The notes under the pieces: generated by a model
Databases searched by the model: none
What the model was told of the DNA's origin: nothing
Seen by the model: only the letters and a program-made list of their open reading frames with translations
Program-made: the position numbers and the translations under genes
Shown: positions 1-64,000 of the stretch, one piece after another
How positions within the stretch are numbered: the stretch's first letter is position 1
Layout of the letters: each line of letters starts with the position of its first letter
Source: Candidatus Gastranaerophilales bacterium
GTDB taxonomy: Bacteria > Cyanobacteriota > Vampirovibrionia > Gastranaerophilales > Gastranaerophilaceae
NCBI GenBank assembly: GCA_944325865.1
Contig: CALVBS010000001.1
Coordinates: 248,001-312,000, forward strand
Direction of reading: 5' to 3'
DNA: 64,000 nt

Positions 1-92
1 TTATTCAACTCCTGCACCGCAAGATTATTAATACATGCCGTTGTGGCAACAGAGATTGCAAGTATGCAAACCAACAATAACGCTTTCTTCAT
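1..92 (-). CDS. N-terminal fragment of a secreted protein or lipoprotein
   Basis: An ATG at 92 opens a minus-strand frame that runs off the left edge after 30 codons. It begins MKKALLLVCILAISVATTAC, which has a charged start, a hydrophobic core and then Cys20. This is either a Sec signal peptide or a lipoprotein signal with a weak lipobox (TTA before Cys). An AGAGGG ribosome site lies upstream of the start. Too little is present to name the family. Confidence 0.5.
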   Translation of the reverse strand, partial: MKKALLLVCILAISVATTACINNLAVQELN

Positions 93-241
93 AAATAAAC
101 AAACCCTCTTTATTTAAACTTTATTAAGATGTTTTAACGTTATTATAAATTAATAAAAAAAATTTGGCAAATTTTACAAATTTAAGTTACAATAAAGAAA
201 AATGGCTTTAAGTGTAAAAGCTCAAAATTAAGGAGAAAAAT

Positions 242-514
242 ATGTCCGAAGAAAAGGTTGTTAAATTAGGGGCAAAGAAAAAAACAGGTTCGCATAAAGA
301 AGAGAGTGACACGGAAAGAGATGACGGATTAGTTTATTGCAGCTTTTGCAAAAGGCCTAATACGCAGGTATTAAAAATGGTGAAAGGTCCGGGAGTTAAT
401 ATATGCTCCGAATGTGCAATGATTGCGGTTCAATATCTTATTCTTAATGACAGAATGCCTTCGGCGGAAGCTCAACAAATTTTGGATGCATTCTGGGGAA
501 AGGCCAGAAAGTAA
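242..514 (+). CDS. Stand-alone ClpX-type zinc-finger protein
   Basis: This 90-residue protein has a charged, probably disordered N-terminus (1-30) followed by a ClpX-type C4 zinc finger. The cysteines are at 33, 36, 55 and 58 in the pattern YCSFC...ICSEC. In ClpX this domain dimerises and binds adaptors and substrates, but no AAA+ domain follows here. The start is set by an AAGGAG site just upstream. It is the first gene of an eight-gene operon that also encodes an ATPase-less Clp-N protein (2814-4172), so a role in Clp protease regulation is plausible but inferred. The zinc finger itself is clear. Confidence 0.85.
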   Translation: MSEEKVVKLGAKKKTGSHKEESDTERDDGLVYCSFCKRPNTQVLKMVKGPGVNICSECAMIAVQYLILNDRMPSAEAQQILDAFWGKARK

Positions 515-520
515 TTACAA

Positions 521-2122
521 ATGGAACTTAATCCTTTTGAGATAAAGTCTGAAATTTTAAGAATTATGGACAAATACTCACTTCAATCCGATGTGAGAGA
601 ATTTTTGGCCGATGATTTTGCAATGCTGGATAAAGGCGACCCCAATATTATCTCAAAACTTTTGTTCAAAGAGCTTATAAATACAAAGTCCGGAAGTGAA
701 AAAATTATTAAATTTCTTCTTGAACGTTATACTGAAAAAGAGGAACTTATCGCAAAATTATGGGAAATTTTAAAAAGCAATCTTGCATCAAGTGAAGTAA
801 AAATTATTGTTCTTGGATTTCTTAGAGAACTTGAAACTGACTGGAAATACGAAGACTATAGTTCAGCATTAGGGGATTCCATTGATATAATTGATGAAGA
901 CACCAGACAAATGCTGGACAGTGCAATTATCAATCCTGAAGTACAGATAGATTTTTTGGATTTTTTGCATGCGGTTGATGCTAAGGATAAAATGCTTTTG
1001 ATTAAATCATTAGCAGAAGATTATGAAAAAGATGCACTTGCAAACATTTTAATTCCGGTATTTCTTTCCCAACCTGATTCAGATATCGGAAAAGAAGCAC
1101 TTAACATTCTTGGTAACTCAAAATCCCAGCTTGCTTATCATGCTCTTAACACAAGTCTGGAGTTTGTTGAGGAGTCCCTAAAGCCTTTGATTAAAAAAAA
1201 CATCTCAATATTGAAGTTAAGCGGTATCAGAGAAGATAATTCAAAAGAATTTTATAAACAAATCCTTTCAGAATCAAAACCTTACAGATGCTGTGTAACA
1301 TATCCGGACGGTCATGGCAATCAGGCAATAATATTTTCAAGAACCAATAATATTAAAAGAGTACAGTTTGCTGCTGTTGTAGTTAATGATTACAACGGGA
1401 TCCGCGACTGCTTTGGCTTTAATGATATATCGCAATTTGAATGCGATAAAATTATAGAAAGATTTTATAAAGGTGAAGATGCCCTTAATATTACAGCAAA
1501 AGATGTCAAAACACTGCTTTTATATTATGAAAAACTTTCTAAAGTTAAGTCAAATAACTGGCTTTTACCATATGAATACGTTTGTTGGAAAAATTTGCTT
1601 GCTGATATTGATTACGAAAATGGAAACTTTGAAATCTTACTTAGTAAATATTTTACCCGGGAGACTTTAACTCAAAAGGAAATGAATGAAGTATTCTCGG
1701 AAAAATTTATGAACCACTGGTTTTTAGATTCCACATACAGCAGTGAATTTGAAGAGTTTTTGGAAAATCTTAACCTTGATGTAAAAAATAATTTAAAAAA
1801 TGTTGATTTTGACAAAATAGTTGAGGAAAACACTGACAAAATATTTGATAAAAAAGAAAAAAATATCTGGGCAAAACGAATTCTGGTTTGTGCATATTTA
1901 AAAATGCTGGACAAAAAAGATAAAATTACGGAGTTTCTTTGTACAATATATAAGTCAGAAGAAAATTTTGCTGATTTATTAAAAAATATTCTGCGTAAAA
2001 GTATTTACGAATATTATTTTATGCTGAAATACAATACCGAAGAAAATCAGGACAAATTTACGATTGCAGAACTTGATGAGATTATAGCTGCAATCGAGAA
2101 CAGGTGGGTTCGAAATGTATAA
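521..2122 (+). CDS. Helical-repeat (HEAT-like) protein of unknown function
   Basis: This 533-residue acidic, soluble protein has no signal peptide or membrane segment. Residues 1-230 and 330-533 are rich in amphipathic helices of alternating Leu/Ile and Lys/Glu, as in HEAT/ARM-like scaffolds. A short section around 250-315, with more beta character and Gly/Asp, interrupts them. I see no catalytic motif. It starts 6 bp after the zinc-finger gene and its last 8 bases overlap ruvX, so translation is probably coupled. A scaffold role is a guess from repeat character alone. Confidence 0.6.
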   Translation: MELNPFEIKSEILRIMDKYSLQSDVREFLADDFAMLDKGDPNIISKLLFKELINTKSGSEKIIKFLLERYTEKEELIAKLWEILKSNLASSEVKIIVLGFLRELETDWKYEDYSSALGDSIDIIDEDTRQMLDSAIINPEVQIDFLDFLHAVDAKDKMLLIKSLAEDYEKDALANILIPVFLSQPDSDIGKEALNILGNSKSQLAYHALNTSLEFVEESLKPLIKKNISILKLSGIREDNSKEFYKQILSESKPYRCCVTYPDGHGNQAIIFSRTNNIKRVQFAAVVVNDYNGIRDCFGFNDISQFECDKIIERFYKGEDALNITAKDVKTLLLYYEKLSKVKSNNWLLPYEYVCWKNLLADIDYENGNFEILLSKYFTRETLTQKEMNEVFSEKFMNHWFLDSTYSSEFEEFLENLNLDVKNNLKNVDFDKIVEENTDKIFDKKEKNIWAKRILVCAYLKMLDKKDKITEFLCTIYKSEENFADLLKNILRKSIYEYYFMLKYNTEENQDKFTIAELDEIIAAIENRWVRNV

Positions 2123-2516
2123 GGTAATGGCTATTGACATAGGAACCAAAAGAATTGGTATTGCATTAAGCGACTATCTTTTGATGCTTGCAAACGGACA
2201 CTCCTGTATTGAGAGGAATCCCGAAGATAAGGCCATTGAAACTATATTAAAAATTGCAAAAGAAAATAATGTAAAAAAAATCGTTGCCGGAGTTCCGCTT
2301 AATATGGACGGAACAAAAGGTTCACAGGCAGATGACTGTATAAATTTTACCCAAAAACTTACCGGCTATGAGATAATTTACGAAGACGAACGTCTTACTT
2401 CGGAAACCGCTGAGGAAAATCTCAGAAATAAAAAAATTGATTTCAGAAAAAACAAAGGACTGGTTGATATTGAAAGTGCTTGTATTATACTGGAACAATA
2501 CCTGTCAAGAAAATAA
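2115..2516 (+). CDS. ruvX: Holliday junction resolvase-like protein RuvX (YqgF)
   Basis: This 133-residue protein of the RNase H-fold YqgF family acts on Holliday junctions and/or pre-16S rRNA processing. The N-terminus MAIDIGTKRIGIALSD carries the first catalytic Asp in the family DxGxxRxGxA motif. GVPLNMDGTKG and YEDERLTS are the other conserved blocks. Length matches the family (about 135-140). An AGGTGGG site precedes the ATG, which overlaps the end of the previous gene. A DUF1292 gene follows, the same pairing as yrrK-yrzB in Bacillus. Confidence 0.93.
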   Translation: MYKVMAIDIGTKRIGIALSDYLLMLANGHSCIERNPEDKAIETILKIAKENNVKKIVAGVPLNMDGTKGSQADDCINFTQKLTGYEIIYEDERLTSETAEENLRNKKIDFRKNKGLVDIESACIILEQYLSRK

Positions 2517-2534
2517 AAAAGAAAGAGGAACAAA

Positions 2535-2810
2535 ATGACAAAAGAAAATGATCAATTAATTGAAACAGTTGATGAAAACGGCAATGTAATTACATTTGAA
2601 TTATTCGACATTGTAGAAGTCGATGAACAGGAATATGCACTTCTTCTCCCTACAGATGCACAAGCAGGTGAAGAAGACGAACTTGTATTGATGAGATTAA
2701 CAAAAGACGGCGAAGATTATTTGTTTGAAACAATCGATGATGATGAAGAATTCAATAAAGTTGCTGAATATGTTGAAAACTTAGCAGATGAAGAAGACGA
2801 CGAGGAATAA
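2535..2810 (+). CDS. DUF1292 (YrzB-like) small acidic protein
   Basis: This very acidic 91-residue protein has the family pattern of an N-terminal DENGNVITFELFDIVEVDEQEYALLLP followed by a beta-rich core (LVLMRL...YLFETIDD) and an Asp/Glu tail. DUF1292 proteins are small, conserved, often located beside ruvX, and of unknown biochemical role. An AGAGG ribosome site precedes the ATG. It lies 18 bp after ruvX and 3 bp before the Clp-N gene. Confidence 0.88.
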   Translation: MTKENDQLIETVDENGNVITFELFDIVEVDEQEYALLLPTDAQAGEEDELVLMRLTKDGEDYLFETIDDDEEFNKVAEYVENLADEEDDEE

Positions 2811-2813
2811 AAA

Positions 2814-4172
2814 TTGTTTGAAAAATTTACGGAAAAGGCATTAAATGTAGTAAGCGAAGCTCAGGCAATAGCACAGGAAATGAATTCGGAATATATCTTA
2901 TCCGAACACCTTTTACTTGCTCTTGCAAAAGAAGCCCGCGGAGTATCATTAAAGATTTTTAAAATGTACAATATTTCTTACGAATCATTGTACGGCGAAA
3001 TAATAAAAAATCTCGATATCACAAAAAAGACAACAGCAGGCACACCAAATTTCAGTATGCATGTAAAAAATCTTTTAAAAAACACCCTTGATTTGGCAAA
3101 CCGCTCAGGAAACCCGTCTATTTTATACGAACATTTATTCCTTGCCGTAATTAATGACAGAAATTCAAATAACGTAAAAACACTTGAAAAACTCGGATTT
3201 AATGTGTTTGCAGCCAAGACACTTCTGGAAAAACTGGTACAGAGAAAAACTAAACGCCTTTCGCACCCTGAAAATGAAGACAATAAAGAACATGAACAAA
3301 AATCTGCAGATGCCACGGATGCAATCTTTGACAGTGCAGAATCCGCGAAAGTATTTGAAAGAGCAGTTGCAAAACTTTCAGCCTCAAATTATGAAATTCT
3401 CGGAACAGAACAGATAATTTCATCAATTCTTGAAGACAAGGATTCTGAGCTTACCAAAATCCTTGGTTCAAACGGTGTAACTTCGGAACTTTTTGAGGAA
3501 AAACTTGAAAAAATTCAGTCCCGTCAGGCCGAATATGAAGGCAGACAGATTATATTTACGCCTAATGCCTTTACGACAATGAACATGGCCTTGCAAACGG
3601 CAAAAGAACTGGGGTCATCCGTTGTTTTACCGGAACATATTGTTCTTGGAATTTTAAAAACAAAAAAAGGATTGGCTTATGAAATCTTTAAAGAATTAAA
3701 AATTGTGGACGATGACCTTGCCCACAGCATTATAAAACCAATAGAGAAAGAAATGCCTCAAACTCTTACCATTTTGCGTCTCGCAAAAGAAGAAGCCCGA
3801 AGACTCGGAAGAAATGTCGTAGGGACTGAAATGTTTCTGTTGGGAATCATCGGAGAAGGTGCCGGGGTCGGAGCTCAAGTGTTATCAGAACTTGCTATTA
3901 ATATCAGAGATGCAAGAAAAACCGTTGAAAGCCTTATCGGATTTGGCAATGAATATTATGATAAAGAGATAGTTTTCACACCGCGGGCAAAAAGAGTTCT
4001 TGAAACGGCATGGGGATTTGCCAAAAAGAAACATAAATCACGGATTGAATCATCTGATATGCTGCTTGCCCTGACAACCGAACCTGATTGCCTTGCAATG
4101 AAGGCTCTTGAAAATCTCGGAGTTGACGCGGTAGAGATAAAAGAAGGCATTAAAAAATTTGATAATGTGTAG
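2814..4172 (+). CDS. ATPase-less protein with three Clp-N domains
   Basis: This 452-residue protein is built only of Clp N-terminal domains. Each Clp-N domain contains two copies of an EHLLLAL-type motif, and six are visible at about 30-36, 105-112, 197-205, 273-280, 337-345 and 413-420. That gives three domains, at about 1-145, 170-310 and 313-452, with a charged linker at 145-170. No Walker A or B motif exists, so it cannot unfold proteins by itself. In ClpA/ClpC this domain binds adaptors and substrates. The start is TTG with GAGGAA upstream. It overlaps tilS by 14 bp. Function as a Clp adaptor, decoy or substrate receptor is inference. Confidence 0.85.
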   Translation: MFEKFTEKALNVVSEAQAIAQEMNSEYILSEHLLLALAKEARGVSLKIFKMYNISYESLYGEIIKNLDITKKTTAGTPNFSMHVKNLLKNTLDLANRSGNPSILYEHLFLAVINDRNSNNVKTLEKLGFNVFAAKTLLEKLVQRKTKRLSHPENEDNKEHEQKSADATDAIFDSAESAKVFERAVAKLSASNYEILGTEQIISSILEDKDSELTKILGSNGVTSELFEEKLEKIQSRQAEYEGRQIIFTPNAFTTMNMALQTAKELGSSVVLPEHIVLGILKTKKGLAYEIFKELKIVDDDLAHSIIKPIEKEMPQTLTILRLAKEEARRLGRNVVGTEMFLLGIIGEGAGVGAQVLSELAINIRDARKTVESLIGFGNEYYDKEIVFTPRAKRVLETAWGFAKKKHKSRIESSDMLLALTTEPDCLAMKALENLGVDAVEIKEGIKKFDNV

Positions 4173-5496
4173 CCTTAGGAAAAAAGTAGAAAATTTTCTT
4201 TACAAATATAACCTGAAGAATTCAGTGGGGCCTATTCTTGTCGGTTTTTCAGGCGGATTTGATTCTTTATGCCTATTAAATATTCTTGAAGAGTTAAAAA
4301 TAAATGTAATAGCACTGCATCTTAACCATAACTGGCGAGGGAATGAAAGTTTAAAGGATATGGAATTTTGTAAAAGATATTGTGAAAACAAAGGAATTCC
4401 GTTCTATTCTGAAACTCTGGACGAAAAAGTTCCGCATACAGAAACTGCAGCAAGAGAAGCTCGATATGACTTTTTTGAACGGGCGGCAAAGAAATTTAAT
4501 TCAAAAATTGTTTTTACGGCACACAATGCGGATGATAATGCAGAAACAGTATTATACAGAATCATTAAAGGTACAGGTATTGAGGGACTATGTGCGATTT
4601 CAGAACACAGATGCTATTTTTACAGACCTCTATTACATGTTTCAAGAGCAGAAATAGAGCAATACTGCTTGAATCATAATCTTACTCCGAATATTGACAG
4701 TTCAAACAATGATATCAGGTACAAAAGAAATCTTATACGCCATAAAATTATACCTGTATTACGAGAAATAAACAAAGAAACAGTTTCAGCCCTCAATACT
4801 CTTTCAGAAATTGCAACAGAAGAAACAGAACTATTAAACGAATATGTCCAAAATGTCAGTACATTAACCGGAAATTCAACAACAAAATTTATAAAATTAT
4901 CACCTGCAATGCAAAATAAAATTATTTATAATCTTTTTAAAGCAAATTATCTTGAGTATGACAGAGAAAAAATTTTAAATACCGTCAAATTTATAAATGA
5001 TAATGCTAAATCAAAATCCGGTAAGACAAAGTCAATAACAACAAATTTATGGATTTTTGCAAGCGGTAAAGAATTTTACCTTATCTCCCGGAATACAAAG
5101 CCTAATACTGAAATTAATATAAAAGGATGCGGACGCTATGAGTTTGACGGAGGAATTCTGACAGTTGAACAATGCACTGAAAAGCCGAAAAAATATCCTT
5201 CTGACGATAAATGTATAGCTTATATTGAAACGGATAAAGTTGAATTTACGCTAAGATACAGGAAAGACGGAGACACAATTCATCCGCTCGGCATTAACGG
5301 TTCGCAGAAATTAAAAAAATATTTCAACTCCAAAAATATACCGAACCACAAAAAAGATATAATACCGCTTTTATGTAACAGAGATGAAGTGCTCTGGGTT
5401 ATAGGTTATGGCATAAGTGATTTAGTAAAGGTTGAAAATCAGCCTTCATATGTGTTAAAATTTACAAATAAACAAGAGGTTGGATATGGAAATTAA
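4159..5496 (+). CDS. tilS: tRNA(Ile)-lysidine synthase TilS
   Basis: TilS attaches lysine to C34 of tRNA-Ile(CAU), so that the tRNA reads AUA. The N-type ATP pyrophosphatase P-loop is at 31-36 (SGGFDS in ILVGFSGGFDSLCLL). The downstream HNADDNAETVLYRI block and the RRNLIRH-like KRNLIRHKIIPVL segment are typical of the family, and the C-terminal part (about 350-430) is the tRNA-binding TilS-C domain. Length (445) is normal. The frame opens with TTG at 4159; an in-frame ATG at 4165 is an equally good start. It overlaps both neighbours, and tilS-hpt is a common pair. Confidence 0.93.
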   Translation: MIMCSLRKKVENFLYKYNLKNSVGPILVGFSGGFDSLCLLNILEELKINVIALHLNHNWRGNESLKDMEFCKRYCENKGIPFYSETLDEKVPHTETAAREARYDFFERAAKKFNSKIVFTAHNADDNAETVLYRIIKGTGIEGLCAISEHRCYFYRPLLHVSRAEIEQYCLNHNLTPNIDSSNNDIRYKRNLIRHKIIPVLREINKETVSALNTLSEIATEETELLNEYVQNVSTLTGNSTTKFIKLSPAMQNKIIYNLFKANYLEYDREKILNTVKFINDNAKSKSGKTKSITTNLWIFASGKEFYLISRNTKPNTEINIKGCGRYEFDGGILTVEQCTEKPKKYPSDDKCIAYIETDKVEFTLRYRKDGDTIHPLGINGSQKLKKYFNSKNIPNHKKDIIPLLCNRDEVLWVIGYGISDLVKVENQPSYVLKFTNKQEVGYGN

Positions 5497-6019
5497 GTTA
5501 TCGGAATTAAAAGTATTATTCAGTGAAGAGGCTATACAAAAAAGAATAAAAGAACTTGCAAATGAAATGAACCATTTTTATAAAGGGGAAGAGGTTTACG
5601 CAATATGTGTTCTAAAAGGTGCTGTTATGTTTGCTACAGATCTGGTAAAATATCTGGACATGCCTTTAAAGATGGAGTTTATTCGTCTTTCCAGCTACGG
5701 AACAGGTACAACCTCCACAGGGAAAGTTAATGCCGTTGACATATCTCTTCCTGATTTAAACGGGAAGAATGTTCTTATTATTGAAGATATTGTTGATACC
5801 GGATTAACAGCAAAATTTTTAATGGATTTTATGCATTGTAACTTCAAAACAAAATCCACAAAATTTTGTTCTCTTTTAGATAAGAAAATTACCAGACAAA
5901 CAGATATTGAACCTGATTACTACGGATTTGAAGTAGATGATAAATTTGTAGTAGGCTACGGTCTAGATTATGAAGGTTATTACAGAAACCTCCGATATAT
6001 AGGATATGTTGAAAAATAA
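5486..6019 (+). CDS. hpt: Hypoxanthine phosphoribosyltransferase
   Basis: This 177-residue purine-salvage enzyme transfers phosphoribose from PRPP to hypoxanthine or guanine. The PRPP-binding motif VLIIEDIVDTGLTAKFL is intact. VCVLKGA-like (ICVLKGAVMFATDL) and the flexible-loop region SSYGTGT are also recognisable, as is the C-terminal FVVGYGLDYEGYYRNL. I chose ATG 5486, which has AGAGG six bases upstream, over TTG 5480. It overlaps tilS by 11 bp. In many bacteria ftsH follows tilS-hpt; here a histidine kinase takes that position. Confidence 0.95.
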   Translation: MEIKLSELKVLFSEEAIQKRIKELANEMNHFYKGEEVYAICVLKGAVMFATDLVKYLDMPLKMEFIRLSSYGTGTTSTGKVNAVDISLPDLNGKNVLIIEDIVDTGLTAKFLMDFMHCNFKTKSTKFCSLLDKKITRQTDIEPDYYGFEVDDKFVVGYGLDYEGYYRNLRYIGYVEK

Positions 6020-7198
6020 TTGAAACAAATGAATGCATACCGTAATCTAACTGAAAACATAAATAAATTTTTAACGGAAAAGTATGAAAAAGACGATGCA
6101 GGAAATAAAATTTTTTCCAATTTACAAAGTATTCTGCATTTTGAAAAAGCATGTATTTTTTATATAAATGAAGACAAACTGACTCCGATTTATACCTATA
6201 ATTTCAGTACAGATGAAACTGACGCAATAAATATTAAAGGATTACTGCAATACAGTTTGAATGAAACTCTGTTTGTAAATAATTGTCCGTTTGCGAAATT
6301 ACTTATTACAGATGACACACCTTATACAGAGGAAGAAAATAACATATTTAAAACCTGCTCTTTTATAACAGCAAATATAATCAAAGAAATTGAACTTAAA
6401 GATATCATGAAAATGCAGGTTAAGGCCCTGCAAGACGGAATTGTTGAAATAAACGGCTTTAATAAAATTATAAAAGAACAAAATAAAAAAATATTAGAGG
6501 CAGATAAAGTAAAAAATAAATTTCTATCTAACGTATCACACGAATTACGCTCACCATTGAACTCCATAATAGGATTTTCAGACATGCTTATATCAGAAGC
6601 CTTCGGAAATTTAAATGAAAAACAGAAAGAATATGTAAAAGATATCCAAATTGCAGGAATACATCTTCTGGGAATGGTTAACGAAATTCTTGACATATCA
6701 AAAATTGAATCACATGCCGTAAAAATGAATTACTCAACCTTTGATATGAATTTATGTCTCACTGAAGTGTTAAACATTTTAAAACCGCTATATCTGAAAA
6801 AACAAATTGCAATAAACAATAGGATTTTACCGGATACATTAATTATGGCAGACTATCAAAAACTTCAACAAATATTTTTCAACATAGTAAGTAATGCAAT
6901 AAAATTTACTTCGGAAGGCGGCAAAATTGAAATAACTGCGAAGAGTACCAAAAAGTATATTACCGTCCATATTAAAGATAACGGTATCGGAATTGCAAGC
7001 AAACATCACAAAAAAATATTTAAGAAATTTGAACAGATTAATCCATCTTCTACAGAAGGTATGAATTCAACGGGACTCGGGCTGACAATCACAAAAGAAC
7101 TTGTTAAAATGCACAACGGAACTATTAAAGTTGAAAGCGAACTTACAAAAGGGGCAACATTCAGCATAAAACTGCCGATAAAATCAATAGTTGCCTAG
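6020..7198 (+). CDS. Soluble sensor histidine kinase with GAF-like N-terminus
   Basis: This 392-residue kinase has no membrane segment. Residues 10-130 look like a GAF-type sensor domain. A helix (130-165) leads to HisKA with the H-box FLSNVSHELRSPLNS (phospho-His about H174). The HATPase_c boxes follow: N box (IVSNAIKFTSEGG), G1 (DNGIGI) and G2 (TGLGLTI). The TTG start abuts the hpt stop; an ATG lies three codons on (6029). No response regulator is adjacent, so its partner is elsewhere. The signal is unknown. Confidence 0.88.
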   Translation: MKQMNAYRNLTENINKFLTEKYEKDDAGNKIFSNLQSILHFEKACIFYINEDKLTPIYTYNFSTDETDAINIKGLLQYSLNETLFVNNCPFAKLLITDDTPYTEEENNIFKTCSFITANIIKEIELKDIMKMQVKALQDGIVEINGFNKIIKEQNKKILEADKVKNKFLSNVSHELRSPLNSIIGFSDMLISEAFGNLNEKQKEYVKDIQIAGIHLLGMVNEILDISKIESHAVKMNYSTFDMNLCLTEVLNILKPLYLKKQIAINNRILPDTLIMADYQKLQQIFFNIVSNAIKFTSEGGKIEITAKSTKKYITVHIKDNGIGIASKHHKKIFKKFEQINPSSTEGMNSTGLGLTITKELVKMHNGTIKVESELTKGATFSIKLPIKSIVA

Positions 7199-7248
7199 AT
7201 TAAAAAAAAATGCTAAAATAAAAACATGGAAGAGATGGAGGATATGAA

Positions 7249-7986
7249 GTGGCATCAATAAAAGAAGCATATGACAGTACAATAGGAGAAAGTTTTACAG
7301 GACTGAAACTTTTGCTATGGGCCATTCCATTTGGTTATTGTAGAAAGGCAATGACATCTGGTTCAATGGATATTATTTCAACCATAATAGTTTCTATATT
7401 CATCCTTTTGCTTCTAGGATTTCTTGCAGAGTCGGCTAACAATGCGTGCGAAAAAAAGCCTGAACTTGTTCCCGGAATTAATATTTTTAGTATGATTCTT
7501 AACGGAATTAAGGCTCTTGTAGCTTTAAGTGTTTATTTTGCCATAGCTCTTTTCGGGACACAAATATCATGCAGCTATATTAACCTTGGAGAACATACCG
7601 TATTATCTATGAGCTTAAAAATCCTTATTGGGCTGCTATTTTATTCATTACCAGTTTCCGGATTTGCGGTATATACTCGTAAGCTGGACATTTTTGAAGC
7701 CTATAACCTGAAAAAAGTTTTTTATATTCTTGGTGAAGCTTTTATGATGTTTTCATACCTTATAATCAAACTGGGTTTACTGACTGCAATTGTAATAGGA
7801 TTTATATCTTATCTGTTCTGGTTGTTTGTAGGTCTGGACAATTATTTGATTAATTATATCTGGTCAATAGCTATTATGTATAACCTTGTTATTGGTACAA
7901 ATTATATTGCACAATTCAGTGAAGAATGGATGACTCTTTATGAGAAAAAGAATCAGGTTGTTGAAGACGGCGTAAAATTATACTAG
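7249..7986 (+). CDS. Integral membrane protein, unknown function
   Basis: This 245-residue protein has five or six hydrophobic segments, near 40-62, 80-105, 122-145, 160-195 (long, possibly two helices) and 203-222. There is no signal peptide or catalytic motif. The general look is that of DUF4013-type membrane proteins, but I cannot assign it. The GTG start is supported by a GGAGG site about 10 bases upstream; the nearby ATG at 7244 is in another frame and stops at once. A -10-like TAAAAT lies in the 50-bp gap after the kinase gene, so it may have its own promoter. Confidence 0.65.
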   Translation: MASIKEAYDSTIGESFTGLKLLLWAIPFGYCRKAMTSGSMDIISTIIVSIFILLLLGFLAESANNACEKKPELVPGINIFSMILNGIKALVALSVYFAIALFGTQISCSYINLGEHTVLSMSLKILIGLLFYSLPVSGFAVYTRKLDIFEAYNLKKVFYILGEAFMMFSYLIIKLGLLTAIVIGFISYLFWLFVGLDNYLINYIWSIAIMYNLVIGTNYIAQFSEEWMTLYEKKNQVVEDGVKLY

Positions 7987-8019
7987 AGCTGACATTATAA
8001 CAAATATCAGACCAAACCC

Positions 8020-10014
8020 TTATTTTTTATCAACCATTTCTCTGAGTTTTTTAAGCTGGTCTCTAATCTCAGCGGCACGTTCAAAATCAAGGATTTTTGC
8101 AGCCTTATGCATATCTTTTTCCAGCTTATCAATCAGTTTAGGTAAATCTTTTTTCTCGATTCCCAGATCAACCATTTCTTCAGCAACAATATCTTCCAAA
8201 TCCCTGTAACTTGCAACAAGCGAAAGTAAATTGTTCTCAATAGGTTTCTTAATTGTCTGCGGAACAATACCGTACTTTTTATTATAAGCAAGCTGAATTT
8301 CACGACGACGTTCTGTTTCATCAATAGCAGCCTTCATTGAGTCCGTAATTTTATCTGCATACATAATAACTTCACCGCAAGCATTACGGGCTGCACGACC
8401 AACAGTCTGAATAAGACTTGTTTCCGAACGTAAAAAACCTTCCTTATCAGCATCCATAATAGCAACAAGTGAGACTTCCGGAATATCAAGCCCTTCACGC
8501 AGAAGGTTTACCCCTATTAAAACATCAAACTCTCCCAATCTTAGGTCTCTCAATATTTCAACGCGTTCTAAGGATTGAATTTCACTGTGCAGATATCGTA
8601 CACGAATTCCTTCCTGAATGAAATAATCAGTCAAATCTTCAGCCATACGTTTTGTAAGAGTTGTAATAAGCACTCTCTCGTCCTTTTCAGTACGTTTTTT
8701 AATTTCAAATTTTAAATCGTCAATTTGTGTTTCAATAGGACGAACATGAATTTTAGGGTCAACAAGTCCTGTAGGACGAATAATTTGTTCTACCAGCTGT
8801 GCGGAAGTTTTTCGTTCAAATTCAGCAGGGGTAGCGGAAATATAAATTTTTTGATGAACCCGTTCAAAAAATTCATCGCTTGTAAGTGGTCTGTTATCCT
8901 TTGCACAAGGCAATCTAAAACCATATTTTATCAGTGTATCTTTTCTGGCAGCATCACCATGGCTCATACCTTTAAGCTGCGGTAATGTAACATGCGATTC
9001 ATCAATAACTGTAAGAAAATCACCCTGAAAATAATCTAACAGTGTTGCCGGCGGAGAACCAGGCGGACGGCGTTCTATAATTCTAGAATAATTTTCAATA
9101 CCGGAACAATAGCCCATTTCTTTAATCATTTCAATATCGTATTTAACGCGTTGCTCAAGACGCTGAGCTTCAACAAGCTTATTCTCATTATTTAATTCGA
9201 CAAGTCTGTGCTGCAGCTCTTCCCTGATAAGCTTAATAGTTTCATCAACATTTTCATCATAGGAAAGATAATGGACTGCAGGATAAATAACAACACTTTT
9301 AGGGCTCTCAATTACTTCTCCGGTAACATTATCAATTCTTACAATCTTTTCTATTTCATCACCAAAGAAATAGATTCTTGTAATAATTTTTTCATAAGCA
9401 GGCATAATTTCAACAATATCGCCTCTGGCTCTAAAAGTTGAACGTTCAAGCACTAAATCATTACGGGTGTATTGAACCTGAATAAGATGCCTTAACAAAT
9501 CATCTCGTGAAACCTCATCACCTACTTTTAGCTCAACAGACCCTCTAAAATAATTTTCCGGAAGCCCCAAACCATAAATACAACTGACCGATGCTATTAT
9601 AATAACATCATTTCTCTCGTAGAGACTTCTTGTTGAATTGTGTCTTAACCTGTCTATTTCTTCATTTATTGAAGCTGATTTTTCTATATAAGTATCTGTT
9701 CTAGGAATATATGCTTCCGGCTGATAATAATCATAATAACTTATAAAATATTCAACGGCATTCTCCGGAAAAAGTTCCTTAAATTCATTATAAAGCTGGG
9801 CGGCAAGAGTTTTATTATGTGCAATAATAAGGGTCGGTTTTTGAACTTTTTCTATTACGTTTGCAATGGTAAAAGTTTTACCGCTTCCGGTAATACCCAG
9901 AAGAGTTTGTGCATCATCACCTGCTTCAAGCCCTTCGACAAGTTGTTCTATTGCTTTCGGCTGATCTCCGGACGGGGAATATTTTGAATGTATTTTAAAC
10001 TTCTTATACTCCAT
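8020..10014 (-). CDS. uvrB: Excinuclease ABC subunit B (UvrB)
   Basis: UvrB is the damage-verification helicase of nucleotide excision repair, acting with UvrA and UvrC. The protein is 664 residues, normal for the family. Walker A is GITGSGKT at 40-47. The beta-hairpin region [13 protein letters not shown] is present, as are the helicase motifs [15 protein letters not shown] and QTVGRAARN. The C-terminal UVR motif (about 625-660, [14 protein letters not shown]) binds UvrC. It is transcribed alone, divergent from the hypothetical gene at 10104. Confidence 0.98.
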
Positions 10015-10103
10015 AACAAAATTTTATATCAAAAGCCGCGTATAGCAAATTTTTTCTTTTACGGATATTATATATATAATACAAAAGATAGGAAACCCAC
10101 ACA

Positions 10104-11117
10104 TTGATTTATCCGATAAGCTTCCAACACAAGCCAAATAATATAAAACAAGCCAACTCTAAGGAGCCGTCTTCATGCGGCAGTTCAGAGGATTATAAAG
10201 ACCCGCTTGCAAGTCAATGGCTTAATTATGTATTATGTTCAACAGAACTTGGAGCACTTATACATGAAATTGCACCGAGAGCAGCACAAGCACTATGGAT
10301 TCCTACAATAATGTATCTGGGAGCAGATATCTACGACAAGTACAAAAACGACAAAAACATATATTCCCCCAGCAGAAAAAGAGGGGTAGAACAGGCAATT
10401 TATCAGGGAACTGCCGGTTTTTTACTACCGGCTCTTTCAATATTCATAGGCCAAAAACTTACATCACCTATAGGACGGCTTGTCAATAAAGGAATAAGCG
10501 TTAACCAAAAGGAAAGCGTTTTAAATCATATAAAAAATTCTCTTGATCAATGCGTAGGCAACAGATTTAATAATTACGACAACTTTGAAAAATTTGTAAT
10601 AAATTCTCTTGAAAACAAAATAGCAGCCTGTAAAAACGAAAAAAAATCAGATACTTTTTTCAAAAAAATAATTAAATACACCCAGAAAAAATATACTCTT
10701 GCATCAAATGACACTGAAAAACTCATAAATTATGCAAGACAAAACACAAAAGAACTCTATGAAATAAAGGATTCCCTTGCAAAGAAAATTAAACCGCAGC
10801 AGATATCCAAAAGAAGTTTCCAAAATTATCTGGAAAAATCAAGCAATCTTAAAGCAACATATGGCAAAGATTATGCAAATGACGCACTTCGTTATGCTCT
10901 TAAATCTTACCAGAATAAACTTATTATGAAAAATAAGCTTATAAAGACGTTCGGCGGTCTTATTGCTCTTGCTGTAACAATTAATCCAATCTATAACTAT
11001 GTTCAGGATACAGTTATTCCTAAATATATAGATCCTAATCTTGATAAATTCAACAAAGCCATACTTGACGGGAGTATTCTTAAACAGCATATTAAATCTA
11101 CACCGCATAAGAATTGA
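10104..11117 (+). CDS. Lineage-type hypothetical protein with hydrophobic segments
   Basis: This 337-residue protein starts MIYPISFQHKPNN, matching the short Asn-rich leader with an aromatic residue seen on other hypotheticals here. Hydrophobic stretches at about 52-75 (LGALIHEIAPRAAQALWIPTIMYLGA), 95-115 (GTAGFLLPALSIFIGQKL) and 280-300 (KTFGGLIALAVTINPIYNYV) flank a Lys-rich helical middle (about 130-270). The TTG start has AGGA upstream and a TATAAT about 30 bases before it (near 10074). No known family is recognised. Confidence 0.6.
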   Translation: MIYPISFQHKPNNIKQANSKEPSSCGSSEDYKDPLASQWLNYVLCSTELGALIHEIAPRAAQALWIPTIMYLGADIYDKYKNDKNIYSPSRKRGVEQAIYQGTAGFLLPALSIFIGQKLTSPIGRLVNKGISVNQKESVLNHIKNSLDQCVGNRFNNYDNFEKFVINSLENKIAACKNEKKSDTFFKKIIKYTQKKYTLASNDTEKLINYARQNTKELYEIKDSLAKKIKPQQISKRSFQNYLEKSSNLKATYGKDYANDALRYALKSYQNKLIMKNKLIKTFGGLIALAVTINPIYNYVQDTVIPKYIDPNLDKFNKAILDGSILKQHIKSTPHKN

Positions 11118-11136
11118 AAACCAAAATCAGAATAAC

Positions 11137-12354
11137 TTATTCAGCATCATCAAAATTATACCAGTAACTTCCGTCTTCATATTTCAGATTTTCCGTCAAA
11201 ATCAAAGAACCTGATTTATTTAAAGAAAGCTCTACAACAGAGGCAATTTTAAAAAGTGAATTTTCAGACTTCTGAAGAAGAAATATGTAGTTAAAGCGTG
11301 ATGCTATATAAGCCTTTGCCTGTTTTTCCGTACATTTTTCATTATATACTTTATATCCCGCGAGCTTTGTAATAGCCTGAGTCAAAGAATCAGCTTCAAC
11401 ATCAGCAAAATAACCATTTCCAAAATATTCAGATAACACAACCGGCATATATTCGGTATCATTAATTACATAATCATATTTAAGTTTAGACACAGCATTA
11501 AATAAATCAGAAAGCCCGTTTTCACCAAGCCCTTTAATATAATAACTGTCACATATTTCAGAATTTATAATCGGATAATTTTCAAATAATGCAACCCTGT
11601 TATCCTGATTAATTTCATTGGAAATCGCAGATATTAATGCTGTTTTTCCGGCAGAAGCAGGAGCTGCAATAAGAATATTTTTCTTTTCATCAATGAGTTT
11701 TTTTATAAATTTATAAATATCAGAATTGATTGATTCATCAGCTAAAAGAAATTTAAAATCTACTTTTTCTGTCTTTAATTTTTCAAATAGTATTTTTTCA
11801 TGGCATACAGGAGGAGAAAAAAGCGTTATTACAAGCTTGTTTAACCTTATTTGGCCAAACAGCATATCAGGTTTATTAATTTTTCTGCGTATTGCAGAAT
11901 ACAGTTTTTCAAATTGGGAATCCGTAAGAACAGCATCCTCTTTAACAAAACCGGAATTTCTATCTGTAAATATACTTCCGTCAGAATTCACACAAACAGC
12001 TCTGACATCATCTTTTGATATAAAGTAATCAAGTTCGCCAAAACCATGAACAGAATTCATAAACAAAGAAATTATATGCTCTTTTTCCTCATTTGAAAAA
12101 GAAATATCCGAATACTCATTTTCCAGTTTATAAATAAGAAAGTCCGAAATAAGTTTTCTCTGTTCGGCTTCAGAATATTCAAACCAGACTGGAATAGAAG
12201 CAACTTTTTGTGACAAACTAAGTGCCAGTTCGTCAAAAACAGGGCCCAAATCAGCCTCAACAAGAGTTGTTGCCGACATAGATGGCTTTTGAGTTCCATC
12301 AGCTGATAAATCTTCTATATTCTCAAAATTATTAAATCTGTCTTTTAATGCCAT
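11137..12354 (-). CDS. CpaF/TadA-like secretion ATPase, degenerate
   Basis: This 405-residue protein resembles the CpaF ATPase that powers Tad/Flp pilus assembly. The region VHGFGELDYFISKDDVRAVCVN (103-123) matches the CpaF N-terminal signature, and Walker A is APASAGKT at 231-238. The Walker B/Asp-box region reads YDYVINDTEYMP instead of the usual GEvRGpE, and the His box reads ADVEADSLTQAITKLA with no His. Catalysis may therefore be weak or lost. It follows the CpaE-like gene by 2 bp in one operon. No pilin, secretin or TadB/C genes are adjacent. Confidence 0.7.
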   Translation of the reverse strand: MALKDRFNNFENIEDLSADGTQKPSMSATTLVEADLGPVFDELALSLSQKVASIPVWFEYSEAEQRKLISDFLIYKLENEYSDISFSNEEKEHIISLFMNSVHGFGELDYFISKDDVRAVCVNSDGSIFTDRNSGFVKEDAVLTDSQFEKLYSAIRRKINKPDMLFGQIRLNKLVITLFSPPVCHEKILFEKLKTEKVDFKFLLADESINSDIYKFIKKLIDEKKNILIAAPASAGKTALISAISNEINQDNRVALFENYPIINSEICDSYYIKGLGENGLSDLFNAVSKLKYDYVINDTEYMPVVLSEYFGNGYFADVEADSLTQAITKLAGYKVYNEKCTEKQAKAYIASRFNYIFLLQKSENSLFKIASVVELSLNKSGSLILTENLKYEDGSYWYNFDDAE

Positions 12355-12356
12355 AA

Positions 12357-13553
12357 TTACCCTCTTAAAATATTATAAATATTGCTTACCGAATTGTTTG
12401 AATACTTATTTATAAGTTTTTTTCTGTAAATACTGTCAGAAATATTCATAGCCAGTTCTCTAAAACTTACTGCAACATTTGAGGTTGAATTAATTTCCGA
12501 AACCAGCACACCTTTATTTATTGCAGCCATTAATGTAAAATAGTTGTTTGGAATTTTCCAGTAAACTTGTTTGTTTAAAAGTTTTTCAACATCTTCCGCT
12601 TTAATTTCATCATTTTCCATGTAACGATTAATCAGTATCTGAACTTTATCATTGTCATAGCCGAGTTTCTCAAATAAATCAAGACATCTCTGACAATTTC
12701 TGAGAGCAGGAAGATTCACAATAGTTACAAGGAAGAGTAAATCTGAGTTATCAAGAGCTGTAATCGTTTTACCATCAAAATTTGCATCCGTATCAACTAC
12801 TATATAAGAAAATGTTTCCTTAAGAACCGAAATTAAATGTTGAATTTCTTTTCCCGAAACTTCTTTAGCCTGCTTAAATACCGGAGGATCTGCCAGAACA
12901 TAGAGACTGGTATTTTTGTATTTTTCCATTGTATTCAAAAGAAAGTCTTTGTTAATTTTATCAGGATTTTTCAGCATATAAGAAATATTAAATGTCGGGT
13001 TCAAATCCATAAAAGTTGTAATATCTCCGAACTGAAAATTCAAATCAATAAGAGCGACATTTTCCTTGGTAATCTTTGCCAGTTCAAAAGCGAGATTTGC
13101 CGCAATAGAAGTTTTTCCTATACCTCCTTTATTAGAAAAAACCGTAATCATACGGGATTTTGTAGTTTTTAAAGTCTGACCGTTAAGCTGCTCTGATACC
13201 CGTTTTAAAACATCAAAGAATTCTGATTTTATAACAGGGGAAGAAATAAACTCTTTCACTCCGAGCCGCATAATTTTTACGATTAAATCAACATCCGGCG
13301 TATCTGATACAGCAAGAACCCGTCCGTTAGAATAATCTAATTTCCTTAAAAAATCAGAATATTTTTGCAAACCGTCATTCAAATCAACAATAAGAAAAAA
13401 CTTGTTTAAAGAGGATAATGTATTATAAACATCCGACAAATCAGAAAAATCTTCAAGACAATCAAAACCGCCATACTCATCAATATAAAGCTTTGTAAGT
13501 TTTTTAAAACTCTGATTTGAAGATAAAATAATAGTGGAAATACTCTCTGTCAT
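12357..13553 (-). CDS. CpaE/TadZ-like MinD-family ATPase with receiver-like N-terminus
   Basis: This 398-residue protein has a receiver-like domain (1-125; FFLIVDLND around 52-60) followed by a MinD/ParA-type ATPase. The deviant Walker A is KGGIGKTS at 142-149. DLNFQFGDITTFMDLNP and YIVVDTDANFD are the later nucleotide-binding blocks. CpaE/TadZ positions Tad pilus machinery at the cell pole. It forms a two-gene operon with the CpaF-like gene. Its start is 85 bp downstream of the 6S RNA terminator. Confidence 0.8.
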   Translation of the reverse strand: MTESISTIILSSNQSFKKLTKLYIDEYGGFDCLEDFSDLSDVYNTLSSLNKFFLIVDLNDGLQKYSDFLRKLDYSNGRVLAVSDTPDVDLIVKIMRLGVKEFISSPVIKSEFFDVLKRVSEQLNGQTLKTTKSRMITVFSNKGGIGKTSIAANLAFELAKITKENVALIDLNFQFGDITTFMDLNPTFNISYMLKNPDKINKDFLLNTMEKYKNTSLYVLADPPVFKQAKEVSGKEIQHLISVLKETFSYIVVDTDANFDGKTITALDNSDLLFLVTIVNLPALRNCQRCLDLFEKLGYDNDKVQILINRYMENDEIKAEDVEKLLNKQVYWKIPNNYFTLMAAINKGVLVSEINSTSNVAVSFRELAMNISDSIYRKKLINKYSNNSVSNIYNILRG

Positions 13554-13637
13554 ACAACCTCTTATATAAGAATATTAGCACATTTTACGGGTAAGAGCAA
13601 TATGCACAAAATAAAAAACAGAGAAAAAGCTTACATA

Positions 13638-13816
13638 TAAAAACCCTGCACGAATGTGATTTTGTTACCTGCTGGTCTCGCAGGTGGGTGAGTGCCTTGA
13701 TAAATCCGTTTCCCGCTGACAAACAAAAGTTTGGCGGGTTTACTTCAATATCTGTGAGAGCTGACTCTCCCTTTTATAAATAATGTAGGAACAAAATTGA
13801 ACACCCGTACAGAGTT
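13638..13816 (-). ncRNA. ssrS: 6S RNA (RNA polymerase regulator), by structure
   Basis: About 179 nt fold into the 6S plan. The outer closing stem is 13 bp, pairing 13802-13814 with 13644-13656 (some G-U). An 8-bp stem (13790-13797 with 13659-13666) continues it. A wide central bubble follows, whose 3' side forms a 6-bp hairpin (13667-13672/13680-13685). The upper arm starts GGGAGAGT/ACTCACCC (13764-13771 with 13686-13693) and ends in a CCCGC/GCGGG apical hairpin. The RNA ends in GCAGGGTTTTT. A strong promoter sits upstream. 6S binds housekeeping RNA polymerase. Identification rests on architecture, length and promoter, not on a database match. Confidence 0.7.
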
Positions 13817-13822
13817 ATATTT

Positions 13823-13851
13823 ATTATAACATTATATAGAACAAATTGCAA
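13823..13851 (-). promoter_or_regulatory. Promoter of the 6S RNA
   Basis: On the minus strand TTGCAA (13851-13846) and a perfect TATAAT (13828-13823) are separated by 17 bp. The predicted start is near 13816, at the base of the closing stem. The -35 element is close to the stop codon of the upstream gene at 13860. Confidence 0.7.
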
Positions 13852-13859
13852 TCAGCCGA

Positions 13860-15974
13860 TTATCTCATGGAAAGAGTTTCCATAGCTAGTTTTTCTGCTG
13901 CATCAGCACGTGCCATTGCTGAATTTACGGGAGATACATCAGTTGTATTGGCAATAACCACAGGCTCCGGTGAAGGGATATAGGTTCTGACAGGTTCATC
14001 AAAATTTTGATTAGCAGTGGATTCAGCAGCTGCTGATTGAGCAGTTTGAGCTTGTGGCACCGGAGCAGATTGCTGAGATGGGATTTTTTCCTGATAAGGT
14101 GTTCCGTTTCTATGCATTGTCAATAAATTTGTAGGGCTGTTATTACTTACAAACGGCTGTACTTGCTGTGATGGCGAAGCAGGCTGTCTGTACGGATTTA
14201 AAAGATTAGTCGGACTATTGTTGCTTACAAACGGTTGATTCGCGGATTGAGCCTGTGCTCTTCTCTGAGCTTCCGCAAGAAGTTGTGCCATTTGTTCCTG
14301 CTGTAATTTTTCCTGTTCGGATGCTGACGTGTCTTCTTCCTCATCAAGAACAGATTTTGTCGGTCTTCCGATAACAGCATGAACAGCTTTTGTTGCCCAT
14401 TTTGCAAGAAACGGTGACACTATCATCATCGGAATTATAATTCGTAACGGAACACCCAGAATATTACCGTTTGCACATTTCCTAAGCAAGTTCATGTTCC
14501 ATTTTTTAGGTGAACGATAAGAGAGAATTCTCTCGTTTCCAATGTTAATTAATGAACCTATTTTTTGAAGAAGTTTTGTTATTGGATTTTTAATACCTTT
14601 CAAATTTAATTTCTGTTTTAAGGCTTTTTTGGCAAGTTTATACTCCTGCTTAGTTTGGAATGCTCCGTTTTTAACAAGGGTATTAAACTCATCAAGAGCT
14701 TTTCTGTATTCTTCGACACCGGCCTTATCCAGACCTGCATATTTAAACCCTCCGACTTTATGCATACCGACAATACCGGCAGTCAATGCAAGGAAGTATG
14801 TAAAGTCGTTTACAAAACGTTCTGCAAAAGTTTTACCCTTTTCTCCTTTAGGAGCTTTAAATGTGTTAATTAACATATCAGCAAAGATACCAGCCTGCAT
14901 AGCAACGGCAAGCTTACCACCTGCAAATCTGTTTGTAGTTCCTTCTAAAAACCAGCCTGTCATTTTTGGCAAAAGTCTGCCTAAAGTTGTTTTACCTTCT
15001 TTGCCGAGAGTTGCTTTATATTTATTTAAATACTCTGATAATGAAACAGTTCTTCCAAAAAGATGATTTTTAAGTTTATTTTTACCTCTCCAGATAGAAA
15101 CTTTAATATTATTCTTGCTTCCTTTCTCAAGAATATCCATAACTTTGTCAGGATTTTCAAGAAATTTACCTTTCAAAGAATTATATTCCCGCATTGAACG
15201 AAAGCCTAACTTACGGACTTTGAAATTCTTAGCAAGTTTTTGTAATCCTTTAATACCTGTTTTTGATTCAACCTGACTAATCATGTTTTTGCTGACACCA
15301 AGCAGCTCAAGCTCCTTTTTCTGAAGTGCAAGAGCTCTGTCAGCAAAAGTTTTTCCTTTCAAGCTGTCAACAAACTGCTTAATCTGATCTGATGACATTC
15401 CGTATTGTTCAAGTTTTTGATATGCGTTTGTATTTCTCCCAAAAGGAATACCCAGAAAAGATTTTGCAGGTCTGTCCGAAATAGGTTTTAAAAATTCTTC
15501 AAAAATCTGTTCTGTATCTGCAGCAAGAAAGCCATGCAAACCTGCTCCCGGAGTTTTTGCAAATGACCATTCCGGCTTAGTTGAATGATTTCTCAGAGAA
15601 TAGACTATTTTACTCTTTTTGGAAAGTTTTTCAAAACCGTTGTCCATCCAACGCATAAATTTTTCAAAGTTCTTACCAAACCAGGTCTTTTCAGAAAATC
15701 TATCGCCGAAATCGCCTATTTTGCCAAGTATGCTTGAATGATAATCACCTTCGCATTTTGGATTAAACTTATCCATAGCCTGTCCAAGACCGTACCAGAC
15801 ACCGGCTCCGACACCGAGCATAGCTGCAGGATTTGTTTCTTCAGAGGCTTTTGCACGATTTGCAAGATAAGAATTATCAACAGATTGTTTAACTTTTTCC
15901 TTATCAATACCCTGCATCTGAGGATTGCCGGCCTGCATAGCCACATTATATTGCGAATTTAAATTACTAACCAT
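13860..15974 (-). CDS. Large membrane-associated hypothetical with Pro/Gln-rich tail
   Basis: This 704-residue protein matches no family I recognise. The basic N-terminal half (1-340) has many Lys/Phe/Gly segments. Hydrophobic stretches lie near 388-405 (FTYFLALTAGIVGM) and 505-530 (LRIIIPMMIVSPFLAKWATKAV). The tail (about 545-704) is low-complexity and Gln/Pro/Ala-rich, with a duplicated 13-residue motif, QPFVSNNSPTNLL, at 580-592 and 606-618. The N-terminus MVSNLNSQYNVAMQAGN is of the lineage-specific Asn-rich type. It is monocistronic, with a TATAAT at 16043-16038, and divergent from the 56-residue gene at 16151. Confidence 0.6.
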   Translation of the reverse strand: MVSNLNSQYNVAMQAGNPQMQGIDKEKVKQSVDNSYLANRAKASEETNPAAMLGVGAGVWYGLGQAMDKFNPKCEGDYHSSILGKIGDFGDRFSEKTWFGKNFEKFMRWMDNGFEKLSKKSKIVYSLRNHSTKPEWSFAKTPGAGLHGFLAADTEQIFEEFLKPISDRPAKSFLGIPFGRNTNAYQKLEQYGMSSDQIKQFVDSLKGKTFADRALALQKKELELLGVSKNMISQVESKTGIKGLQKLAKNFKVRKLGFRSMREYNSLKGKFLENPDKVMDILEKGSKNNIKVSIWRGKNKLKNHLFGRTVSLSEYLNKYKATLGKEGKTTLGRLLPKMTGWFLEGTTNRFAGGKLAVAMQAGIFADMLINTFKAPKGEKGKTFAERFVNDFTYFLALTAGIVGMHKVGGFKYAGLDKAGVEEYRKALDEFNTLVKNGAFQTKQEYKLAKKALKQKLNLKGIKNPITKLLQKIGSLINIGNERILSYRSPKKWNMNLLRKCANGNILGVPLRIIIPMMIVSPFLAKWATKAVHAVIGRPTKSVLDEEEDTSASEQEKLQQEQMAQLLAEAQRRAQAQSANQPFVSNNSPTNLLNPYRQPASPSQQVQPFVSNNSPTNLLTMHRNGTPYQEKIPSQQSAPVPQAQTAQSAAAESTANQNFDEPVRTYIPSPEPVVIANTTDVSPVNSAMARADAAEKLAMETLSMR

Positions 15975-16150
15975 AATACATCCTATTTCCCTACATTAAT
16001 ATAAAAACATTTACGGGGTAAAAATTGCGTGTGTTTTATTATAACAACATAAAATGTAACGAAATGTAACAAGTTAAGCCAAACTTGAAATTCATAGATT
16101 GATATATACTTTATATATACAAGAGAGAGATAAATAGAGAGGCTTTAAAG

Positions 16151-16321
16151 ATGGCAGTAGCAAATTTAAAGAAGATCGATAATAAATTAAAAGATATGTA
16201 CAAAGATCAAGTAACAACAAACACTTCAAGTAAAGAACCTTTTGTTGACAGATCAGAAGTATTACTCGCACAGATGAACTTTATTGCAATGGCAAACAGA
16301 CAGGCTCTTCATCTGGTATAA
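16151..16321 (+). CDS. 56-residue helical small protein
   Basis: ATG 16151 to TAA 16321 encodes 56 residues beginning MAVANLKKIDNKLKDMY, with an amphipathic N-terminal helix and a second helix near 35-55. A GAGAGG ribosome site lies 9 bases upstream. An AT-rich promoter-like region precedes it and a strong terminator follows at 16376, so it looks like an independent transcription unit. There are no Cys residues or signal peptide, and I recognise no family. Codon use is like the neighbours. Confidence 0.6.
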   Translation: MAVANLKKIDNKLKDMYKDQVTTNTSSKEPFVDRSEVLLAQMNFIAMANRQALHLV

Positions 16322-16375
16322 AAGATTTTTCATACATAATATAACTCCAATTAATTTTTCCCCTACAAATTTTGC

Positions 16376-16405
16376 ACCTGATTTTTCTAAAATCAGGTTT
16401 TTTTT
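16376..16405 (+). terminator. Intrinsic terminator after the 56-residue gene
   Basis: The arms ACCTGATTTT and AAAATCAGGT form a 10-bp stem closing a short loop, followed by eight T. It separates the small gene from the formyltransferase gene. Confidence 0.85.
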
Positions 16406-16458
16406 ATTTATTTCATTAAAACTTGTAACACCACCACAAATACAATATAATAACATAT

Positions 16459-17391
16459 ATGAAAGTTGTTATTCTCGGAAAAGACGGAATGCTTTTGAAT
16501 TTAATCAGGGGGGCAATGCTTGCAAATGTTGAAATTTGCGGAGTACTACGCTATGAGAGAACTGTCAAATCAAGACTTTCACTATTTTTTTTGGATTTTT
16601 TCAAGAGCTCGCCGGCACTTACCATAATAAAAAAATATAAAATTCCGGATTTAACTTTTAATTCAGCAAATTCGAAAGAATTTAAAGAGTTTTTATTAAA
16701 AGAGAACATTGATGTTGTTCTGGTGGGCACATGGCGGGAAAAGATTTCAAAAGAAGTTATAGACCTGCCCGTAATCGGAACAATAAACGTGCACCCTTCA
16801 CTCTTACCAAAATACAGAGGCCCTAATCCTTATTTGCAAACAATACTTTACGGTGAAAAATATTCCGGTGTGACTTTTCATCTTATGAGCGAAAAGTTTG
16901 ACGCAGGCTCAATACTTGCACAGAAAAAGATTGAAATTCTGGAGGGCGATACCGGAAAAGAACTAAAGAACAAAACAGTATTTCAGGCAAGACTAATTTG
17001 TACGGAATTACTGGACAAACTGCAAAGCGGTTTCGTAATCCCTGTAGAGCAGGATGAAAAAGAGGCAACCTATTACGGAAACGTAAAGCCGGAAGATATG
17101 ACCCTCAACTTTGAAAAAGAAACATCCGTTGAGCTGTTACGGCGAATAAGAGCATTTCATCCGTGGCTTCCTGCATACTTTCAGTACAAGAATGTATTTT
17201 TCAAGCTTAATCCTTATGAAGTAAAAATAGTAAATCAAAGCGGTCAAACAGGTAAAATTATTGAAAAAGGGGATTTATCGCTAACTATTGCAACAAAAGA
17301 CGGCAAAGCTTTAAAATGCGGGAAATTAAAACTTTATCGTTTGGAAAATTTCACAAACTTATATATAAAATATTTTGTTAAGTTAACCTAA
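16459..17391 (+). CDS. Formyltransferase of the Fmt / ArnA-N family
   Basis: This 310-residue protein has a formyl-transferase N domain with the Asn-His-Asp catalytic set, N110 and H112 in INVHPSLLPKYRG and D148 in SEKFDAGSIL. A C-terminal Formyl_trans_C-like beta domain (about 205-305) follows. This suits 10-formyl-THF-dependent transfer to Met-tRNA or to an amino sugar. Sequence around KYRGPNPYLQ differs from classical Fmt (RWRGAAPI), so it may be a paralog rather than the housekeeping enzyme. Its last 4 bases overlap the end of the convergent pilin gene. Confidence 0.75.
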   Translation: MKVVILGKDGMLLNLIRGAMLANVEICGVLRYERTVKSRLSLFFLDFFKSSPALTIIKKYKIPDLTFNSANSKEFKEFLLKENIDVVLVGTWREKISKEVIDLPVIGTINVHPSLLPKYRGPNPYLQTILYGEKYSGVTFHLMSEKFDAGSILAQKKIEILEGDTGKELKNKTVFQARLICTELLDKLQSGFVIPVEQDEKEATYYGNVKPEDMTLNFEKETSVELLRRIRAFHPWLPAYFQYKNVFFKLNPYEVKIVNQSGQTGKIIEKGDLSLTIATKDGKALKCGKLKLYRLENFTNLYIKYFVKLT

Positions 17392-18176
17392 TAACTAACC
17401 TTATGCGGATAATCATCAGGTATCTTCCAATTATTCATTTGAATTAATGTTGTACAATAACCATGTAATTTAGAATCGACTACTTGACCTTTACACCCTT
17501 CGTATAACATATCTATTGTACCATCCCAACGATATTTGCTAGGCTCAAAACCTTTACCATGGTGATATTTCCAAGTATCTCCACCTCCTATGGGTTTAAA
17601 ATTAAAGGTAAATCGACATATTCCGGTTGCTTCAGCATCTTGTTTTGTCATACATTTTTCGGGGTTAGACGGGTAAAAATAATAACCTCTGCTATAATAT
17701 GCCGTTGAGGTTGCGAGAGCACTATTATCCGGGAAATAAACAATAAATGTTCCGTCAGCAAGAGTTTCGGTTTTAAGAATTTTCATATATGGAGCAAGAT
17801 ATTTGTTAAACCATTTTTCAGCTTCAGATGACCCTGGGACAGGATTTCCGTCTTTATCAAATTCGGCACCGGTTACATCATCATACCAGTATATTTTGTC
17901 ACCATAATCAACTTCAGCCATTTTGACTGCCTGATTTATAGCGGAATAAAATTTCTGTAATCTTGTTTCGACAACCCTGTTGTTATTCTTTTGAATTAGT
18001 GCTGGCAGGGTTAATGCTGCAACGATACCAATAATACCCAGTGTAATAAGAACTTCAGCCAGGGTAAATGCGGCTTTACGGTTATCTGCAGAGTATGTTG
18101 AAAAACACTCCGGCACATTCGTACCAGCTCCATTACAAGGAAGGCTTTTGGATTCTATATCCTCTAAATTACTCAA
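17388..18176 (-). CDS. Type IV pilin-like protein, leader interrupted by a G tract
   Basis: The intact frame from TTG 18176 gives 262 residues with a class III prepilin signature: RKAAFTLAEVLITLGIIGIVAALTLPALIQ, with cleavage expected before F37. Family proteins are pseudopilins or pilins of type II/IV systems. The TTG has no ribosome site. Upstream are a strong promoter, an AAAGGAGAG site and ATG 18246, but a run of ten G (18207-18216) puts that ATG out of frame. With nine G the gene would run unbroken from 18246 and encode a 285-residue protein with a 59-residue leader. It is either phase-off or a sequencing slip. Confidence 0.8.
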   Translation of the reverse strand: MSNLEDIESKSLPCNGAGTNVPECFSTYSADNRKAAFTLAEVLITLGIIGIVAALTLPALIQKNNNRVVETRLQKFYSAINQAVKMAEVDYGDKIYWYDDVTGAEFDKDGNPVPGSSEAEKWFNKYLAPYMKILKTETLADGTFIVYFPDNSALATSTAYYSRGYYFYPSNPEKCMTKQDAEATGICRFTFNFKPIGGGDTWKYHHGKGFEPSKYRWDGTIDMLYEGCKGQVVDSKLHGYCTTLIQMNNWKIPDDYPHKVSY

Positions 18177-18246
18177 AAGTTCAAGCGGAGAGCTTAAATC
18201 AGTTTGCCCCCCCCCCGGAAACCCTTGTTATAACTACATTTTGCAT
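18177..18246 (-). other. Out-of-frame 5' part of the pilin gene
   Basis: ATG 18246, with AAGGAG about 7 bases upstream, begins MQNVVITRVSGGG and then meets a TGA in the present frame after 15 codons. Removing one G from the tract joins it, with no stop, to the pilin frame at 18176 (23 extra residues). This is probably the true translation start in the on state. Confidence 0.6.
18207..18216 (-). repeat. Homopolymeric G(10) tract (candidate contingency tract)
   Basis: Ten consecutive C on the plus strand (G on the coding strand) lie inside the pilin leader, encoding a Gly run. Such tracts are prone to slip during replication. In a genome this AT-rich a 10-base G run is very unlikely by chance. 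Confidence 0.8.
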
Positions 18247-18285
18247 ATTAACTCTCCTTTAAAATAAAAATAATTTACAAAATAA

Positions 18286-18314
18286 ATTATACATAATAAT
18301 CATAAATATTGCAA
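18286..18314 (-). promoter_or_regulatory. Promoter of the pilin gene
   Basis: On the minus strand TTGCAA (18314-18309), a 17-bp spacer and TATAAT (18291-18286) precede the ribosome site and ATG 18246. It is the same element pair and spacing as the 6S RNA promoter. Confidence 0.65.
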
Positions 18315-18319
18315 ACTTA

Positions 18320-19738
18320 TCAAAACTTGAAATCACGTTCACCGTGTGCAATTTTTACTAAATCTTTCTCCACAATAGCTTTAATGTCAGAATGTTCCAG
18401 AGTTTCAAGTTCTTTTGCGATAAGAGCTTCTCCGACCTTTTTAGTTTCTTCGGAAGCATAATCTTCCAGATATTCTTTTAATGTCATTATTGCATTCGGG
18501 TGACAGAAGTTATGAATTTGCTGATTTTTACAAATCTCCATAAATCTGTCTCCTGTTCTTCCGCTTCCATAGCAGGCAGTACAAAAACTCGGAAGATATC
18601 CAAGCTGCATAAGCCATCTCAAGACCTCATCAAGCGGACGTCTGTCTGAAATATCAAATTGAGCAGATTCTTCTTTTTCCGGCATAGGATTAAAATAACC
18701 GCCTACACTTGTTTTTGAGCCACCGCTGATTTGGGAAATACCAAGATGGAGAAGACGTTCCCTGCATTTTTCACTTTCTCTTGTAGAAACAATCATGCCT
18801 GTATAAGGAACTGCAATTCTGATACAGGCAACAATTTTGGCGAAGGTATCATCATCAATTCCATTGTCAAAAGTATCAGGATCGATATCATCAGCTTTTC
18901 TGATTCTTGGAACACTTATAGTGTGAGGCCCAACGCCATAGGCAGCTTCCAAATGTTCGGCATGCATTAACAGTGCCGCAAACTCATATCTGTAAGATTC
19001 AAGTCCGAAAAGAACCCCTAATCCGACATCATCAATTCCACCCTGCATAGCTCTGTCCATTGCTTCCGTATGCCATTTGTAATTATGCTTAGGTCCCGTT
19101 GGATGAAGCTTTTCATAACTTTCCTTATGATAAGTTTCCTGAAACAGAATATATGTTCCTATTCCGGCTTCATGAAGTTTTCTGTAATTTTCAACTGTTG
19201 TGGCTGCAATATTTACATTAACTCTGCGAATTGCACCGTTTTTATGTTTGATACCATAAATTGTCTTTATTGATTCCAAAATATATTCAAGCGGATTATT
19301 AACAGGATCTTCACCGGCTTCAATGGCAAGACGCTTATGTCCCATATCCTGAAGTGCAATAACCTCTTTTTCTATCTCTTCCTGAGAAAGTTTTCTTCTC
19401 GGAATATGTTTGTTTTTAGCGTGATAAGGACAGTAAACACAACCGTTCACACAGTAGTTAGAAAGATAAAGAGGTGCGAATAACACAATCCGATTTCCGT
19501 AAAAATCTTGCTTTATCTTATTTGCAAGTTTAAAAATCTGCTCATTCTTCTCCGGAATGTCGCAGGCCAATAAGATTGAAGCCTCTTTATGAGACAAACC
19601 CTTTTCTTGAAGAGCCTTATTTAGAATTTCATCAATTAACTCTGCATTATGCTTATTTTGTTCGGCATATTCCAAAGTTTCCAATACCTCTTCATGTGAA
19701 ATAAATTCTTCAGCATTGTGTGATTTAGGATTATACAT
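18320..19738 (-). CDS. hydG: [FeFe]-hydrogenase maturase HydG (radical SAM tyrosine lyase)
   Basis: HydG cleaves tyrosine to supply the CO and CN ligands of the [FeFe]-hydrogenase H-cluster. The radical SAM cluster motif is CX3CX2C at C96, C100 and C103 (CVNGCVYC). The C-terminal auxiliary-cluster motif CTACYGSGRTG places Cys at 386 and 389, as in characterised HydG. Length (472) is typical. hydE, hydF and a hydrogenase are not in the window, so the set is dispersed. Its presence implies hydrogen metabolism in an anaerobe. It differs from the related ThiH by having the C-terminal CX2C. Confidence 0.92.
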   Translation of the reverse strand: MYNPKSHNAEEFISHEEVLETLEYAEQNKHNAELIDEILNKALQEKGLSHKEASILLACDIPEKNEQIFKLANKIKQDFYGNRIVLFAPLYLSNYCVNGCVYCPYHAKNKHIPRRKLSQEEIEKEVIALQDMGHKRLAIEAGEDPVNNPLEYILESIKTIYGIKHKNGAIRRVNVNIAATTVENYRKLHEAGIGTYILFQETYHKESYEKLHPTGPKHNYKWHTEAMDRAMQGGIDDVGLGVLFGLESYRYEFAALLMHAEHLEAAYGVGPHTISVPRIRKADDIDPDTFDNGIDDDTFAKIVACIRIAVPYTGMIVSTRESEKCRERLLHLGISQISGGSKTSVGGYFNPMPEKEESAQFDISDRRPLDEVLRWLMQLGYLPSFCTACYGSGRTGDRFMEICKNQQIHNFCHPNAIMTLKEYLEDYASEETKKVGEALIAKELETLEHSDIKAIVEKDLVKIAHGERDFKF

Positions 19739-19798
19739 AATATTTATCCTCTCCCCTAACTTATCATCATGTTAAATCCCTGAAAAATAAAAGTAAAG

Positions 19799-20851
19799 TT
19801 ATTTGATAACTTTACCGCCCCCTATCAGATATCCGTCCTCAATGTCATAAAATACACCGGCCTGACCTGCTGTAACTGATGAAACAGGAGCATCGAAAAT
19901 AATTTTTGCTGAATTGTTATAAATTGACACGTGAGCTTTCTGCTTTGGCATATTGTATCGAATTTTAACCATTGCATCAAATTCAGTGCCGGCAGAAGGG
20001 TAAGAAAGTTTTAAATCAGATACCATTAATTCTGATTTGAAATTATCCTCGTTTCGCCCGAGGTAAACTATATTTTTTGCAGCATCAATATCAATAACAT
20101 ACAAAGGATAAGGGGCAGCAATACCTATACCTTTTCTCTGCCCTATTGTATATTGATAGCTTCCGTCATGTTCCCCGAGCTTTTGCCCGGTGTTAATATC
20201 AATGAAGTCACCTTTTTTATGTCCGAACCTGTCAATAAGATATTTTTTGGTTGTATAAGGCTTTTGAATAAAACAGATATCCTGACTTTCTTTTGCCGAT
20301 TTCGGAGGAAGATCAAATTCATAAGCTATTTTTTTCACTTCATCCTTTGTATATGAATATAATGGAAATAATGTTTTTGAAAGTTCTTTTTGCCCAAGTC
20401 TGTATAAAAAATAAAGCTGATCCTTATGTTCGTCTTTTGCCGGATAAAGTTTATAAACTCCGCCAACATTTCTTATTTCAGCATAATGTCCTGTTGCATA
20501 AACATCCGCACCAAGAGTATTTATTGCATAATCAAAAATTTCACCCCACTTAAAAAACTCATTACAAACAATGCAAGGATTTGGTGTTTCTCCAATGGCA
20601 TAGGAATTTTCAAAATAATCTATAACTCTATTTTTAAAATTTTGGCTGATATCAAGAACGTGGTGCTTAATTCCCAGCTTATGTGCAACTTTTTCAGCAT
20701 TTTCACATACTTTATCAGAAGCTTCTGTATCAGTCATTCTTCCGGTAATACCCTCAACCTCATAACCGCAATTTTTTAAAATTAATGCTGTAACAGAGCT
20801 GTCAACTCCGCCGCTCAGGGCTACCACCGCTTTTTTCAAACCTTTTTCCAT
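19799..20851 (-). CDS. mnmA: tRNA 2-thiouridylase MnmA
   Basis: MnmA installs the 2-thio group on U34 of Glu, Gln and Lys tRNAs. The PP-loop SGGVDS is at 13-18. NPCIVCNEFFKW carries the expected nucleophile (C96), and the second catalytic Cys is C193 in ESQDICFI. YTIGQRKGIG and the C-terminal beta domain are present. The length of 350 is normal. It lies upstream of hydG on the same strand with a 60-bp gap. Confidence 0.95.
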   Translation of the reverse strand: MEKGLKKAVVALSGGVDSSVTALILKNCGYEVEGITGRMTDTEASDKVCENAEKVAHKLGIKHHVLDISQNFKNRVIDYFENSYAIGETPNPCIVCNEFFKWGEIFDYAINTLGADVYATGHYAEIRNVGGVYKLYPAKDEHKDQLYFLYRLGQKELSKTLFPLYSYTKDEVKKIAYEFDLPPKSAKESQDICFIQKPYTTKKYLIDRFGHKKGDFIDINTGQKLGEHDGSYQYTIGQRKGIGIAAPYPLYVIDIDAAKNIVYLGRNEDNFKSELMVSDLKLSYPSAGTEFDAMVKIRYNMPKQKAHVSIYNNSAKIIFDAPVSSVTAGQAGVFYDIEDGYLIGGGKVIK

Positions 20852-20973
20852 ATATGAAGAATAACATAAAATTATTTTTGCATAAATATTAAGTTTTATT
20901 TCAAAAGCTTTTAATTTTTAAAAATTTGAAGTATTATCATAGTAGTAAAATAAACTTCGGGAGATTTATTCTA

Positions 20974-22041
20974 ATGACACAAAACAATGAAAACGTGATA
21001 GGTATTCCAAGAGCAATGTCCTTTTACCATAATTATCCGTTTTATTACGGATTTTTTACGGCACTTGGCATTAAAATTGTTTTGTCTGACGTGACAACAA
21101 AACAGACCCTTTCGAGAGGTTCAGCCCTTGTCGTTACGGAGACCTGTCTTCCGATAAAAATTTACGTCGGTCATATACTTAACTTGCTTGATAAAGGTAT
21201 TGATAAAATTCTCGTACCTTCAATTCAATCAGTTGCCTACAAAATATACAACTGTTCAAAAATCAGAGGACTTCCGGATTTGATACGAAATGTTGTAAAA
21301 CAGGATTTTACAATGGTCGAAGCAACACTCGACAAATCAGAAAAGAACCACGGGCTTTATGACTTTTTAAAAGAAATGGCTGCTCCATTCGGTATTACTG
21401 ATGAGAAAAAAATAAAAGAAGCCTCGAAAGCCGGCTGGAGAACCTATAATAATTTCCATATCATGTCTAAATCCGGAATGAGTTATAAAAAAGCAATTAA
21501 CTATGCACTTCAAGGTAAAGTTTTTATAGAAAGTTCCACTAAAGAATATCCTATATCGATTGCTCTTGTAGCACACGGATATAATATTTATGATGACAGA
21601 GCTTCCATGAAAATAATTGATAAACTTGAAAGTATGGATGTCAAGGTATATACAGCACTCCAGTTATCACAGGAACAAACTCTTGAAGGGATTAATACTC
21701 TCGGGGAAAAATTATACTGGGCTAATGAATACGAAATGACCGGAACCGCAGGACACTATATGAAAGATAATAAAATTGACGGTCTTATTGCACTTAATGC
21801 GTTCGGATGCGGTCCTGATTCGTTAATGATAGAAAGAATAATAAGAAAAGCAAAACAATTTAACAAACCTATTTTGCACCTAACAATAGATGAACAAACC
21901 GGTGAAGCAGGTTTTATTACAAGACTTGAAGCTTTTGTTGATATGCTGTTCCGCAAGAAACGTGCAACCATTATCAATAAAATTGATATTCAGGGACAAA
22001 GTGAATACATTCCGAACACCAATTTTATAGAGACTAAATAG
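20974..22041 (+). CDS. DUF2229-type CoA-dehydratase activase-related protein
   Basis: This protein of about 355 residues resembles the domain that accompanies BadF/HgdC-type activases. The opening NVIGIPRAMSFYHNYPFYYGFFTALGIKIVLS, then SALVVTETCLPIKIYVGHI with a conserved Cys, and later NAFGCGPDSLM are the family landmarks. It may carry an iron-sulfur cluster. The separate ASKHA ATPase activase is not next to it. I use ATG 20974 rather than TTG 20926, because the upstream section overlaps the promoter region. Its last base overlaps the GTG of the antiporter, so the two are translationally linked. Confidence 0.75.
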   Translation: MTQNNENVIGIPRAMSFYHNYPFYYGFFTALGIKIVLSDVTTKQTLSRGSALVVTETCLPIKIYVGHILNLLDKGIDKILVPSIQSVAYKIYNCSKIRGLPDLIRNVVKQDFTMVEATLDKSEKNHGLYDFLKEMAAPFGITDEKKIKEASKAGWRTYNNFHIMSKSGMSYKKAINYALQGKVFIESSTKEYPISIALVAHGYNIYDDRASMKIIDKLESMDVKVYTALQLSQEQTLEGINTLGEKLYWANEYEMTGTAGHYMKDNKIDGLIALNAFGCGPDSLMIERIIRKAKQFNKPILHLTIDEQTGEAGFITRLEAFVDMLFRKKRATIINKIDIQGQSEYIPNTNFIETK

Positions 22042-23498
22042 TGGTTATAAATGAAATTTTACTTATAGCATCAATACTGCTTATTGCAGCAATTATACTT
22101 AACAAAGTAGGCGGTAAGTTTGGAGTTCCGTCATTAATAATTTTTATCCTTGTCGGCATTCTGGCAGGTTCTGACGGAATACTTGGAATACACTTTGAAG
22201 ATTATATGTTTGCTCAATTCGTTGGAATAGTTGCAATTTCATACATCCTTTTTATGGGCGGGTTGAGTTTTAATACAGATGAATTAAAGCCTATAGCAGC
22301 AGAAGGAACAATACTTGCAACTATCGGAGTCTTTGCAACAGGAATACTTACAGGACTTTGCAGCTATTATCTTTTGCATCTGTCATTGCTTGAATGCATG
22401 CTGCTCGGGGTTATAATATCTTCAACTGATGCCGCAGCGGTTTTCAGCGTTTTGCGGTCAAAAAGTATCAGCCTGGGGTATAATTTAAAACCGCTTCTGG
22501 AATTTGAATCAGGCAGTAACGACCCTATGGCCGTATTCTTAACACTCGGAGTTATCGGACTTATAAAAAACGAATTAAATCTCACCGGACTTGTGTTTGA
22601 TTTTTTCAAACAAATGATTCTAGGAATTGTATTCGGATATTTAATTGCACGGGTCACAGTATGGTTTATTAATAAAATAAAACTTGAATACGACAGCTTA
22701 TATGTAGTTGTTACTCTTGCGTGTGTTCTTTTTACTTATTCTGCAATTACAATAATCGGCGGAAACGGCTTCATCGGAACATATGTCTGCGGACTTGCTA
22801 TGGCTGGAATGATGTTTGTTAATAAGAAAACTCTGGTAAAATTTCATGATGCAGTAGCCTGGATTATGCAGATTATTATGTTCCTTATCCTCGGGCTCCT
22901 TGTTAACTTTAAAGACGGCTTTGCATACACAAAACAGGCATTTTTAATTGCATTAATTATCACTTTTATAGCAAGACCTGTTGCTGTATTTTTAACAACA
23001 ATCCCGTTCCGAAGGAGTTTCAGAGAAAAATTAATGATATCCTGGGTAGGTTTGCGAGGAGCTGCACCTATTGTACTTGCGACATTCCCGCTTGCAGAAC
23101 AGATTCCGCATGCAATGGAAATTTTTAACATTGTATTCTTTGTTGTATTGATATCTGTTATACTTCAGGGAACAACTATTCCATACATCGCAAAACTTTT
23201 AAAAGTGGATGCCCCGCTTGAAGTAAATCATGATTCCGTTCTGGAATATAATGATAAAGATCCTAACAATAAAATGATTGAATTTACAATTCCGAAAAAT
23301 TCTCAGGCAATAGGAAAACAAATATTTGAACTTAATCTGCCAAAAGACACGCTGGTTTCGCTGATTTATAAAAACGGAGAATACATTATTCCGACCGGAA
23401 GTACAGAAATATCACCCTGTGATGTTCTTTTTGTTCTGATGAATAAAACAAAAGAACAGGAAGTGTTTGACATTTTATGCAGTGAAACAGAAAGTTAA
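22041..23498 (+). CDS. CPA-type K+(Na+)/H+ antiporter with TrkA-C domain
   Basis: This 485-residue NhaP2-like antiporter has about 12 membrane helices over residues 1-390. The SSTDAAAVFSVLRS and FESGSNDPMAVFLT segments carry the ion-binding acidic residues typical of CPA1 potassium/proton antiporters. The C-terminal part (about 410-485) is a cytosolic TrkA-C-like regulatory domain (IPKNSQAIGKQIFELNLPKDTLVSLIYKNGEYIIP). The GTG start overlaps the previous stop. Confidence 0.88.
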   Translation: MVINEILLIASILLIAAIILNKVGGKFGVPSLIIFILVGILAGSDGILGIHFEDYMFAQFVGIVAISYILFMGGLSFNTDELKPIAAEGTILATIGVFATGILTGLCSYYLLHLSLLECMLLGVIISSTDAAAVFSVLRSKSISLGYNLKPLLEFESGSNDPMAVFLTLGVIGLIKNELNLTGLVFDFFKQMILGIVFGYLIARVTVWFINKIKLEYDSLYVVVTLACVLFTYSAITIIGGNGFIGTYVCGLAMAGMMFVNKKTLVKFHDAVAWIMQIIMFLILGLLVNFKDGFAYTKQAFLIALIITFIARPVAVFLTTIPFRRSFREKLMISWVGLRGAAPIVLATFPLAEQIPHAMEIFNIVFFVVLISVILQGTTIPYIAKLLKVDAPLEVNHDSVLEYNDKDPNNKMIEFTIPKNSQAIGKQIFELNLPKDTLVSLIYKNGEYIIPTGSTEISPCDVLFVLMNKTKEQEVFDILCSETES

Positions 23499-23521
23499 TG
23501 AATGTTAATATAATATTTGCT

Positions 23522-23595
23522 TTTACATGAACTTAGATGTAAACTGATTACTAATGATGTGGCCGGGTTGGAATTAAAAAACTTACCGGCCGGTA
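23522..23595 (+). promoter_or_regulatory. Structured leader / palindromic site upstream of metK
   Basis: Two inverted repeats occupy the 123-bp leader. TTTACAT/ATGTAAA pairs 23522-23528 with 23537-23543. GGCCGG (23561-23566) pairs with CCGGCC (23586-23591). The second arm also forms a 12-bp perfect palindrome, TACCGGCCGGTA (23584-23595), just before the metK ribosome site. It could be a cis-regulatory RNA or an operator. I could not match it to a named SAM-sensing riboswitch. Confidence 0.35.
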
Positions 23596-23621
23596 CAAAA
23601 ACAAATTAAGGAGAAATTGGA

Positions 23622-24896
23622 ATGACACCAAGAAACTTTTTATTCACTTCCGAATCAGTTACGGAAGGCCACCCCGACAAAGTATGCGATCAGATTTCTG
23701 ATGCTATTTTGGACGAATTTTTGACAAAATATCCGCAATCACGTGTTGCGGCAGAAACCACTGTTACAACAGGTATGGCTTTAGTTTGCGGAGAAATTAC
23801 ATCTGACTGCTATGTTGATATTCCGGCAGTTGTAAGAAATACCATTAAAAACATAGGTTATGCCGGCAGTGAAGGCGGCGGATTTGATTACAAAACCTGT
23901 GCAGTATTAACAAGCATTGACGAACAATCTTGTGATATTGCCGGCGGTGTAAATAAAGCTTATGAAACAAGAAGTGATAATGCAGATACATCAACTTCTG
24001 AAACTGAAAATATCGGAGCCGGAGATCAGGGTATCATGTTCGGTTATGCTTGTAACGAAACACCGGAACTTATGCCTCTTCCGATAAGCCTTGCTCATAA
24101 ATTATCATACAGACTTGCACAGGTAAGAAAACAGGGAATCTTAAACTACCTCAGACCTGACGGCAAATCACAGGTAACTGTCGAATATGTTGACGGAAAA
24201 CCTGCCAGAATTGATACTGTTTTGATTTCGACTCAACATGACCCTGAAATTAACGGTATTACAGACAATCAAAAAGTACAGGAAATCATAAGAAAAGATA
24301 TAACAGCATATGTTATTGACGAAGTATTTGCTCATGAAACGGTAAAACTTGATAGCAAAACCAAAATTCTTGTGAACCCTTCAGGAAGATTTGTTGTCGG
24401 TGGTCCTCAGGGTGATGCAGGTTTGACAGGACGTAAAATTATTGTTGATACCTACGGTGGTTACTCACGTCACGGCGGCGGAGCTTTCTCGGGAAAAGAT
24501 CCGACAAAAGTTGACAGATCCGCTGCTTATGCGGCAAGATGGGTAGCTAAAAATATTGTTGCTGCAGGATTAGCAGAAAAATGCGAAATTGAATTGGCTT
24601 ATGCCATCGGAGTTGCTGAACCTGTTTCTATCATGGTTGACACTTTCGGAACCGGCAAAATTTCTGATGATGAAATTTCCGTACTGGTTGCTAAAAACTT
24701 CGACCTCAGACCGGCAGCAATCATTAAACAGTTTGACCTTCGCGGACTGCCTGCTAAAAACGGGGGTAAATTCTACCAGTTGTTAGCCGCTTACGGGCAT
24801 ATGGGAAGAACTGATATTGATGTACCTTGGGAAAGAACCGAGAAAGCAGAAGCTTTAAAATCTCAGGCTTGTGCCTGCGGAACTTGCTCAAAATAA
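23622..24896 (+). CDS. metK: S-adenosylmethionine synthetase
   Basis: MetK makes S-adenosylmethionine from methionine and [27 protein letters not shown] at the N-terminus, the ATP motif [12 protein letters not shown] and the phosphate loop [19 protein letters not shown] are all intact. The 424-residue length is slightly above usual because of a C-terminal extension ending in the Cys cluster CACGTCSK. An AAGGAG site precedes the ATG and a strong terminator follows. It is a single-gene unit. Confidence 0.97.
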
Positions 24897-24925
24897 ATTA
24901 CACTGATTATTTAATTACAATTAAA

Positions 24926-24959
24926 TAGAGAATAGGCATTAACCTATTCTCTATTTTTG
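24926..24959 (+). terminator. Intrinsic terminator after metK
   Basis: TAGAGAATAGG (24926-24936) pairs perfectly with CCTATTCTCTA (24943-24953) around a 6-base loop, followed by five T. It may also act in reverse on readthrough from the YibE/F gene. Confidence 0.9.
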
Positions 24960-25001
24960 TATATGGTATGCAATTAATCTCAAGATAAGACTTTCGAATT
25001 T

Positions 25002-26141
25002 TTACTCAGTAATATCAATCTGCTCCATTTCAAATTTATCGGGCTTTTTTTGATGTTTAATTAAATATGCACTAATTAATGCCGTTAAAGGAACACAAGC
25101 TAATATTGCAATACTCCCTATTAATGCAGATGAAATTTCAGTTGCAACCTGATTCAGGTTAAAAAATTTCTGCAAATCAATATTACTTGACAGCAATACC
25201 AGCGGCAAAGCACTGCCAAGATAGACCAGTATAAGCGTATTTGACATTGTACCTATAACATCCCGGCCAACATTCATTCCCGATTTAAAAAGCTGCCTTG
25301 TACTTAAACTTTTGTCAGTCTCATAAATTTCATTAATTGCACTTGCAATGGAAACCCCAGTGTCCATTAAAGCACCCAATGCCGCAATAATCATAGAAGC
25401 AGACAAAATTCCCTTAAAACTCAAATCAGGTCTTGTTGAATACAAAAACATACTTTCTTCGCCGGCAAATCCTGAAAGATGAGCAAGATAAATGGCGACC
25501 AGAGATAAAGCTCCTGCAACAATAAGACTCAAAGAAGTTCCTATAACAGCAGAGGAACTTTTGGAATTAAACCCTGCAACAAGGTATATTGTTATAACCG
25601 TAGATAAAATTCCTACGAGAACTGCAGAAGCTATCGGACAAAAACCGTTTAATATCATCGGTACTAACATAAAGAAAATCAATGCAACAGTTGCAAGAAT
25701 TGACACAATACTGAATACACCCTTTTTCTTACCTATTATCATAACAAGAACCGTAAAAAGTCCGCCAAAAAACCACAATGCATTATCCCTCTTTATATCA
25801 GCTATAAAAAAATCTACATCGTTACTTGAAAGGATTTCAGTATTTTTAGCCTCAACATGAAGAATAACCCTGTCTCCGGGATTAAGAATTATGTCATATG
25901 CAGGATTTGAAGTAAGCATATTATCAAGTTCAACTTCCTCACCCTTAAATTGACCGGTCAAAATTTTTACAAGAACTTTCTGCTTTACGTTATTCTCGCT
26001 CTGAACACCGTCGGTAACATCTTCATAACTGATACTCTCAACCTTTCCCACTTCAGACGGTAAATCCGGCATTTCTAAAGCTGAAACAGGCATTATACAT
26101 AAATTAAAAAATAATATTAATAATAAAAAAAGTCTTTTCAT
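25002..26141 (-). CDS. YibE/F family membrane protein
   Basis: This 379-residue protein has an N-terminal signal peptide (MKRLFLLLILFFNLCIMPVSA). An extracytoplasmic beta-rich part follows (about 22-115, including KILTGQFKGEEVELDNML and LNPGDRVILHVE), then seven or eight membrane helices. GALMDTGVSIASAINEIYET and GRDVIGTMSNTLILVYLG are the conserved YibE/F blocks. Function in the family is unknown; a transport role is often assumed. Confidence 0.85.
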   Translation of the reverse strand: MKRLFLLLILFFNLCIMPVSALEMPDLPSEVGKVESISYEDVTDGVQSENNVKQKVLVKILTGQFKGEEVELDNMLTSNPAYDIILNPGDRVILHVEAKNTEILSSNDVDFFIADIKRDNALWFFGGLFTVLVMIIGKKKGVFSIVSILATVALIFFMLVPMILNGFCPIASAVLVGILSTVITIYLVAGFNSKSSSAVIGTSLSLIVAGALSLVAIYLAHLSGFAGEESMFLYSTRPDLSFKGILSASMIIAALGALMDTGVSIASAINEIYETDKSLSTRQLFKSGMNVGRDVIGTMSNTLILVYLGSALPLVLLSSNIDLQKFFNLNQVATEISSALIGSIAILACVPLTALISAYLIKHQKKPDKFEMEQIDITE

Positions 26142-26204
26142 AATATATACCCCTATTACCCCTCTTCGTCAGGTTAACATAGACAATCAAAAATTTAAAG
26201 CATT

Positions 26205-26234
26205 AAAAAGCGGGTAAAAAACCCGCTTTTTAAA
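26205..26234 (-). terminator. Terminator of the phosphohexomutase gene
   Basis: An 11-bp stem (AAAAAGCGGGT with ACCCGCTTTTT) closes a 5-base loop. On the minus strand it ends in a T run directly after the stop codon of the gene at 26230. Confidence 0.85.
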
Positions 26235-28497
26235 ATTTATAATCCGGAATAACAAACTTTTCGTTATTTGCTCCCTTATCAACAAAAGCAAGGTAATAAT
26301 CCATCGCCATATCTTTTGTTTTTGCATAAAAATCATCAGGAATAAATTTTTTATGCAATTCTGTTCTGTCACCCGAATAATTGCCCATGACATTTGCATA
26401 AGTTTCAATCATTTCCTTATTTGAACCTCCTCCGTATGCTTTTGTCTTAGCATCAGTGCCGGAAGGTCTGATTTCTATATATTTATGAGCAAACTTAAGA
26501 TAAGTTCCGTCTCCGACAAATTTTATATCTTCAAGGTTATCAAAAATTAAACTCTTGAACGAATCATTAAGAATCTCTCTTACATCGTCAAGGGTCATCA
26601 AACCCTCTTTAACACCCATAGCCATTGAAAGGAAGAACAAATCATTCTTCGTACGTTTTTTCTCTCCTTCAATTTTTGCAGCTTTAAGTTTATTGATATC
26701 AGGTTCCGACTCATTATAATAAGCAATATCAATACGGGTATCATAACGACTTACGATATCATTATCCGCAAATATTTCATTCAGATAATCCGACATAGGT
26801 TTCTTGCCGAGTTTTGCGATAAGAGCTGAAGCAACCACAATAGCTTCTGTCGCACTTTTTTCCCTCATAGCAACGGCTTTTCTTCCGGCAAGAGATTCAA
26901 TCAAATCTTCGCATCCCATAATCATCCCACCGGACTCTTCACCTCCAAAGAGTAATCTCGGATTAACACCGAGGTTAATTTCATTGCCGAAAACATCATC
27001 TACAATTACAGGTTTTGCAGGATTATTTTTTAGTTGAAGTTCAACTTTTTTCATAATGTTTGCAATTTCTTTAAATCCTACAGGCACATTAACGACTTTT
27101 ACATCATTCTTTCTAGCCCATTCATCCCAAGAATTTGCTGACGCGGTAGTTTTTATCATAAATCTAGGATGATTTTTCCAGAGGTTCTGAGCTTTTAACT
27201 GTTTTGCCCAGAAATCCATAATCATCAAAAAGGCTTGATTTGCAGTAAATACTGTTAGGATTTTATCATTACCCAGCGGAACATAATCAATACCATTTTT
27301 TTGAAGGTACTCAATACGTGAAGCAGGTTCTGTCTGAGTAATAGTTAGTCGATCATGATCAGGGTCTGTAATCAAAACACAGGTACCCAGAGGATAGTTT
27401 TTTAGTTTTTCTTCGTAATGCAATGTTTCAATTACAGGGAAAAACTTTTCTCCGCTCAATCTTTTTGCAATAACAGTGGCATCAACAGAATAATCATAAA
27501 AGGCATGTTCTCCCTTTGGAGTTATATCATATTTTCCAATACCATGGAAAAACGGATCTTCTTCAATATTAAACCAGTCAAACTTCCCTGATACTTCCAG
27601 TTTTTTCAAAACTCTGCTTAATGTCCGGTATGCAGAACCACCGACATTTTCAATACAAATTTTGTCTTTCAGGGTTTTAATCAGATCAAGATTAACTTTT
27701 TTAGCCACACCGGATTTAAGATATTCAACATATAAATCAATACCGTCATTAAGTTTTGCCATTACAGATTCATCAATAAGCGGATTATCCTTCGCAGCGA
27801 CTTTGATTTCATAAATTCCTTTTTTCTCGGTTTCTTTAAAGATTTCGTCAATTTTATCAACAAATTCCATAGATTCTTCCGGAAGATACTGGCTTCCCTG
27901 ACAGTTCAAGTCCTTTGTTGCATTTTTAACCGAAATTCCATGACTGGAAGTTATATATTCACCCCCGAGCAAATCCAGTTTAAATGCAAGAAAGGAAGCA
28001 AGCCAAATCGGGATAGTTTTTCTTTCAACCGGAACGAGAGTTTTAATACCGTTAGCAGCCTGAATTCTCGCGATGGCATCCAGAAAAAGAGCTGAATTAT
28101 ATCGAACTTCTCTGCCTGCGACTTTCAGAATCGTCTGACCTTTATATTTTTCTCTTGCGACAAGGGATTTTGCAAGCGTTGCCAGAACAATCCCGAAAAG
28201 ATTAATCGGGAAACGGGGATCCTGAGGGTAGAGAATATTCTGCGGACCTCTGATACCTGCAGTCGAAACTTTTGCCTCTTTTGCATATCCGTTAAACCAA
28301 TCATATAAGTTCAGACCTTCAGGATTTGTTTTTTCATCATACGGGTATAAATGTTCTTTTTTCAAGATAATTGTAAACTCACCGTCTTTTGAAAAATCCA
28401 TAATATCAAGATTTTTTATATTATCCGGAGTTTTATCGTAAACACTTTTAAATAATTCGTTTTCTAAAGCATTTTTTGATTCTTTTAGTTTGTTCAT
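26230..28497 (-). CDS. Large alpha-D-phosphohexomutase (PGM/PMM-like)
   Basis: This enzyme is expected to interconvert sugar 1- and 6-phosphates. The landmarks in order are STAGIRGP (78-85), the catalytic Ser loop YITSSHG (about 181-187), the metal loop DPDHDR, the sugar loop FGGEESGGM and the phosphate loop RPSGTDAK. At 755 residues it is about 200 longer than standard bacterial PGM. The extra sequence sits between domains and before the last domain. The substrate (glucose, mannose or glucosamine phosphate) cannot be settled from sequence. It is a single-gene unit. Confidence 0.88.
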   Translation of the reverse strand: MNKLKESKNALENELFKSVYDKTPDNIKNLDIMDFSKDGEFTIILKKEHLYPYDEKTNPEGLNLYDWFNGYAKEAKVSTAGIRGPQNILYPQDPRFPINLFGIVLATLAKSLVAREKYKGQTILKVAGREVRYNSALFLDAIARIQAANGIKTLVPVERKTIPIWLASFLAFKLDLLGGEYITSSHGISVKNATKDLNCQGSQYLPEESMEFVDKIDEIFKETEKKGIYEIKVAAKDNPLIDESVMAKLNDGIDLYVEYLKSGVAKKVNLDLIKTLKDKICIENVGGSAYRTLSRVLKKLEVSGKFDWFNIEEDPFFHGIGKYDITPKGEHAFYDYSVDATVIAKRLSGEKFFPVIETLHYEEKLKNYPLGTCVLITDPDHDRLTITQTEPASRIEYLQKNGIDYVPLGNDKILTVFTANQAFLMIMDFWAKQLKAQNLWKNHPRFMIKTTASANSWDEWARKNDVKVVNVPVGFKEIANIMKKVELQLKNNPAKPVIVDDVFGNEINLGVNPRLLFGGEESGGMIMGCEDLIESLAGRKAVAMREKSATEAIVVASALIAKLGKKPMSDYLNEIFADNDIVSRYDTRIDIAYYNESEPDINKLKAAKIEGEKKRTKNDLFFLSMAMGVKEGLMTLDDVREILNDSFKSLIFDNLEDIKFVGDGTYLKFAHKYIEIRPSGTDAKTKAYGGGSNKEMIETYANVMGNYSGDRTELHKKFIPDDFYAKTKDMAMDYYLAFVDKGANNEKFVIPDYKF

Positions 28498-28611
28498 GCT
28501 TCTCTCCTATCACTGATTCCTACAACTGAAAGTTATTATATTAAAAAAGTTACAAATATGCAAAGACCGTTTTTTGATGTATAATACTGACCAAGGGAGA
28601 AAGTCTAAAAA

Positions 28612-29298
28612 ATGAGTAAAAAAAAGAAAGAATATACCAAACGTTCATCATCGCAATATAATAAATGGCGTGGTTTTTTTCAGGATATAGTATGTAAATT
28701 CGGTTATATGATACGTTTCAAACTTGTTTACAGACTTGAAGTTCACGGACTTGAAAATGTTCCGGAAGATAATGAATATATAGTTTGCCCTAATCACCTG
28801 TCAACACTGGATCCGCCTTTAATGGTTTCAGTCCTTCCACGCCACGTAGCATTTATGGCTAAAAAAGAACTGTTTGACATACCTTTTCTACGCTGGTGGA
28901 TTGATTGGCTCGGAGCATTTGCCGTTAACCGGGAAAGCCTCGGCCCGTCAACGGTCAAAACAGTAAAAATTATAAAAGACAGCAAATGGGTTCTAGGCCT
29001 ATTTCCTCAGGGCACAAGAGGAATTCCGGGAGAAATAAGAGGAGTTAATAAAGGATTTGCAGGACTTGCAAAAATAACCAAATGTGCAATTCTTCCGGTC
29101 GGAATTATCGGAACTAATGAAGTTAAAAGATGGCCTTTTACCGGTAAAATTATAGTTAATATAGGAAAACCAATACCTTACAGCAATAATCCCGATGAAA
29201 CTATGAAACAATGGATTGATTCTATTCAGGAGCTTACCGGATTTAAATACATTCCTGATGATAATCCTAATGATATGATTGGAGTTGAGAATGAGTAA
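28612..29298 (+). CDS. plsC: 1-acylglycerol-3-phosphate acyltransferase (PlsC family), first copy
   Basis: This 228-residue lysophosphatidic acid acyltransferase-type enzyme adds the second acyl chain in phospholipid synthesis. The catalytic H-X4-D motif is H62 to D67 (NHLSTLD). The glycerophosphate-binding FPQGTRG is at 131-137. A basic Lys-rich N-terminus precedes a hydrophobic segment. It overlaps the second plsC-like gene by 8 bp, so the pair is translationally coupled. Assignment of substrates between the two copies is not possible here. Confidence 0.88.
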   Translation: MSKKKKEYTKRSSSQYNKWRGFFQDIVCKFGYMIRFKLVYRLEVHGLENVPEDNEYIVCPNHLSTLDPPLMVSVLPRHVAFMAKKELFDIPFLRWWIDWLGAFAVNRESLGPSTVKTVKIIKDSKWVLGLFPQGTRGIPGEIRGVNKGFAGLAKITKCAILPVGIIGTNEVKRWPFTGKIIVNIGKPIPYSNNPDETMKQWIDSIQELTGFKYIPDDNPNDMIGVENE

Positions 29299-30007
29299 GA
29301 AACAAGAAAGAAATTTTAACAGACGCTATGCTTCTGAATACAATATTTTCAGATCCATATTCTATTTATGTTTTCTGTACACTGTTGTAATCCCTTTTTT
29401 TACGATTTTTTATAACTATAAAATTACCGGAACAGAAAATCTGCCAAAATGGAACAAAAAAGACAAATATATTTTTACGGCAAACCATGTTTCAATATTT
29501 GACCCGTTCCTTGTACCTATGGCCGTAAAAAAATTAATAGCATTTATGGCTAAAAAAGAACTGTTTGAACCGCAGGAAAAATTTAGCTGGTTGATTAAGC
29601 GTCTCGGAGCCTTTGCTGTTGACAGAACCAAACCGGAAATAGCAACATTCAAAACTGTACGCGATGTTTTTACAACAAGCTGGTCACTTGGAGTGTTCCC
29701 GCAGGGAGGTACCCGTCCTTACGGAAAACTTGAAGGTATAAAAAAGGGATTTGTTGTAATTGCGAAAAATGCAAAAGCTGATATTATTCCGGTTGCCATT
29801 GACGGTTTTGACGGTTATCCGAAATTAAAACCATTTACAAGAAGAAATGTTCAGCTTCATATAGGAAAACCTATTTCCTATAAACTTCCTGAAGATGTAA
29901 TTATTTACGAATGGTGCAAACAGATTTCAGAACTTGCAGACTACGAAAATTTGGCACCTATTCCTGAATCTTATCAGGAAAATACAAAAACAGAAGTCAG
30001 AGTTTAG
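29291..30007 (+). CDS. PlsC-family acyltransferase, second copy
   Basis: This 238-residue paralog of the upstream enzyme has the H-X4-D motif at H66-D71 (NHVSIFD) and FPQGGTR at 136-142. An N-terminal membrane helix lies at about 22-42. The blocks AFMAKKELF and LGAFAVDR are shared with the neighbour, which points to tandem duplication and divergence. I take ATG 29291, with GGAG upstream, over TTG 29279. A long hairpin terminator follows. Confidence 0.87.
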   Translation: MSKKQERNFNRRYASEYNIFRSIFYLCFLYTVVIPFFTIFYNYKITGTENLPKWNKKDKYIFTANHVSIFDPFLVPMAVKKLIAFMAKKELFEPQEKFSWLIKRLGAFAVDRTKPEIATFKTVRDVFTTSWSLGVFPQGGTRPYGKLEGIKKGFVVIAKNAKADIIPVAIDGFDGYPKLKPFTRRNVQLHIGKPISYKLPEDVIIYEWCKQISELADYENLAPIPESYQENTKTEVRV

Positions 30008-30015
30008 GCAATCTC

Positions 30016-30062
30016 TGCATACAAAATAATCCTCAGTTTTACTGAGGATTATTTTGTATGCA
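30016..30062. terminator. Bidirectional 22-bp hairpin terminator
   Basis: Positions 30016-30037 and 30041-30062 are perfect inverted repeats (22 bp) with a 3-base loop. It lies between the convergent acyltransferase and pilin genes. A/T-rich arms give T-rich ends on both strands. Confidence 0.75.
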
Positions 30063-30085
30063 ACCTAAAATTTTACCTTAATATT

Positions 30086-30835
30086 TCAATAATCTTCACC
30101 GACCTCATATATATCACCGCGTTGAATTTCATCATTAATTATTGATTCATCAAGGCCTCCGGTATGCTGGAGAGAATCACCTGAAGAAAATTTATTTGAC
30201 ATAATCGAAATTTCAAACACATCATTTTGGTACTGGTTTGGTCCTTTTAATCCGTTAACATCAAAATAAATTCTGCCGCATCTTGTTGATGTTCTGTCCA
30301 AAACTTCTCCGGTATTATTACCGTCCGCATCAGTAACATTCTGTTTCCAATTATAAAAACACTTGCCTGATGAAGTATTGTCATTATGAATTGACACAAA
30401 ACTTCCATCTTTTAAAACAAGTCTTCCTTTATCTCTCAATATCGAATTCATATTACCGGTTTTACCGCTTCCGTTATTTGCACGTTTAAATTGTTTTATG
30501 GTATATTCACCTCCGCATTTGGAGTTTAAAACATCTTGCTTGGTACAAATTTCTATAGGTGCAAGGTATTTTGCAAAACCGTTAACTATATCTTCATGAC
30601 TTTTTCCTCCATCGAAGATTAACCAGTATTCATTAGGGGTTCCCATATCATTACTGTATAGAACAAGTGCATTAGCAATAACAGAATACATTTTTTTAGC
30701 CTGTTGCAGCAAAACCTTTTCTCTATAATTTTGTATCAACTGCGGTAATGTCATGGCTGCCACAATACCGATAATACCAAGTGTTATTAAGACCTCAGCC
30801 AGTGTAAAGGCACGATTATAAGTAGTTTTTAGCAT
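30086..30835 (-). CDS. Type IV pilin-like protein (intact)
   Basis: This 249-residue protein has a short 9-residue leader MLKTTYNRA, a cleavage site before FTLAEVLITLGIIGIVAAMTLPQLIQ, and then a soluble globular part with four or five Cys residues. The N-terminal helix is almost identical to that of the pilin at 17388, but the leader is short and carries no G tract. An AAGGAG ribosome site precedes ATG 30835. Divergent XRE regulator and operator sequences lie upstream. Confidence 0.85.
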   Translation of the reverse strand: MLKTTYNRAFTLAEVLITLGIIGIVAAMTLPQLIQNYREKVLLQQAKKMYSVIANALVLYSNDMGTPNEYWLIFDGGKSHEDIVNGFAKYLAPIEICTKQDVLNSKCGGEYTIKQFKRANNGSGKTGNMNSILRDKGRLVLKDGSFVSIHNDNTSSGKCFYNWKQNVTDADGNNTGEVLDRTSTRCGRIYFDVNGLKGPNQYQNDVFEISIMSNKFSSGDSLQHTGGLDESIINDEIQRGDIYEVGEDY

Positions 30836-30855
30836 TATTCAACTCCTTCCTAACT

Positions 30856-30904
30856 ATTGAGAAATCTCAATGATTTTAATAACAGTATATTGCATAATCT
30901 CAAT
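30856..30904. promoter_or_regulatory. Putative XRE operator and promoter region
   Basis: An inverted repeat ATTGAG-AAAT-CTCAAT (30856-30871) and a further half-site CTCAAT (30899-30904) flank a -10-like CATAAT (30893-30898) before the XRE gene. The arrangement suits autorepression and possible control of the divergent pilin gene. Confidence 0.4.
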
Positions 30905-30906
30905 AG

Positions 30907-31128
30907 ATGCAATATAAATATCTTGGAAAATTCATAAAACTTAAAAGAGAAAAAACAGGAATATCACTCAATAAGTTCGCAATGGAAGCCGATATTGATT
31001 GTGCTATCTTATGCAGAATTGAAAATCTTAAACAGGGAATAAAACTTAGCGTACTTGAAAAAATAGCTAAAAAGTTTGACAAAACTCCTGCAGAATTTTT
31101 AACGGAATTTGAAGAGTATAAAGAATAA
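30907..31128 (+). CDS. Small XRE-family HTH regulator
   Basis: This 73-residue protein is essentially one Cro/C1-type helix-turn-helix domain: LGKFIKLKREKTGISLNKFAMEADIDCAILCRIENLKQGIKLSVLEKIAKKF. There is no ribosome site. The predicted transcription start is 1-3 bases before the ATG, so the mRNA may be leaderless. It is divergent from the pilin gene and shares the operator-like region at 30856-30904. Two other XRE proteins are in the window, but each carries its own type of upstream repeat. Confidence 0.85.
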   Translation: MQYKYLGKFIKLKREKTGISLNKFAMEADIDCAILCRIENLKQGIKLSVLEKIAKKFDKTPAEFLTEFEEYKE

Positions 31129-31129
31129 T

Positions 31130-31161
31130 AAAAACCCCTGATATATAAATCAGGGGTTTTT
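31130..31161. terminator. Bidirectional terminator
   Basis: AAAAACCCCTGAT (31130-31142) pairs with ATCAGGGGTTTTT (31149-31161) around six bases. It sits between the convergent XRE and HEAT-repeat genes and serves both strands. Confidence 0.85.
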
Positions 31162-31195
31162 ACCGTTTTTATTATTTAAAGAAAGGAATTAGTTA

Positions 31196-32338
31196 TTATG
31201 CAGGCATCTGGTTTAGTTTATCTAAAGCCATTGTTGCTGCTTCCTGAACACCTTTGTCCTGATCGTTCTTAGCTATTGTGAACAAGGTTTCAAGGTCTTT
31301 TTTGTATGCCGGGTTCTGGATATAGCTTAAAGCTTCCAGAGCTGAAGTTCTTACCATCGGGTTCGGGTTGTTTTTCAACTGTTCAACGATTGTAACTGCA
31401 CCCGGTAATTCAGTGATAGGAACTGTTGTATTAGTTAATTTAGCAACTTCATCGGCATAAAGTTTTTGCATTATTGCAGAAGTGAACATTGCATAGCTTT
31501 TGTTTCTTTCAGCTTGTTCAAGCGGAGTAATTGTTGAAGCTAACTGTTTTTCAGCATCTGTCATTGTTTGGTTTGCAAGTAATTTTTCTCTTGCAGCCAT
31601 TTGTTCCGGAGTAGGACCTGCGAGTTTGCTGGTATCAGCTTTAATAATATTGCTTAATGCATCCATTACTTTAACATCTAACAATTCAGTAGCTTTCTGT
31701 GGATCTGTTTTAACCATATTAGCCATATCTTCCATAGCTAAAGCCTGTACGTCATAGTCAGGGTTTGTTAATTTTGCAACAAATGCATTCAAATCAACCT
31801 GTGGTTCCAATGGTGCAGAAGGAACAACTTCTACTTTTGGAGCTTCAGCCGGAGCTTTTGGTGCTTCCGGAGCTGCAGGTGCAGCCTGAGGCTGTGGAGC
31901 ATTTACATTTTGTTGTGCAATATTTGTTTGCGGAACAACAACTTGCGGAGCAGGAGGTACAACTACCTGAGGAGCAGGGACTTCAACTGCAGGAACTGCT
32001 GTCGGAGCCTGAGCCGGTGCTGCTGCAGCCGTAGGAACTTCTACCGGAGCCGGGCATGGAGGACAAACTGTCTGAATCGGCGGGTAATAAGGCTGAGTCA
32101 TTGTCTGCGGATAAGAGTATAACTGAGATTGCGGATATGTGTAATATGGCATCGTCGGTGTAGCATATTGAGGAACCTGTTGAGGAACATTTACTACAGA
32201 CTGACCAACACCAGGAGCTGAAACGCTCGGATTGTGAACATCAATTTTAACCGCATTGTAATTAGGAGCAGGTGTAGCATAAGGCTGCACTAAAGGCTGC
32301 TGCATGTAAGGATTTACATAATTTGGAATTTGCATCAT
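31196..32338 (-). CDS. Pro/Ala-rich protein with C-terminal HEAT repeats
   Basis: This 380-residue protein has two parts. Residues 1-185 are low-complexity, first rich in Pro/Tyr/Gln and then in Pro/Ala/Val (VPAPQVVVPPAPQVVV). Residues 186-380 are alpha-helical, with HEAT-like units such as NPDYDVQALAMEDMANMV, NPNPMVRTSALEALSYI and DKGVQEAATMALDKL. There is no signal peptide. The composition suggests a flexible arm plus a protein-binding scaffold. No name is assigned. ATG 32338 is immediately followed by a second ATG; either may be used. Confidence 0.7.
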   Translation of the reverse strand: MMQIPNYVNPYMQQPLVQPYATPAPNYNAVKIDVHNPSVSAPGVGQSVVNVPQQVPQYATPTMPYYTYPQSQLYSYPQTMTQPYYPPIQTVCPPCPAPVEVPTAAAAPAQAPTAVPAVEVPAPQVVVPPAPQVVVPQTNIAQQNVNAPQPQAAPAAPEAPKAPAEAPKVEVVPSAPLEPQVDLNAFVAKLTNPDYDVQALAMEDMANMVKTDPQKATELLDVKVMDALSNIIKADTSKLAGPTPEQMAAREKLLANQTMTDAEKQLASTITPLEQAERNKSYAMFTSAIMQKLYADEVAKLTNTTVPITELPGAVTIVEQLKNNPNPMVRTSALEALSYIQNPAYKKDLETLFTIAKNDQDKGVQEAATMALDKLNQMPA

Positions 32339-32496
32339 TTTATTTTCTTCCTTTCAATAAATAAATTTAACTGTATTCCTATTCTACCTATTAAATACCC
32401 CTCAAGAAAATAAATTGCTAAAATTTCATTATATTTTAATAATTCTTAACATATATTTTTGTAAATTTTACAAAACATAAGATATATTTACATTTA

Positions 32497-32526
32497 TGGG
32501 ACAAGAGAATTTTTTGTGCTATAATC
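32497..32526 (+). promoter_or_regulatory. Extended -10 promoter before the transketolase gene
   Basis: TGC followed by TATAAT (32520-32525) forms an extended -10 element, with no clear -35 box. It lies 62 bp before the ATG at 32587 and probably drives the ftsEX run. The rest of the 32339-32586 gap shows nothing but AT-rich sequence. Confidence 0.5.
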
Positions 32527-32586
32527 TTAATGGGATGAAAATTGTAAGATTTTCGTATTTTAGACTAATTTCACAAGGATATTTAA

Positions 32587-33549
32587 ATGTTATTAAATAA
32601 AGAAAACAAAAAATCCATCAGGTCAGCATTCGGGAAAACTCTTGCAGAATTAGGTAAAACGAACAAAGATATTGTTGTTATGGACGCCGATCTGGCATGC
32701 TCAACACAATCACAAATGTTTGGAAAAGAGTTTCCGGACAGATTTTTTGACTGCGGAATAGCAGAGCAAGACATGATTGCAACAGCGGCAGGACTTGCAA
32801 GTGAAGGGAAAATTCCTTTTGTCTCAAGCTTTGCAATGTTTGCTACAGGCAGAACATATGACCAGATTAGAAATTCAGTCTGTTATCCGGAATTTAACGT
32901 AAAAATTATCGGTACACATGGAGGAATTACTGTAGGAGAAGATGGAGCAAGTCATCAGGCACTTGAAGATATTGCCCTTATGAGAAATATTCCGAATATG
33001 TCGGTAATTGTTCCTGCGGACTGCAAAGAGTGTGAAGAAGTAATAAAATTTGCAGCAAACAACTACGGACCGATGTATATAAGAATTGCAAGAACAAATC
33101 TCTGTGATATTTTTGATGACAGCTATGAATTTGATTTTTGCAAAGTAAAAGTTATTGAAGAAGGTACTGACGTTACTGTAATAACTAACGGAGAAACGCT
33201 TGCTGAAGTTATTGAAGCCGGAGAAATTCTGAAGGCTCAGGGATATTCGGTACAAATACTCCATGCTCCTGTAGTTAAACCGCTTGATGGTGCTACCATT
33301 ATAGAAAAGGCTAAACAAACAAAATTTGTTATAACTGTTGAAAACCATTCTATAATAGGCGGACTTGGCAGTGCAGTTTGTGAACTTCTTGCTGAGTACT
33401 ACCCGATGCCTGTTCACAGATTCGGGATTAATGATACGTTTGGACAGAGCGGAAAATGGGATTTTCTGCTTGATTATTATGGTTTGTCCGCTCAAAAATT
33501 AGCTAAAAATATCAAAAAACAAATAGACATATACCGTCTTGTAAAATAA
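32587..33549 (+). CDS. Transketolase C-terminal subunit (split type)
   Basis: This 320-residue protein corresponds to the pyrimidine-binding and C-terminal domains of transketolase. FFDCGIAEQDMIATAAGLA carries the catalytic Glu of the Pyr domain, and GEDGASHQALEDIALMR and FVITVENHSIIGGLGSAV are typical. The N-terminal (TPP/Mg-binding) subunit is not next to it, although split transketolases usually lie in tandem. Its partner must be elsewhere, if it exists. The plus-strand neighbours are ftsE and ftsX, an unusual context. Confidence 0.88.
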   Translation: MLLNKENKKSIRSAFGKTLAELGKTNKDIVVMDADLACSTQSQMFGKEFPDRFFDCGIAEQDMIATAAGLASEGKIPFVSSFAMFATGRTYDQIRNSVCYPEFNVKIIGTHGGITVGEDGASHQALEDIALMRNIPNMSVIVPADCKECEEVIKFAANNYGPMYIRIARTNLCDIFDDSYEFDFCKVKVIEEGTDVTVITNGETLAEVIEAGEILKAQGYSVQILHAPVVKPLDGATIIEKAKQTKFVITVENHSIIGGLGSAVCELLAEYYPMPVHRFGINDTFGQSGKWDFLLDYYGLSAQKLAKNIKKQIDIYRLVK

Positions 33550-33565
33550 ATAAGGATTAAGAATA

Positions 33566-34243
33566 ATGATTCAATTCAGAGCAGTTACAAAAAAATACAA
33601 AAATAACAGCTACGCATTAAAGAATATAAATCTTGATATTCTTTCAGGAGAATTCGTATTCATTGTAGGGGCTTCAGGTGCAGGAAAATCTACGCTTATG
33701 AAACTTCTTTATCATGAAGAATCTCCAACCAGCGGAACTGTTACAATCGGAGGGATTAATATTGCAAACCTTTCAAACGATAAAATCCCGAATTTAAGAA
33801 GATGTATGGGGATTGTGTTTCAGGATTACAAACTGCTCCAGAACATGACTGTTTACGATAATGTAGCATATGTAATCAGAACTCTCGGGATAAGTTCAAG
33901 AGAAATCAATGCCAGAGTAACAGGTGCTCTAAAAATTGTAGGCTTATACAATAAAATGCATGCCACACCTGCTGAACTCTCCGGAGGAGAACAGCAAAGA
34001 GTAGGTATTGCACGAGCAATAGTCAACGGGCCTCCTCTATTAATTGCGGATGAACCTACAGGGAATCTGGATCCTAAAAATTCTATGGAAATTATGCAAA
34101 TTTTAGACCAGATTAATCAGAGAGGAATTACCGTAATTGTCTCAACCCATGATAACGCAATGGTTGACTATTTCAGAAAAAGGGTAATCACCCTTGATAA
34201 AGGTGAAGTTGTTAGGGATATTCAAGCAGGTACTTATGAATAA
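33566..34243 (+). CDS. ftsE: Cell division ATP-binding protein FtsE
   Basis: FtsE is the ATPase of the FtsEX complex, which activates peptidoglycan hydrolases at division. Walker A is GASGAGKS (35-42), the ABC signature is LSGGEQQR (about 139-146), and Walker B is LLIADEPTG. The 225-residue length is usual. AAGGATT lies upstream of the ATG. It overlaps ftsX by 8 bp. Confidence 0.95.
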
Positions 34244-35147
34244 TCAAAAATTACAGATAAAGAAGAAAGTAAAAAAACACATACCGAAAGATTGGCTTTG
34301 TGAACTTAGAATTTTGTACAGGTTAACAATGGAAACATTCAATGACATAAAAAGAACCGGCATTGTTAATCTGGTCATTATAACTACAATGGCAGCAATT
34401 TTGACAATATTCGGGGCCTTTTTCAGAAGTGCCATGTCCATTTCTTCATTTGCTCATGAACTTGGGAATGTACTTGAAATTTCGGTATATTTAAAATCCG
34501 GAACTGATACTAATGTTGCAAAAAACAGAATTAAAGAATTTGAACATGTTGAGAACGTAAAAATTATACCAAAAGATGTTTCATGGGCGAATCTGAGACG
34601 TGAAATGAGTCTGCCGGATATAAGCAATCCGCTTCCTGATACTTTGCATGTTAAAGTTGATAAACCTGAAAATATAACAACTGTCTTTAATAACATTAAA
34701 GACTTAAAATCTGTTGTTGAAGATATGAGTTATGCCCAGGAGCTTGCAAAAAAAATACAAACACTTAACCATGTTGTAAATACAATAACGGTACTGGTTG
34801 TAATAATTATGGGTATTCTAACAATAACAATTATTAACAATACAATTCAGCTTGTAATTCAGTCACGTAAAGATGAAATCGAAATTATGAGGCTTATGGG
34901 TGTTTCAAACTGGTATATAAGATTTCCGCTGATTATGCAGGGAGCATTTTACGGATTTGCCGGTTCATTAATAGCAATACTCCCACTTAACCTTGTACAG
35001 AACGGGCTTGCAAATGTCCACCAGTTCTTTATGGTTCCGTCTCCGCTTTACGCACACAGTATTGTTATATTTACAATGTTTGCAATGGGAATATTGTTCG
35101 GAGCCGGTGGAAGTTTCTTGTGTATCAAAAAACATCTGCAAGTATAA
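34236..35147 (+). CDS. ftsX: Cell division protein FtsX
   Basis: FtsX is the membrane partner of FtsE, with four helices: about 45-68, 180-205, 225-250 and 265-290. The extracytoplasmic domain (about 70-175) starts after FRSAMSISSFAHELGNVLEISVYLKSGTD. The conserved SRKDEIEIMRLMGVSNWYIRFPL precedes the third helix. ATG 34236 inside the ftsE end (ATGAATAA overlap) has AGG upstream and is preferred over TTG 34194. Product about 303 residues. Confidence 0.93.
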   Translation: MNNQKLQIKKKVKKHIPKDWLCELRILYRLTMETFNDIKRTGIVNLVIITTMAAILTIFGAFFRSAMSISSFAHELGNVLEISVYLKSGTDTNVAKNRIKEFEHVENVKIIPKDVSWANLRREMSLPDISNPLPDTLHVKVDKPENITTVFNNIKDLKSVVEDMSYAQELAKKIQTLNHVVNTITVLVVIIMGILTITIINNTIQLVIQSRKDEIEIMRLMGVSNWYIRFPLIMQGAFYGFAGSLIAILPLNLVQNGLANVHQFFMVPSPLYAHSIVIFTMFAMGILFGAGGSFLCIKKHLQV

Positions 35148-35153
35148 TTTAAT

Positions 35154-36377
35154 ATGAGTAATATATTATTAGTCACAAATAACAAAAAAACGGTTGATAC
35201 TTTTGCCGGAAAACTCATTTTATTGAGGAATACCGACAGAGTTGCATACTGTGACTATGCGGATGCTCCGGATATTGTTTTTGCAAACAATCCGGATCTC
35301 GTTATATTGCATGAAAATCCCGACTTTAACAAGACACTTAATCTTATTAAATATATTAAAACCAGAAACTGCAGTATTCTTCTTTTAATTGATAATTACA
35401 ACCGAAATAATGTTCTGAATGCTTATGATGAAGGAATTGATGATTACTTCTTAACTACCTCAGATCCTTCGGAAATTTCAATACGAACAATTAATTGTAT
35501 TAGAAATAACAATAGAAAAGGGAAAACCGAAGAATATCTGAAATACATGAAAAAATACGGAATTATATCAGAATTAAGCGGATTTTACGGAAAGAAATAT
35601 GCAGTAGAAGTTTTTGAAGACAGCCTGCTTTCAAAGGATTACTCAAAAGGTGCATTAATAGTAATTACAGCTGACGAGGACGGAAAAACCAATGACATTC
35701 AGCAAAAAATGATTAATGCCATAAAACATTCAATAAGGTTTAACGATTTAACAGCAAATTGCGGAGGAACAAAATATGCCATTCTGACAGATAATTCCGG
35801 GGCACAGGGGGCGGTTGCTGTTGTTGAGAAAATAAGAGGATATATTAACGGTGAATTTTCTGTAAAAGCCGGAATTTGCGAAATTAAGAATTACACATAT
35901 CAACTTGCGGAAAAGAAGGCTATGTGTGCTCTTTCGGATGCAATGCTAAGCAATGACGAGATTGTAATTTATGCCAAAAAAGGAAATGAAACCACGGATG
36001 ATTGGCTCGATGTGCCGTCAGAAACAACAAATAATTATAAATTATTTCAGCATACTTTTCGCAGAAAGCTGGAGAAAGTTATAACTCCCGTCTTCTACAG
36101 GATGCAAAAGAATTACGAAAATGAACTTGAAAATACTAAAATAGAACAATATACAGATGAAATTCAAAGTGTTTTCAGGATGACTAATCCAAAACAAACA
36201 AGCTTGCTAAAACTTATATACACAGGATTCACAAAAGTTAAAATTAATATCAACCATGCAGGACTGGATAGTCCGGAAAACAGAGAAATAATAATTTCAG
36301 TAAAAAGCTTAAATGCACAAATGCTAACAGATATACTTGAAAGTTTTATACAGGAATTTAAGACAACCATTGAATAA
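35154..36377 (+). CDS. Degenerate receiver plus degenerate GGDEF protein
   Basis: Residues 1-118 have a response-regulator fold, but the phospho-acceptor Asp position reads LVILHENP, with His53 in its place. Residues 140-270 look like a GGDEF domain in which GGDEF is replaced by GGTKY (204-208), so no diguanylate cyclase activity is expected. A C-terminal helical/beta region (about 285-407) is unassigned. It begins 6 bp after ftsX and so is probably co-transcribed. A protein-protein signalling or structural role tied to FtsEX is inferred from position. Confidence 0.65.
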   Translation: MSNILLVTNNKKTVDTFAGKLILLRNTDRVAYCDYADAPDIVFANNPDLVILHENPDFNKTLNLIKYIKTRNCSILLLIDNYNRNNVLNAYDEGIDDYFLTTSDPSEISIRTINCIRNNNRKGKTEEYLKYMKKYGIISELSGFYGKKYAVEVFEDSLLSKDYSKGALIVITADEDGKTNDIQQKMINAIKHSIRFNDLTANCGGTKYAILTDNSGAQGAVAVVEKIRGYINGEFSVKAGICEIKNYTYQLAEKKAMCALSDAMLSNDEIVIYAKKGNETTDDWLDVPSETTNNYKLFQHTFRRKLEKVITPVFYRMQKNYENELENTKIEQYTDEIQSVFRMTNPKQTSLLKLIYTGFTKVKININHAGLDSPENREIIISVKSLNAQMLTDILESFIQEFKTTIE

Positions 36378-36389
36378 GGAGAAAATTTT

Positions 36390-36935
36390 ATGAATACACT
36401 TTCTGCACAGAACAGTTTGCTAATGATAATTGATATACAAGAAAGACTTGTGGCCGCTTTAGATAAAGATATTGTTGTATCCAAAGCTGTAAAAGTAGCC
36501 AGTGCAGCAAAATCACTCGGGATTCCGGTACTTGTAACAGAACAGTACCCAAAAGGTTTAGGTAATACTGTACCTCAGTTAAAAGCTGTATTGCCATCCG
36601 ATACTGAAATAGTTGAAAAAACTGCATTTAATGCGTTGTTAGAAGAAGGTATGCCTGAAAAAATAGCATCTTACGGGAAAAAACAGATTGTTTTATTCGG
36701 TATAGAAACACATATTTGTGTACATCAGACTGCGGCAGCACTAATAGAAGCCGGTTATGAAGTTTATATTATAAAAGATGCCTGTGCTAGCAGAAATAAA
36801 TACGAATTCAAACAGGGCATTGAAATCATGCAGCAAAACGGAGCAAAAATTTCCTGTGTTGAAATTGCTTTATTTGAATGGTTAAAAGGTGCAAAGAACC
36901 CGAAATTTAAGGAAATTCAGGCGTTAATAAAGTAA
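36390..36935 (+). CDS. Isochorismatase-family cysteine hydrolase
   Basis: This 181-residue hydrolase has the Asp-Lys-Cys catalytic set, D15 (MIIDIQERL), K77 (VEKTAFNAL) and C110 (GIETHICVHQTA). The family includes nicotinamidase, isochorismatase and related amidases. Active-site context resembles the YcaC/hydrolase branch more than PncA, so no substrate is named. AAGGAG lies upstream. It lies 12 bp after the degenerate GGDEF gene and is convergent with ribF. Confidence 0.85.
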   Translation: MNTLSAQNSLLMIIDIQERLVAALDKDIVVSKAVKVASAAKSLGIPVLVTEQYPKGLGNTVPQLKAVLPSDTEIVEKTAFNALLEEGMPEKIASYGKKQIVLFGIETHICVHQTAAALIEAGYEVYIIKDACASRNKYEFKQGIEIMQQNGAKISCVEIALFEWLKGAKNPKFKEIQALIK

Positions 36936-36937
36936 TA

Positions 36938-37834
36938 TTAAATATGTGCAATATCATCTTTAATTTGTTTTTTTAATTCCTCTATTGAAGCAAATTTTTT
37001 TTCTAATCTAATCATCTTTAGAAATTCAACGGCAATATTTTCACCATAAATATCTCTGTCAAAATCCAGAATATGAGTTTCTAAAGAACACTGATTAGTA
37101 TTAGAAACAGTAGGTCTAATGCCGAAATTTGTAATTCCGCGATAGACTGCATTTTGGTAATGCACAATAACGGAATAAACACCGAACGGCAAATCGATAA
37201 GTTCCGGAGGATACATTAAGTTTGCAGTCCTGAATCCAATCTTACGCCCGAGCTGCTGCCCTTTTACAACCTCACCCCTTATTGTAAAATTATACCCCAA
37301 CATTTCGTTAGCATTAGCAAGCTGCCCCTTAGATAGTGCATTACGTATTGCGGTACTGCTGATTGTTTCATTATTAATTTTTTGCGGCGGAACCTCAAAA
37401 TACTTATAATTGTAAACTGACTGCATTTTTGTCAATAAGTCAACACCGCCCGATTTTTGGGCACCAAAATAATGATTAAACCCGGTTGAAATTGACTTTG
37501 GAGAAAAATTATCTATCAATACATTTTTTAAATAGGCCTCTGCAGACAACATACACAATTTAGCATTAAAATCCAAAATATAAACATAATCAACCCCTAG
37601 CGACTCCAGATGAGCCAATCTGTCATCTCTGGTTAAGATATACTTTGGACAGACGCCGTAAAAAAAGCAACACGGATGATCTTTAAATGTTATAACCGCA
37701 GATTTATTACCGTTTTTATGTGCAAAATTCACAGCCGTGCCAATAACAGCCTGATGCCCTATATGCACACCGTCAAAATAACCGAGTGCAAGGGATAAAT
37801 TAGGGTTTGTATTCAATTCGGTAAATATTTGCAT
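36938..37834 (-). CDS. ribF: Bifunctional riboflavin kinase / FAD synthetase RibF
   Basis: This 298-residue enzyme makes FMN from riboflavin and then FAD. The N-terminal nucleotidyltransferase part has ALGYFDGVHIGHQAVI and ISSTAIRNALSKGQLANANEMLG. The C-terminal kinase part has GRKIGFRTANL and the conserved Glu region QCSLETHILDFDRDIYGENIAVEFLKMIR. No FMN riboswitch is visible. The gene ends 2 bp from the convergent hydrolase gene. Confidence 0.95.
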   Translation of the reverse strand: MQIFTELNTNPNLSLALGYFDGVHIGHQAVIGTAVNFAHKNGNKSAVITFKDHPCCFFYGVCPKYILTRDDRLAHLESLGVDYVYILDFNAKLCMLSAEAYLKNVLIDNFSPKSISTGFNHYFGAQKSGGVDLLTKMQSVYNYKYFEVPPQKINNETISSTAIRNALSKGQLANANEMLGYNFTIRGEVVKGQQLGRKIGFRTANLMYPPELIDLPFGVYSVIVHYQNAVYRGITNFGIRPTVSNTNQCSLETHILDFDRDIYGENIAVEFLKMIRLEKKFASIEELKKQIKDDIAHI

Positions 37835-37897
37835 AGCTTAATTATATTACAAAACAATGTAAAATTAATATAATCAATTTACTAAATATTATTTTTA

Positions 37898-38224
37898 CTA
37901 TTCCAGTTTGAGAGCCTGAACAATTCTATAGAGAAATTCCAATTTTTGATGATTATTTTTCAAAAGTTTTACAGATTTAATGATTTCATCTGATAATTCT
38001 TCTTCAGATTTTAAATGTTCCGTAAAAAAGAAATCTTCAATGGAAACATTCAATGATTTAGACAGTTTATCAAAAGTTTCTGCAGTAACAAAATTATCCC
38101 CGGTTTCAATTCCGCTCAGCGTTCTTTGTGAAACATCAATCATTTCTGAAAGCTGTTCCTGAGTTAAGCCGCGATTCAAACGTATTCTTCTTATTTTTTG
38201 ACCAAGTTGCTTCTTTATACCCAT
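37898..38224 (-). CDS. XRE-family HTH regulator
   Basis: This 108-residue protein has a Cro/C1-type HTH at about 8-65 (LGQKIRRIRLNRGLTQEQLSEMIDVSQRTLSGIETGDNFVTAETFDKLSKSLN) and a C-terminal helical tail (70-108). The upstream region has the inverted pair ATTAAATGTA (38259-38268) and TACATTTAAT (38338-38347), a possible operator. That region also serves the divergent gene at 38417. Confidence 0.85.
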   Translation of the reverse strand: MGIKKQLGQKIRRIRLNRGLTQEQLSEMIDVSQRTLSGIETGDNFVTAETFDKLSKSLNVSIEDFFFTEHLKSEEELSDEIIKSVKLLKNNHQKLEFLYRIVQALKLE

Positions 38225-38416
38225 AGAAATAAAACTTCATACTAAATTATTAAAACCGATTAAATGTATTTTATATTAATTTTTGTAAAGCTGTAATGTG
38301 ACTATACATCTATATTATAGTATTTTATACATTTAATTTCATATAAACTGGCAATTTTTAGCAAGAATAATTTTTATATTAAATATAGCCAATAAACACA
38401 AGGAAAGGAGATTTGT

Positions 38417-39313
38417 ATGTCAACAAACAACATTAGCGGAGCACAATTCGGGCTTACCGGAAACCCTGAAGCTGATGCAATGAGATATGCACAAGCCAAC
38501 GGGATTTCGTTAGAAGAAGCAAAAAACAAGCTGAAAAGCCGGTTCGGAGATCCACAGCAGCCAGCTCCAAACAGTATATTCGGAGCACCTTCTCCTCTTA
38601 TACAAATACAGATTCAAAATATGCCGCAAGGAGCATCTTTATTTAATTTCCCTATGCCGCAATCAGGACAACAAGAGATGATTCCAATGCCTCAAACCCC
38701 GGAACAGATGTTAGGAGCCCAATACGGAATTCCTCCTGAAATTGTAGCACAAGGAGATGATGCAATTAGAAAGTATGCTCAAGACAATAATATCTCACTT
38801 CCTGCAAAAAACACTTCTGGCACAACAAATACAAATACAAATACAAATACAACAACAGCATACACTGACAACACTTCACAAACAACTGCAAAAACGGGTA
38901 ACCTCTACGCAAATTTTGAAAAAACAGATAATGCCTTTGAGGATTCATATAACTCTTTCGATAAATACAAAGAAATTTCAGAAAGCATGAACTATAGCAT
39001 TTCAGAAAAAAGCCAAATCAAAAAGGAAACAAAAGCATACAAAAAACAAATAAATGCCTGGTACGACGAATGCTACGACACACTAAAAGCTCAATTAAAA
39101 GAAGAGTTAAAATTATGTTCTTCAAGAAAAGAACGTAAGGCACTAAAAAAAGAATTTGAAAAAACTCTATCTGCAAAAATATCGCAGTATGTGGAACAAA
39201 AATTTACAGAGCAATATCCTGATGTTGATTTCAGAGCAGTTTTGCACAATGTACAAGAATCCGAGACAGGTGTATTTACAACAAGTTATTATGTTCCGAC
39301 AAATGTATCTTAA
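38417..39313 (+). CDS. Lineage-type hypothetical with Asn-Thr repeat
   Basis: This 298-residue protein begins MSTNNISGAQFGLTGNP. Residues 50-125 are Pro/Gln/Met-rich. A (Asn-Thr) run at about 137-145 comes from four tandem ACAAAT hexamers near 38828-38851, which can change length without breaking frame. Residues 165-298 are charged and helical (KKETKAYKKQINAWYDECYD... and SSRKERKALKKEFEK). There is no signal peptide or membrane helix. AAGGAG precedes the ATG. No family is recognised. Confidence 0.6.
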   Translation: MSTNNISGAQFGLTGNPEADAMRYAQANGISLEEAKNKLKSRFGDPQQPAPNSIFGAPSPLIQIQIQNMPQGASLFNFPMPQSGQQEMIPMPQTPEQMLGAQYGIPPEIVAQGDDAIRKYAQDNNISLPAKNTSGTTNTNTNTNTTTAYTDNTSQTTAKTGNLYANFEKTDNAFEDSYNSFDKYKEISESMNYSISEKSQIKKETKAYKKQINAWYDECYDTLKAQLKEELKLCSSRKERKALKKEFEKTLSAKISQYVEQKFTEQYPDVDFRAVLHNVQESETGVFTTSYYVPTNVS

Positions 39314-39317
39314 AATT

Positions 39318-39350
39318 AAAAAGGTTCAGCGTATGTGCTGAACCTTTTTA
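39318..39350. terminator. Bidirectional terminator
   Basis: AAAAAGGTTCAGC (39318-39330) pairs with GCTGAACCTTTTT (39337-39349) around a 6-base loop, between the convergent hypothetical gene and aspS. Confidence 0.88.
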
Positions 39351-39363
39351 GATTTTTAGTTAA

Positions 39364-41142
39364 CTATTTATGAGTTACTGTACTTTTCAAGTGAAGTTCT
39401 CTCAACTGCTGCAGCGAGGCTTCACCCGGAGCATCACTCATAAGGTCTTTTGCACCCGAGTTTTTCGGGAAAGCAATAACATCACGGATTGAATCAGTTC
39501 TTGCAAGCAATGCTACAAGTCTGTCCAGACCGATTGCAAGCCCTGCATGAGGAGGAGTTCCGTATTGAAGTGCATTAACCATAAACCCGAATTTTTCTTT
39601 AGCTTCGTCTTCGGTTAAACCGAGAGCCTTAAATATTGCGGATTGAACTTCAGATGAGTGAATTCTGACGGAACCTCCGCCGAGTTCTGTTCCGTTATAA
39701 ACAATATCATAAGCGATTGATTTAACGTTACCCAAATCACCGGATTTAAGTTTATCCAAATCTTCCAGACAAGGTGAAGTAAACGGATGGTGCATTGCCA
39801 TATATCTGTTTTCTTCATCTGACCATTCAAACATAGGAAAATCTACAACCCACAAAAGGTTATGTTTACTTTCATCAATCAGGTTTAATGATTTGCCGAA
39901 ATGTAATCTTAATCTGCCCATGATATCATAAACAAGTTTTGGTTTATCAGCAACAAAGAATATAATGTCACCGGCTTCAGCACCAGCTCTTTCCTGAATA
40001 GCTTTTGCCTGTTCTTCGGTTACGAATTTCAATACCGGCGATTTAGCAGTGCCGTCTTCATTGTAGATAATGTTGGCAAGAGCCTTTGCCCCAAAAGATA
40101 CCGCAAGTTTTGTAATATCATCTATATCTTTTCTTGAATATTTAGCTCCGCCCGGGATTCTGATACCTCTTACAATACCGCCGTTGAGCAGTGTATTTTT
40201 AACGATTTCAAAGTTTGATTCTAAGATAATATCACCGATATCAAACAATTCTAAACCGAAACGTGTATCAGGTTTATCAGAACCGAATCTATCCATAGCT
40301 TCCTGCCAAGGCATTTGAATAAACGGAGGTTTAACCTCAACTCCTGCAGCTTTAAATGTATCAACAATCAAACCTTCAACAACTCTTATTACATCCTGCT
40401 GTTCAACAAATGACATTTCAATATCAATTTGAGTAAATTCAGGCTGTCTGTCTGCACGAAGGTCTTCATCTCTAAAACATTTTGCAATCTGGTAATATCT
40501 TTCAATACCGCCAACCATCAATAATTGTTTAAAAATTTGCGGTGACTGCGGCAATGCGTAGAATTTACCTTCCTGAACACGCGAAGGAACCAGATAATCT
40601 CTTGCCCCCTCTGGAGTTGTTTTAATCAAAATAGGAGTTTCAACTTCAAGAAAATCAAGATTATTCATATAATTTCTTGCAGCCTGCACAATTTTATGAC
40701 GCAAAACAAGTTTATCTTTCATTGAATCACGTCTTATATCAAGATATCTGTACTTGAGACGAACATCTTCCGAAACATTTTCATCATCCAGAACAAACGG
40801 TAAAGTCTTAGCTTCAGAAAGAATTTCTATACTTTCCGGATACATTTCAACCTGACCTGTCGGATATTTTTCATTGTAAGTTTCTTCAGGTCTTTTTGAA
40901 ACTTTACCCTTAACAGTAATAACGTATTCAGTTCTAACTTTTTCAAGAACCTTGTGAACCTGCGGGTTAATTTGCGGATTAGCAACAATCTGGAAAAATC
41001 CGCTTCTGTCTCTCAATTCCACAAACAAAATTCCGCCCAGGTCGCGGATAGTTGAAGCCCAACCGGACAAAACGACTTCTTCGCCAAGGTTGTTCAGATT
41101 AAGCTCTCCGCAATTATGCGATTTCATTCTTGTTTTTATCAT
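39364..41142 (-). CDS. aspS: Aspartyl-tRNA synthetase
   Basis: This 592-residue bacterial-type class II synthetase has an N-terminal OB-fold anticodon-binding domain (1-105), then motif 2 (CFRDEDLRADRQPEFTQIDIEMSF), a GAD insertion domain (about 300-400) and motif 3 (GLAIGLDRLVALLARTDSIRDVIAFPK). It charges tRNA-Asp and, in organisms lacking AsnRS, may also charge tRNA-Asn; that cannot be judged here. It forms a single-gene unit with a shared terminator. Confidence 0.97.
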   Translation of the reverse strand: MIKTRMKSHNCGELNLNNLGEEVVLSGWASTIRDLGGILFVELRDRSGFFQIVANPQINPQVHKVLEKVRTEYVITVKGKVSKRPEETYNEKYPTGQVEMYPESIEILSEAKTLPFVLDDENVSEDVRLKYRYLDIRRDSMKDKLVLRHKIVQAARNYMNNLDFLEVETPILIKTTPEGARDYLVPSRVQEGKFYALPQSPQIFKQLLMVGGIERYYQIAKCFRDEDLRADRQPEFTQIDIEMSFVEQQDVIRVVEGLIVDTFKAAGVEVKPPFIQMPWQEAMDRFGSDKPDTRFGLELFDIGDIILESNFEIVKNTLLNGGIVRGIRIPGGAKYSRKDIDDITKLAVSFGAKALANIIYNEDGTAKSPVLKFVTEEQAKAIQERAGAEAGDIIFFVADKPKLVYDIMGRLRLHFGKSLNLIDESKHNLLWVVDFPMFEWSDEENRYMAMHHPFTSPCLEDLDKLKSGDLGNVKSIAYDIVYNGTELGGGSVRIHSSEVQSAIFKALGLTEDEAKEKFGFMVNALQYGTPPHAGLAIGLDRLVALLARTDSIRDVIAFPKNSGAKDLMSDAPGEASLQQLRELHLKSTVTHK

Positions 41143-41235
41143 CTTTTCTTCCTTTTCTAGTAAATGTCTAAGAATATTTTATCAAAAACATAAAAAAAAC
41201 GTTAGAATTTTCTATTTTTTATTTGAAAATTCTAA

Positions 41236-41269
41236 ATAAAAAAGAAACACCCTTAAAAAGAGTGTTTCT
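41236..41269 (-). terminator. Terminator after the qmcA-like gene
   Basis: AGAAACACTC pairs with GGGTGTTTCT on the minus strand (41269-41260 with 41252-41243), followed by a run of six T. It closes the nfeD-qmcA operon. Confidence 0.8.
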
Positions 41270-41288
41270 CATGTATAAATCCAAAATT

Positions 41289-42266
41289 CTATTTAACGGT
41301 TTTGTCAAACATCTGTTTAATCCCGTCAACAGAAGAAAGAATTCCCGTTGCTTCATATGGCATGTAAACAACTTTATTATTTTCACCGGCGGTGATATCT
41401 GATAACGTTTCAAGATATTTCATAGCAATTAAGTATTTATCAGGCTGTCCTTTATCAGCAAGTGCATCTATAATTCTGTGGATTGCTTCTTTTTCCGCAT
41501 CAGCTTCAATTACACGAGCCTGAGCAATACCTTCCGCACGAAGAATTGCTGCCTGCTTTTCACCTTCTGCCTGATTAATAGCGGCTTCTTTCTGCCCCTC
41601 TGCTTTAAGGATAGCTGATTTTTTCAAACCTTCAGCCTCAAGAATTGCTGCACGTCTGTCTCTTTCAGCTTTCATTTGTTTTTCCATAGAACTTTGAATA
41701 TCAGCAGGAGGAATAATATCCTGAAGTTCTACACGATTAACTTTTACACCCCATTTATTTGTAGCTTCGTCCAGAATTGCACGGAGTTCCTGATTAATTT
41801 TATCTCTTGAAACAAGAGTTTCATCCAAATCAAGTTGACCTACAAGGTTTCTTAATGTAGTTTGAGTTAATTTTTCGATAGCTTCAGGCAAGTTTGCTAT
41901 AGCATAAACAGCCTTTTTGGCGTCAATAATTTGAAAATACAAAAGTGCATTAATTGTAATAGTAACGTTATCCTTTGTAATAACATTCTGACGCGGAAAA
42001 TCAAAAACAGTTTCTCTCAAATCAATTCTTTTTGTTTCTTTAGTATAAGAGAAGACCTGACCGTCATAACCTCTTTGTGAAATTTTTCTTGCAATTCCTC
42101 TTGGTGCTTCAAGAATAGGAAATATAAAGTTCAGTCCCGATTCAAGGGTTTTTTCATACTTTCCGAGACGCTCGATAATCATAACTTCAGCCTGCTGCAC
42201 AATCAAAATACCTTTTGCAACATACACGATTAATGCAACAACAATAATAAGTAAAAGTATTGCCAT
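41289..42266 (-). CDS. SPFH/band-7 membrane protein (QmcA-like)
   Basis: This 325-residue stomatin/prohibitin-type protein has an N-terminal membrane helix (3-20), the SPFH domain (25-200, including VMIIERLGKYEKTLESGLNFIFP) and an Ala/Glu/Lys-rich coiled-coil with repeated ILEAEG/ILKAEG/ILRAEG units (about 215-265). Such proteins oligomerise in membrane microdomains. It follows the NfeD gene by 2 bp; NfeD plus SPFH is the classical pair. Confidence 0.9.
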   Translation of the reverse strand: MAILLLIIVVALIVYVAKGILIVQQAEVMIIERLGKYEKTLESGLNFIFPILEAPRGIARKISQRGYDGQVFSYTKETKRIDLRETVFDFPRQNVITKDNVTITINALLYFQIIDAKKAVYAIANLPEAIEKLTQTTLRNLVGQLDLDETLVSRDKINQELRAILDEATNKWGVKVNRVELQDIIPPADIQSSMEKQMKAERDRRAAILEAEGLKKSAILKAEGQKEAAINQAEGEKQAAILRAEGIAQARVIEADAEKEAIHRIIDALADKGQPDKYLIAMKYLETLSDITAGENNKVVYMPYEATGILSSVDGIKQMFDKTVK

Positions 42267-42268
42267 TT

Positions 42269-42697
42269 TTATATCCTTTCTACATACATAATTAAACTAT
42301 CGTTTTTAATAATACGCACTTCTGAGCCTTCCGGAATCTCATCATCATTTTCCACTCTGGCTTCCCAGCGTTCGTCATAAATAGTTATAACACCCGCAAA
42401 TTTATTAATGGGATGAACAACCTTTGCTATTTGACCGATATATTCTGATTTAACCCCTGTCTCTTTTTCTTTTGAGCTTTTCAGAGTTTTCAATAGGAAA
42501 GGTCTTAAAAGCAAAATTGATAATAACGCAATTACCGCGAAATCAATAACCAGAACCGTCATATCAGTAACCCAGAGTGAAATAATTGCCGTAATAACTC
42601 CGGAAACAGCAAAATTCAAAAAGAACATTGAAGGAACAATCATCTCCAGAATAAGAGCGACCACCCCTGCAATCAAAAATATTTGCCAATGAACCAT
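42269..42697 (-). CDS. NfeD-family short membrane protein
   Basis: This 142-residue protein has three N-terminal hydrophobic helices (5-25, 28-48, 52-70) and a C-terminal OB-fold domain (about 85-142: GQIAKVVHPINKFAGVITIYDERWEARVENDDEIPEGSEVRII). It lacks the N-terminal protease domain of long NfeD proteins. It is in operon with the SPFH gene. GGAG precedes the ATG. Confidence 0.9.
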   Translation of the reverse strand: MVHWQIFLIAGVVALILEMIVPSMFFLNFAVSGVITAIISLWVTDMTVLVIDFAVIALLSILLLRPFLLKTLKSSKEKETGVKSEYIGQIAKVVHPINKFAGVITIYDERWEARVENDDEIPEGSEVRIIKNDSLIMYVERI

Positions 42698-42785
42698 AAC
42701 ATAACTCCTGTCTCTAATACAAATTAAAGTATATCATATATAACGGAATTTAGCAATAATACTACGAGTAGAAAATAAATTTAAC

Positions 42786-42817
42786 AAAAATCCCCTGAAG
42801 TTTTCCAGAGGATTTTT
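42786..42817 (-). terminator. Terminator after rpsU
   Basis: AAAAATCC...GGATTTTT arms (42786-42793 and 42810-42817) with an inner CTG/CAG and one mismatch form a hairpin ending in T on the minus strand. Confidence 0.75.
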
Positions 42818-42843
42818 GATTTATATTGAGTTTTAACTAAATC

Positions 42844-43017
42844 TTAAACTTTTCTTTTACGAGCAGCTTCAGATTTACGTTTTCTTTTTACGCTCGGTTT
42901 TTCATATCTTTCACGTTTTTTTACTTCTGAAAGGATACCGGCTTTTTGTATTTTCTTTTTGAAACGTCTTAAAGCACTTTCAATGCTTTCATTTTCACCG
43001 ACTTTAACTTCTGCCAT
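42844..43017 (-). CDS. rpsU: 30S ribosomal protein S21
   Basis: ATG 43017 to TAA 42844 encodes 57 residues: [20 protein letters not shown], then a Lys/Arg-rich helix and tail ending [11 protein letters not shown]. This is the standard S21 pattern and length. A GGTGG ribosome site lies just upstream. S21 sits near the anti-Shine-Dalgarno region on the 30S platform. It follows the SNF2 gene on the same strand and has its own terminator. Confidence 0.95.
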
Positions 43018-43130
43018 TTATATTTTCACCACCTTTCATAGTTACTTGTAGTACGTGCGACCAATTTCAGTATAAACTGAAAAATTTTAAAATTCAAGCC
43101 CTGCTTTAAATTTCAAAACAAACTTGCCTG

Positions 43131-46100
43131 TTATGCTGATAATGTAAAGATTTCGTAAATTTCCTCGTCGGAGAGTTCCGTAATAATCTTTTCGCCTTCG
43201 TAAACCGCAAGATCTGCAAGTTCTTTTTTAGATTTTAACATCTCATCAATTTTTTCTTCAAAAGTTCCGAGAGTAATCATACGGTGAACCATAACGTTTT
43301 TGTCCTGACCTATACGATAAGTTCTGTCTGTTGCCTGATCTTCAACCGCAGGATTCCACCATAAGTCGTAATGAATTACGTTAGTTGCTTTTGTGAGGTT
43401 CAAGCCGGTACCTCCTGCTTTCAATGACAATATCATAATTTTAGCGTCATCTTCATTCTGGAATCTGTTTATCAAATCCTCTCGCTGCGGAACGGTCAGT
43501 GACCCATGGAAGAATAATGGTTCTGTATTACATTCTTCTGCAATAACTTTACAGAGAATATCTCCCATTTCTTTATATTGAGTAAAGATAAGAGTTTTTT
43601 CTCCGTTATCCAGAATACTTTGAACAGTTGAAATACATTTATCCATTTTACCGGAAAGTTCTCTGCTCATTTCACCCGATTTCAGGAATTGATAAGGGTG
43701 GTTGCATATTTGCTTCAATGCCGTAATAAGTTTGAAAATATTTCCGCGTCTGTTTATACCGGAGAATTCGCTTATTTTCGCCATCATTTCGTTCAAAGTC
43801 TTTTCGTAAAGAACAGCCTGCGATTTTGACAGATAACAGTATTCGTTCAATACCATCTTTTCAGGTAAATCAGAAATTACATGTTTATCAGTTTTAAGAC
43901 GTCTCAATACGAACGGCGAAACTGACATTTTCAATTTTGCAGCACGTGACGTTTCCTTAAATCTTTCAATAGGAATAGCGTAACTTTTCTGGAACTCACG
44001 AAGCGAACCGAGATATCCCTGATTGATAAAGTCAAAAATACTCCATAACTCAGTTAACCTGTTTTCAACAGGAGTACCGGTCATTGCGACTTTCACATCA
44101 GCTTTAAGCGTTTTTATTGCAAGTGTTTGTGCGGTATCAGGATTTTTAATATTCTGTGCCTCATCAACAATTACCATACCCCAGTTTTGCTTTTTAAGTT
44201 CTTCAACGTCAATTCTCATAATTGCATATGTTGTAAGGATTACATCATGATTAACTTCCAGATGTCTTTCAGCCCCGTGATAAATTACGGCATCAAGAGA
44301 AGGGGCAAACATTTGCAACTCTTTCATCCAGTTACCCATCAGTGTGGTAGGACAAATTACAAGAACAGGTTTCTTTAAAGTACCTTCTTCTTTAAGCTTC
44401 AGGATTAAACTGATAATTTGAATGGTCTTACCAAGCCCCATATCATCAGCCATACAAACACCGAAACCTTTAGAAACATTTGTCCACAGCCATTTAAGAC
44501 CTGTCTGCTGATACGGTCTTAATTCACCCTTTAAGGATTCCGGAGGGGTAACATCAACCGGTTTTGTAAAATCCTGAATAACTCTTGCAAAAGCATCATC
44601 ATAATCAAAATCATACTGTGCAAGCTGCCCTGACATAGAAGCGTGGATAAGTTCCATTCTTGACAAAGATTTGAAGTTAGCTTTTGCAATCTGTTCAAAA
44701 ATCTTTTTACTTTCTTCTTTATCTATAAGAACATATTTATTTTTATATTTTATCAGACCATTATTGGACTCTACGAGTTTATTAAATTCTTCCAGTGAAA
44801 TTTTTTCATTTCCGATTGCAATTTCATATGAAAATTCAAGAATATCATCAAGAGAAATCTTTGAAGAAGCGGTATTATTAAACAAGTCCGACAAATCCTG
44901 AGAACGTGAAGCTTTAACTTTCGCATTAATAGAAGCTCTCGGAACAACAATATTAACAAGTTCTTTTGGCAAAATAACTTCTATTTGAGCCTTTTGAAGA
45001 TAATAAGCAGTCTGGGTTATAATTTTATAAACTTCATTCAAATTCAAGTCAAGAGCAAGCTTATCTTCATCTTCAAACAAATCTTCAAGTTCCGGCATAT
45101 ACTTGATAGCATAATTAAGCTGTTTCTCAACAATTTTTGCAATATCAGAAGAATTAGCATCAAATATTTTATCTTTATGATAAAGTTCGTCTATCAAAAC
45201 ACTTTCATCAGTTTTTCTGTTTTTAATATGCACTTTCAAGCGGAAAAGTTCATCTTCAACTTTATCAATTTTAAAGAACGGAATAACATCATACTTACCG
45301 AGATAGAGTTCGTCAAACCATTGCGAAATATTCTCCGCAATATCAACACCTCTCATGACGGAACGCTGTTCCAAATCTTTAATCATATATGTGCCTGATT
45401 TTACATCCTTAAATTTATAAGCCTTAATCCCCAGGAACTTATAAATTACATAGTTCATATAATGATGAATAAAGTCTTTAACGAAATTCTTTGGAACTTC
45501 ACCTTTAATAAAGAGTTTTTCCGGAATATTTTCCTCAAACTGATTTATAATTCTTGCTACCTGCTGATTAGGAATGACCGGCTCATAAACAATTCTGAAC
45601 ATTGTACCTTTTGTTTTTATTGTCGGAATAAAGTACAATTTCTCAATCAGCTTCATTACAAAATGAGCAAGAGTATTCATATAAACGAAAGTCGGAGTAA
45701 GAGATTCCATATCAACGACATCACCGAAGCCGCCAAAATAATCCATCACCAGATCAAGACTCATTGCATATCCGACTTCATTTTCCAGAACCTGCGGTCT
45801 GAATCGGAAAAGCGAGCCTTTTGATTTAAGGTAATATTCAAAATTATTTGTAGGAGTGACAAAAAATGACAGTTTATCATTTTCGTTAACAAGATAAAAA
45901 TTTGTATTTCTTGCCGGAGAATGCGGACTCAAAAACACATCTTTAAATTCATCTTCCACTGTTTGATAAATCAGACTCAATGTATATCTGAAATCCTTAT
46001 TTTTAAAACCTTCCGGATTTTCTGAAAGGTTAAAAAACAGTTCATCAATATTATTTTTCTTTAATGTGAAATCTATATCTAACTTTTTTTCTTCCGTCAT
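43131..46100 (-). CDS. SNF2-family DNA-dependent ATPase (helicase-like)
   Basis: This 989-residue protein has a lineage-variable N-terminal half (1-520) and a C-terminal SNF2 engine. Motif I is DDMGLGKT at about 550-557, the DEAQ box (VIVDEAQNIKNP) is near 645, and the helicase C part has LIFTQYKEMGD and LSLKAGGTGLNLTKATNVIHYDLWWNPAVEDQATDRTYRIGQ. Bacterial relatives act in transcription recycling (RapA-like) or genome defence. No defence partners are adjacent, so a housekeeping chromatin/transcription role is more likely. Confidence 0.92.
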   Translation of the reverse strand: MTEEKKLDIDFTLKKNNIDELFFNLSENPEGFKNKDFRYTLSLIYQTVEDEFKDVFLSPHSPARNTNFYLVNENDKLSFFVTPTNNFEYYLKSKGSLFRFRPQVLENEVGYAMSLDLVMDYFGGFGDVVDMESLTPTFVYMNTLAHFVMKLIEKLYFIPTIKTKGTMFRIVYEPVIPNQQVARIINQFEENIPEKLFIKGEVPKNFVKDFIHHYMNYVIYKFLGIKAYKFKDVKSGTYMIKDLEQRSVMRGVDIAENISQWFDELYLGKYDVIPFFKIDKVEDELFRLKVHIKNRKTDESVLIDELYHKDKIFDANSSDIAKIVEKQLNYAIKYMPELEDLFEDEDKLALDLNLNEVYKIITQTAYYLQKAQIEVILPKELVNIVVPRASINAKVKASRSQDLSDLFNNTASSKISLDDILEFSYEIAIGNEKISLEEFNKLVESNNGLIKYKNKYVLIDKEESKKIFEQIAKANFKSLSRMELIHASMSGQLAQYDFDYDDAFARVIQDFTKPVDVTPPESLKGELRPYQQTGLKWLWTNVSKGFGVCMADDMGLGKTIQIISLILKLKEEGTLKKPVLVICPTTLMGNWMKELQMFAPSLDAVIYHGAERHLEVNHDVILTTYAIMRIDVEELKKQNWGMVIVDEAQNIKNPDTAQTLAIKTLKADVKVAMTGTPVENRLTELWSIFDFINQGYLGSLREFQKSYAIPIERFKETSRAAKLKMSVSPFVLRRLKTDKHVISDLPEKMVLNEYCYLSKSQAVLYEKTLNEMMAKISEFSGINRRGNIFKLITALKQICNHPYQFLKSGEMSRELSGKMDKCISTVQSILDNGEKTLIFTQYKEMGDILCKVIAEECNTEPLFFHGSLTVPQREDLINRFQNEDDAKIMILSLKAGGTGLNLTKATNVIHYDLWWNPAVEDQATDRTYRIGQDKNVMVHRMITLGTFEEKIDEMLKSKKELADLAVYEGEKIITELSDEEIYEIFTLSA

Positions 46101-46114
46101 TTTTATCCTTTTTA

Positions 46115-46147
46115 TAAAAGAGAGTGAAACATTTTATGTTTCACTCT
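46115..46147 (-). terminator. Terminator after gpmI
   Basis: AGAGTGAAACAT (46121-46132) pairs with ATGTTTCACTCT (46136-46147) around three bases. T-rich sequence follows on the minus strand before the SNF2 gene. Confidence 0.8.
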
Positions 46148-46155
46148 TATTTATT

Positions 46156-47685
46156 TTACTTAATCAATGAGTCACAATCCATTTCTTTTGGTTTTTCAAT
46201 GTCAAGAAGCTGCAGAACCGTAGGAGCAATATTGCATAAAGCTCCATCCTCTTTTAACTGCATATTCTCCGGTGCGTTAATAAGTACAAACGGAACTTTG
46301 TTTGTAGTATGAGCCGTCTGCGGCTTACCAGTATCAGCATTAACCATAACTTCACTGTTACCGTGATCGGCCGTTAAAAGCATTACAATATCATGTTTAA
46401 CACAGGCTTCTGCAATTTTTCCGACACATTCATCAACAACATGACAAGCCTTTGTTGCTGCATCAATAACACCGGTATGCCCAACCATATCAGGGTTTGC
46501 AAAATTAACTAAAATAAAGCCGTATTCAGGGTTATCTATTGCTTTTAACACATTTTCACATACCTCAGGAGCACTCATTTCCGGCTGCATATCGTAAGTT
46601 GCTACTTTAGGAGACGGTACAAGAACTCTGGTTTCATGAGGCTGCGGTTCATCAATACCTCCGTTAAAGAAGAATGTAACATGGGCATATTTTTCTGTTT
46701 CTGCAGTTCTAAACTGTTTAACACCGTTAGCTTCCAATACATCTCCTAAAATATTAACAAGATGTTCTTTCGGGAATGCAACAGGGAAAGTAAAGTCTTC
46801 ATTATAGCTTGTCATTGTTATATAACAAATATTTTTAAGAACTTTCTTTCTGTTGAATCCGTCAAAATTTTCAAACATAAGAGCTTTAGAGATTTCTCTT
46901 GCTCTGTCAGGTCTGTAATTGAAAAAGATTACAGCATCATTATCGTGAATTCGGCTTTCTTCACCTCCGATAACAGTAGGGAGAACAAATTCATCATTGT
47001 CGCCTCTTGCATAAGAAGCTTTTACACCATCACATGCAGTTGCAGCATGTTCACCCTCACCGAGAAGAAGTGCGTTATAACCTTTTTCAACTCTATCCCA
47101 GCGATTATCTCTGTCCATTATATAATATCTGCCGATAATTGTTGCAATAGGAGGAAGATTATATTTTTTAAGTTCATCTTCAACCTTCTCAAGGAAAGTG
47201 CAAGCACTTTGAGGAGGAGTGTCACGACCGTCAAGAAACGCGTGAACATAAACTTTTTTCAAACCCTCATCAGCTGCAAGTTTAATCAAAGCCAAAACGT
47301 GATCCAAAGAGGAGTGGACACCGCCTGTGGAAACCAGACCGAAAATATGCAGAGCAGAATCATTCTTTTTAGCGTGGTTTACAGCCATTAAGAATCTTTC
47401 ATTTTTAAAGAAAGAACCGTCTTTAATTGCTCTGTTAATTCTTGATAAATCCTGATGAACAACACGTCCGGCACCAAGATTAAGGTGACCGACTTCGCTG
47501 TTACCCATCTGGCCTTCAGGAAGTCCTACATACTGCCCATCAGCGTGAATTGTGATTGATGGATATTCTTTTTCTAACTTATCAACATGAATAGGATGGG
47601 CAAGCTTGGTTGCATCATATTCCGGATGATTTTTACTGATACCCCAGCCATCCATAATACATAAAAGAACTCTTTTGCTACTCAT
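46156..47685 (-). CDS. gpmI: 2,3-bisphosphoglycerate-independent phosphoglycerate mutase
   Basis: This glycolytic enzyme interconverts 3- and 2-phosphoglycerate with two Mn ions. From ATG 47685 it is 509 residues, the family length. CIMDGWG (D12) and GNSEVGHLNLGAG (catalytic S63) are at the N-terminus. HAFLDGRDTPP, NYRPDRARE and LLTADHGNSEVM are the remaining metal/substrate blocks. I chose 47685 because AGAGGGGAT lies just upstream; the frame remains open to 47751, but nothing there looks conserved. Confidence 0.95.
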   Translation of the reverse strand: MSSKRVLLCIMDGWGISKNHPEYDATKLAHPIHVDKLEKEYPSITIHADGQYVGLPEGQMGNSEVGHLNLGAGRVVHQDLSRINRAIKDGSFFKNERFLMAVNHAKKNDSALHIFGLVSTGGVHSSLDHVLALIKLAADEGLKKVYVHAFLDGRDTPPQSACTFLEKVEDELKKYNLPPIATIIGRYYIMDRDNRWDRVEKGYNALLLGEGEHAATACDGVKASYARGDNDEFVLPTVIGGEESRIHDNDAVIFFNYRPDRAREISKALMFENFDGFNRKKVLKNICYITMTSYNEDFTFPVAFPKEHLVNILGDVLEANGVKQFRTAETEKYAHVTFFFNGGIDEPQPHETRVLVPSPKVATYDMQPEMSAPEVCENVLKAIDNPEYGFILVNFANPDMVGHTGVIDAATKACHVVDECVGKIAEACVKHDIVMLLTADHGNSEVMVNADTGKPQTAHTTNKVPFVLINAPENMQLKEDGALCNIAPTVLQLLDIEKPKEMDCDSLIK

Positions 47686-47787
47686 ATTTATATCCCCTCT
47701 AGTTACTTTATACAATGATTGAATTTTATCAGGAACATATTTCAAATACAAGAGGTTTTTAAAGGGATATTTATATCGTAGTTTACA

Positions 47788-48627
47788 CTAAATATGCGTA
47801 ATACTGTCACACTGAAATTGCTCCTGTTTTCTCATTTTTTCGTAATCATATGTATGTAACCGATTCCAGGTGATACCGGCTCTGATAAGTTTTGCTGGAA
47901 CACCCGCAAATATACCGCCGGAACCGTCATTTATTAGTGAACCTGATGATTTTGTAAACAGAGCATTAGCACCGACAACAGAATTTTTCGGTACATGTGT
48001 ACCTTTCAAAAAGGTAGTTCTTCTTCCAAGCCAGCAATGCTCTTCAATAATAATCGGTTCAGGTTTATTTAAAACTCTTTCGTCATAATAATCAATAATA
48101 CTATGCCCGTCAGAAGGTCTTACAACTATACGTTCTGAGAACATACAATCATTACCAATGCGTACTTCAAGCCCGGGTTCATCACACAAATAAAAAAACA
48201 CATCACCCATGGTGACTTTATCACCTATAATTAATTTTGCATAAGGACTTATTCTTCCGTAAAATTTTAAATGCAGCTTGCATAATTCGCCAACTTTTAC
48301 ATAAACATTGTCTGTGCATATAATTTGTGTTTTGCTAAGAATTTTTGCAGATTCACTTATTTCAATATAGTTATTAGAACCTAAAAACTTAACATCTAAA
48401 TTAGGAAAACTTTCACAGAATTTTTTATTCCCTTGACCATCAATTACAATTATCTTGTTATTATTCTCATTTTTATTAACATCAGATATAACTATTTTAT
48501 TATTATTCATTTTACCATGAATAAATCTGTCCCTAAACTTTTTTCTCAATGACTTTAAAGGTATAAGGCAACTTAATAATTGTATAACAGATTTTTTTAA
48601 CCGTTTTTTCATTCGCATACTAAACAA
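47788..48627 (-). CDS. Left-handed beta-helix acyltransferase
   Basis: This 279-residue protein has a basic N-terminus (1-35), then irregular hexapeptide-repeat turns (YVKVGELCKLHLKFYGRISPYAKLIIGDKVTMGD, VRIGNDCMFSERIVVRPSDGH) and a C-terminal part with IIIEEHCWLGRRTTFLKGTHVPKNSVVGANALFTKS and IFAGVPAKLIRAGI. This is the pattern of O-acetyltransferases acting on surface sugars. The Asp/His pair in PSDGHS may be catalytic. TTG 48627 is the longest start; ATG 48618 or 48612 may be the true one. No glycan cluster surrounds it. Confidence 0.8.
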   Translation of the reverse strand: MFSMRMKKRLKKSVIQLLSCLIPLKSLRKKFRDRFIHGKMNNNKIVISDVNKNENNNKIIVIDGQGNKKFCESFPNLDVKFLGSNNYIEISESAKILSKTQIICTDNVYVKVGELCKLHLKFYGRISPYAKLIIGDKVTMGDVFFYLCDEPGLEVRIGNDCMFSERIVVRPSDGHSIIDYYDERVLNKPEPIIIEEHCWLGRRTTFLKGTHVPKNSVVGANALFTKSSGSLINDGSGGIFAGVPAKLIRAGITWNRLHTYDYEKMRKQEQFQCDSITHI

Positions 48628-48651
48628 AATATTGTATTATATATCAATTAT

Positions 48652-48681
48652 TTATAACTAATAGCACAATACAAGTTATAA
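48652..48681. promoter_or_regulatory. Putative operator upstream of the XRE gene
   Basis: The inverted repeat TTATAACT (48652-48659) and AGTTATAA (48674-48681), with a 14-bp spacer, lies between the acyltransferase and XRE genes. It would suit a dimeric HTH regulator acting on either gene. Confidence 0.35.
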
Positions 48682-48706
48682 GTCAATAATTATAAAATTA
48701 TAACAG

Positions 48707-48928
48707 ATGAATAAAAAAGAACTGTTAAAACGATTTGGTAAAAATGTTAAAATAGAACGCATAAAAAAAGACCTTACACAGGAACAGCTGTCAGAAATTC
48801 TTGACGTAAATCAAAACTATATAGCCTGTATTGAATGCGGACGGCAGAATATGTCTCTAGGCAAAATTCTCGAACTTGCAAATGCTCTTAATGTTGATAT
48901 TGAAACACTTTTAAAATTTAAAGATTAG
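48707..48928 (+). CDS. Small XRE-family HTH regulator
   Basis: This 73-residue protein is a single HTH domain: LLKRFGKNVKIERIKKDLTQEQLSEILDVNQNYIACIECGRQNMSLGKILELANALNVDIETLLKF. No clear ribosome site precedes ATG 48707. It is divergent from the acyltransferase gene, with the palindrome at 48652-48681 between them. Target unknown. Confidence 0.85.
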   Translation: MNKKELLKRFGKNVKIERIKKDLTQEQLSEILDVNQNYIACIECGRQNMSLGKILELANALNVDIETLLKFKD

Positions 48929-49034
48929 TTTTTAACCTTTTAAGACTATGGAACTATATGCTCTTAATAATAGATTCTTTATCTTCTGTCAGATATAGAA
49001 ACAATGAATGCTTCGTTAATAAACCCTCCGGCAC

Positions 49035-49065
49035 ATCCGTGCCACCTCCCTTAAGAAGGGAGGCG
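49035..49065. repeat. Palindromic intergenic element next to the 97-bp repeats
   Basis: CCTCCCTT and AAGGGAGG form an 8-bp hairpin, preceded by GGCAC/GTGCC. It abuts the tandem repeat array and shares its CCCTT/AAGGG theme. Confidence 0.5.
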
Positions 49066-49345
49066 GATTACTTAGCCACTTTGTTAATGGAGGGTAGGGG
49101 GAGTTTCTATATGAAAATTTCTAAATTTCTTCAGGATACAATGTTGTCAGTATAGGATGCGGATTACTTTGCCCCCTTTGTTAAAGAGGGATAGGGGTAA
49201 TCTGATATATGAAAATTCCTAAATTTCTTCAGAATATAATGTTGTCAGTATAGGAGGCAGACTACTTTGCCCCCTTTGTAAAGGGGGGCTGGGGGGATTT
49301 TCTGTATAAAATAAAAATTCTGAAACTTCTTCATGATGACAGAAG
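49061..49345. repeat. Three tandem copies of a roughly 97-bp intergenic repeat
   Basis: Unit 1 is about 49061-49156, unit 2 49157-49254 and unit 3 49255-49345 (more diverged at its end). Each begins with a GGCGGATTACTTTGCC-like block. A hairpin of CCCCCTTTGTTAAAGAGGG type follows, and units 1 and 2 then share AAATTTCTTCAG and ATGTTGTCAGTATAGG. The 476-bp gap 48929-49404 holds only these repeats. An open frame at 48958-49155 lies inside the array and looks spurious. Confidence 0.8.
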
Positions 49346-49404
49346 CTTTATTTATTCGTCTTATTGTCTTAAATTATGCCTGACAGCCTATACTATTCGC
49401 AAAC

Positions 49405-49821
49405 TTAATACAATATCTGCACATGAACAGTTCTTGTTCTGGCTTTATTATCAAAGTCAATCAGTACAATCTGCTGCCACTGCCCGAGCTGCAATGCACC
49501 ATCCAGTAATGGAACCATTGTGCTGTTTCCGATAATTGAAGCCCTGACATGTGCATAACCGTTGCCATCATGCCAGGTATCATCATGATGATAATCTTTT
49601 ACCACAGGTGCAATCTTATCCAGTGCTTCCGGTAAATCCTTCAACAACCCCGGTTCATATTCAATATTTGTTATGGAAACTGTACTTCCCGCAACATATA
49701 CATACACAACTGCATTTTGCAAAGAATGCTTGTAAACTGCATTTTGAACCTGACGGGTGATATCTTTTATCTCAGTATTACCTTTTGTGTGAACAACAAA
49801 TTTCTCATTAATCAAAGTCAT
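49405..49821 (-). CDS. yjbQ: YjbQ / UPF0047 family protein
   Basis: This 138-residue protein has the family signature in its second half: HHDDTWHDGNGYAHVRASIIGNSTMVPLLDGALQLGQWQQIVLIDFD...RTVHVQIL, with the conserved His and Asn residues. Family members have weak thiamine-phosphate synthase activity in vitro; the true role is unclear. Length is typical. It is monocistronic and flanked by the repeat array on its 3' side. Confidence 0.93.
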   Translation of the reverse strand: MTLINEKFVVHTKGNTEIKDITRQVQNAVYKHSLQNAVVYVYVAGSTVSITNIEYEPGLLKDLPEALDKIAPVVKDYHHDDTWHDGNGYAHVRASIIGNSTMVPLLDGALQLGQWQQIVLIDFDNKARTRTVHVQILY

Positions 49822-49886
49822 AACAAGAATTAAAACTCCTTATTTTTATAAAGAATATAGTACCGAAAGCCTATACAAAATTCAAG

Positions 49887-51155
49887 TTAAAAATTATACG
49901 GATCAAAACGTTTGTCCAGTTCAAAGAGTGCATCAGGAGTATATACCGGTGCCTGATGAAAATCTTTGTCACCTTTCATTTTAACCATAATCGAGAACGG
50001 ATCAAACATTCCGTCATGATAGATTCCCCATTGGTGTCCGTCTTTATCAACATCCTGCTTTGCGACACCTACAAGTTTACCGTTTTCGTAAGCATAATTA
50101 TATCGGGTTACTTTTAATGTATTGTGGCTATCATCGGTCAGTTCATCATAAATAGAAGTTTCGTAAATTTTATCCTTATGATAAAAACGTTGATATGTTC
50201 TGCCTGTACCATTGTTATAATCAACGGAAATAAGTTTCTCAACACCTTCAAAAGGAGGCTGTGTTTTATCTACTGATTGATACGAGAATGGCTTAATTTC
50301 AACTTCCGTCACAGTAAAATCATCACTTTTAATAGCTTCGCTGAATTTTACAGAAGACACAGTTTCTGAAGGAACTTCGGATTGTATTTTTTGAGAATCA
50401 TCCGTCTTAACAGCAGTATCAGTTTTTACTTCATTTTCAGGTAAAGATTCTGCTTTTACCGGTTCAGTATTTTGCGGAGCTTGAACATCTGTTTTAACAT
50501 CAGCCTGAACACTTGCCGAATCATTTTGTTCTGGTGCATTTTTTATAATGCCAGAATTGTTCTCTCCATGTTCTTCGTTCTTAATATCTTCCTGCTGTTT
50601 TGAAGCCAATTCCGTTTCAGGTTCTTTTTTTATAGTTTCCGAATTAATGTCTGTTTTCTCTGACACATTATTATCGTCAGGAATTTTAGCAGCATCTTCC
50701 GTTTGTACTTCACTTTTAGTATTCTCTTGCACCTTTGAAGGTTCATTTGTTTTTATGTCAGCTTCAACCTTCTTTGGCTCAACAACCGGTTCTGATGTAA
50801 GCGGGGTTTTATCAGCAATCTTATTTAGTTCTTTTTCCATTTCAGGAATAGGAAGTTCACCATTATCGGCTTTATCTACAGGTTTTATTACTAAATCTTT
50901 AGCTTTTTGTACAGTGTCATCAGCAGCCGTCTTTATCTTTTGAACCACAGGTTCTACAGCTTTTGCCGGTGATTTTTTACTCTTAATAATTGCAAAAGTT
51001 GCAAGTCCTATTGCGGCAAGTCCTGCAACTCCGTATCCTATAACCGATTTAGAAATCTTCTTTTTCTCTCCTGATTTTGAGCCTTCTGCATCCCGCGTAT
51101 TTTGAGTTCCCAAAAATGATTTGTACGAATAAGATTGTATTGAATTAATTTTCAT
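49887..51155 (-). CDS. Membrane-anchored hypothetical with long charged linker
   Basis: This 422-residue protein begins MKINSIQSYSYKSFLGTQN (the lineage-type leader with an aromatic-Leu-Gly element). A Lys-rich patch and one hydrophobic helix (about 38-59, VIGYGVAGLAAIGLATFAII) follow. Residues 60-285 are a low-complexity Glu/Lys/Asp/Thr/Val linker. The C-terminal domain (about 290-422) is beta-rich with repeated Tyr/Gly/Lys strands (VDYNNGTGRTYQRFYHKDKIYETSIYDE). No known family. It has the layout of a surface- or periplasm-reaching protein with a spacer. Confidence 0.6.
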   Translation of the reverse strand: MKINSIQSYSYKSFLGTQNTRDAEGSKSGEKKKISKSVIGYGVAGLAAIGLATFAIIKSKKSPAKAVEPVVQKIKTAADDTVQKAKDLVIKPVDKADNGELPIPEMEKELNKIADKTPLTSEPVVEPKKVEADIKTNEPSKVQENTKSEVQTEDAAKIPDDNNVSEKTDINSETIKKEPETELASKQQEDIKNEEHGENNSGIIKNAPEQNDSASVQADVKTDVQAPQNTEPVKAESLPENEVKTDTAVKTDDSQKIQSEVPSETVSSVKFSEAIKSDDFTVTEVEIKPFSYQSVDKTQPPFEGVEKLISVDYNNGTGRTYQRFYHKDKIYETSIYDELTDDSHNTLKVTRYNYAYENGKLVGVAKQDVDKDGHQWGIYHDGMFDPFSIMVKMKGDKDFHQAPVYTPDALFELDKRFDPYNF

Positions 51156-51215
51156 GCCGATTCATCCTTCTATGCTATCCGATATTAAAAAACACAAACA
51201 AAATATTTTTTGCCA

Positions 51216-52499
51216 TTATCCGTAAAATTCATCAGAGTAATATGCAAATTCTAAATGCCCGACAATTACGGTATCTCCATCCTTAATTCCCATAGATTTC
51301 AACTTATCAAAAACTCCCATGCCAGTGAGAATATTCTGAAACCTTATAACCTGTTCAGTATTTCTTTCATCCGTAACCTGAGCCAGTCTGCCGATTTTAC
51401 CGCCCGTAATTATATAAACATCTTTGGCAGCCTTAGTAATCTCAAATGCACTATCATCATTATTGTAAGCTCCAAAATCTTCTTCTACAACAATTTCGGA
51501 TACCGGCTTTTCAATTTCATCAACTTTTTGAGACATAAAATGTTTTAACTGTTCAACATTTTCTCCTGTTACAGCAGAAATAAGAAAAACATCCTCAGAT
51601 TTTTCTTTAAAAATATCAAATAATTCTTGTTTTTTATTATCATCAATGGCATCAATTTTATTCAGGGCAATAATTTGATAAAGATTAGCAAGTTTTTCAG
51701 AGTGCTTTTTTAACTCAAGATTAATTTTCTCATAATTATCAAGAGGATTTTCAGCTGTAGTATCAATTACGTGAACAAGGAAACGACATCTTTCGACATG
51801 TCGCAGAAAATCATGTCCTAAACCGACACCTTCAGATGCACCTTCAATAAGTCCCGGAATATCCGCAACGACATACCCGTCTCCGGAAGGTTTTCTAACA
51901 ACACCCAAATTTGGTATCAGTGTTGTAAACGGATAATCTGCAATTTTTGGTTTAGCAGAACTTATTCTGCTAATAAAAGTTGATTTCCCTGCATTAGGCA
52001 TACCCAGAAGCCCTACATCTGCAATAAGTTTCAACTCTAAAATAAGTTCTCTTTCAATAGGAGGTTCACCCGGTTCACAAAATTGAGGAGCTCTTTTTTG
52101 TGCAGTAGCAAATCTTGCATTACCTCTTCCTCCTCTGCCGCCTTTTGCAACAAGAACCTGCTGCTCATGATGAGTTAAATCAGCGATTACATTGCCGGTT
52201 TTTACATCTTTAACAACAGTTCCTACCGGAACTTTTATAAATAAATCCTTTGCCCAGCGGCCGTGGCAGTTTTTTATCCCGCCGTTTTCACCGTTTTCGG
52301 CTTTAAATACTGATTTATATTTAAAATCCATCAACGTTGACATATTTTCATCGGCGATTAAATATACATCGCCGCCCTTGCCGCCGTCACCGCCGGCCGG
52401 CCCGCCTTTATCGACATATTTTTCCCGTCTCCAGGCAACCATACCGTTGCCGCCTCTGCCGGAGACAATTCTTATTTTTGTTTTATCTAAAAATTGCAT
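51216..52499 (-). CDS. obg: GTPase Obg (CgtA)
   Basis: This 427-residue ribosome-associated GTPase has the Gly-rich Obg domain (1-158, KTKIRIVSGRGGNGMVAWRREKYVDKGGPAGGDGGKGGDV). The G domain has G1 GMPNAGKSTF, G3 DIPGLIEGA and G4 NKID. The C-terminal OCT domain (about 350-427) is also present. It helps late 50S assembly. It is divergent from tsaD across a 37-bp gap. Confidence 0.97.
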   Translation of the reverse strand: MQFLDKTKIRIVSGRGGNGMVAWRREKYVDKGGPAGGDGGKGGDVYLIADENMSTLMDFKYKSVFKAENGENGGIKNCHGRWAKDLFIKVPVGTVVKDVKTGNVIADLTHHEQQVLVAKGGRGGRGNARFATAQKRAPQFCEPGEPPIERELILELKLIADVGLLGMPNAGKSTFISRISSAKPKIADYPFTTLIPNLGVVRKPSGDGYVVADIPGLIEGASEGVGLGHDFLRHVERCRFLVHVIDTTAENPLDNYEKINLELKKHSEKLANLYQIIALNKIDAIDDNKKQELFDIFKEKSEDVFLISAVTGENVEQLKHFMSQKVDEIEKPVSEIVVEEDFGAYNNDDSAFEITKAAKDVYIITGGKIGRLAQVTDERNTEQVIRFQNILTGMGVFDKLKSMGIKDGDTVIVGHLEFAYYSDEFYG

Positions 52500-52536
52500 T
52501 TTTATCCCTAATTTTTATTTGTATTATAATATTACT

Positions 52537-53613
52537 ATGAAAAATTTAAAAAATACACTATTTTCGCATAAAGAAATAGAAATCGGTCCGGAAAGCGGAT
52601 ATGATAATTACATAATGGCTATAGAATCAAGCTGTGATGAAACAGCTTGTGCAATAGTAAAAAACGGGCGGGAAGTTATAGCAAATGTTGTAGCCTCGCA
52701 GATAAAAACTCATGCACAATTTGGCGGGGTTATTCCGGAAATTGCAGCAAGAGAACATCTTGATTCTATTAATATTGTAATTGATGAAGCTTTTAAACAG
52801 GCAAAAGACAATGCAAATATTGAACCGCATAATATTACCGCATTTGCCGGAACGGTAGGACCGGGACTGGTCGGATGTTTACTTGTGGGACTTAATGCGG
52901 CAAAGACGCTTGCCCTTGTTTATGATAAACCGTTTATCGGAGTAAATCATCTTAATGCACATCTTTGCGGGAATTATATTGATACAGAATTGAAACCGCC
53001 GTTTATGGCATTACTTGTAAGCGGAGGACACACGCAGATTATTGATGTAAAATCATACTCTGAACAGCAAATAATAGGAGAAACAATCGATGACGCCGTC
53101 GGAGAAGCCTATGATAAAGTCGCAAGGCTGATAGGTCTGCCTTATCCCGGAGGGCCTAAACTCGACAAACTGGCTCAAATAGGAAATCCTAAGGCTTATC
53201 ATCTTCCGCAGGCAAAAGTTGACGGTTTCAATTTCAGTTTCAGCGGTCTAAAAACGGCAGTATTGAGATTGGTTAAAGATTTAAAAAGGGAATATAACAC
53301 TGAAGAATTGCCTGAAAATATTGTAAATGATATTTGTGCAAGTTTTCAGGAATGCGTTTCATCCACATTATTAAAGAAATTAAAAAAGGCCGCAGACGAA
53401 AATAATTATAAACAAATTGTCATAGCCGGCGGAGTTGCGGCAAATTCGGAAATCCGCAAAAAAATATTTAACCTTGAAAATGACGGCTATAAAGTTTTTG
53501 CACCTCCTATGAAGTACTGCACCGATAATGCGGCAATGGTAGCATCCTGTGCTTATTTCAACACAAACACCTTTGATGATATAAATGTGGAAGTGTTCTC
53601 CAGAGTAAAGTAG
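52537..53613 (+). CDS. tsaD: tRNA threonylcarbamoyladenosine transferase TsaD
   Basis: TsaD catalyses the final step of t6A37 formation with TsaB and TsaE. MAIESSCDETACAIV, GGVIPEIAAREHLD (metal-binding His), LLVSGGHTQI and the C-terminal IVIAGGVAANSEIRKK and MKYCTDNAAMVA are all present. ATG 52537 gives 358 residues with a 26-residue N-terminal extension; ATG 52615 gives the usual start. A TATAAT at 52524-52529 would place the transcript start almost on ATG 52537, suggesting a leaderless mRNA. Sequence before 52537 in the same frame is antisense to obg and not part of the gene. Confidence 0.93.
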   Translation: MKNLKNTLFSHKEIEIGPESGYDNYIMAIESSCDETACAIVKNGREVIANVVASQIKTHAQFGGVIPEIAAREHLDSINIVIDEAFKQAKDNANIEPHNITAFAGTVGPGLVGCLLVGLNAAKTLALVYDKPFIGVNHLNAHLCGNYIDTELKPPFMALLVSGGHTQIIDVKSYSEQQIIGETIDDAVGEAYDKVARLIGLPYPGGPKLDKLAQIGNPKAYHLPQAKVDGFNFSFSGLKTAVLRLVKDLKREYNTEELPENIVNDICASFQECVSSTLLKKLKKAADENNYKQIVIAGGVAANSEIRKKIFNLENDGYKVFAPPMKYCTDNAAMVASCAYFNTNTFDDINVEVFSRVK

Positions 53614-53683
53614 AATTGTAAAAATTTTGTTACAAATACGCAATTATCACTATGTTCGCTCTTTAACTATTCAGGAGTAAACA

Positions 53684-54691
53684 ATGATAATAAACTTTAA
53701 CCCCGTACGATTTAATACAAATACCCGTAACATTTCAAATAATAAAGGAATTAACCCTCAAAAATCTACGAATCTTGCACCGTTAAAGCAGGACACAGTA
53801 TCATTCAGCGGGAGAATTCCAAAAGATTTGTTGGATTTATCTCCGGAAAAAATTCTTGCAGTCTGTAAAAGAGCCGTTAGAGATAATATTGTAATCGGAG
53901 AAGGTCAAGAAGCTATTGCATATAAAATACAGGATTACCCGCAATATTGTATAAGATACGAAAAAAGAAGCGGAGATACACCTGCAAACTTCGGGCTTAA
54001 CTACAAGTTAAATAAATATGACCGTGTAAACCATGTTATCCTGAAACTTGGAAAAGGGACTCAGCTTATGAAATACATCTCCGGAATTCCGTTAAAAATA
54101 ATGCTGCATCGTGATACACCGGACGGTATTCAGGTAAAAAAAGCTGTTCAGGGACTTGTGGCAAACAATTTTCCTGAAAGTTCCTTTAAAAAAGTAATTA
54201 GTCAGATAGAAGATGCAAAATCAAAAGGCATTGATTTTGACAGAAAAGGCGAAAATCTGCTTGTCGAAGCTGTTAACCAGGAAATGACCTGCATTGATTT
54301 CAGCCCGACATTTCACGATATAGAATACAACCCTATTTCATACATATATTCCGCAATGGATGTTGATGACACAGAACACGCCTCAAAAATTTTCGGAAAA
54401 CTGTGCAAAGCATATGCACAACGACTCTGTGAAGTTCCGGTCAGCAAGCTGAACCTTGACAGCCTTGATACAAACTTTTATCATAGAGGTTTTATGGATG
54501 ATGCGTTCAATTATTTCCCTAACAGAAAAGTATTAGAAGAAACTCAAAAACGGCTTGAAACTCTTATAAAGGAAAAACAAAATCCGGAAAATACCAAAGA
54601 ATATTTTGAATATCTGGTTCAGGAATTTAAAGAATTTATTGATGATAATGTTATTCCGGTAAAAAAAGAGTCATTTTTGCCATGGGAATAA
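53684..54691 (+). CDS. Putative protein-kinase-like protein with lineage-type leader
   Basis: This 335-residue protein has an N-terminal Asn/Thr-rich region (1-43) ending DTVSFSG, then a domain with kinase landmarks in order. These are a Gly-rich loop IGEGQEAIAYKI (71-82), a beta-3-like YCIRYEK (88-94), a hinge-like LMKYISGIPL (128-137), a catalytic-loop match DRKGEN (D186, N191) and a DFG-like IDFSP (D205). Spacing between D186, N191 and D205 is that of protein kinases. The beta-3 Lys appears as Arg91. It resembles minimal effector-type kinases in plan. Assignment is from motifs only. Confidence 0.6.
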   Translation: MIINFNPVRFNTNTRNISNNKGINPQKSTNLAPLKQDTVSFSGRIPKDLLDLSPEKILAVCKRAVRDNIVIGEGQEAIAYKIQDYPQYCIRYEKRSGDTPANFGLNYKLNKYDRVNHVILKLGKGTQLMKYISGIPLKIMLHRDTPDGIQVKKAVQGLVANNFPESSFKKVISQIEDAKSKGIDFDRKGENLLVEAVNQEMTCIDFSPTFHDIEYNPISYIYSAMDVDDTEHASKIFGKLCKAYAQRLCEVPVSKLNLDSLDTNFYHRGFMDDAFNYFPNRKVLEETQKRLETLIKEKQNPENTKEYFEYLVQEFKEFIDDNVIPVKKESFLPWE

Positions 54692-54700
54692 GTAGATAAA

Positions 54701-55669
54701 CTATACAGGATTTAACAATTTTGATTCAGTTTTTTGAAGAATATAATCCGCAATTTCTCTTTCAAGATGACAGCCGAAATGGTTATTAATCTCCTTTATA
54801 AAATAACAAGGACTTGTGACATTAATTTCAATAATTCTTCCGTCGATAACATCAAGACCGGCCATAAAGATACCTGATAAATTAAGCTTTTCGGCAACCA
54901 GAGAGAACTTAGCTTTCTCAATATCAGTAAGCTCGGCTTTTATAATATTGGCATCGCAGTGCTCATTAAATTTAAAATCATCATTTGACGGCAGCTTTTG
55001 AATACTGTAATCAAGGACTTTATCTCCGAGAAACAGCACCCGCTTGTCACCGAATTTAGCTTTTTCCAGATACTTTTGAACCATAACGAGCGTTGAGCCG
55101 TTATTTGTCATAGAATTTATTATAACCGCAGTATTTTTATCCCCCTTTTTAAGACACATAACACCTGCCCCGAAGCAGCGGTTAAGAGGTTTTAAAACAA
55201 TTTCCTCATGGAGGTTCAGAAATTCCATAATGTCAGATTTTGACGAAGTTACGATATTTTCCGGCATAAATTCTGCGAATCTGAGAGTATGAAGTTTTTC
55301 GTTGAAATCTCTGATTGCACGTGGTTCATTCATTACAAAAGTTTTCTTTCTGTCAACGAAATCAAAAATATAAGTTGAATTAATATAATCCAGATCAACA
55401 GGAGGATCCTGCCTGAACATTACAAGTTGAAAATCTTCAATTTTCTTTTGAATATCTTTTTTATCATAGAATATATTGCCGTTTTTTTCAAAAGTTGAAT
55501 AACAGTGAGTAAAAGCCATAGTATCCTTAAGGCACAGATTATCAATGGTAGTAATCCAGACTTTATTATTTCTTAGAAGAAATTCTTTAATAAGCCAGAA
55601 GTTAGTAACAAGATTATTAAATTCAAAATATTTTAACTCAATTCTGTCTATAATAAATAAAATATCCAT
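54701..55669 (-). CDS. gshB: Glutathione synthetase-like ATP-grasp ligase (GshB)
   Basis: This 322-residue ATP-grasp enzyme joins glycine to gamma-glutamylcysteine in the prokaryotic GshB family. VMFRQDPPVDLDYI, FVMNEPRAIRDFNEKL, EIVLKPLNRCFGAGV and the metal-binding GRIIEINVTSP are the family blocks. No gshA is adjacent. It is convergent with the kinase-like gene, 9 bp apart. Confidence 0.9.
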   Translation of the reverse strand: MDILFIIDRIELKYFEFNNLVTNFWLIKEFLLRNNKVWITTIDNLCLKDTMAFTHCYSTFEKNGNIFYDKKDIQKKIEDFQLVMFRQDPPVDLDYINSTYIFDFVDRKKTFVMNEPRAIRDFNEKLHTLRFAEFMPENIVTSSKSDIMEFLNLHEEIVLKPLNRCFGAGVMCLKKGDKNTAVIINSMTNNGSTLVMVQKYLEKAKFGDKRVLFLGDKVLDYSIQKLPSNDDFKFNEHCDANIIKAELTDIEKAKFSLVAEKLNLSGIFMAGLDVIDGRIIEINVTSPCYFIKEINNHFGCHLEREIADYILQKTESKLLNPV

Positions 55670-55748
55670 AATAATTAATATCCCTTCGTAATGTCAAAAA
55701 AAATATTACCACCAAGAATAACGTGAAACAATAGCCTGTTAAGAGAGA

Positions 55749-55790
55749 TGAGAGATGAACAAATTCCGTACCAAATCATTTTGGCTCTCA
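55749..55790 (+). other. Possible leader hairpin before the small membrane gene
   Basis: TGAGAG (55749-55754) pairs with CTCTCA (55785-55790), enclosing CCAAA/TTTGG (55771-55775/55780-55784). The rest of the 211-bp gap 55670-55880 is AT-rich, with -10-like sequences and an AAAGGAG site before ATG 55881. The structure is weak. Confidence 0.2.
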
Positions 55791-55880
55791 GAATTAGCAA
55801 TTAATGTAACAATTTTTACATAAAATAGCAAATTAACATATTGAGCGGTTTAAAATATGCGTGATAAAGGAGAATAAAGT

Positions 55881-56345
55881 ATGATATCTGCAATTAATAC
55901 CAATTTGAATGTGAACAACCGGCATCCGAAATTCGGAAATAATTCAGCAAAAACAGAGGAAAAAGCTAATAATTTCGTTAAAAATTCTATTGTTACCCCG
56001 CTCAAAAATGGCGGAACAGCTACTCATACAATAGCATCCTTACTTATTCCCGGCCTCGGTCAATTTTTACAGGACAGAAATGAGGCAGGCTTAAACCAGC
56101 TTGTTGCGAAAGGTACTCTCCTGCTATTAACCGGAGCATTATCTTTCACCAGAAATATGGTTATTGGGCTTATCGGAACTTTAGCACACATTGGTGTTAA
56201 TATCTATTCTGCCGTTGATGCCAACAAGCATGGAAAAGCTGCAAAAAAAGAGGCTAAACCGGAACAAACTCCTACAAAACAATCAGATTCAACCCCAAAA
56301 GATACAGAAATTGAAAAAGATACAAAAAAAGAACCCGTTGAATAA
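55881..56345 (+). CDS. Small hypothetical with hydrophobic core, lineage-type leader
   Basis: This 154-residue protein begins MISAINTNLNVNNRHPKFGNN, another Asn-rich leader ending in Phe-Gly. Hydrophobic segments lie at about 50-62 (IASLLIPGLGQFL, reminiscent of TM2/DUF5683-type proteins) and 76-108 (LLLLTGALSFTRNMVIGLIGTLAHIGVNIY). The tail (115-154) is Lys/Glu/Pro-rich and disordered. AAAGGAG precedes the ATG. Function unknown. Confidence 0.65.
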   Translation: MISAINTNLNVNNRHPKFGNNSAKTEEKANNFVKNSIVTPLKNGGTATHTIASLLIPGLGQFLQDRNEAGLNQLVAKGTLLLLTGALSFTRNMVIGLIGTLAHIGVNIYSAVDANKHGKAAKKEAKPEQTPTKQSDSTPKDTEIEKDTKKEPVE

Positions 56346-56359
56346 CACGGGCTCTTTTT
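56324..56359. terminator. Bidirectional terminator overlapping the stop codon
   Basis: AAAAAGAACCCGT and ACGGGCTCTTTTT pair with one mismatch around the stop codon of the gene at 55881. T runs on both strands serve it and the convergent UPF0173 gene. Confidence 0.75.
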
Positions 56360-56371
56360 GGTTCTAATCTA

Positions 56372-57037
56372 TTACTTAATCTCTTCAGGATTAAGAATAC
56401 AGCACTTTGTATTATTAACCTGCATCAACTGCAAGAATTTATTCAAATCAGCCTGAATTTCAGGGAAAGTGTTGTAATGCATTGGAATAACGGTTTTTGC
56501 CCCCAGCCATTCCGCAGCGACAACAGCATGTTCAACATCCATTGTATAAGTTCCGCCGATAGGAAGAAGTGCTATGTTAGGTCTGTAAATCTCTTTATAA
56601 GCTTTGAAATCAGGTGTTAAACAGGTATCTCCGGCATGGAAAATTCTGACACCTTCAATATCAAAAAGAATGCTTGTAGCAATACCGCCATAAGTACCGT
56701 CTTCAAAAGAACTTGAATGATATGCAGGTAAAAATATTGCTCGGCCCCAATCATAATTCAGCCAGCTGCCCAAATTTACAGGACGAGTTTTTACTTTCTT
56801 ATCAGCAAGTTTGTTTGCTATCTCAACAACTGCATTAATTGTTGCTTTTTTTTCTTTTGCTATTTCCTGTGCTTGTCCGACATGATCAGAGTGAGCATGT
56901 GTTATGAATATATCTGTTATATTTGCGGCTTTGTAATCGTATTTAGGGTTGACTGAAACAAGAGGATCAACGAGGATTGACTTATCTCCCGTTTTAAATT
57001 CAAAGGCACTGTGCCCGATGTACTTTAAATCTACCAT
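56372..57037 (-). CDS. UPF0173 metal-dependent hydrolase
   Basis: This 221-residue metallo-beta-lactamase-fold protein has the metal motif FITHAHSDHVGQAQ (HxHxDH), a later FHAGDTCLTPDF and a terminal VIPMHYNTFPEI. The N-terminus KYIGHSAFEFKTGDKSILVDPLVSVNP is typical of UPF0173. Natural substrate unknown. It is monocistronic. Confidence 0.93.
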   Translation of the reverse strand: MVDLKYIGHSAFEFKTGDKSILVDPLVSVNPKYDYKAANITDIFITHAHSDHVGQAQEIAKEKKATINAVVEIANKLADKKVKTRPVNLGSWLNYDWGRAIFLPAYHSSSFEDGTYGGIATSILFDIEGVRIFHAGDTCLTPDFKAYKEIYRPNIALLPIGGTYTMDVEHAVVAAEWLGAKTVIPMHYNTFPEIQADLNKFLQLMQVNNTKCCILNPEEIK

Positions 57038-57101
57038 CTTTCTCTCCTTAACTTATTTTTATACAGTATTAAAATAGCATTTTTTATACTAAAATACAAC
57101 C

Positions 57102-58154
57102 ATGAACTACGAAGAATACATGAAACGATGTATATTTCTTGCAACTAAAGCTGAGGGGAATACAAGCCCGAATCCGCTTGTCGGATGTGTAGTTCTGGAT
57201 TCAACCGGTAATATTATATCTGAAGGATTTCACGAAAAATACGGGTATAATCACGCAGAAAGAAATGCTCTCTTAAAATTGAATCCGCAAGCGGCAAAAG
57301 ACGGAACTTTGATAGTGAATCTTGAACCTTGTTCACACTACGGAAAAACGCCGCCATGTGCAGATTTAATAATTGAATATGGAATAAAAAAAGTAGTGAT
57401 AGGAATGCGTGATGTAAACCCGATTGTTGCCGGAAACGGAATAAAAAAACTTAAAGATGCAGGTATTGAAGTTGTTGAAGGAATTCTTGAAGATGAATGC
57501 CGGAAATTAAATGAAGTTTTCATAAAAAATATGACCGAGCACAAAACTTTTGTTGCTATAAAAACCGCAGTGACCCTTGACGGAAAAATTGCAACTTTCA
57601 ACGGCTCTTCAAAATGGATTACGGCAGAAAAGGCAAGGAATGAAGTTAAAAATATCAGAAACCGATATGATGCAATATTGACATCCTCAGCAACTGTACT
57701 TGCTGATAATCCGTCAATGCAGCACAGGTGCAATATTATTCTCGACAGAGAACTCAAAACAATCAATAAAAATTTCAAAATCTATAATAATAAAAGAGTA
57801 ATAGTATTTTATGATGAAGCACTTTACTCACCGGAAATCTCAGATATTGAATTTGTAAAAACTCCAACAACCAACGGTAAACTAGATTTAGATTTTGTAT
57901 TAAACTCACTGTTTAAAATGAAAATTATGAGTGTTATTGTTGAATCCGGCGGACATTTAAACGGTTCGATTTTAAAATATGCAGATAAAATTTATCATTT
58001 TATTGCACCGAAAATTCTCGGAGACAACACCGGACGGTCCTGCTTTGATTTCAGAGAAGTCAATGACATTAACCTTTCATATAAATTTCAAATAGATGAA
58101 ACAAAAATGTTTGAACCTGACATAATGCTGACATATTATCCGCTTAAAGCATAA
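57102..58154 (+). CDS. ribD: Bifunctional riboflavin biosynthesis protein RibD
   Basis: This 350-residue enzyme deaminates and then reduces the pyrimidine intermediate from GTP. The zinc deaminase site is HAE (H51, E53) with PCSHYGKTPPC (C77, C86). The reductase domain (about 150-350) has KTAVTLDGKIATFNGSSKWIT and VIVESGGHLNGSIL. ribBA, ribE and ribH are not adjacent, and no FMN riboswitch is visible in the leader, so riboflavin genes are dispersed (ribF is at 36938). Confidence 0.95.
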   Translation: MNYEEYMKRCIFLATKAEGNTSPNPLVGCVVLDSTGNIISEGFHEKYGYNHAERNALLKLNPQAAKDGTLIVNLEPCSHYGKTPPCADLIIEYGIKKVVIGMRDVNPIVAGNGIKKLKDAGIEVVEGILEDECRKLNEVFIKNMTEHKTFVAIKTAVTLDGKIATFNGSSKWITAEKARNEVKNIRNRYDAILTSSATVLADNPSMQHRCNIILDRELKTINKNFKIYNNKRVIVFYDEALYSPEISDIEFVKTPTTNGKLDLDFVLNSLFKMKIMSVIVESGGHLNGSILKYADKIYHFIAPKILGDNTGRSCFDFREVNDINLSYKFQIDETKMFEPDIMLTYYPLKA

Positions 58155-58199
58155 ACACGGTTAATTTATAAATACATAAAGAGAGGTAGAATAATAGTT

Positions 58200-59519
58200 A
58201 TGAGTATAAAAACCAATAATGTTGCAGGTAGATTTTATCCTGAAGACAGACAGGAATTATTTGATATGATTGATGAATTTTATGCCAAAACTAAAAATTC
58301 ATCAAATTATTATTCAAGGGCAATAATAGTGCCTCATGCCGGATATATTTTCTCAGGAGAACTTGCGGCAAACGGATACAGATACCTCAACCCAGAAAGT
58401 GAAACTATTTTTATATTTGCACCCTCTCATTATGCAAGACTGTATGGCTGTGTAAGCTGCAGTTACGATGAATTTGAAACCCCGCTTGGAAACTGTATTG
58501 TTAACAATGAACTGGCAAAAGATTTTGAAATAAATAATCAGGCTTTTGAGCAGGAACACTCGATAGAAGTACAGCTTCCGCTCATTAAGTATTTCTTTAA
58601 AGATGCAAAAATAGTACCGGTTTTATACGGATGTACGGACTACAAAAAAATTACTGAAATAATAAAGAAATATCAGAATAACAATAATATTTCATTTGTA
58701 ATCTCAAGTGATTTAAGTCATTTTTATCCGGAAAGAGACTGCAACAAAATAGACCGCTATAGTGCACAGCTTATTGAAACCGGAGACATAAAAAATTTTG
58801 AATCAGAACTTGCCTGCGGAGCCGTCGGAATATGCGGTCTTGTAAATTTTGCTAACGAAAACAATTATTCTTTAATTCGTATAGGATTAACAAATTCAGC
58901 AGCTAAAACCGGAGACTCGTCACGGGTTGTCGGTTACGGAAGCTGGTTTTTATACAAAGGAGAAAAAAATCAGTATATAAAAGAATATTTCTCTGATTTT
59001 GTAATTGAGACCTGCAAAAAAAGTATAATATCCGGATTTCAACTTGGAGATTTAAATACAAAAGAATACCCGTGTGTATTTGAAGAATCAGGAGCATGTT
59101 TTGTTACTTTAGAAATTAACGGACATTTGAGGGGCTGTATCGGCTCTATAATTGCACACAAGCCGTTAATAGACGATTTGATTATCAATGCACATTCTGC
59201 AGCCTTCAGAGACCCGAGATTCACCCCGTTAACACAACAGGAATTTGAGCATACCGATATTTCTGTTTCTTTATTATCGGCTCCGGAAAAAATTGAATTT
59301 GACGGAGAAGAAGACCTGCTGGATAAAATTAAACCTTTTGAGGACGGTATAATTATCCGTGATGGCAATTATCAAGCGGTATATCTTCCGATAGTATGGG
59401 AACAGCTTCCTGATAAACGTGAATTTCTAAATTCTTTAAAAATTAAAGCTGGTTTACCTGAAAACTATTTTTCCGAAACTTTGCAGGCATTCCGTTTCAA
59501 AGCGACAAAAATAAACTAG
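58200..59519 (+). CDS. MEMO1-AMMECR1 fusion protein
   Basis: This 439-residue protein joins two parts of the AmmeMemoRadiSam set. Residues 1-260 are MEMO-like (VPHAGYIFSGELAANGYRYL with H46, EQEHSIEVQLPLIKYFF, ISSDLSHFYP). Residues 270-439 are AMMECR1 (SGACFVTLEINGHLRGCIGSI, RDPRFTPLTQQEFEHTDISVSLLS, PIVWEQLPDKREFLNSLKIKAGLP). The third member, a radical SAM protein, is not in the window. The set is linked to an undefined modification or redox chemistry. Confidence 0.9.
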   Translation: MSIKTNNVAGRFYPEDRQELFDMIDEFYAKTKNSSNYYSRAIIVPHAGYIFSGELAANGYRYLNPESETIFIFAPSHYARLYGCVSCSYDEFETPLGNCIVNNELAKDFEINNQAFEQEHSIEVQLPLIKYFFKDAKIVPVLYGCTDYKKITEIIKKYQNNNNISFVISSDLSHFYPERDCNKIDRYSAQLIETGDIKNFESELACGAVGICGLVNFANENNYSLIRIGLTNSAAKTGDSSRVVGYGSWFLYKGEKNQYIKEYFSDFVIETCKKSIISGFQLGDLNTKEYPCVFEESGACFVTLEINGHLRGCIGSIIAHKPLIDDLIINAHSAAFRDPRFTPLTQQEFEHTDISVSLLSAPEKIEFDGEEDLLDKIKPFEDGIIIRDGNYQAVYLPIVWEQLPDKREFLNSLKIKAGLPENYFSETLQAFRFKATKIN

Positions 59520-59523
59520 TTGT

Positions 59524-59628
59524 TTATGCATTAATAACAACTTTATTATCATAATAAGAAATGGACTGTGTTCCATCCGGTCGCTTTAATCCTACGGTTG
59601 CTCTGAAATCATAAATTACATTTAGCAT
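59524..59628 (-). CDS. Possible 34-residue protein downstream of dnaX
   Basis: ATG 59628 to TAA 59524 encodes a short peptide beginning MLNVIYDFRATVGLKRPDGT, with an AAAGGGA site upstream. It starts 49 bp after the dnaX stop on the same strand. Composition looks protein-like, with mixed charged and hydrophobic residues. No homolog is known to me and length alone makes it uncertain. Confidence 0.4.
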   Translation of the reverse strand: MLNVIYDFRATVGLKRPDGTQSISYYDNKVVINA

Positions 59629-59676
59629 TTTATTCCCTTTTTAGGTTATAAAACCTCTAAAAATTTTTTTTGCTAA

Positions 59677-61521
59677 CTAATCGATAATCTTTCCGTCGAA
59701 CAAATCAACGACCATATTCACCATATCCGAATGACCGGTTTTTTGAAGTTTACGTTCTTCTGAGACAGTCGGTTTTTCTTCCTCTTTAATAACTTCCAAC
59801 TCTTCCTCGGAAACTTCTTCCTGCTGAGCAGGAGTCGGAATATGGGGTTTCGGTGCTGGTGTTAATTGCCTGGGCGTTGGTTTTACCTGAATATCATCCG
59901 GCTGCGGAAGTCTTATTATTACGTTGGAATTATTCTGAGAAAACAGAGTATCTACAGCATGCACAAGAGCATCCTTTTTACTCCCGCTCTGAATTTGTCC
60001 CAGAAAAATTTCATTTTTCATTGTAAGAACAGTTTCTTCAGGTGAGATTTTTACCGGATTTGCCCACTGCTTTAGTAATGCTCTAGTCGGAGGACTTGTA
60101 ATATTTTCAAGCAGTTGTCCCCAGAGAACACCCATATCATCCGCAGGAATTGATTTAGACTTAGGCATAGGTGCAAAATCATCCGACGACTTTTCCGACT
60201 CCTGTTGAGATGTTTGAACTTTCTCCGGCTCCGGTTCAGGTTTATGAATTTCCTTTTGCTGAATTATTTCAGATTCAGACTTAGTTTCTTTCTGAATTGG
60301 TTTAGCCATAACTTTTGGAGGCACAACTTGCGGTTTATAAACCGGAGTTGAGCTTTGTACAGGCATTCCGCCTTCAAGTCTTGATAACCTGTTTTGCAGT
60401 TCAATAAGAGTAGTATTTTCCGTAAGATTTGCAAGGTCTATAATGGACACTTCCAGCCAGAGACGCGGATTATTTGTTGCTTTAACATCTTTTATATAAT
60501 CTGCAGTTTTGTCAATCAAAAACAAAATTTGATGAGTTTCAATGTTCTTTGCTAAATTTTGCAGTTCCTTAATTTGAGCTTCATTTAACTGGGTTAATTC
60601 AAAAACTATTTCTGGTTTACAATTTTTCACAATCAGAAGGTTCTTGAGATAATCCATAAGGTTTGTAAGAATTTGAACAGGTTCGTTACCGGAGTTGTAA
60701 ATTCTTTCCAAACTTTCTATTGCTTCCTGCGGCTTTGAGGAAATTATACTTGAAGCAAGCGAATGGAGTGTATCAAAAGACAATCTTCCGAGAAGATTAT
60801 TAATATCATCAGTTGTTATTGCTGTTTCTCCGCTTAATAAGCTTAGCTGATCAAGCAGAGCAATACTGTCACGCATTCCTCCGGCAGAATTTTTAGCTAT
60901 TGTGTATAATGCATCATCAGTTATGTTAATATTTTCGTTCTCTGAAATAAATCTCAGGTGCTTTACAATATCTTCTGTTGTAATTCTTTTAAAATCAAAT
61001 CTCTGGCAGCGGCTTTTTATTGTATCAAGGACTTTCTGTACATCTGTTGTTGCCAGAATAAAAATAACATTTTTAGGCGGTTCTTCAAGTGTTTTCAATA
61101 ATGCATTGAAAGCAGTTGTTGACAACATGTGAACTTCATCAATTATATAGATTTTGTATCTGCTGTTAACCGGAGCATACATAACTTTTTCAAGTATGTT
61201 CTGTGCATCCTCAACTTTTCTGTTACTTGCGGCATCAATTTCAATAACATCCAGCGGAACCGAATTTGTAATATCAATACAATTTTCACACTTCCCGCAC
61301 GGATTAATCGTAGGACCTTCCTTACAGTTAAGGGATTTTGCAAAAATACGTGCAGTAGATGTTTTACCGGTGCCGCGAGGACCTGTAAAAAGATATGCAT
61401 GAGAAATTCTATCCATAGCAATAGCATTAGCAAGAGCTTTTTTAATATGTTCCTGCCCCACTATTTCTTCAAGTCTTTGAGGCCGATACTTTCTGTATAA
61501 TGGAATATATTTCTCGTTCAT
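59677..61521 (-). CDS. dnaX: DNA polymerase III subunit gamma/tau
   Basis: This 614-residue clamp-loader ATPase has Walker A GPRGTGKT (47-54), zinc Cys residues C66, C75, C78 and C81 (SLNCKEG..NPCGKCENC), the DEVHML Walker B box and the SRC motif (TIKSRCQRF). Domain III ends near 370. The tail (about 390-614) is Pro/Glu/Gln-rich with a late folded segment (about 470-545). I see no clear slippery sequence, so a separate gamma form is not supported. Confidence 0.96.
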   Translation of the reverse strand: MNEKYIPLYRKYRPQRLEEIVGQEHIKKALANAIAMDRISHAYLFTGPRGTGKTSTARIFAKSLNCKEGPTINPCGKCENCIDITNSVPLDVIEIDAASNRKVEDAQNILEKVMYAPVNSRYKIYIIDEVHMLSTTAFNALLKTLEEPPKNVIFILATTDVQKVLDTIKSRCQRFDFKRITTEDIVKHLRFISENENINITDDALYTIAKNSAGGMRDSIALLDQLSLLSGETAITTDDINNLLGRLSFDTLHSLASSIISSKPQEAIESLERIYNSGNEPVQILTNLMDYLKNLLIVKNCKPEIVFELTQLNEAQIKELQNLAKNIETHQILFLIDKTADYIKDVKATNNPRLWLEVSIIDLANLTENTTLIELQNRLSRLEGGMPVQSSTPVYKPQVVPPKVMAKPIQKETKSESEIIQQKEIHKPEPEPEKVQTSQQESEKSSDDFAPMPKSKSIPADDMGVLWGQLLENITSPPTRALLKQWANPVKISPEETVLTMKNEIFLGQIQSGSKKDALVHAVDTLFSQNNSNVIIRLPQPDDIQVKPTPRQLTPAPKPHIPTPAQQEEVSEEELEVIKEEEKPTVSEERKLQKTGHSDMVNMVVDLFDGKIID

Positions 61522-61562
61522 GATAATAATAGTATAACAAAAGCAGAGAAAAAGGATAAATT

Positions 61563-62444
61563 ATGAACTTAATTAAACCGCCGTATTTAAATGAAGGAGA
61601 CACCGTTGCAATTATAGCACCTGCAGGAGTTGTGGAATATGATGAAATAATAAAAGCACAGGCTTATCTGGAACGCCGCAATTTAAGAGTAATTTTAGGT
61701 AAAAACATATTTAAGTCATACCGTTATATGGCCGGAACTGATGAAGAACGGGTTGATGATTTACATGAAGCTTTTCTTAATCCGGATATCAAGGCCATCG
61801 TCTGTGCCAGAGGAGGATACGGTGCAATAAGACTTCTTAAACTGATTGATTTTGACATTATCAGACGAAATCCAAAAATATTCTGCGGATACTCTGATAT
61901 CACAGCACTTTCCTTAATGTTTGCCAAACACTCAGATTTAATAACATTTTCAGGGCCTATGGCACAATCCGATTTTAATGATGTTACGGAATTTACGGCA
62001 AATTCATTTTTTAATGTTCTCTCAGGCGGATTTGAGGAATATATGTCAACTGAAACTTACCGTTCCGGCAACACTGAAGGTATAATCTGGGGCGGAAACC
62101 TTTCCACCATAGTTTCACTTTGCGGAATTAATTTTATTCCGGAGGAAGATTTTATTTTCTTTACGGAAGACTTAAACGAAGCACCTTACAGAATTGATAA
62201 AATGCTGACCCAGCTGGTGAATATTAAAGAATTCCGTAAACACTGCAAAGGTATTGTTTTTGGCGAATTTTTGGACTGCGGAGATGAAAACTGGGTTACG
62301 GATATATTGCTTGAAACGGCAAATATTCTTGAGGTTCCGGCATATGGAGGCTTTAAATTTACTCACGCTGCTGATAAACAAACAGTTCCAATAGGTGCTT
62401 ACGGTATCTTGCAAGATGGCATTTTATCCTATAAAATGAGTTAG
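61563..62444 (+). CDS. ldcA: LD-carboxypeptidase (peptidase S66, LdcA-like)
   Basis: This 293-residue serine peptidase removes the terminal D-Ala from the murein tetrapeptide during recycling. The Ser-Glu-His set matches S111 (CGYSDITAL), E202 (FFTEDLNEAPYRID) and H268 (KFTHAADKQTVPIG). ICARGGYG-like VCARGGYGAIRLL is the second conserved block. There is no signal peptide, so it is cytosolic. It is divergent from dnaX and 10 bp before rsmE. Confidence 0.92.
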   Translation: MNLIKPPYLNEGDTVAIIAPAGVVEYDEIIKAQAYLERRNLRVILGKNIFKSYRYMAGTDEERVDDLHEAFLNPDIKAIVCARGGYGAIRLLKLIDFDIIRRNPKIFCGYSDITALSLMFAKHSDLITFSGPMAQSDFNDVTEFTANSFFNVLSGGFEEYMSTETYRSGNTEGIIWGGNLSTIVSLCGINFIPEEDFIFFTEDLNEAPYRIDKMLTQLVNIKEFRKHCKGIVFGEFLDCGDENWVTDILLETANILEVPAYGGFKFTHAADKQTVPIGAYGILQDGILSYKMS

Positions 62445-62454
62445 GAGGTATAAA

Positions 62455-63210
62455 GTGCCGCACTTTTTTATAAAATCCGAAAACGTCAAAAACGGACTTG
62501 CCGTAATAAACGATGAAGAAAATTACAGACACATCGCAAAATCTCTACGCTCACGCATTGGAGAAAGACTGCTTTTAATTGACGAAAATCAAATTCAATA
62601 CGAAACTGTTATTGAACAAATTACAAACAGGGAGATAACGGCAAAAATTGAAAATTCTTATAAGTCTCTTAGAAATTTGGATTTCGGATTATATCTTGCA
62701 CAAAGTCCGCTCAGGAGCGACGCACAGTCTTTCATTATTGAAAAAGCCACGGAACTTGGGGCAGAAGCCGTATATCCTGTTCTTACTGATAATTGTGCTG
62801 TCAATAAAAGCATTGTCGAAAAAAAAATAACAAAATGGCAAAAAATAATGTATGAAGCATCAAAACAATGCGAAAGAGCAGACATTCCAAAATGTGAAAA
62901 CCTTACAACACTAAATGAACTGATAAAAGGAACTTTAAATTCCAAATTCGATAGAATTATTGCTTTCTGTGAACGCCGAACAGATAAGACCCTGCATCAA
63001 TATTGTCAGGAAAAACCAATTATCAAAGGTGAAAAATTACTTGTAATAATCGGTCCGGAAGGCGGCTTTTCAGACAGAGAATTTGAATTATTTGAAAATA
63101 ATAAAATACCGATGCTCACACTCGGGAACTTGATACTTAAGGCGGAAACCGCCGTAACTGTTGCTTTAGGAAATATTATCTATGAATACACAAATTACTG
63201 CCAAAATTAA
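62455..63210 (+). CDS. rsmE: 16S rRNA (uracil-1498-N3)-methyltransferase RsmE
   Basis: This 251-residue SPOUT methyltransferase has an N-terminal PUA-like part (1-70) and the C-terminal knot LLVIIGPEGGFSDREFELFEN...LGNLILKAETAVTVALGNI, the SAM-binding signature. EKATELGAEAVYPVLTDN is the mid-domain block. The start is GTG with a strong TAGGAGG site. It is co-directional with ldcA and overlaps the CCA enzyme gene by 29 bp. Confidence 0.95.
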   Translation: MPHFFIKSENVKNGLAVINDEENYRHIAKSLRSRIGERLLLIDENQIQYETVIEQITNREITAKIENSYKSLRNLDFGLYLAQSPLRSDAQSFIIEKATELGAEAVYPVLTDNCAVNKSIVEKKITKWQKIMYEASKQCERADIPKCENLTTLNELIKGTLNSKFDRIIAFCERRTDKTLHQYCQEKPIIKGEKLLVIIGPEGGFSDREFELFENNKIPMLTLGNLILKAETAVTVALGNIIYEYTNYCQN

Positions 63211-64000
63211 ATCAGATGAAATCTTAACAAAGATTTTATCAAACTGTGACAATGAAATTTATCTTGTCGGCGGGGCTGTTCGTGATTTTCTTATGGACAA
63301 AGAAACATTTGACAGAGATTTAATTGTTATGGATGAAGATGCAGGAGAATTTGCACGTAAAATCAAAGATTTATTTGATGCAGCATACGTTCCGCTGGAT
63401 GAAGAAAATAAAATATACAGACTGGTTTTACCGGACAAAATCAATTACCTTGATATCACAAACCCTATTGAAAATTCGCTGGAAAAGGACTTAATGCGTC
63501 GGGATATGGCAATAAATGCCATTGCCGTGAACTTAAGAACGTATGAAGTCGTTGATATGTGCGGCGGAATTACCGATATAAAAAACCATACATTGAGTCT
63601 CATTTCAGAACACAATTTTGAAGATGATCCATTAAGGCTTTTAAGGGTTTACCGATTTCAGTCAACACTGGGCTTTGACCTCACTGCACCGACAATTCAT
63701 GCAATATGTATGCTCGTAACACACATAAAAGAATCCGCATTTGAGAGGATTAATTCTGAAATTATAAAGCTTTTTGGCGGGAAATATGCACATAAAGCCA
63801 TTATTAATATGGATAAAACATGGCTTTTGGAAGAAATTTTTCCATTCGTAAAAGAATTAAAGCTGGTTCCGCCAAACACACATCACCACCTTGATTTATT
63901 TCATCATTCCGTTGAAACAGTTCGTCAGATTCAGCTTATTTATGAAGATGCTGATGACGAAGTAAAAAAACATATGGAAAAAAGCGATTTTGGAGGCGAA
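63182..64000 (+). CDS. cca: CCA-adding enzyme / poly(A) polymerase family, N-terminal part
   Basis: A frame from ATG 63182 runs off the right edge after 273 codons. The class II nucleotidyltransferase site is YLVGGAVRD (28-35) with the metal pair D44/D46 in FDRDLIV. RRDMAINAIA and EDDPLRLLRVYRFQSTLGF match motifs B-D, and HHHLDLFHHSVETV begins an HD domain. It repairs or adds the tRNA 3' CCA end. The start lies inside rsmE. Whether it is a CCA-adding, A-adding or poly(A) enzyme cannot be told from the fragment. Confidence 0.9.
   Translation, partial: MNTQITAKIKSDEILTKILSNCDNEIYLVGGAVRDFLMDKETFDRDLIVMDEDAGEFARKIKDLFDAAYVPLDEENKIYRLVLPDKINYLDITNPIENSLEKDLMRRDMAINAIAVNLRTYEVVDMCGGITDIKNHTLSLISEHNFEDDPLRLLRVYRFQSTLGFDLTAPTIHAICMLVTHIKESAFERINSEIIKLFGGKYAHKAIINMDKTWLLEEIFPFVKELKLVPPNTHHHLDLFHHSVETVRQIQLIYEDADDEVKKHMEKSDFGGE

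Follow-up and report, generated by a model that had tools for sequence, protein, structure and literature searches.

The G10 tract and the pilin-like gene

The window, the whole 64,000-nucleotide stretch of DNA that was analysed, contains a single G or C run longer than six, a G10 tract on the minus strand at 18207-18216. When the window was dinucleotide-shuffled 100 times, no G10 run arose, and the tract is not a chance event. It begins 30 nt past the A of an ATG at 18246-18244, which is preceded on the same strand by the Shine-Dalgarno (SD) sequence AAGGAGAGTT at 18250-18259 (AAGGAG at 18259-18254). The spacing between the SD, the ATG and the tract is kept across the genus. A sequence-only reading of this DNA had placed a strong promoter upstream. 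TTGCAA-17-TATAAT is indeed present (minus strand, 18286-18314), but its match to 10 of 12 consensus positions is unremarkable in AT-rich DNA (8 such sites in the region vs 5.6 expected) and alone does not rise above background.

With the ten Gs of the sequenced state, the ATG frame encodes MQNVVITRVSGGGAN, a mini-ORF of 15 codons (18199-18246) closed by the TGA at 18201-18199, 5 nt 3′ of the tract. Two stops in the pilin frame, TAG at 18236-18234 and TAA at 18230-18228, lie just 5′ of the tract. With 9 or 12 Gs, one uninterrupted ORF of 285 or 286 codons runs through a leader of 59 or 60 residues, reaches FTLAEVLITLGIIG and ends at the stop at 17388. The post-tract part of the leader (18069-18206) is open for 46 codons in the pilin frame and has no ATG in that frame. 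The earlier claim that the G10 run throws the ATG out of frame is confirmed, including its coordinates, SD and start codon, as is the reopening of the frame at 9 or 12 Gs. Within the leader, a terminator-like hairpin with a T-run (GTACGAATGTGCC; minus strand, 18110-18127) was found as a consensus match. Other cassettes have related leader segments, GTNVPE or GTIVPE, as though the frame had absorbed a dispersed palindromic repeat.

The mature pilin starts at the F of FTLAEVLITLGIIG (17388-18068, minus strand) and carries an N_methyl domain (PF07963) and DUF6613 (PF20318). The protein exceeded the cut-offs of PF07963, the prepilin cleavage/methylation motif (25.6 bits vs 21.2), and TIGR02532 (19.7 vs 16.3), but fell below those of all the curated full-length pilin and pseudopilin models (ComGE, GspG, GspH, ComGC and PilA). 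Its C-terminal part is DUF6613. We therefore call it pilin-like, without a subtype. The prepilin motif is the ground for assuming that the pilins described here assemble into pili. As the sequence-only reading had noted, the leader of a second pilin in the window (30086-30835) is short and lacks a tract.

Distribution and reading frame of the cassette

The genome to which the window belongs (2.03 Mb, 14 contigs) has 18 G tracts of at least 10 (10-12 G). Thirteen of them lie about 30 nt 3′ of an SD-ATG and 5′ of a prepilin gene, forming an SD–ATG–~30 nt–G10-12–leader–pilin cassette. Of its 64 prepilin-motif genes, 59 were recovered, and the tract fronts 13 of these 59 (about one fifth); two of the 13 pilin cassettes are ON. 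The locus noted originally is thus one of 13 in its genome, and the family has hundreds, which share an apparently exchangeable cassette. Very large prepilin repertoires are found in the genus genomes G001-G012, where the window pilin has as many as about 150 matches in a 2-Mb genome.

Pattern matches to the cassette fall in Candidatus Gastranaerophilales and Candidatus Scatousia assemblies, the group from which the window probably derives. G10 tracts are present in all 13 genus genomes and the SD-ATG-N20-36-G9 pattern in 12 of them, with reversed controls near zero; across the class, the full SD-ATG-tract pattern was detected in 118 of 382 genomes, nearly all in one family. A shared start cassette fronts dozens of pilin genes per genome across this Gastranaerophilales family. 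In two of the genomes (G010 and G001), many contig ends lie no more than about 50 bases from a G tract, which suggests that the tracts or the repeated cassettes break assemblies.

Tract loci were sampled in the genus and in a small number of other genera, with one genome per species, yielding 131 cassettes fused to the pilin frame, mostly from the genus, and 45 separated from it. The window locus belongs to the fused class. An internal pilin start 3′ of the tract was considered and rejected: 91 of the 131 fused copies have no start codon there, those of most others are weak, and only 3 have an ATG with an SD. The fused leaders contain no stops in 3623 codons, as compared with 0.09 per codon in the other frames, partly by construction, because the class is defined by openness; the independent point for the class is the loss of start codons. 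The post-tract leaders of L336, L351, L352 and L038 include in-frame repeat-like peptides (RHCETRSVEAI, HPELVSGSQ, MLNLFQHL), yet are open far downstream.

The notion that ON and OFF states would occur as random thirds was contradicted by the data, which led to an analysis of frame bias. Of the 131 fused cassettes, 103 carry one G too many (+1), 17 are in the other wrong frame (+2) and 11 are in frame, which leaves 120 out of frame. Among 83 non-redundant cassettes, the corresponding numbers are 62, 14 and 7. Tract length follows the geometry of the locus, in that loci that would be ON at 9, 10 or 11 Gs mostly carry 10, 11 or 12, ruling out a mutational equilibrium of tract length alone. In an earlier set of 118 loci, 97 were at +1, as compared with at most 77 in 20,000 length permutations, a significance that the relatedness of the cassettes makes indicative only. 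The few offsets from other genera are less one-sided.

The sequences flanking the tract conform to this register. Within 12 nt 3′ of the tract, the ATG frame meets a stop in 67 of the 83 non-redundant cassettes and the third frame in 33. A stop closes the pilin frame 5′ of the tract in 75 (42 in a control frame), and all three stop codon types occur among these OFF-register stops. We take this pattern to reflect selection for an OFF state that is short and tight. The sequence-only reading had named homopolymer sequencing error, here including assembly error over tracts that are truly in frame, as the main alternative. G runs are error-prone and the genomes are draft assemblies, with many MAGs among the named relatives. 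Errors, however, cannot know the frame, whereas the observed lengths covary with both the upstream and the downstream spacing at more than 100 loci, the flanking stops fit the observed length, and tracts internal to other genes are in frame in 8 of 11 cases. Error is therefore strongly disfavoured, and we regard it as scarcely credible.

In-frame loci number from 0 to 3 per sampled genome, and the ON fraction is about 7-8% in the fused and separated classes alike. ON and OFF lengths both occur naturally, the 11 in-frame copies being spread across loci and species. Near-identical copies exist that differ by one G; L270 is an example, with two copies, one ON and one OFF. The prevalence of out-of-frame cassettes could also mean that they are silenced relics, decaying pilins frozen out of frame by the tract, and the leaders have absorbed repeat-like sequence. 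We judge this very unlikely, as the pilin frames and leaders are intact (with the leader stops absent from a class defined by openness), the 10-12 G tracts persist together with their start signals, and some loci are in frame.

The cassette spreads independently of the ancestry of the pilins. In a quick tree of the 59 pilins from the window genome, the tract requires 12 changes, as compared with 11.9 with shuffled labels, and at least 7 of the changes are forced by supported branches. Moreover, L024 and L025 are 81% alike in cassette DNA but 21% alike in the mature pilin past residue 30. The scattered tract and this pair indicate that the cassette is gained and lost, or exchanged, independently of the pilin. 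Glycosyltransferase and autotransporter-like genes also follow the cassette, and the cassette-bearing non-pilin genes are in frame in some cases and out of frame in others. The tracts of the window genome outside the 13 pilin cassettes include one on a DUF4422 glycosyltransferase with a start of this kind and internal ones in an AlgX-like and an autotransporter-like protein. In L016 (G000:C3:124603-128614), a DUF4422 glycosyltransferase with a G12 tract in frame, the native start appears to have been replaced by a pilin-type cassette (MLKHNRRDNFRQ-GGGG-KILVCYHKK). Internal G10/G11 tracts were observed in an autotransporter-repeat protein (L022, G000:C5; in frame) and an AlgX/DHHW-like protein (L017, G000:C3; out of frame). 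The genes bearing tracts point to surface structures: a prepilin domain in the cassette pilins, and DUF4422, autotransporter-repeat and AlgX-like proteins among the others.

Separated cassettes as a putative attenuator

The earlier reading had set as a refuting condition that homologs start 3′ of the tract. Such homologs do occur in some relatives, and there the tract belongs to a leader mini-ORF facing a masked SD. In this separated class (45 copies, relatives only), the G-tract mini-ORF is followed by a pilin with its own start, an ATG with an SD in 43 of 45 copies. A segment that lies between the tract and the pilin can pair with the pilin SD or start (CCTCCG/CGGAGG, CTCCAAA/TTTGGAG, GCCTCCA/TGGAGGT, TTTCTCCTTT/AAAGGAGAAG and ATTTGCGAAT/ATTCGCAAAT). 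The mean duplex score was 17.3 vs 12.1 for shuffled sequences, the largest shuffle mean being 13.0, and RNA folding predicted a masked SD in 43 of 44 copies, with a mean probability of 0.92 vs 0.37 after shuffling. As 30 of the 45 copies come from one genome (G009) and are mutually related, these values represent only about six independent helix variants.

Exactly one frame of the mini-ORF passes the masking, anti-SD strand in 39 of 44 copies, and the observed tract length corresponds to OFF in 41 of 44. A repeat-bearing leader ORF with one frame reaching a predicted RNA structure 5′ of the pilin is thus found in these relatives. As for control by an intrinsic terminator, many copies have a hairpin with a T-run, but for a large part of the biggest subfamily the usual ON frame stops short of the hairpin. 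L246, L230, L197, L270, L277, L298 and L329 exemplify the arrangement of mini-ORF, anti-SD, hairpin (often with a T-run) and separate pilin start. An Rfam search with the leaders returned no family, with only a sub-threshold match to a Rickettsia sRNA. The separated class is a putative phase-variable translational attenuator, in which, according to the folding models, the frame of the mini-ORF would decide whether ribosomes open the masked pilin SD.

The separated copies also bear on programmed recoding, in which a tract stably one G too long would yield low amounts of prepilin through RNA-polymerase slippage (-1) or ribosomal +1/-2 frameshifting and nothing heritable would switch. In the fused class, the +1 offset is kept across lengths, geometries and species, the stops bracket the tract in exactly the +1 register, and 31 of 42 near-identical cassette pairs have the same length, all as recoding would have it. 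The registers are opposite in the attenuator class, however, where ON would take one G more than observed in 28 of 44 copies and one fewer in 9, and so no single frameshift direction fits. The existence of in-frame alleles and the mixture of in-frame and out-of-frame states among the non-pilin cassette genes also argue against it. Taken together, we consider recoding unlikely, though less remote than sequencing error or relics.

A probable default-OFF pilin repertoire and its relation to known systems

Phase variation of the pilin, as first proposed, is still the best explanation, with slippage as its presumed mechanism. The states are uneven, most copies being held in one OFF frame. As in contingency loci, a slippable homopolymer at which unit changes shift the reading frame is found in the window and, analogously, at the 131 fused loci. 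We believe that the G10 tract is probably the part that slips in a poly-G translation-start cassette serving a default-OFF, phase-variable pilin repertoire. The ribosome would start at ATG 18246 and enter the tract after about 10 codons. With 10 Gs, as sequenced, it would end immediately at the TGA and no prepilin would be made; with one G lost or two gained, the start would be fused to the pilin ORF. The most likely route for the loss or gain is slipped-strand mispairing at replication. The long leader would stay cytoplasmic and be cut off by the prepilin peptidase at A|F, and because it is removed, its content would hardly matter. With nearly all cassettes OFF, the cell would hold a mostly silent, individually switchable pilin repertoire. 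Slippage in cells, a pilus phenotype and a benefit are what we infer from the sequences.

Free sliding of the tract would fill the two OFF frames about equally, whereas +1 far exceeds +2, so that selection, inherited lengths or directional slippage is needed. Cells might switch ON most readily from the on+1 OFF length, by analogy with C. jejuni, in which G8-G9 tracts tend to gain units and G10-G11 tracts to lose them (reported in PMC4085013). MutL scores above the family cut-off in 12 of the 13 genus genomes, which we counted against slippage; in meningococcus, mismatch repair has no effect on the switching of G10-G13 tracts (PMC4085013). The wider proposal, of family-wide default-OFF pilins with an exchangeable cassette that has spread between distant pilins and onto unrelated surface genes and acts in two forms, an N-terminal frame switch and a translational attenuator, seems to us evenly poised between holding and failing.

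If the reading is correct, each cell carries dozens of pilins, nearly all kept off by one device, giving a combinatorial surface in which slippage of a run could change which pili are made. It would also explain why gene callers would mis-start or truncate cassette pilins in draft genomes. Phase variation is known mostly from pathogens, and we found no report of it in the open-access literature for Gastranaerophilales, gut relatives of cyanobacteria.

Campylobacter, Neisseria and Helicobacter have poly-G contingency loci, with G8-G13 homopolymers in surface-structure genes. The present loci resemble them in the G homopolymer, the surface-structure gene and ON/OFF control by reading frame, but differ in that the tract is part, with the start codon and leader, of a homologous cassette shared by dozens of paralogous pilins and some genes unrelated to them, and in that one OFF register is strongly preferred. 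The vlhA genes of Mycoplasma gallisepticum are similar in having many paralogs, each with its own repeat and most OFF, but their GAA repeat acts in the promoter region, whereas the cassette acts on the reading frame.

For the separated class, the nearest precedent is the pil1 leader of Streptococcus gallolyticus, in which repeat length in a leader ORF controls a downstream pilus gene: at two loci, pil1 and pil3, GCAGA repeats set the length of the leader-peptide ORF, which controls the pilus operon via a transcription terminator (PMC3894217). The separated class differs in its G homopolymer, its predicted SD-masking helix (plus hairpin) and its roughly 30 loci in one genome, and the window locus differs in being a fusion rather than an attenuator. 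In ermC-type translational attenuation, a ribosome stalled by the drug in the leader ORF makes a masked SD accessible. A ribosome on the leader ORF is predicted to free the SD in the separated class as well, but there the heritable leader frame, rather than a drug-stalled ribosome, would decide. If true, such an attenuator would turn a heritable base slip into gene control in a new way.
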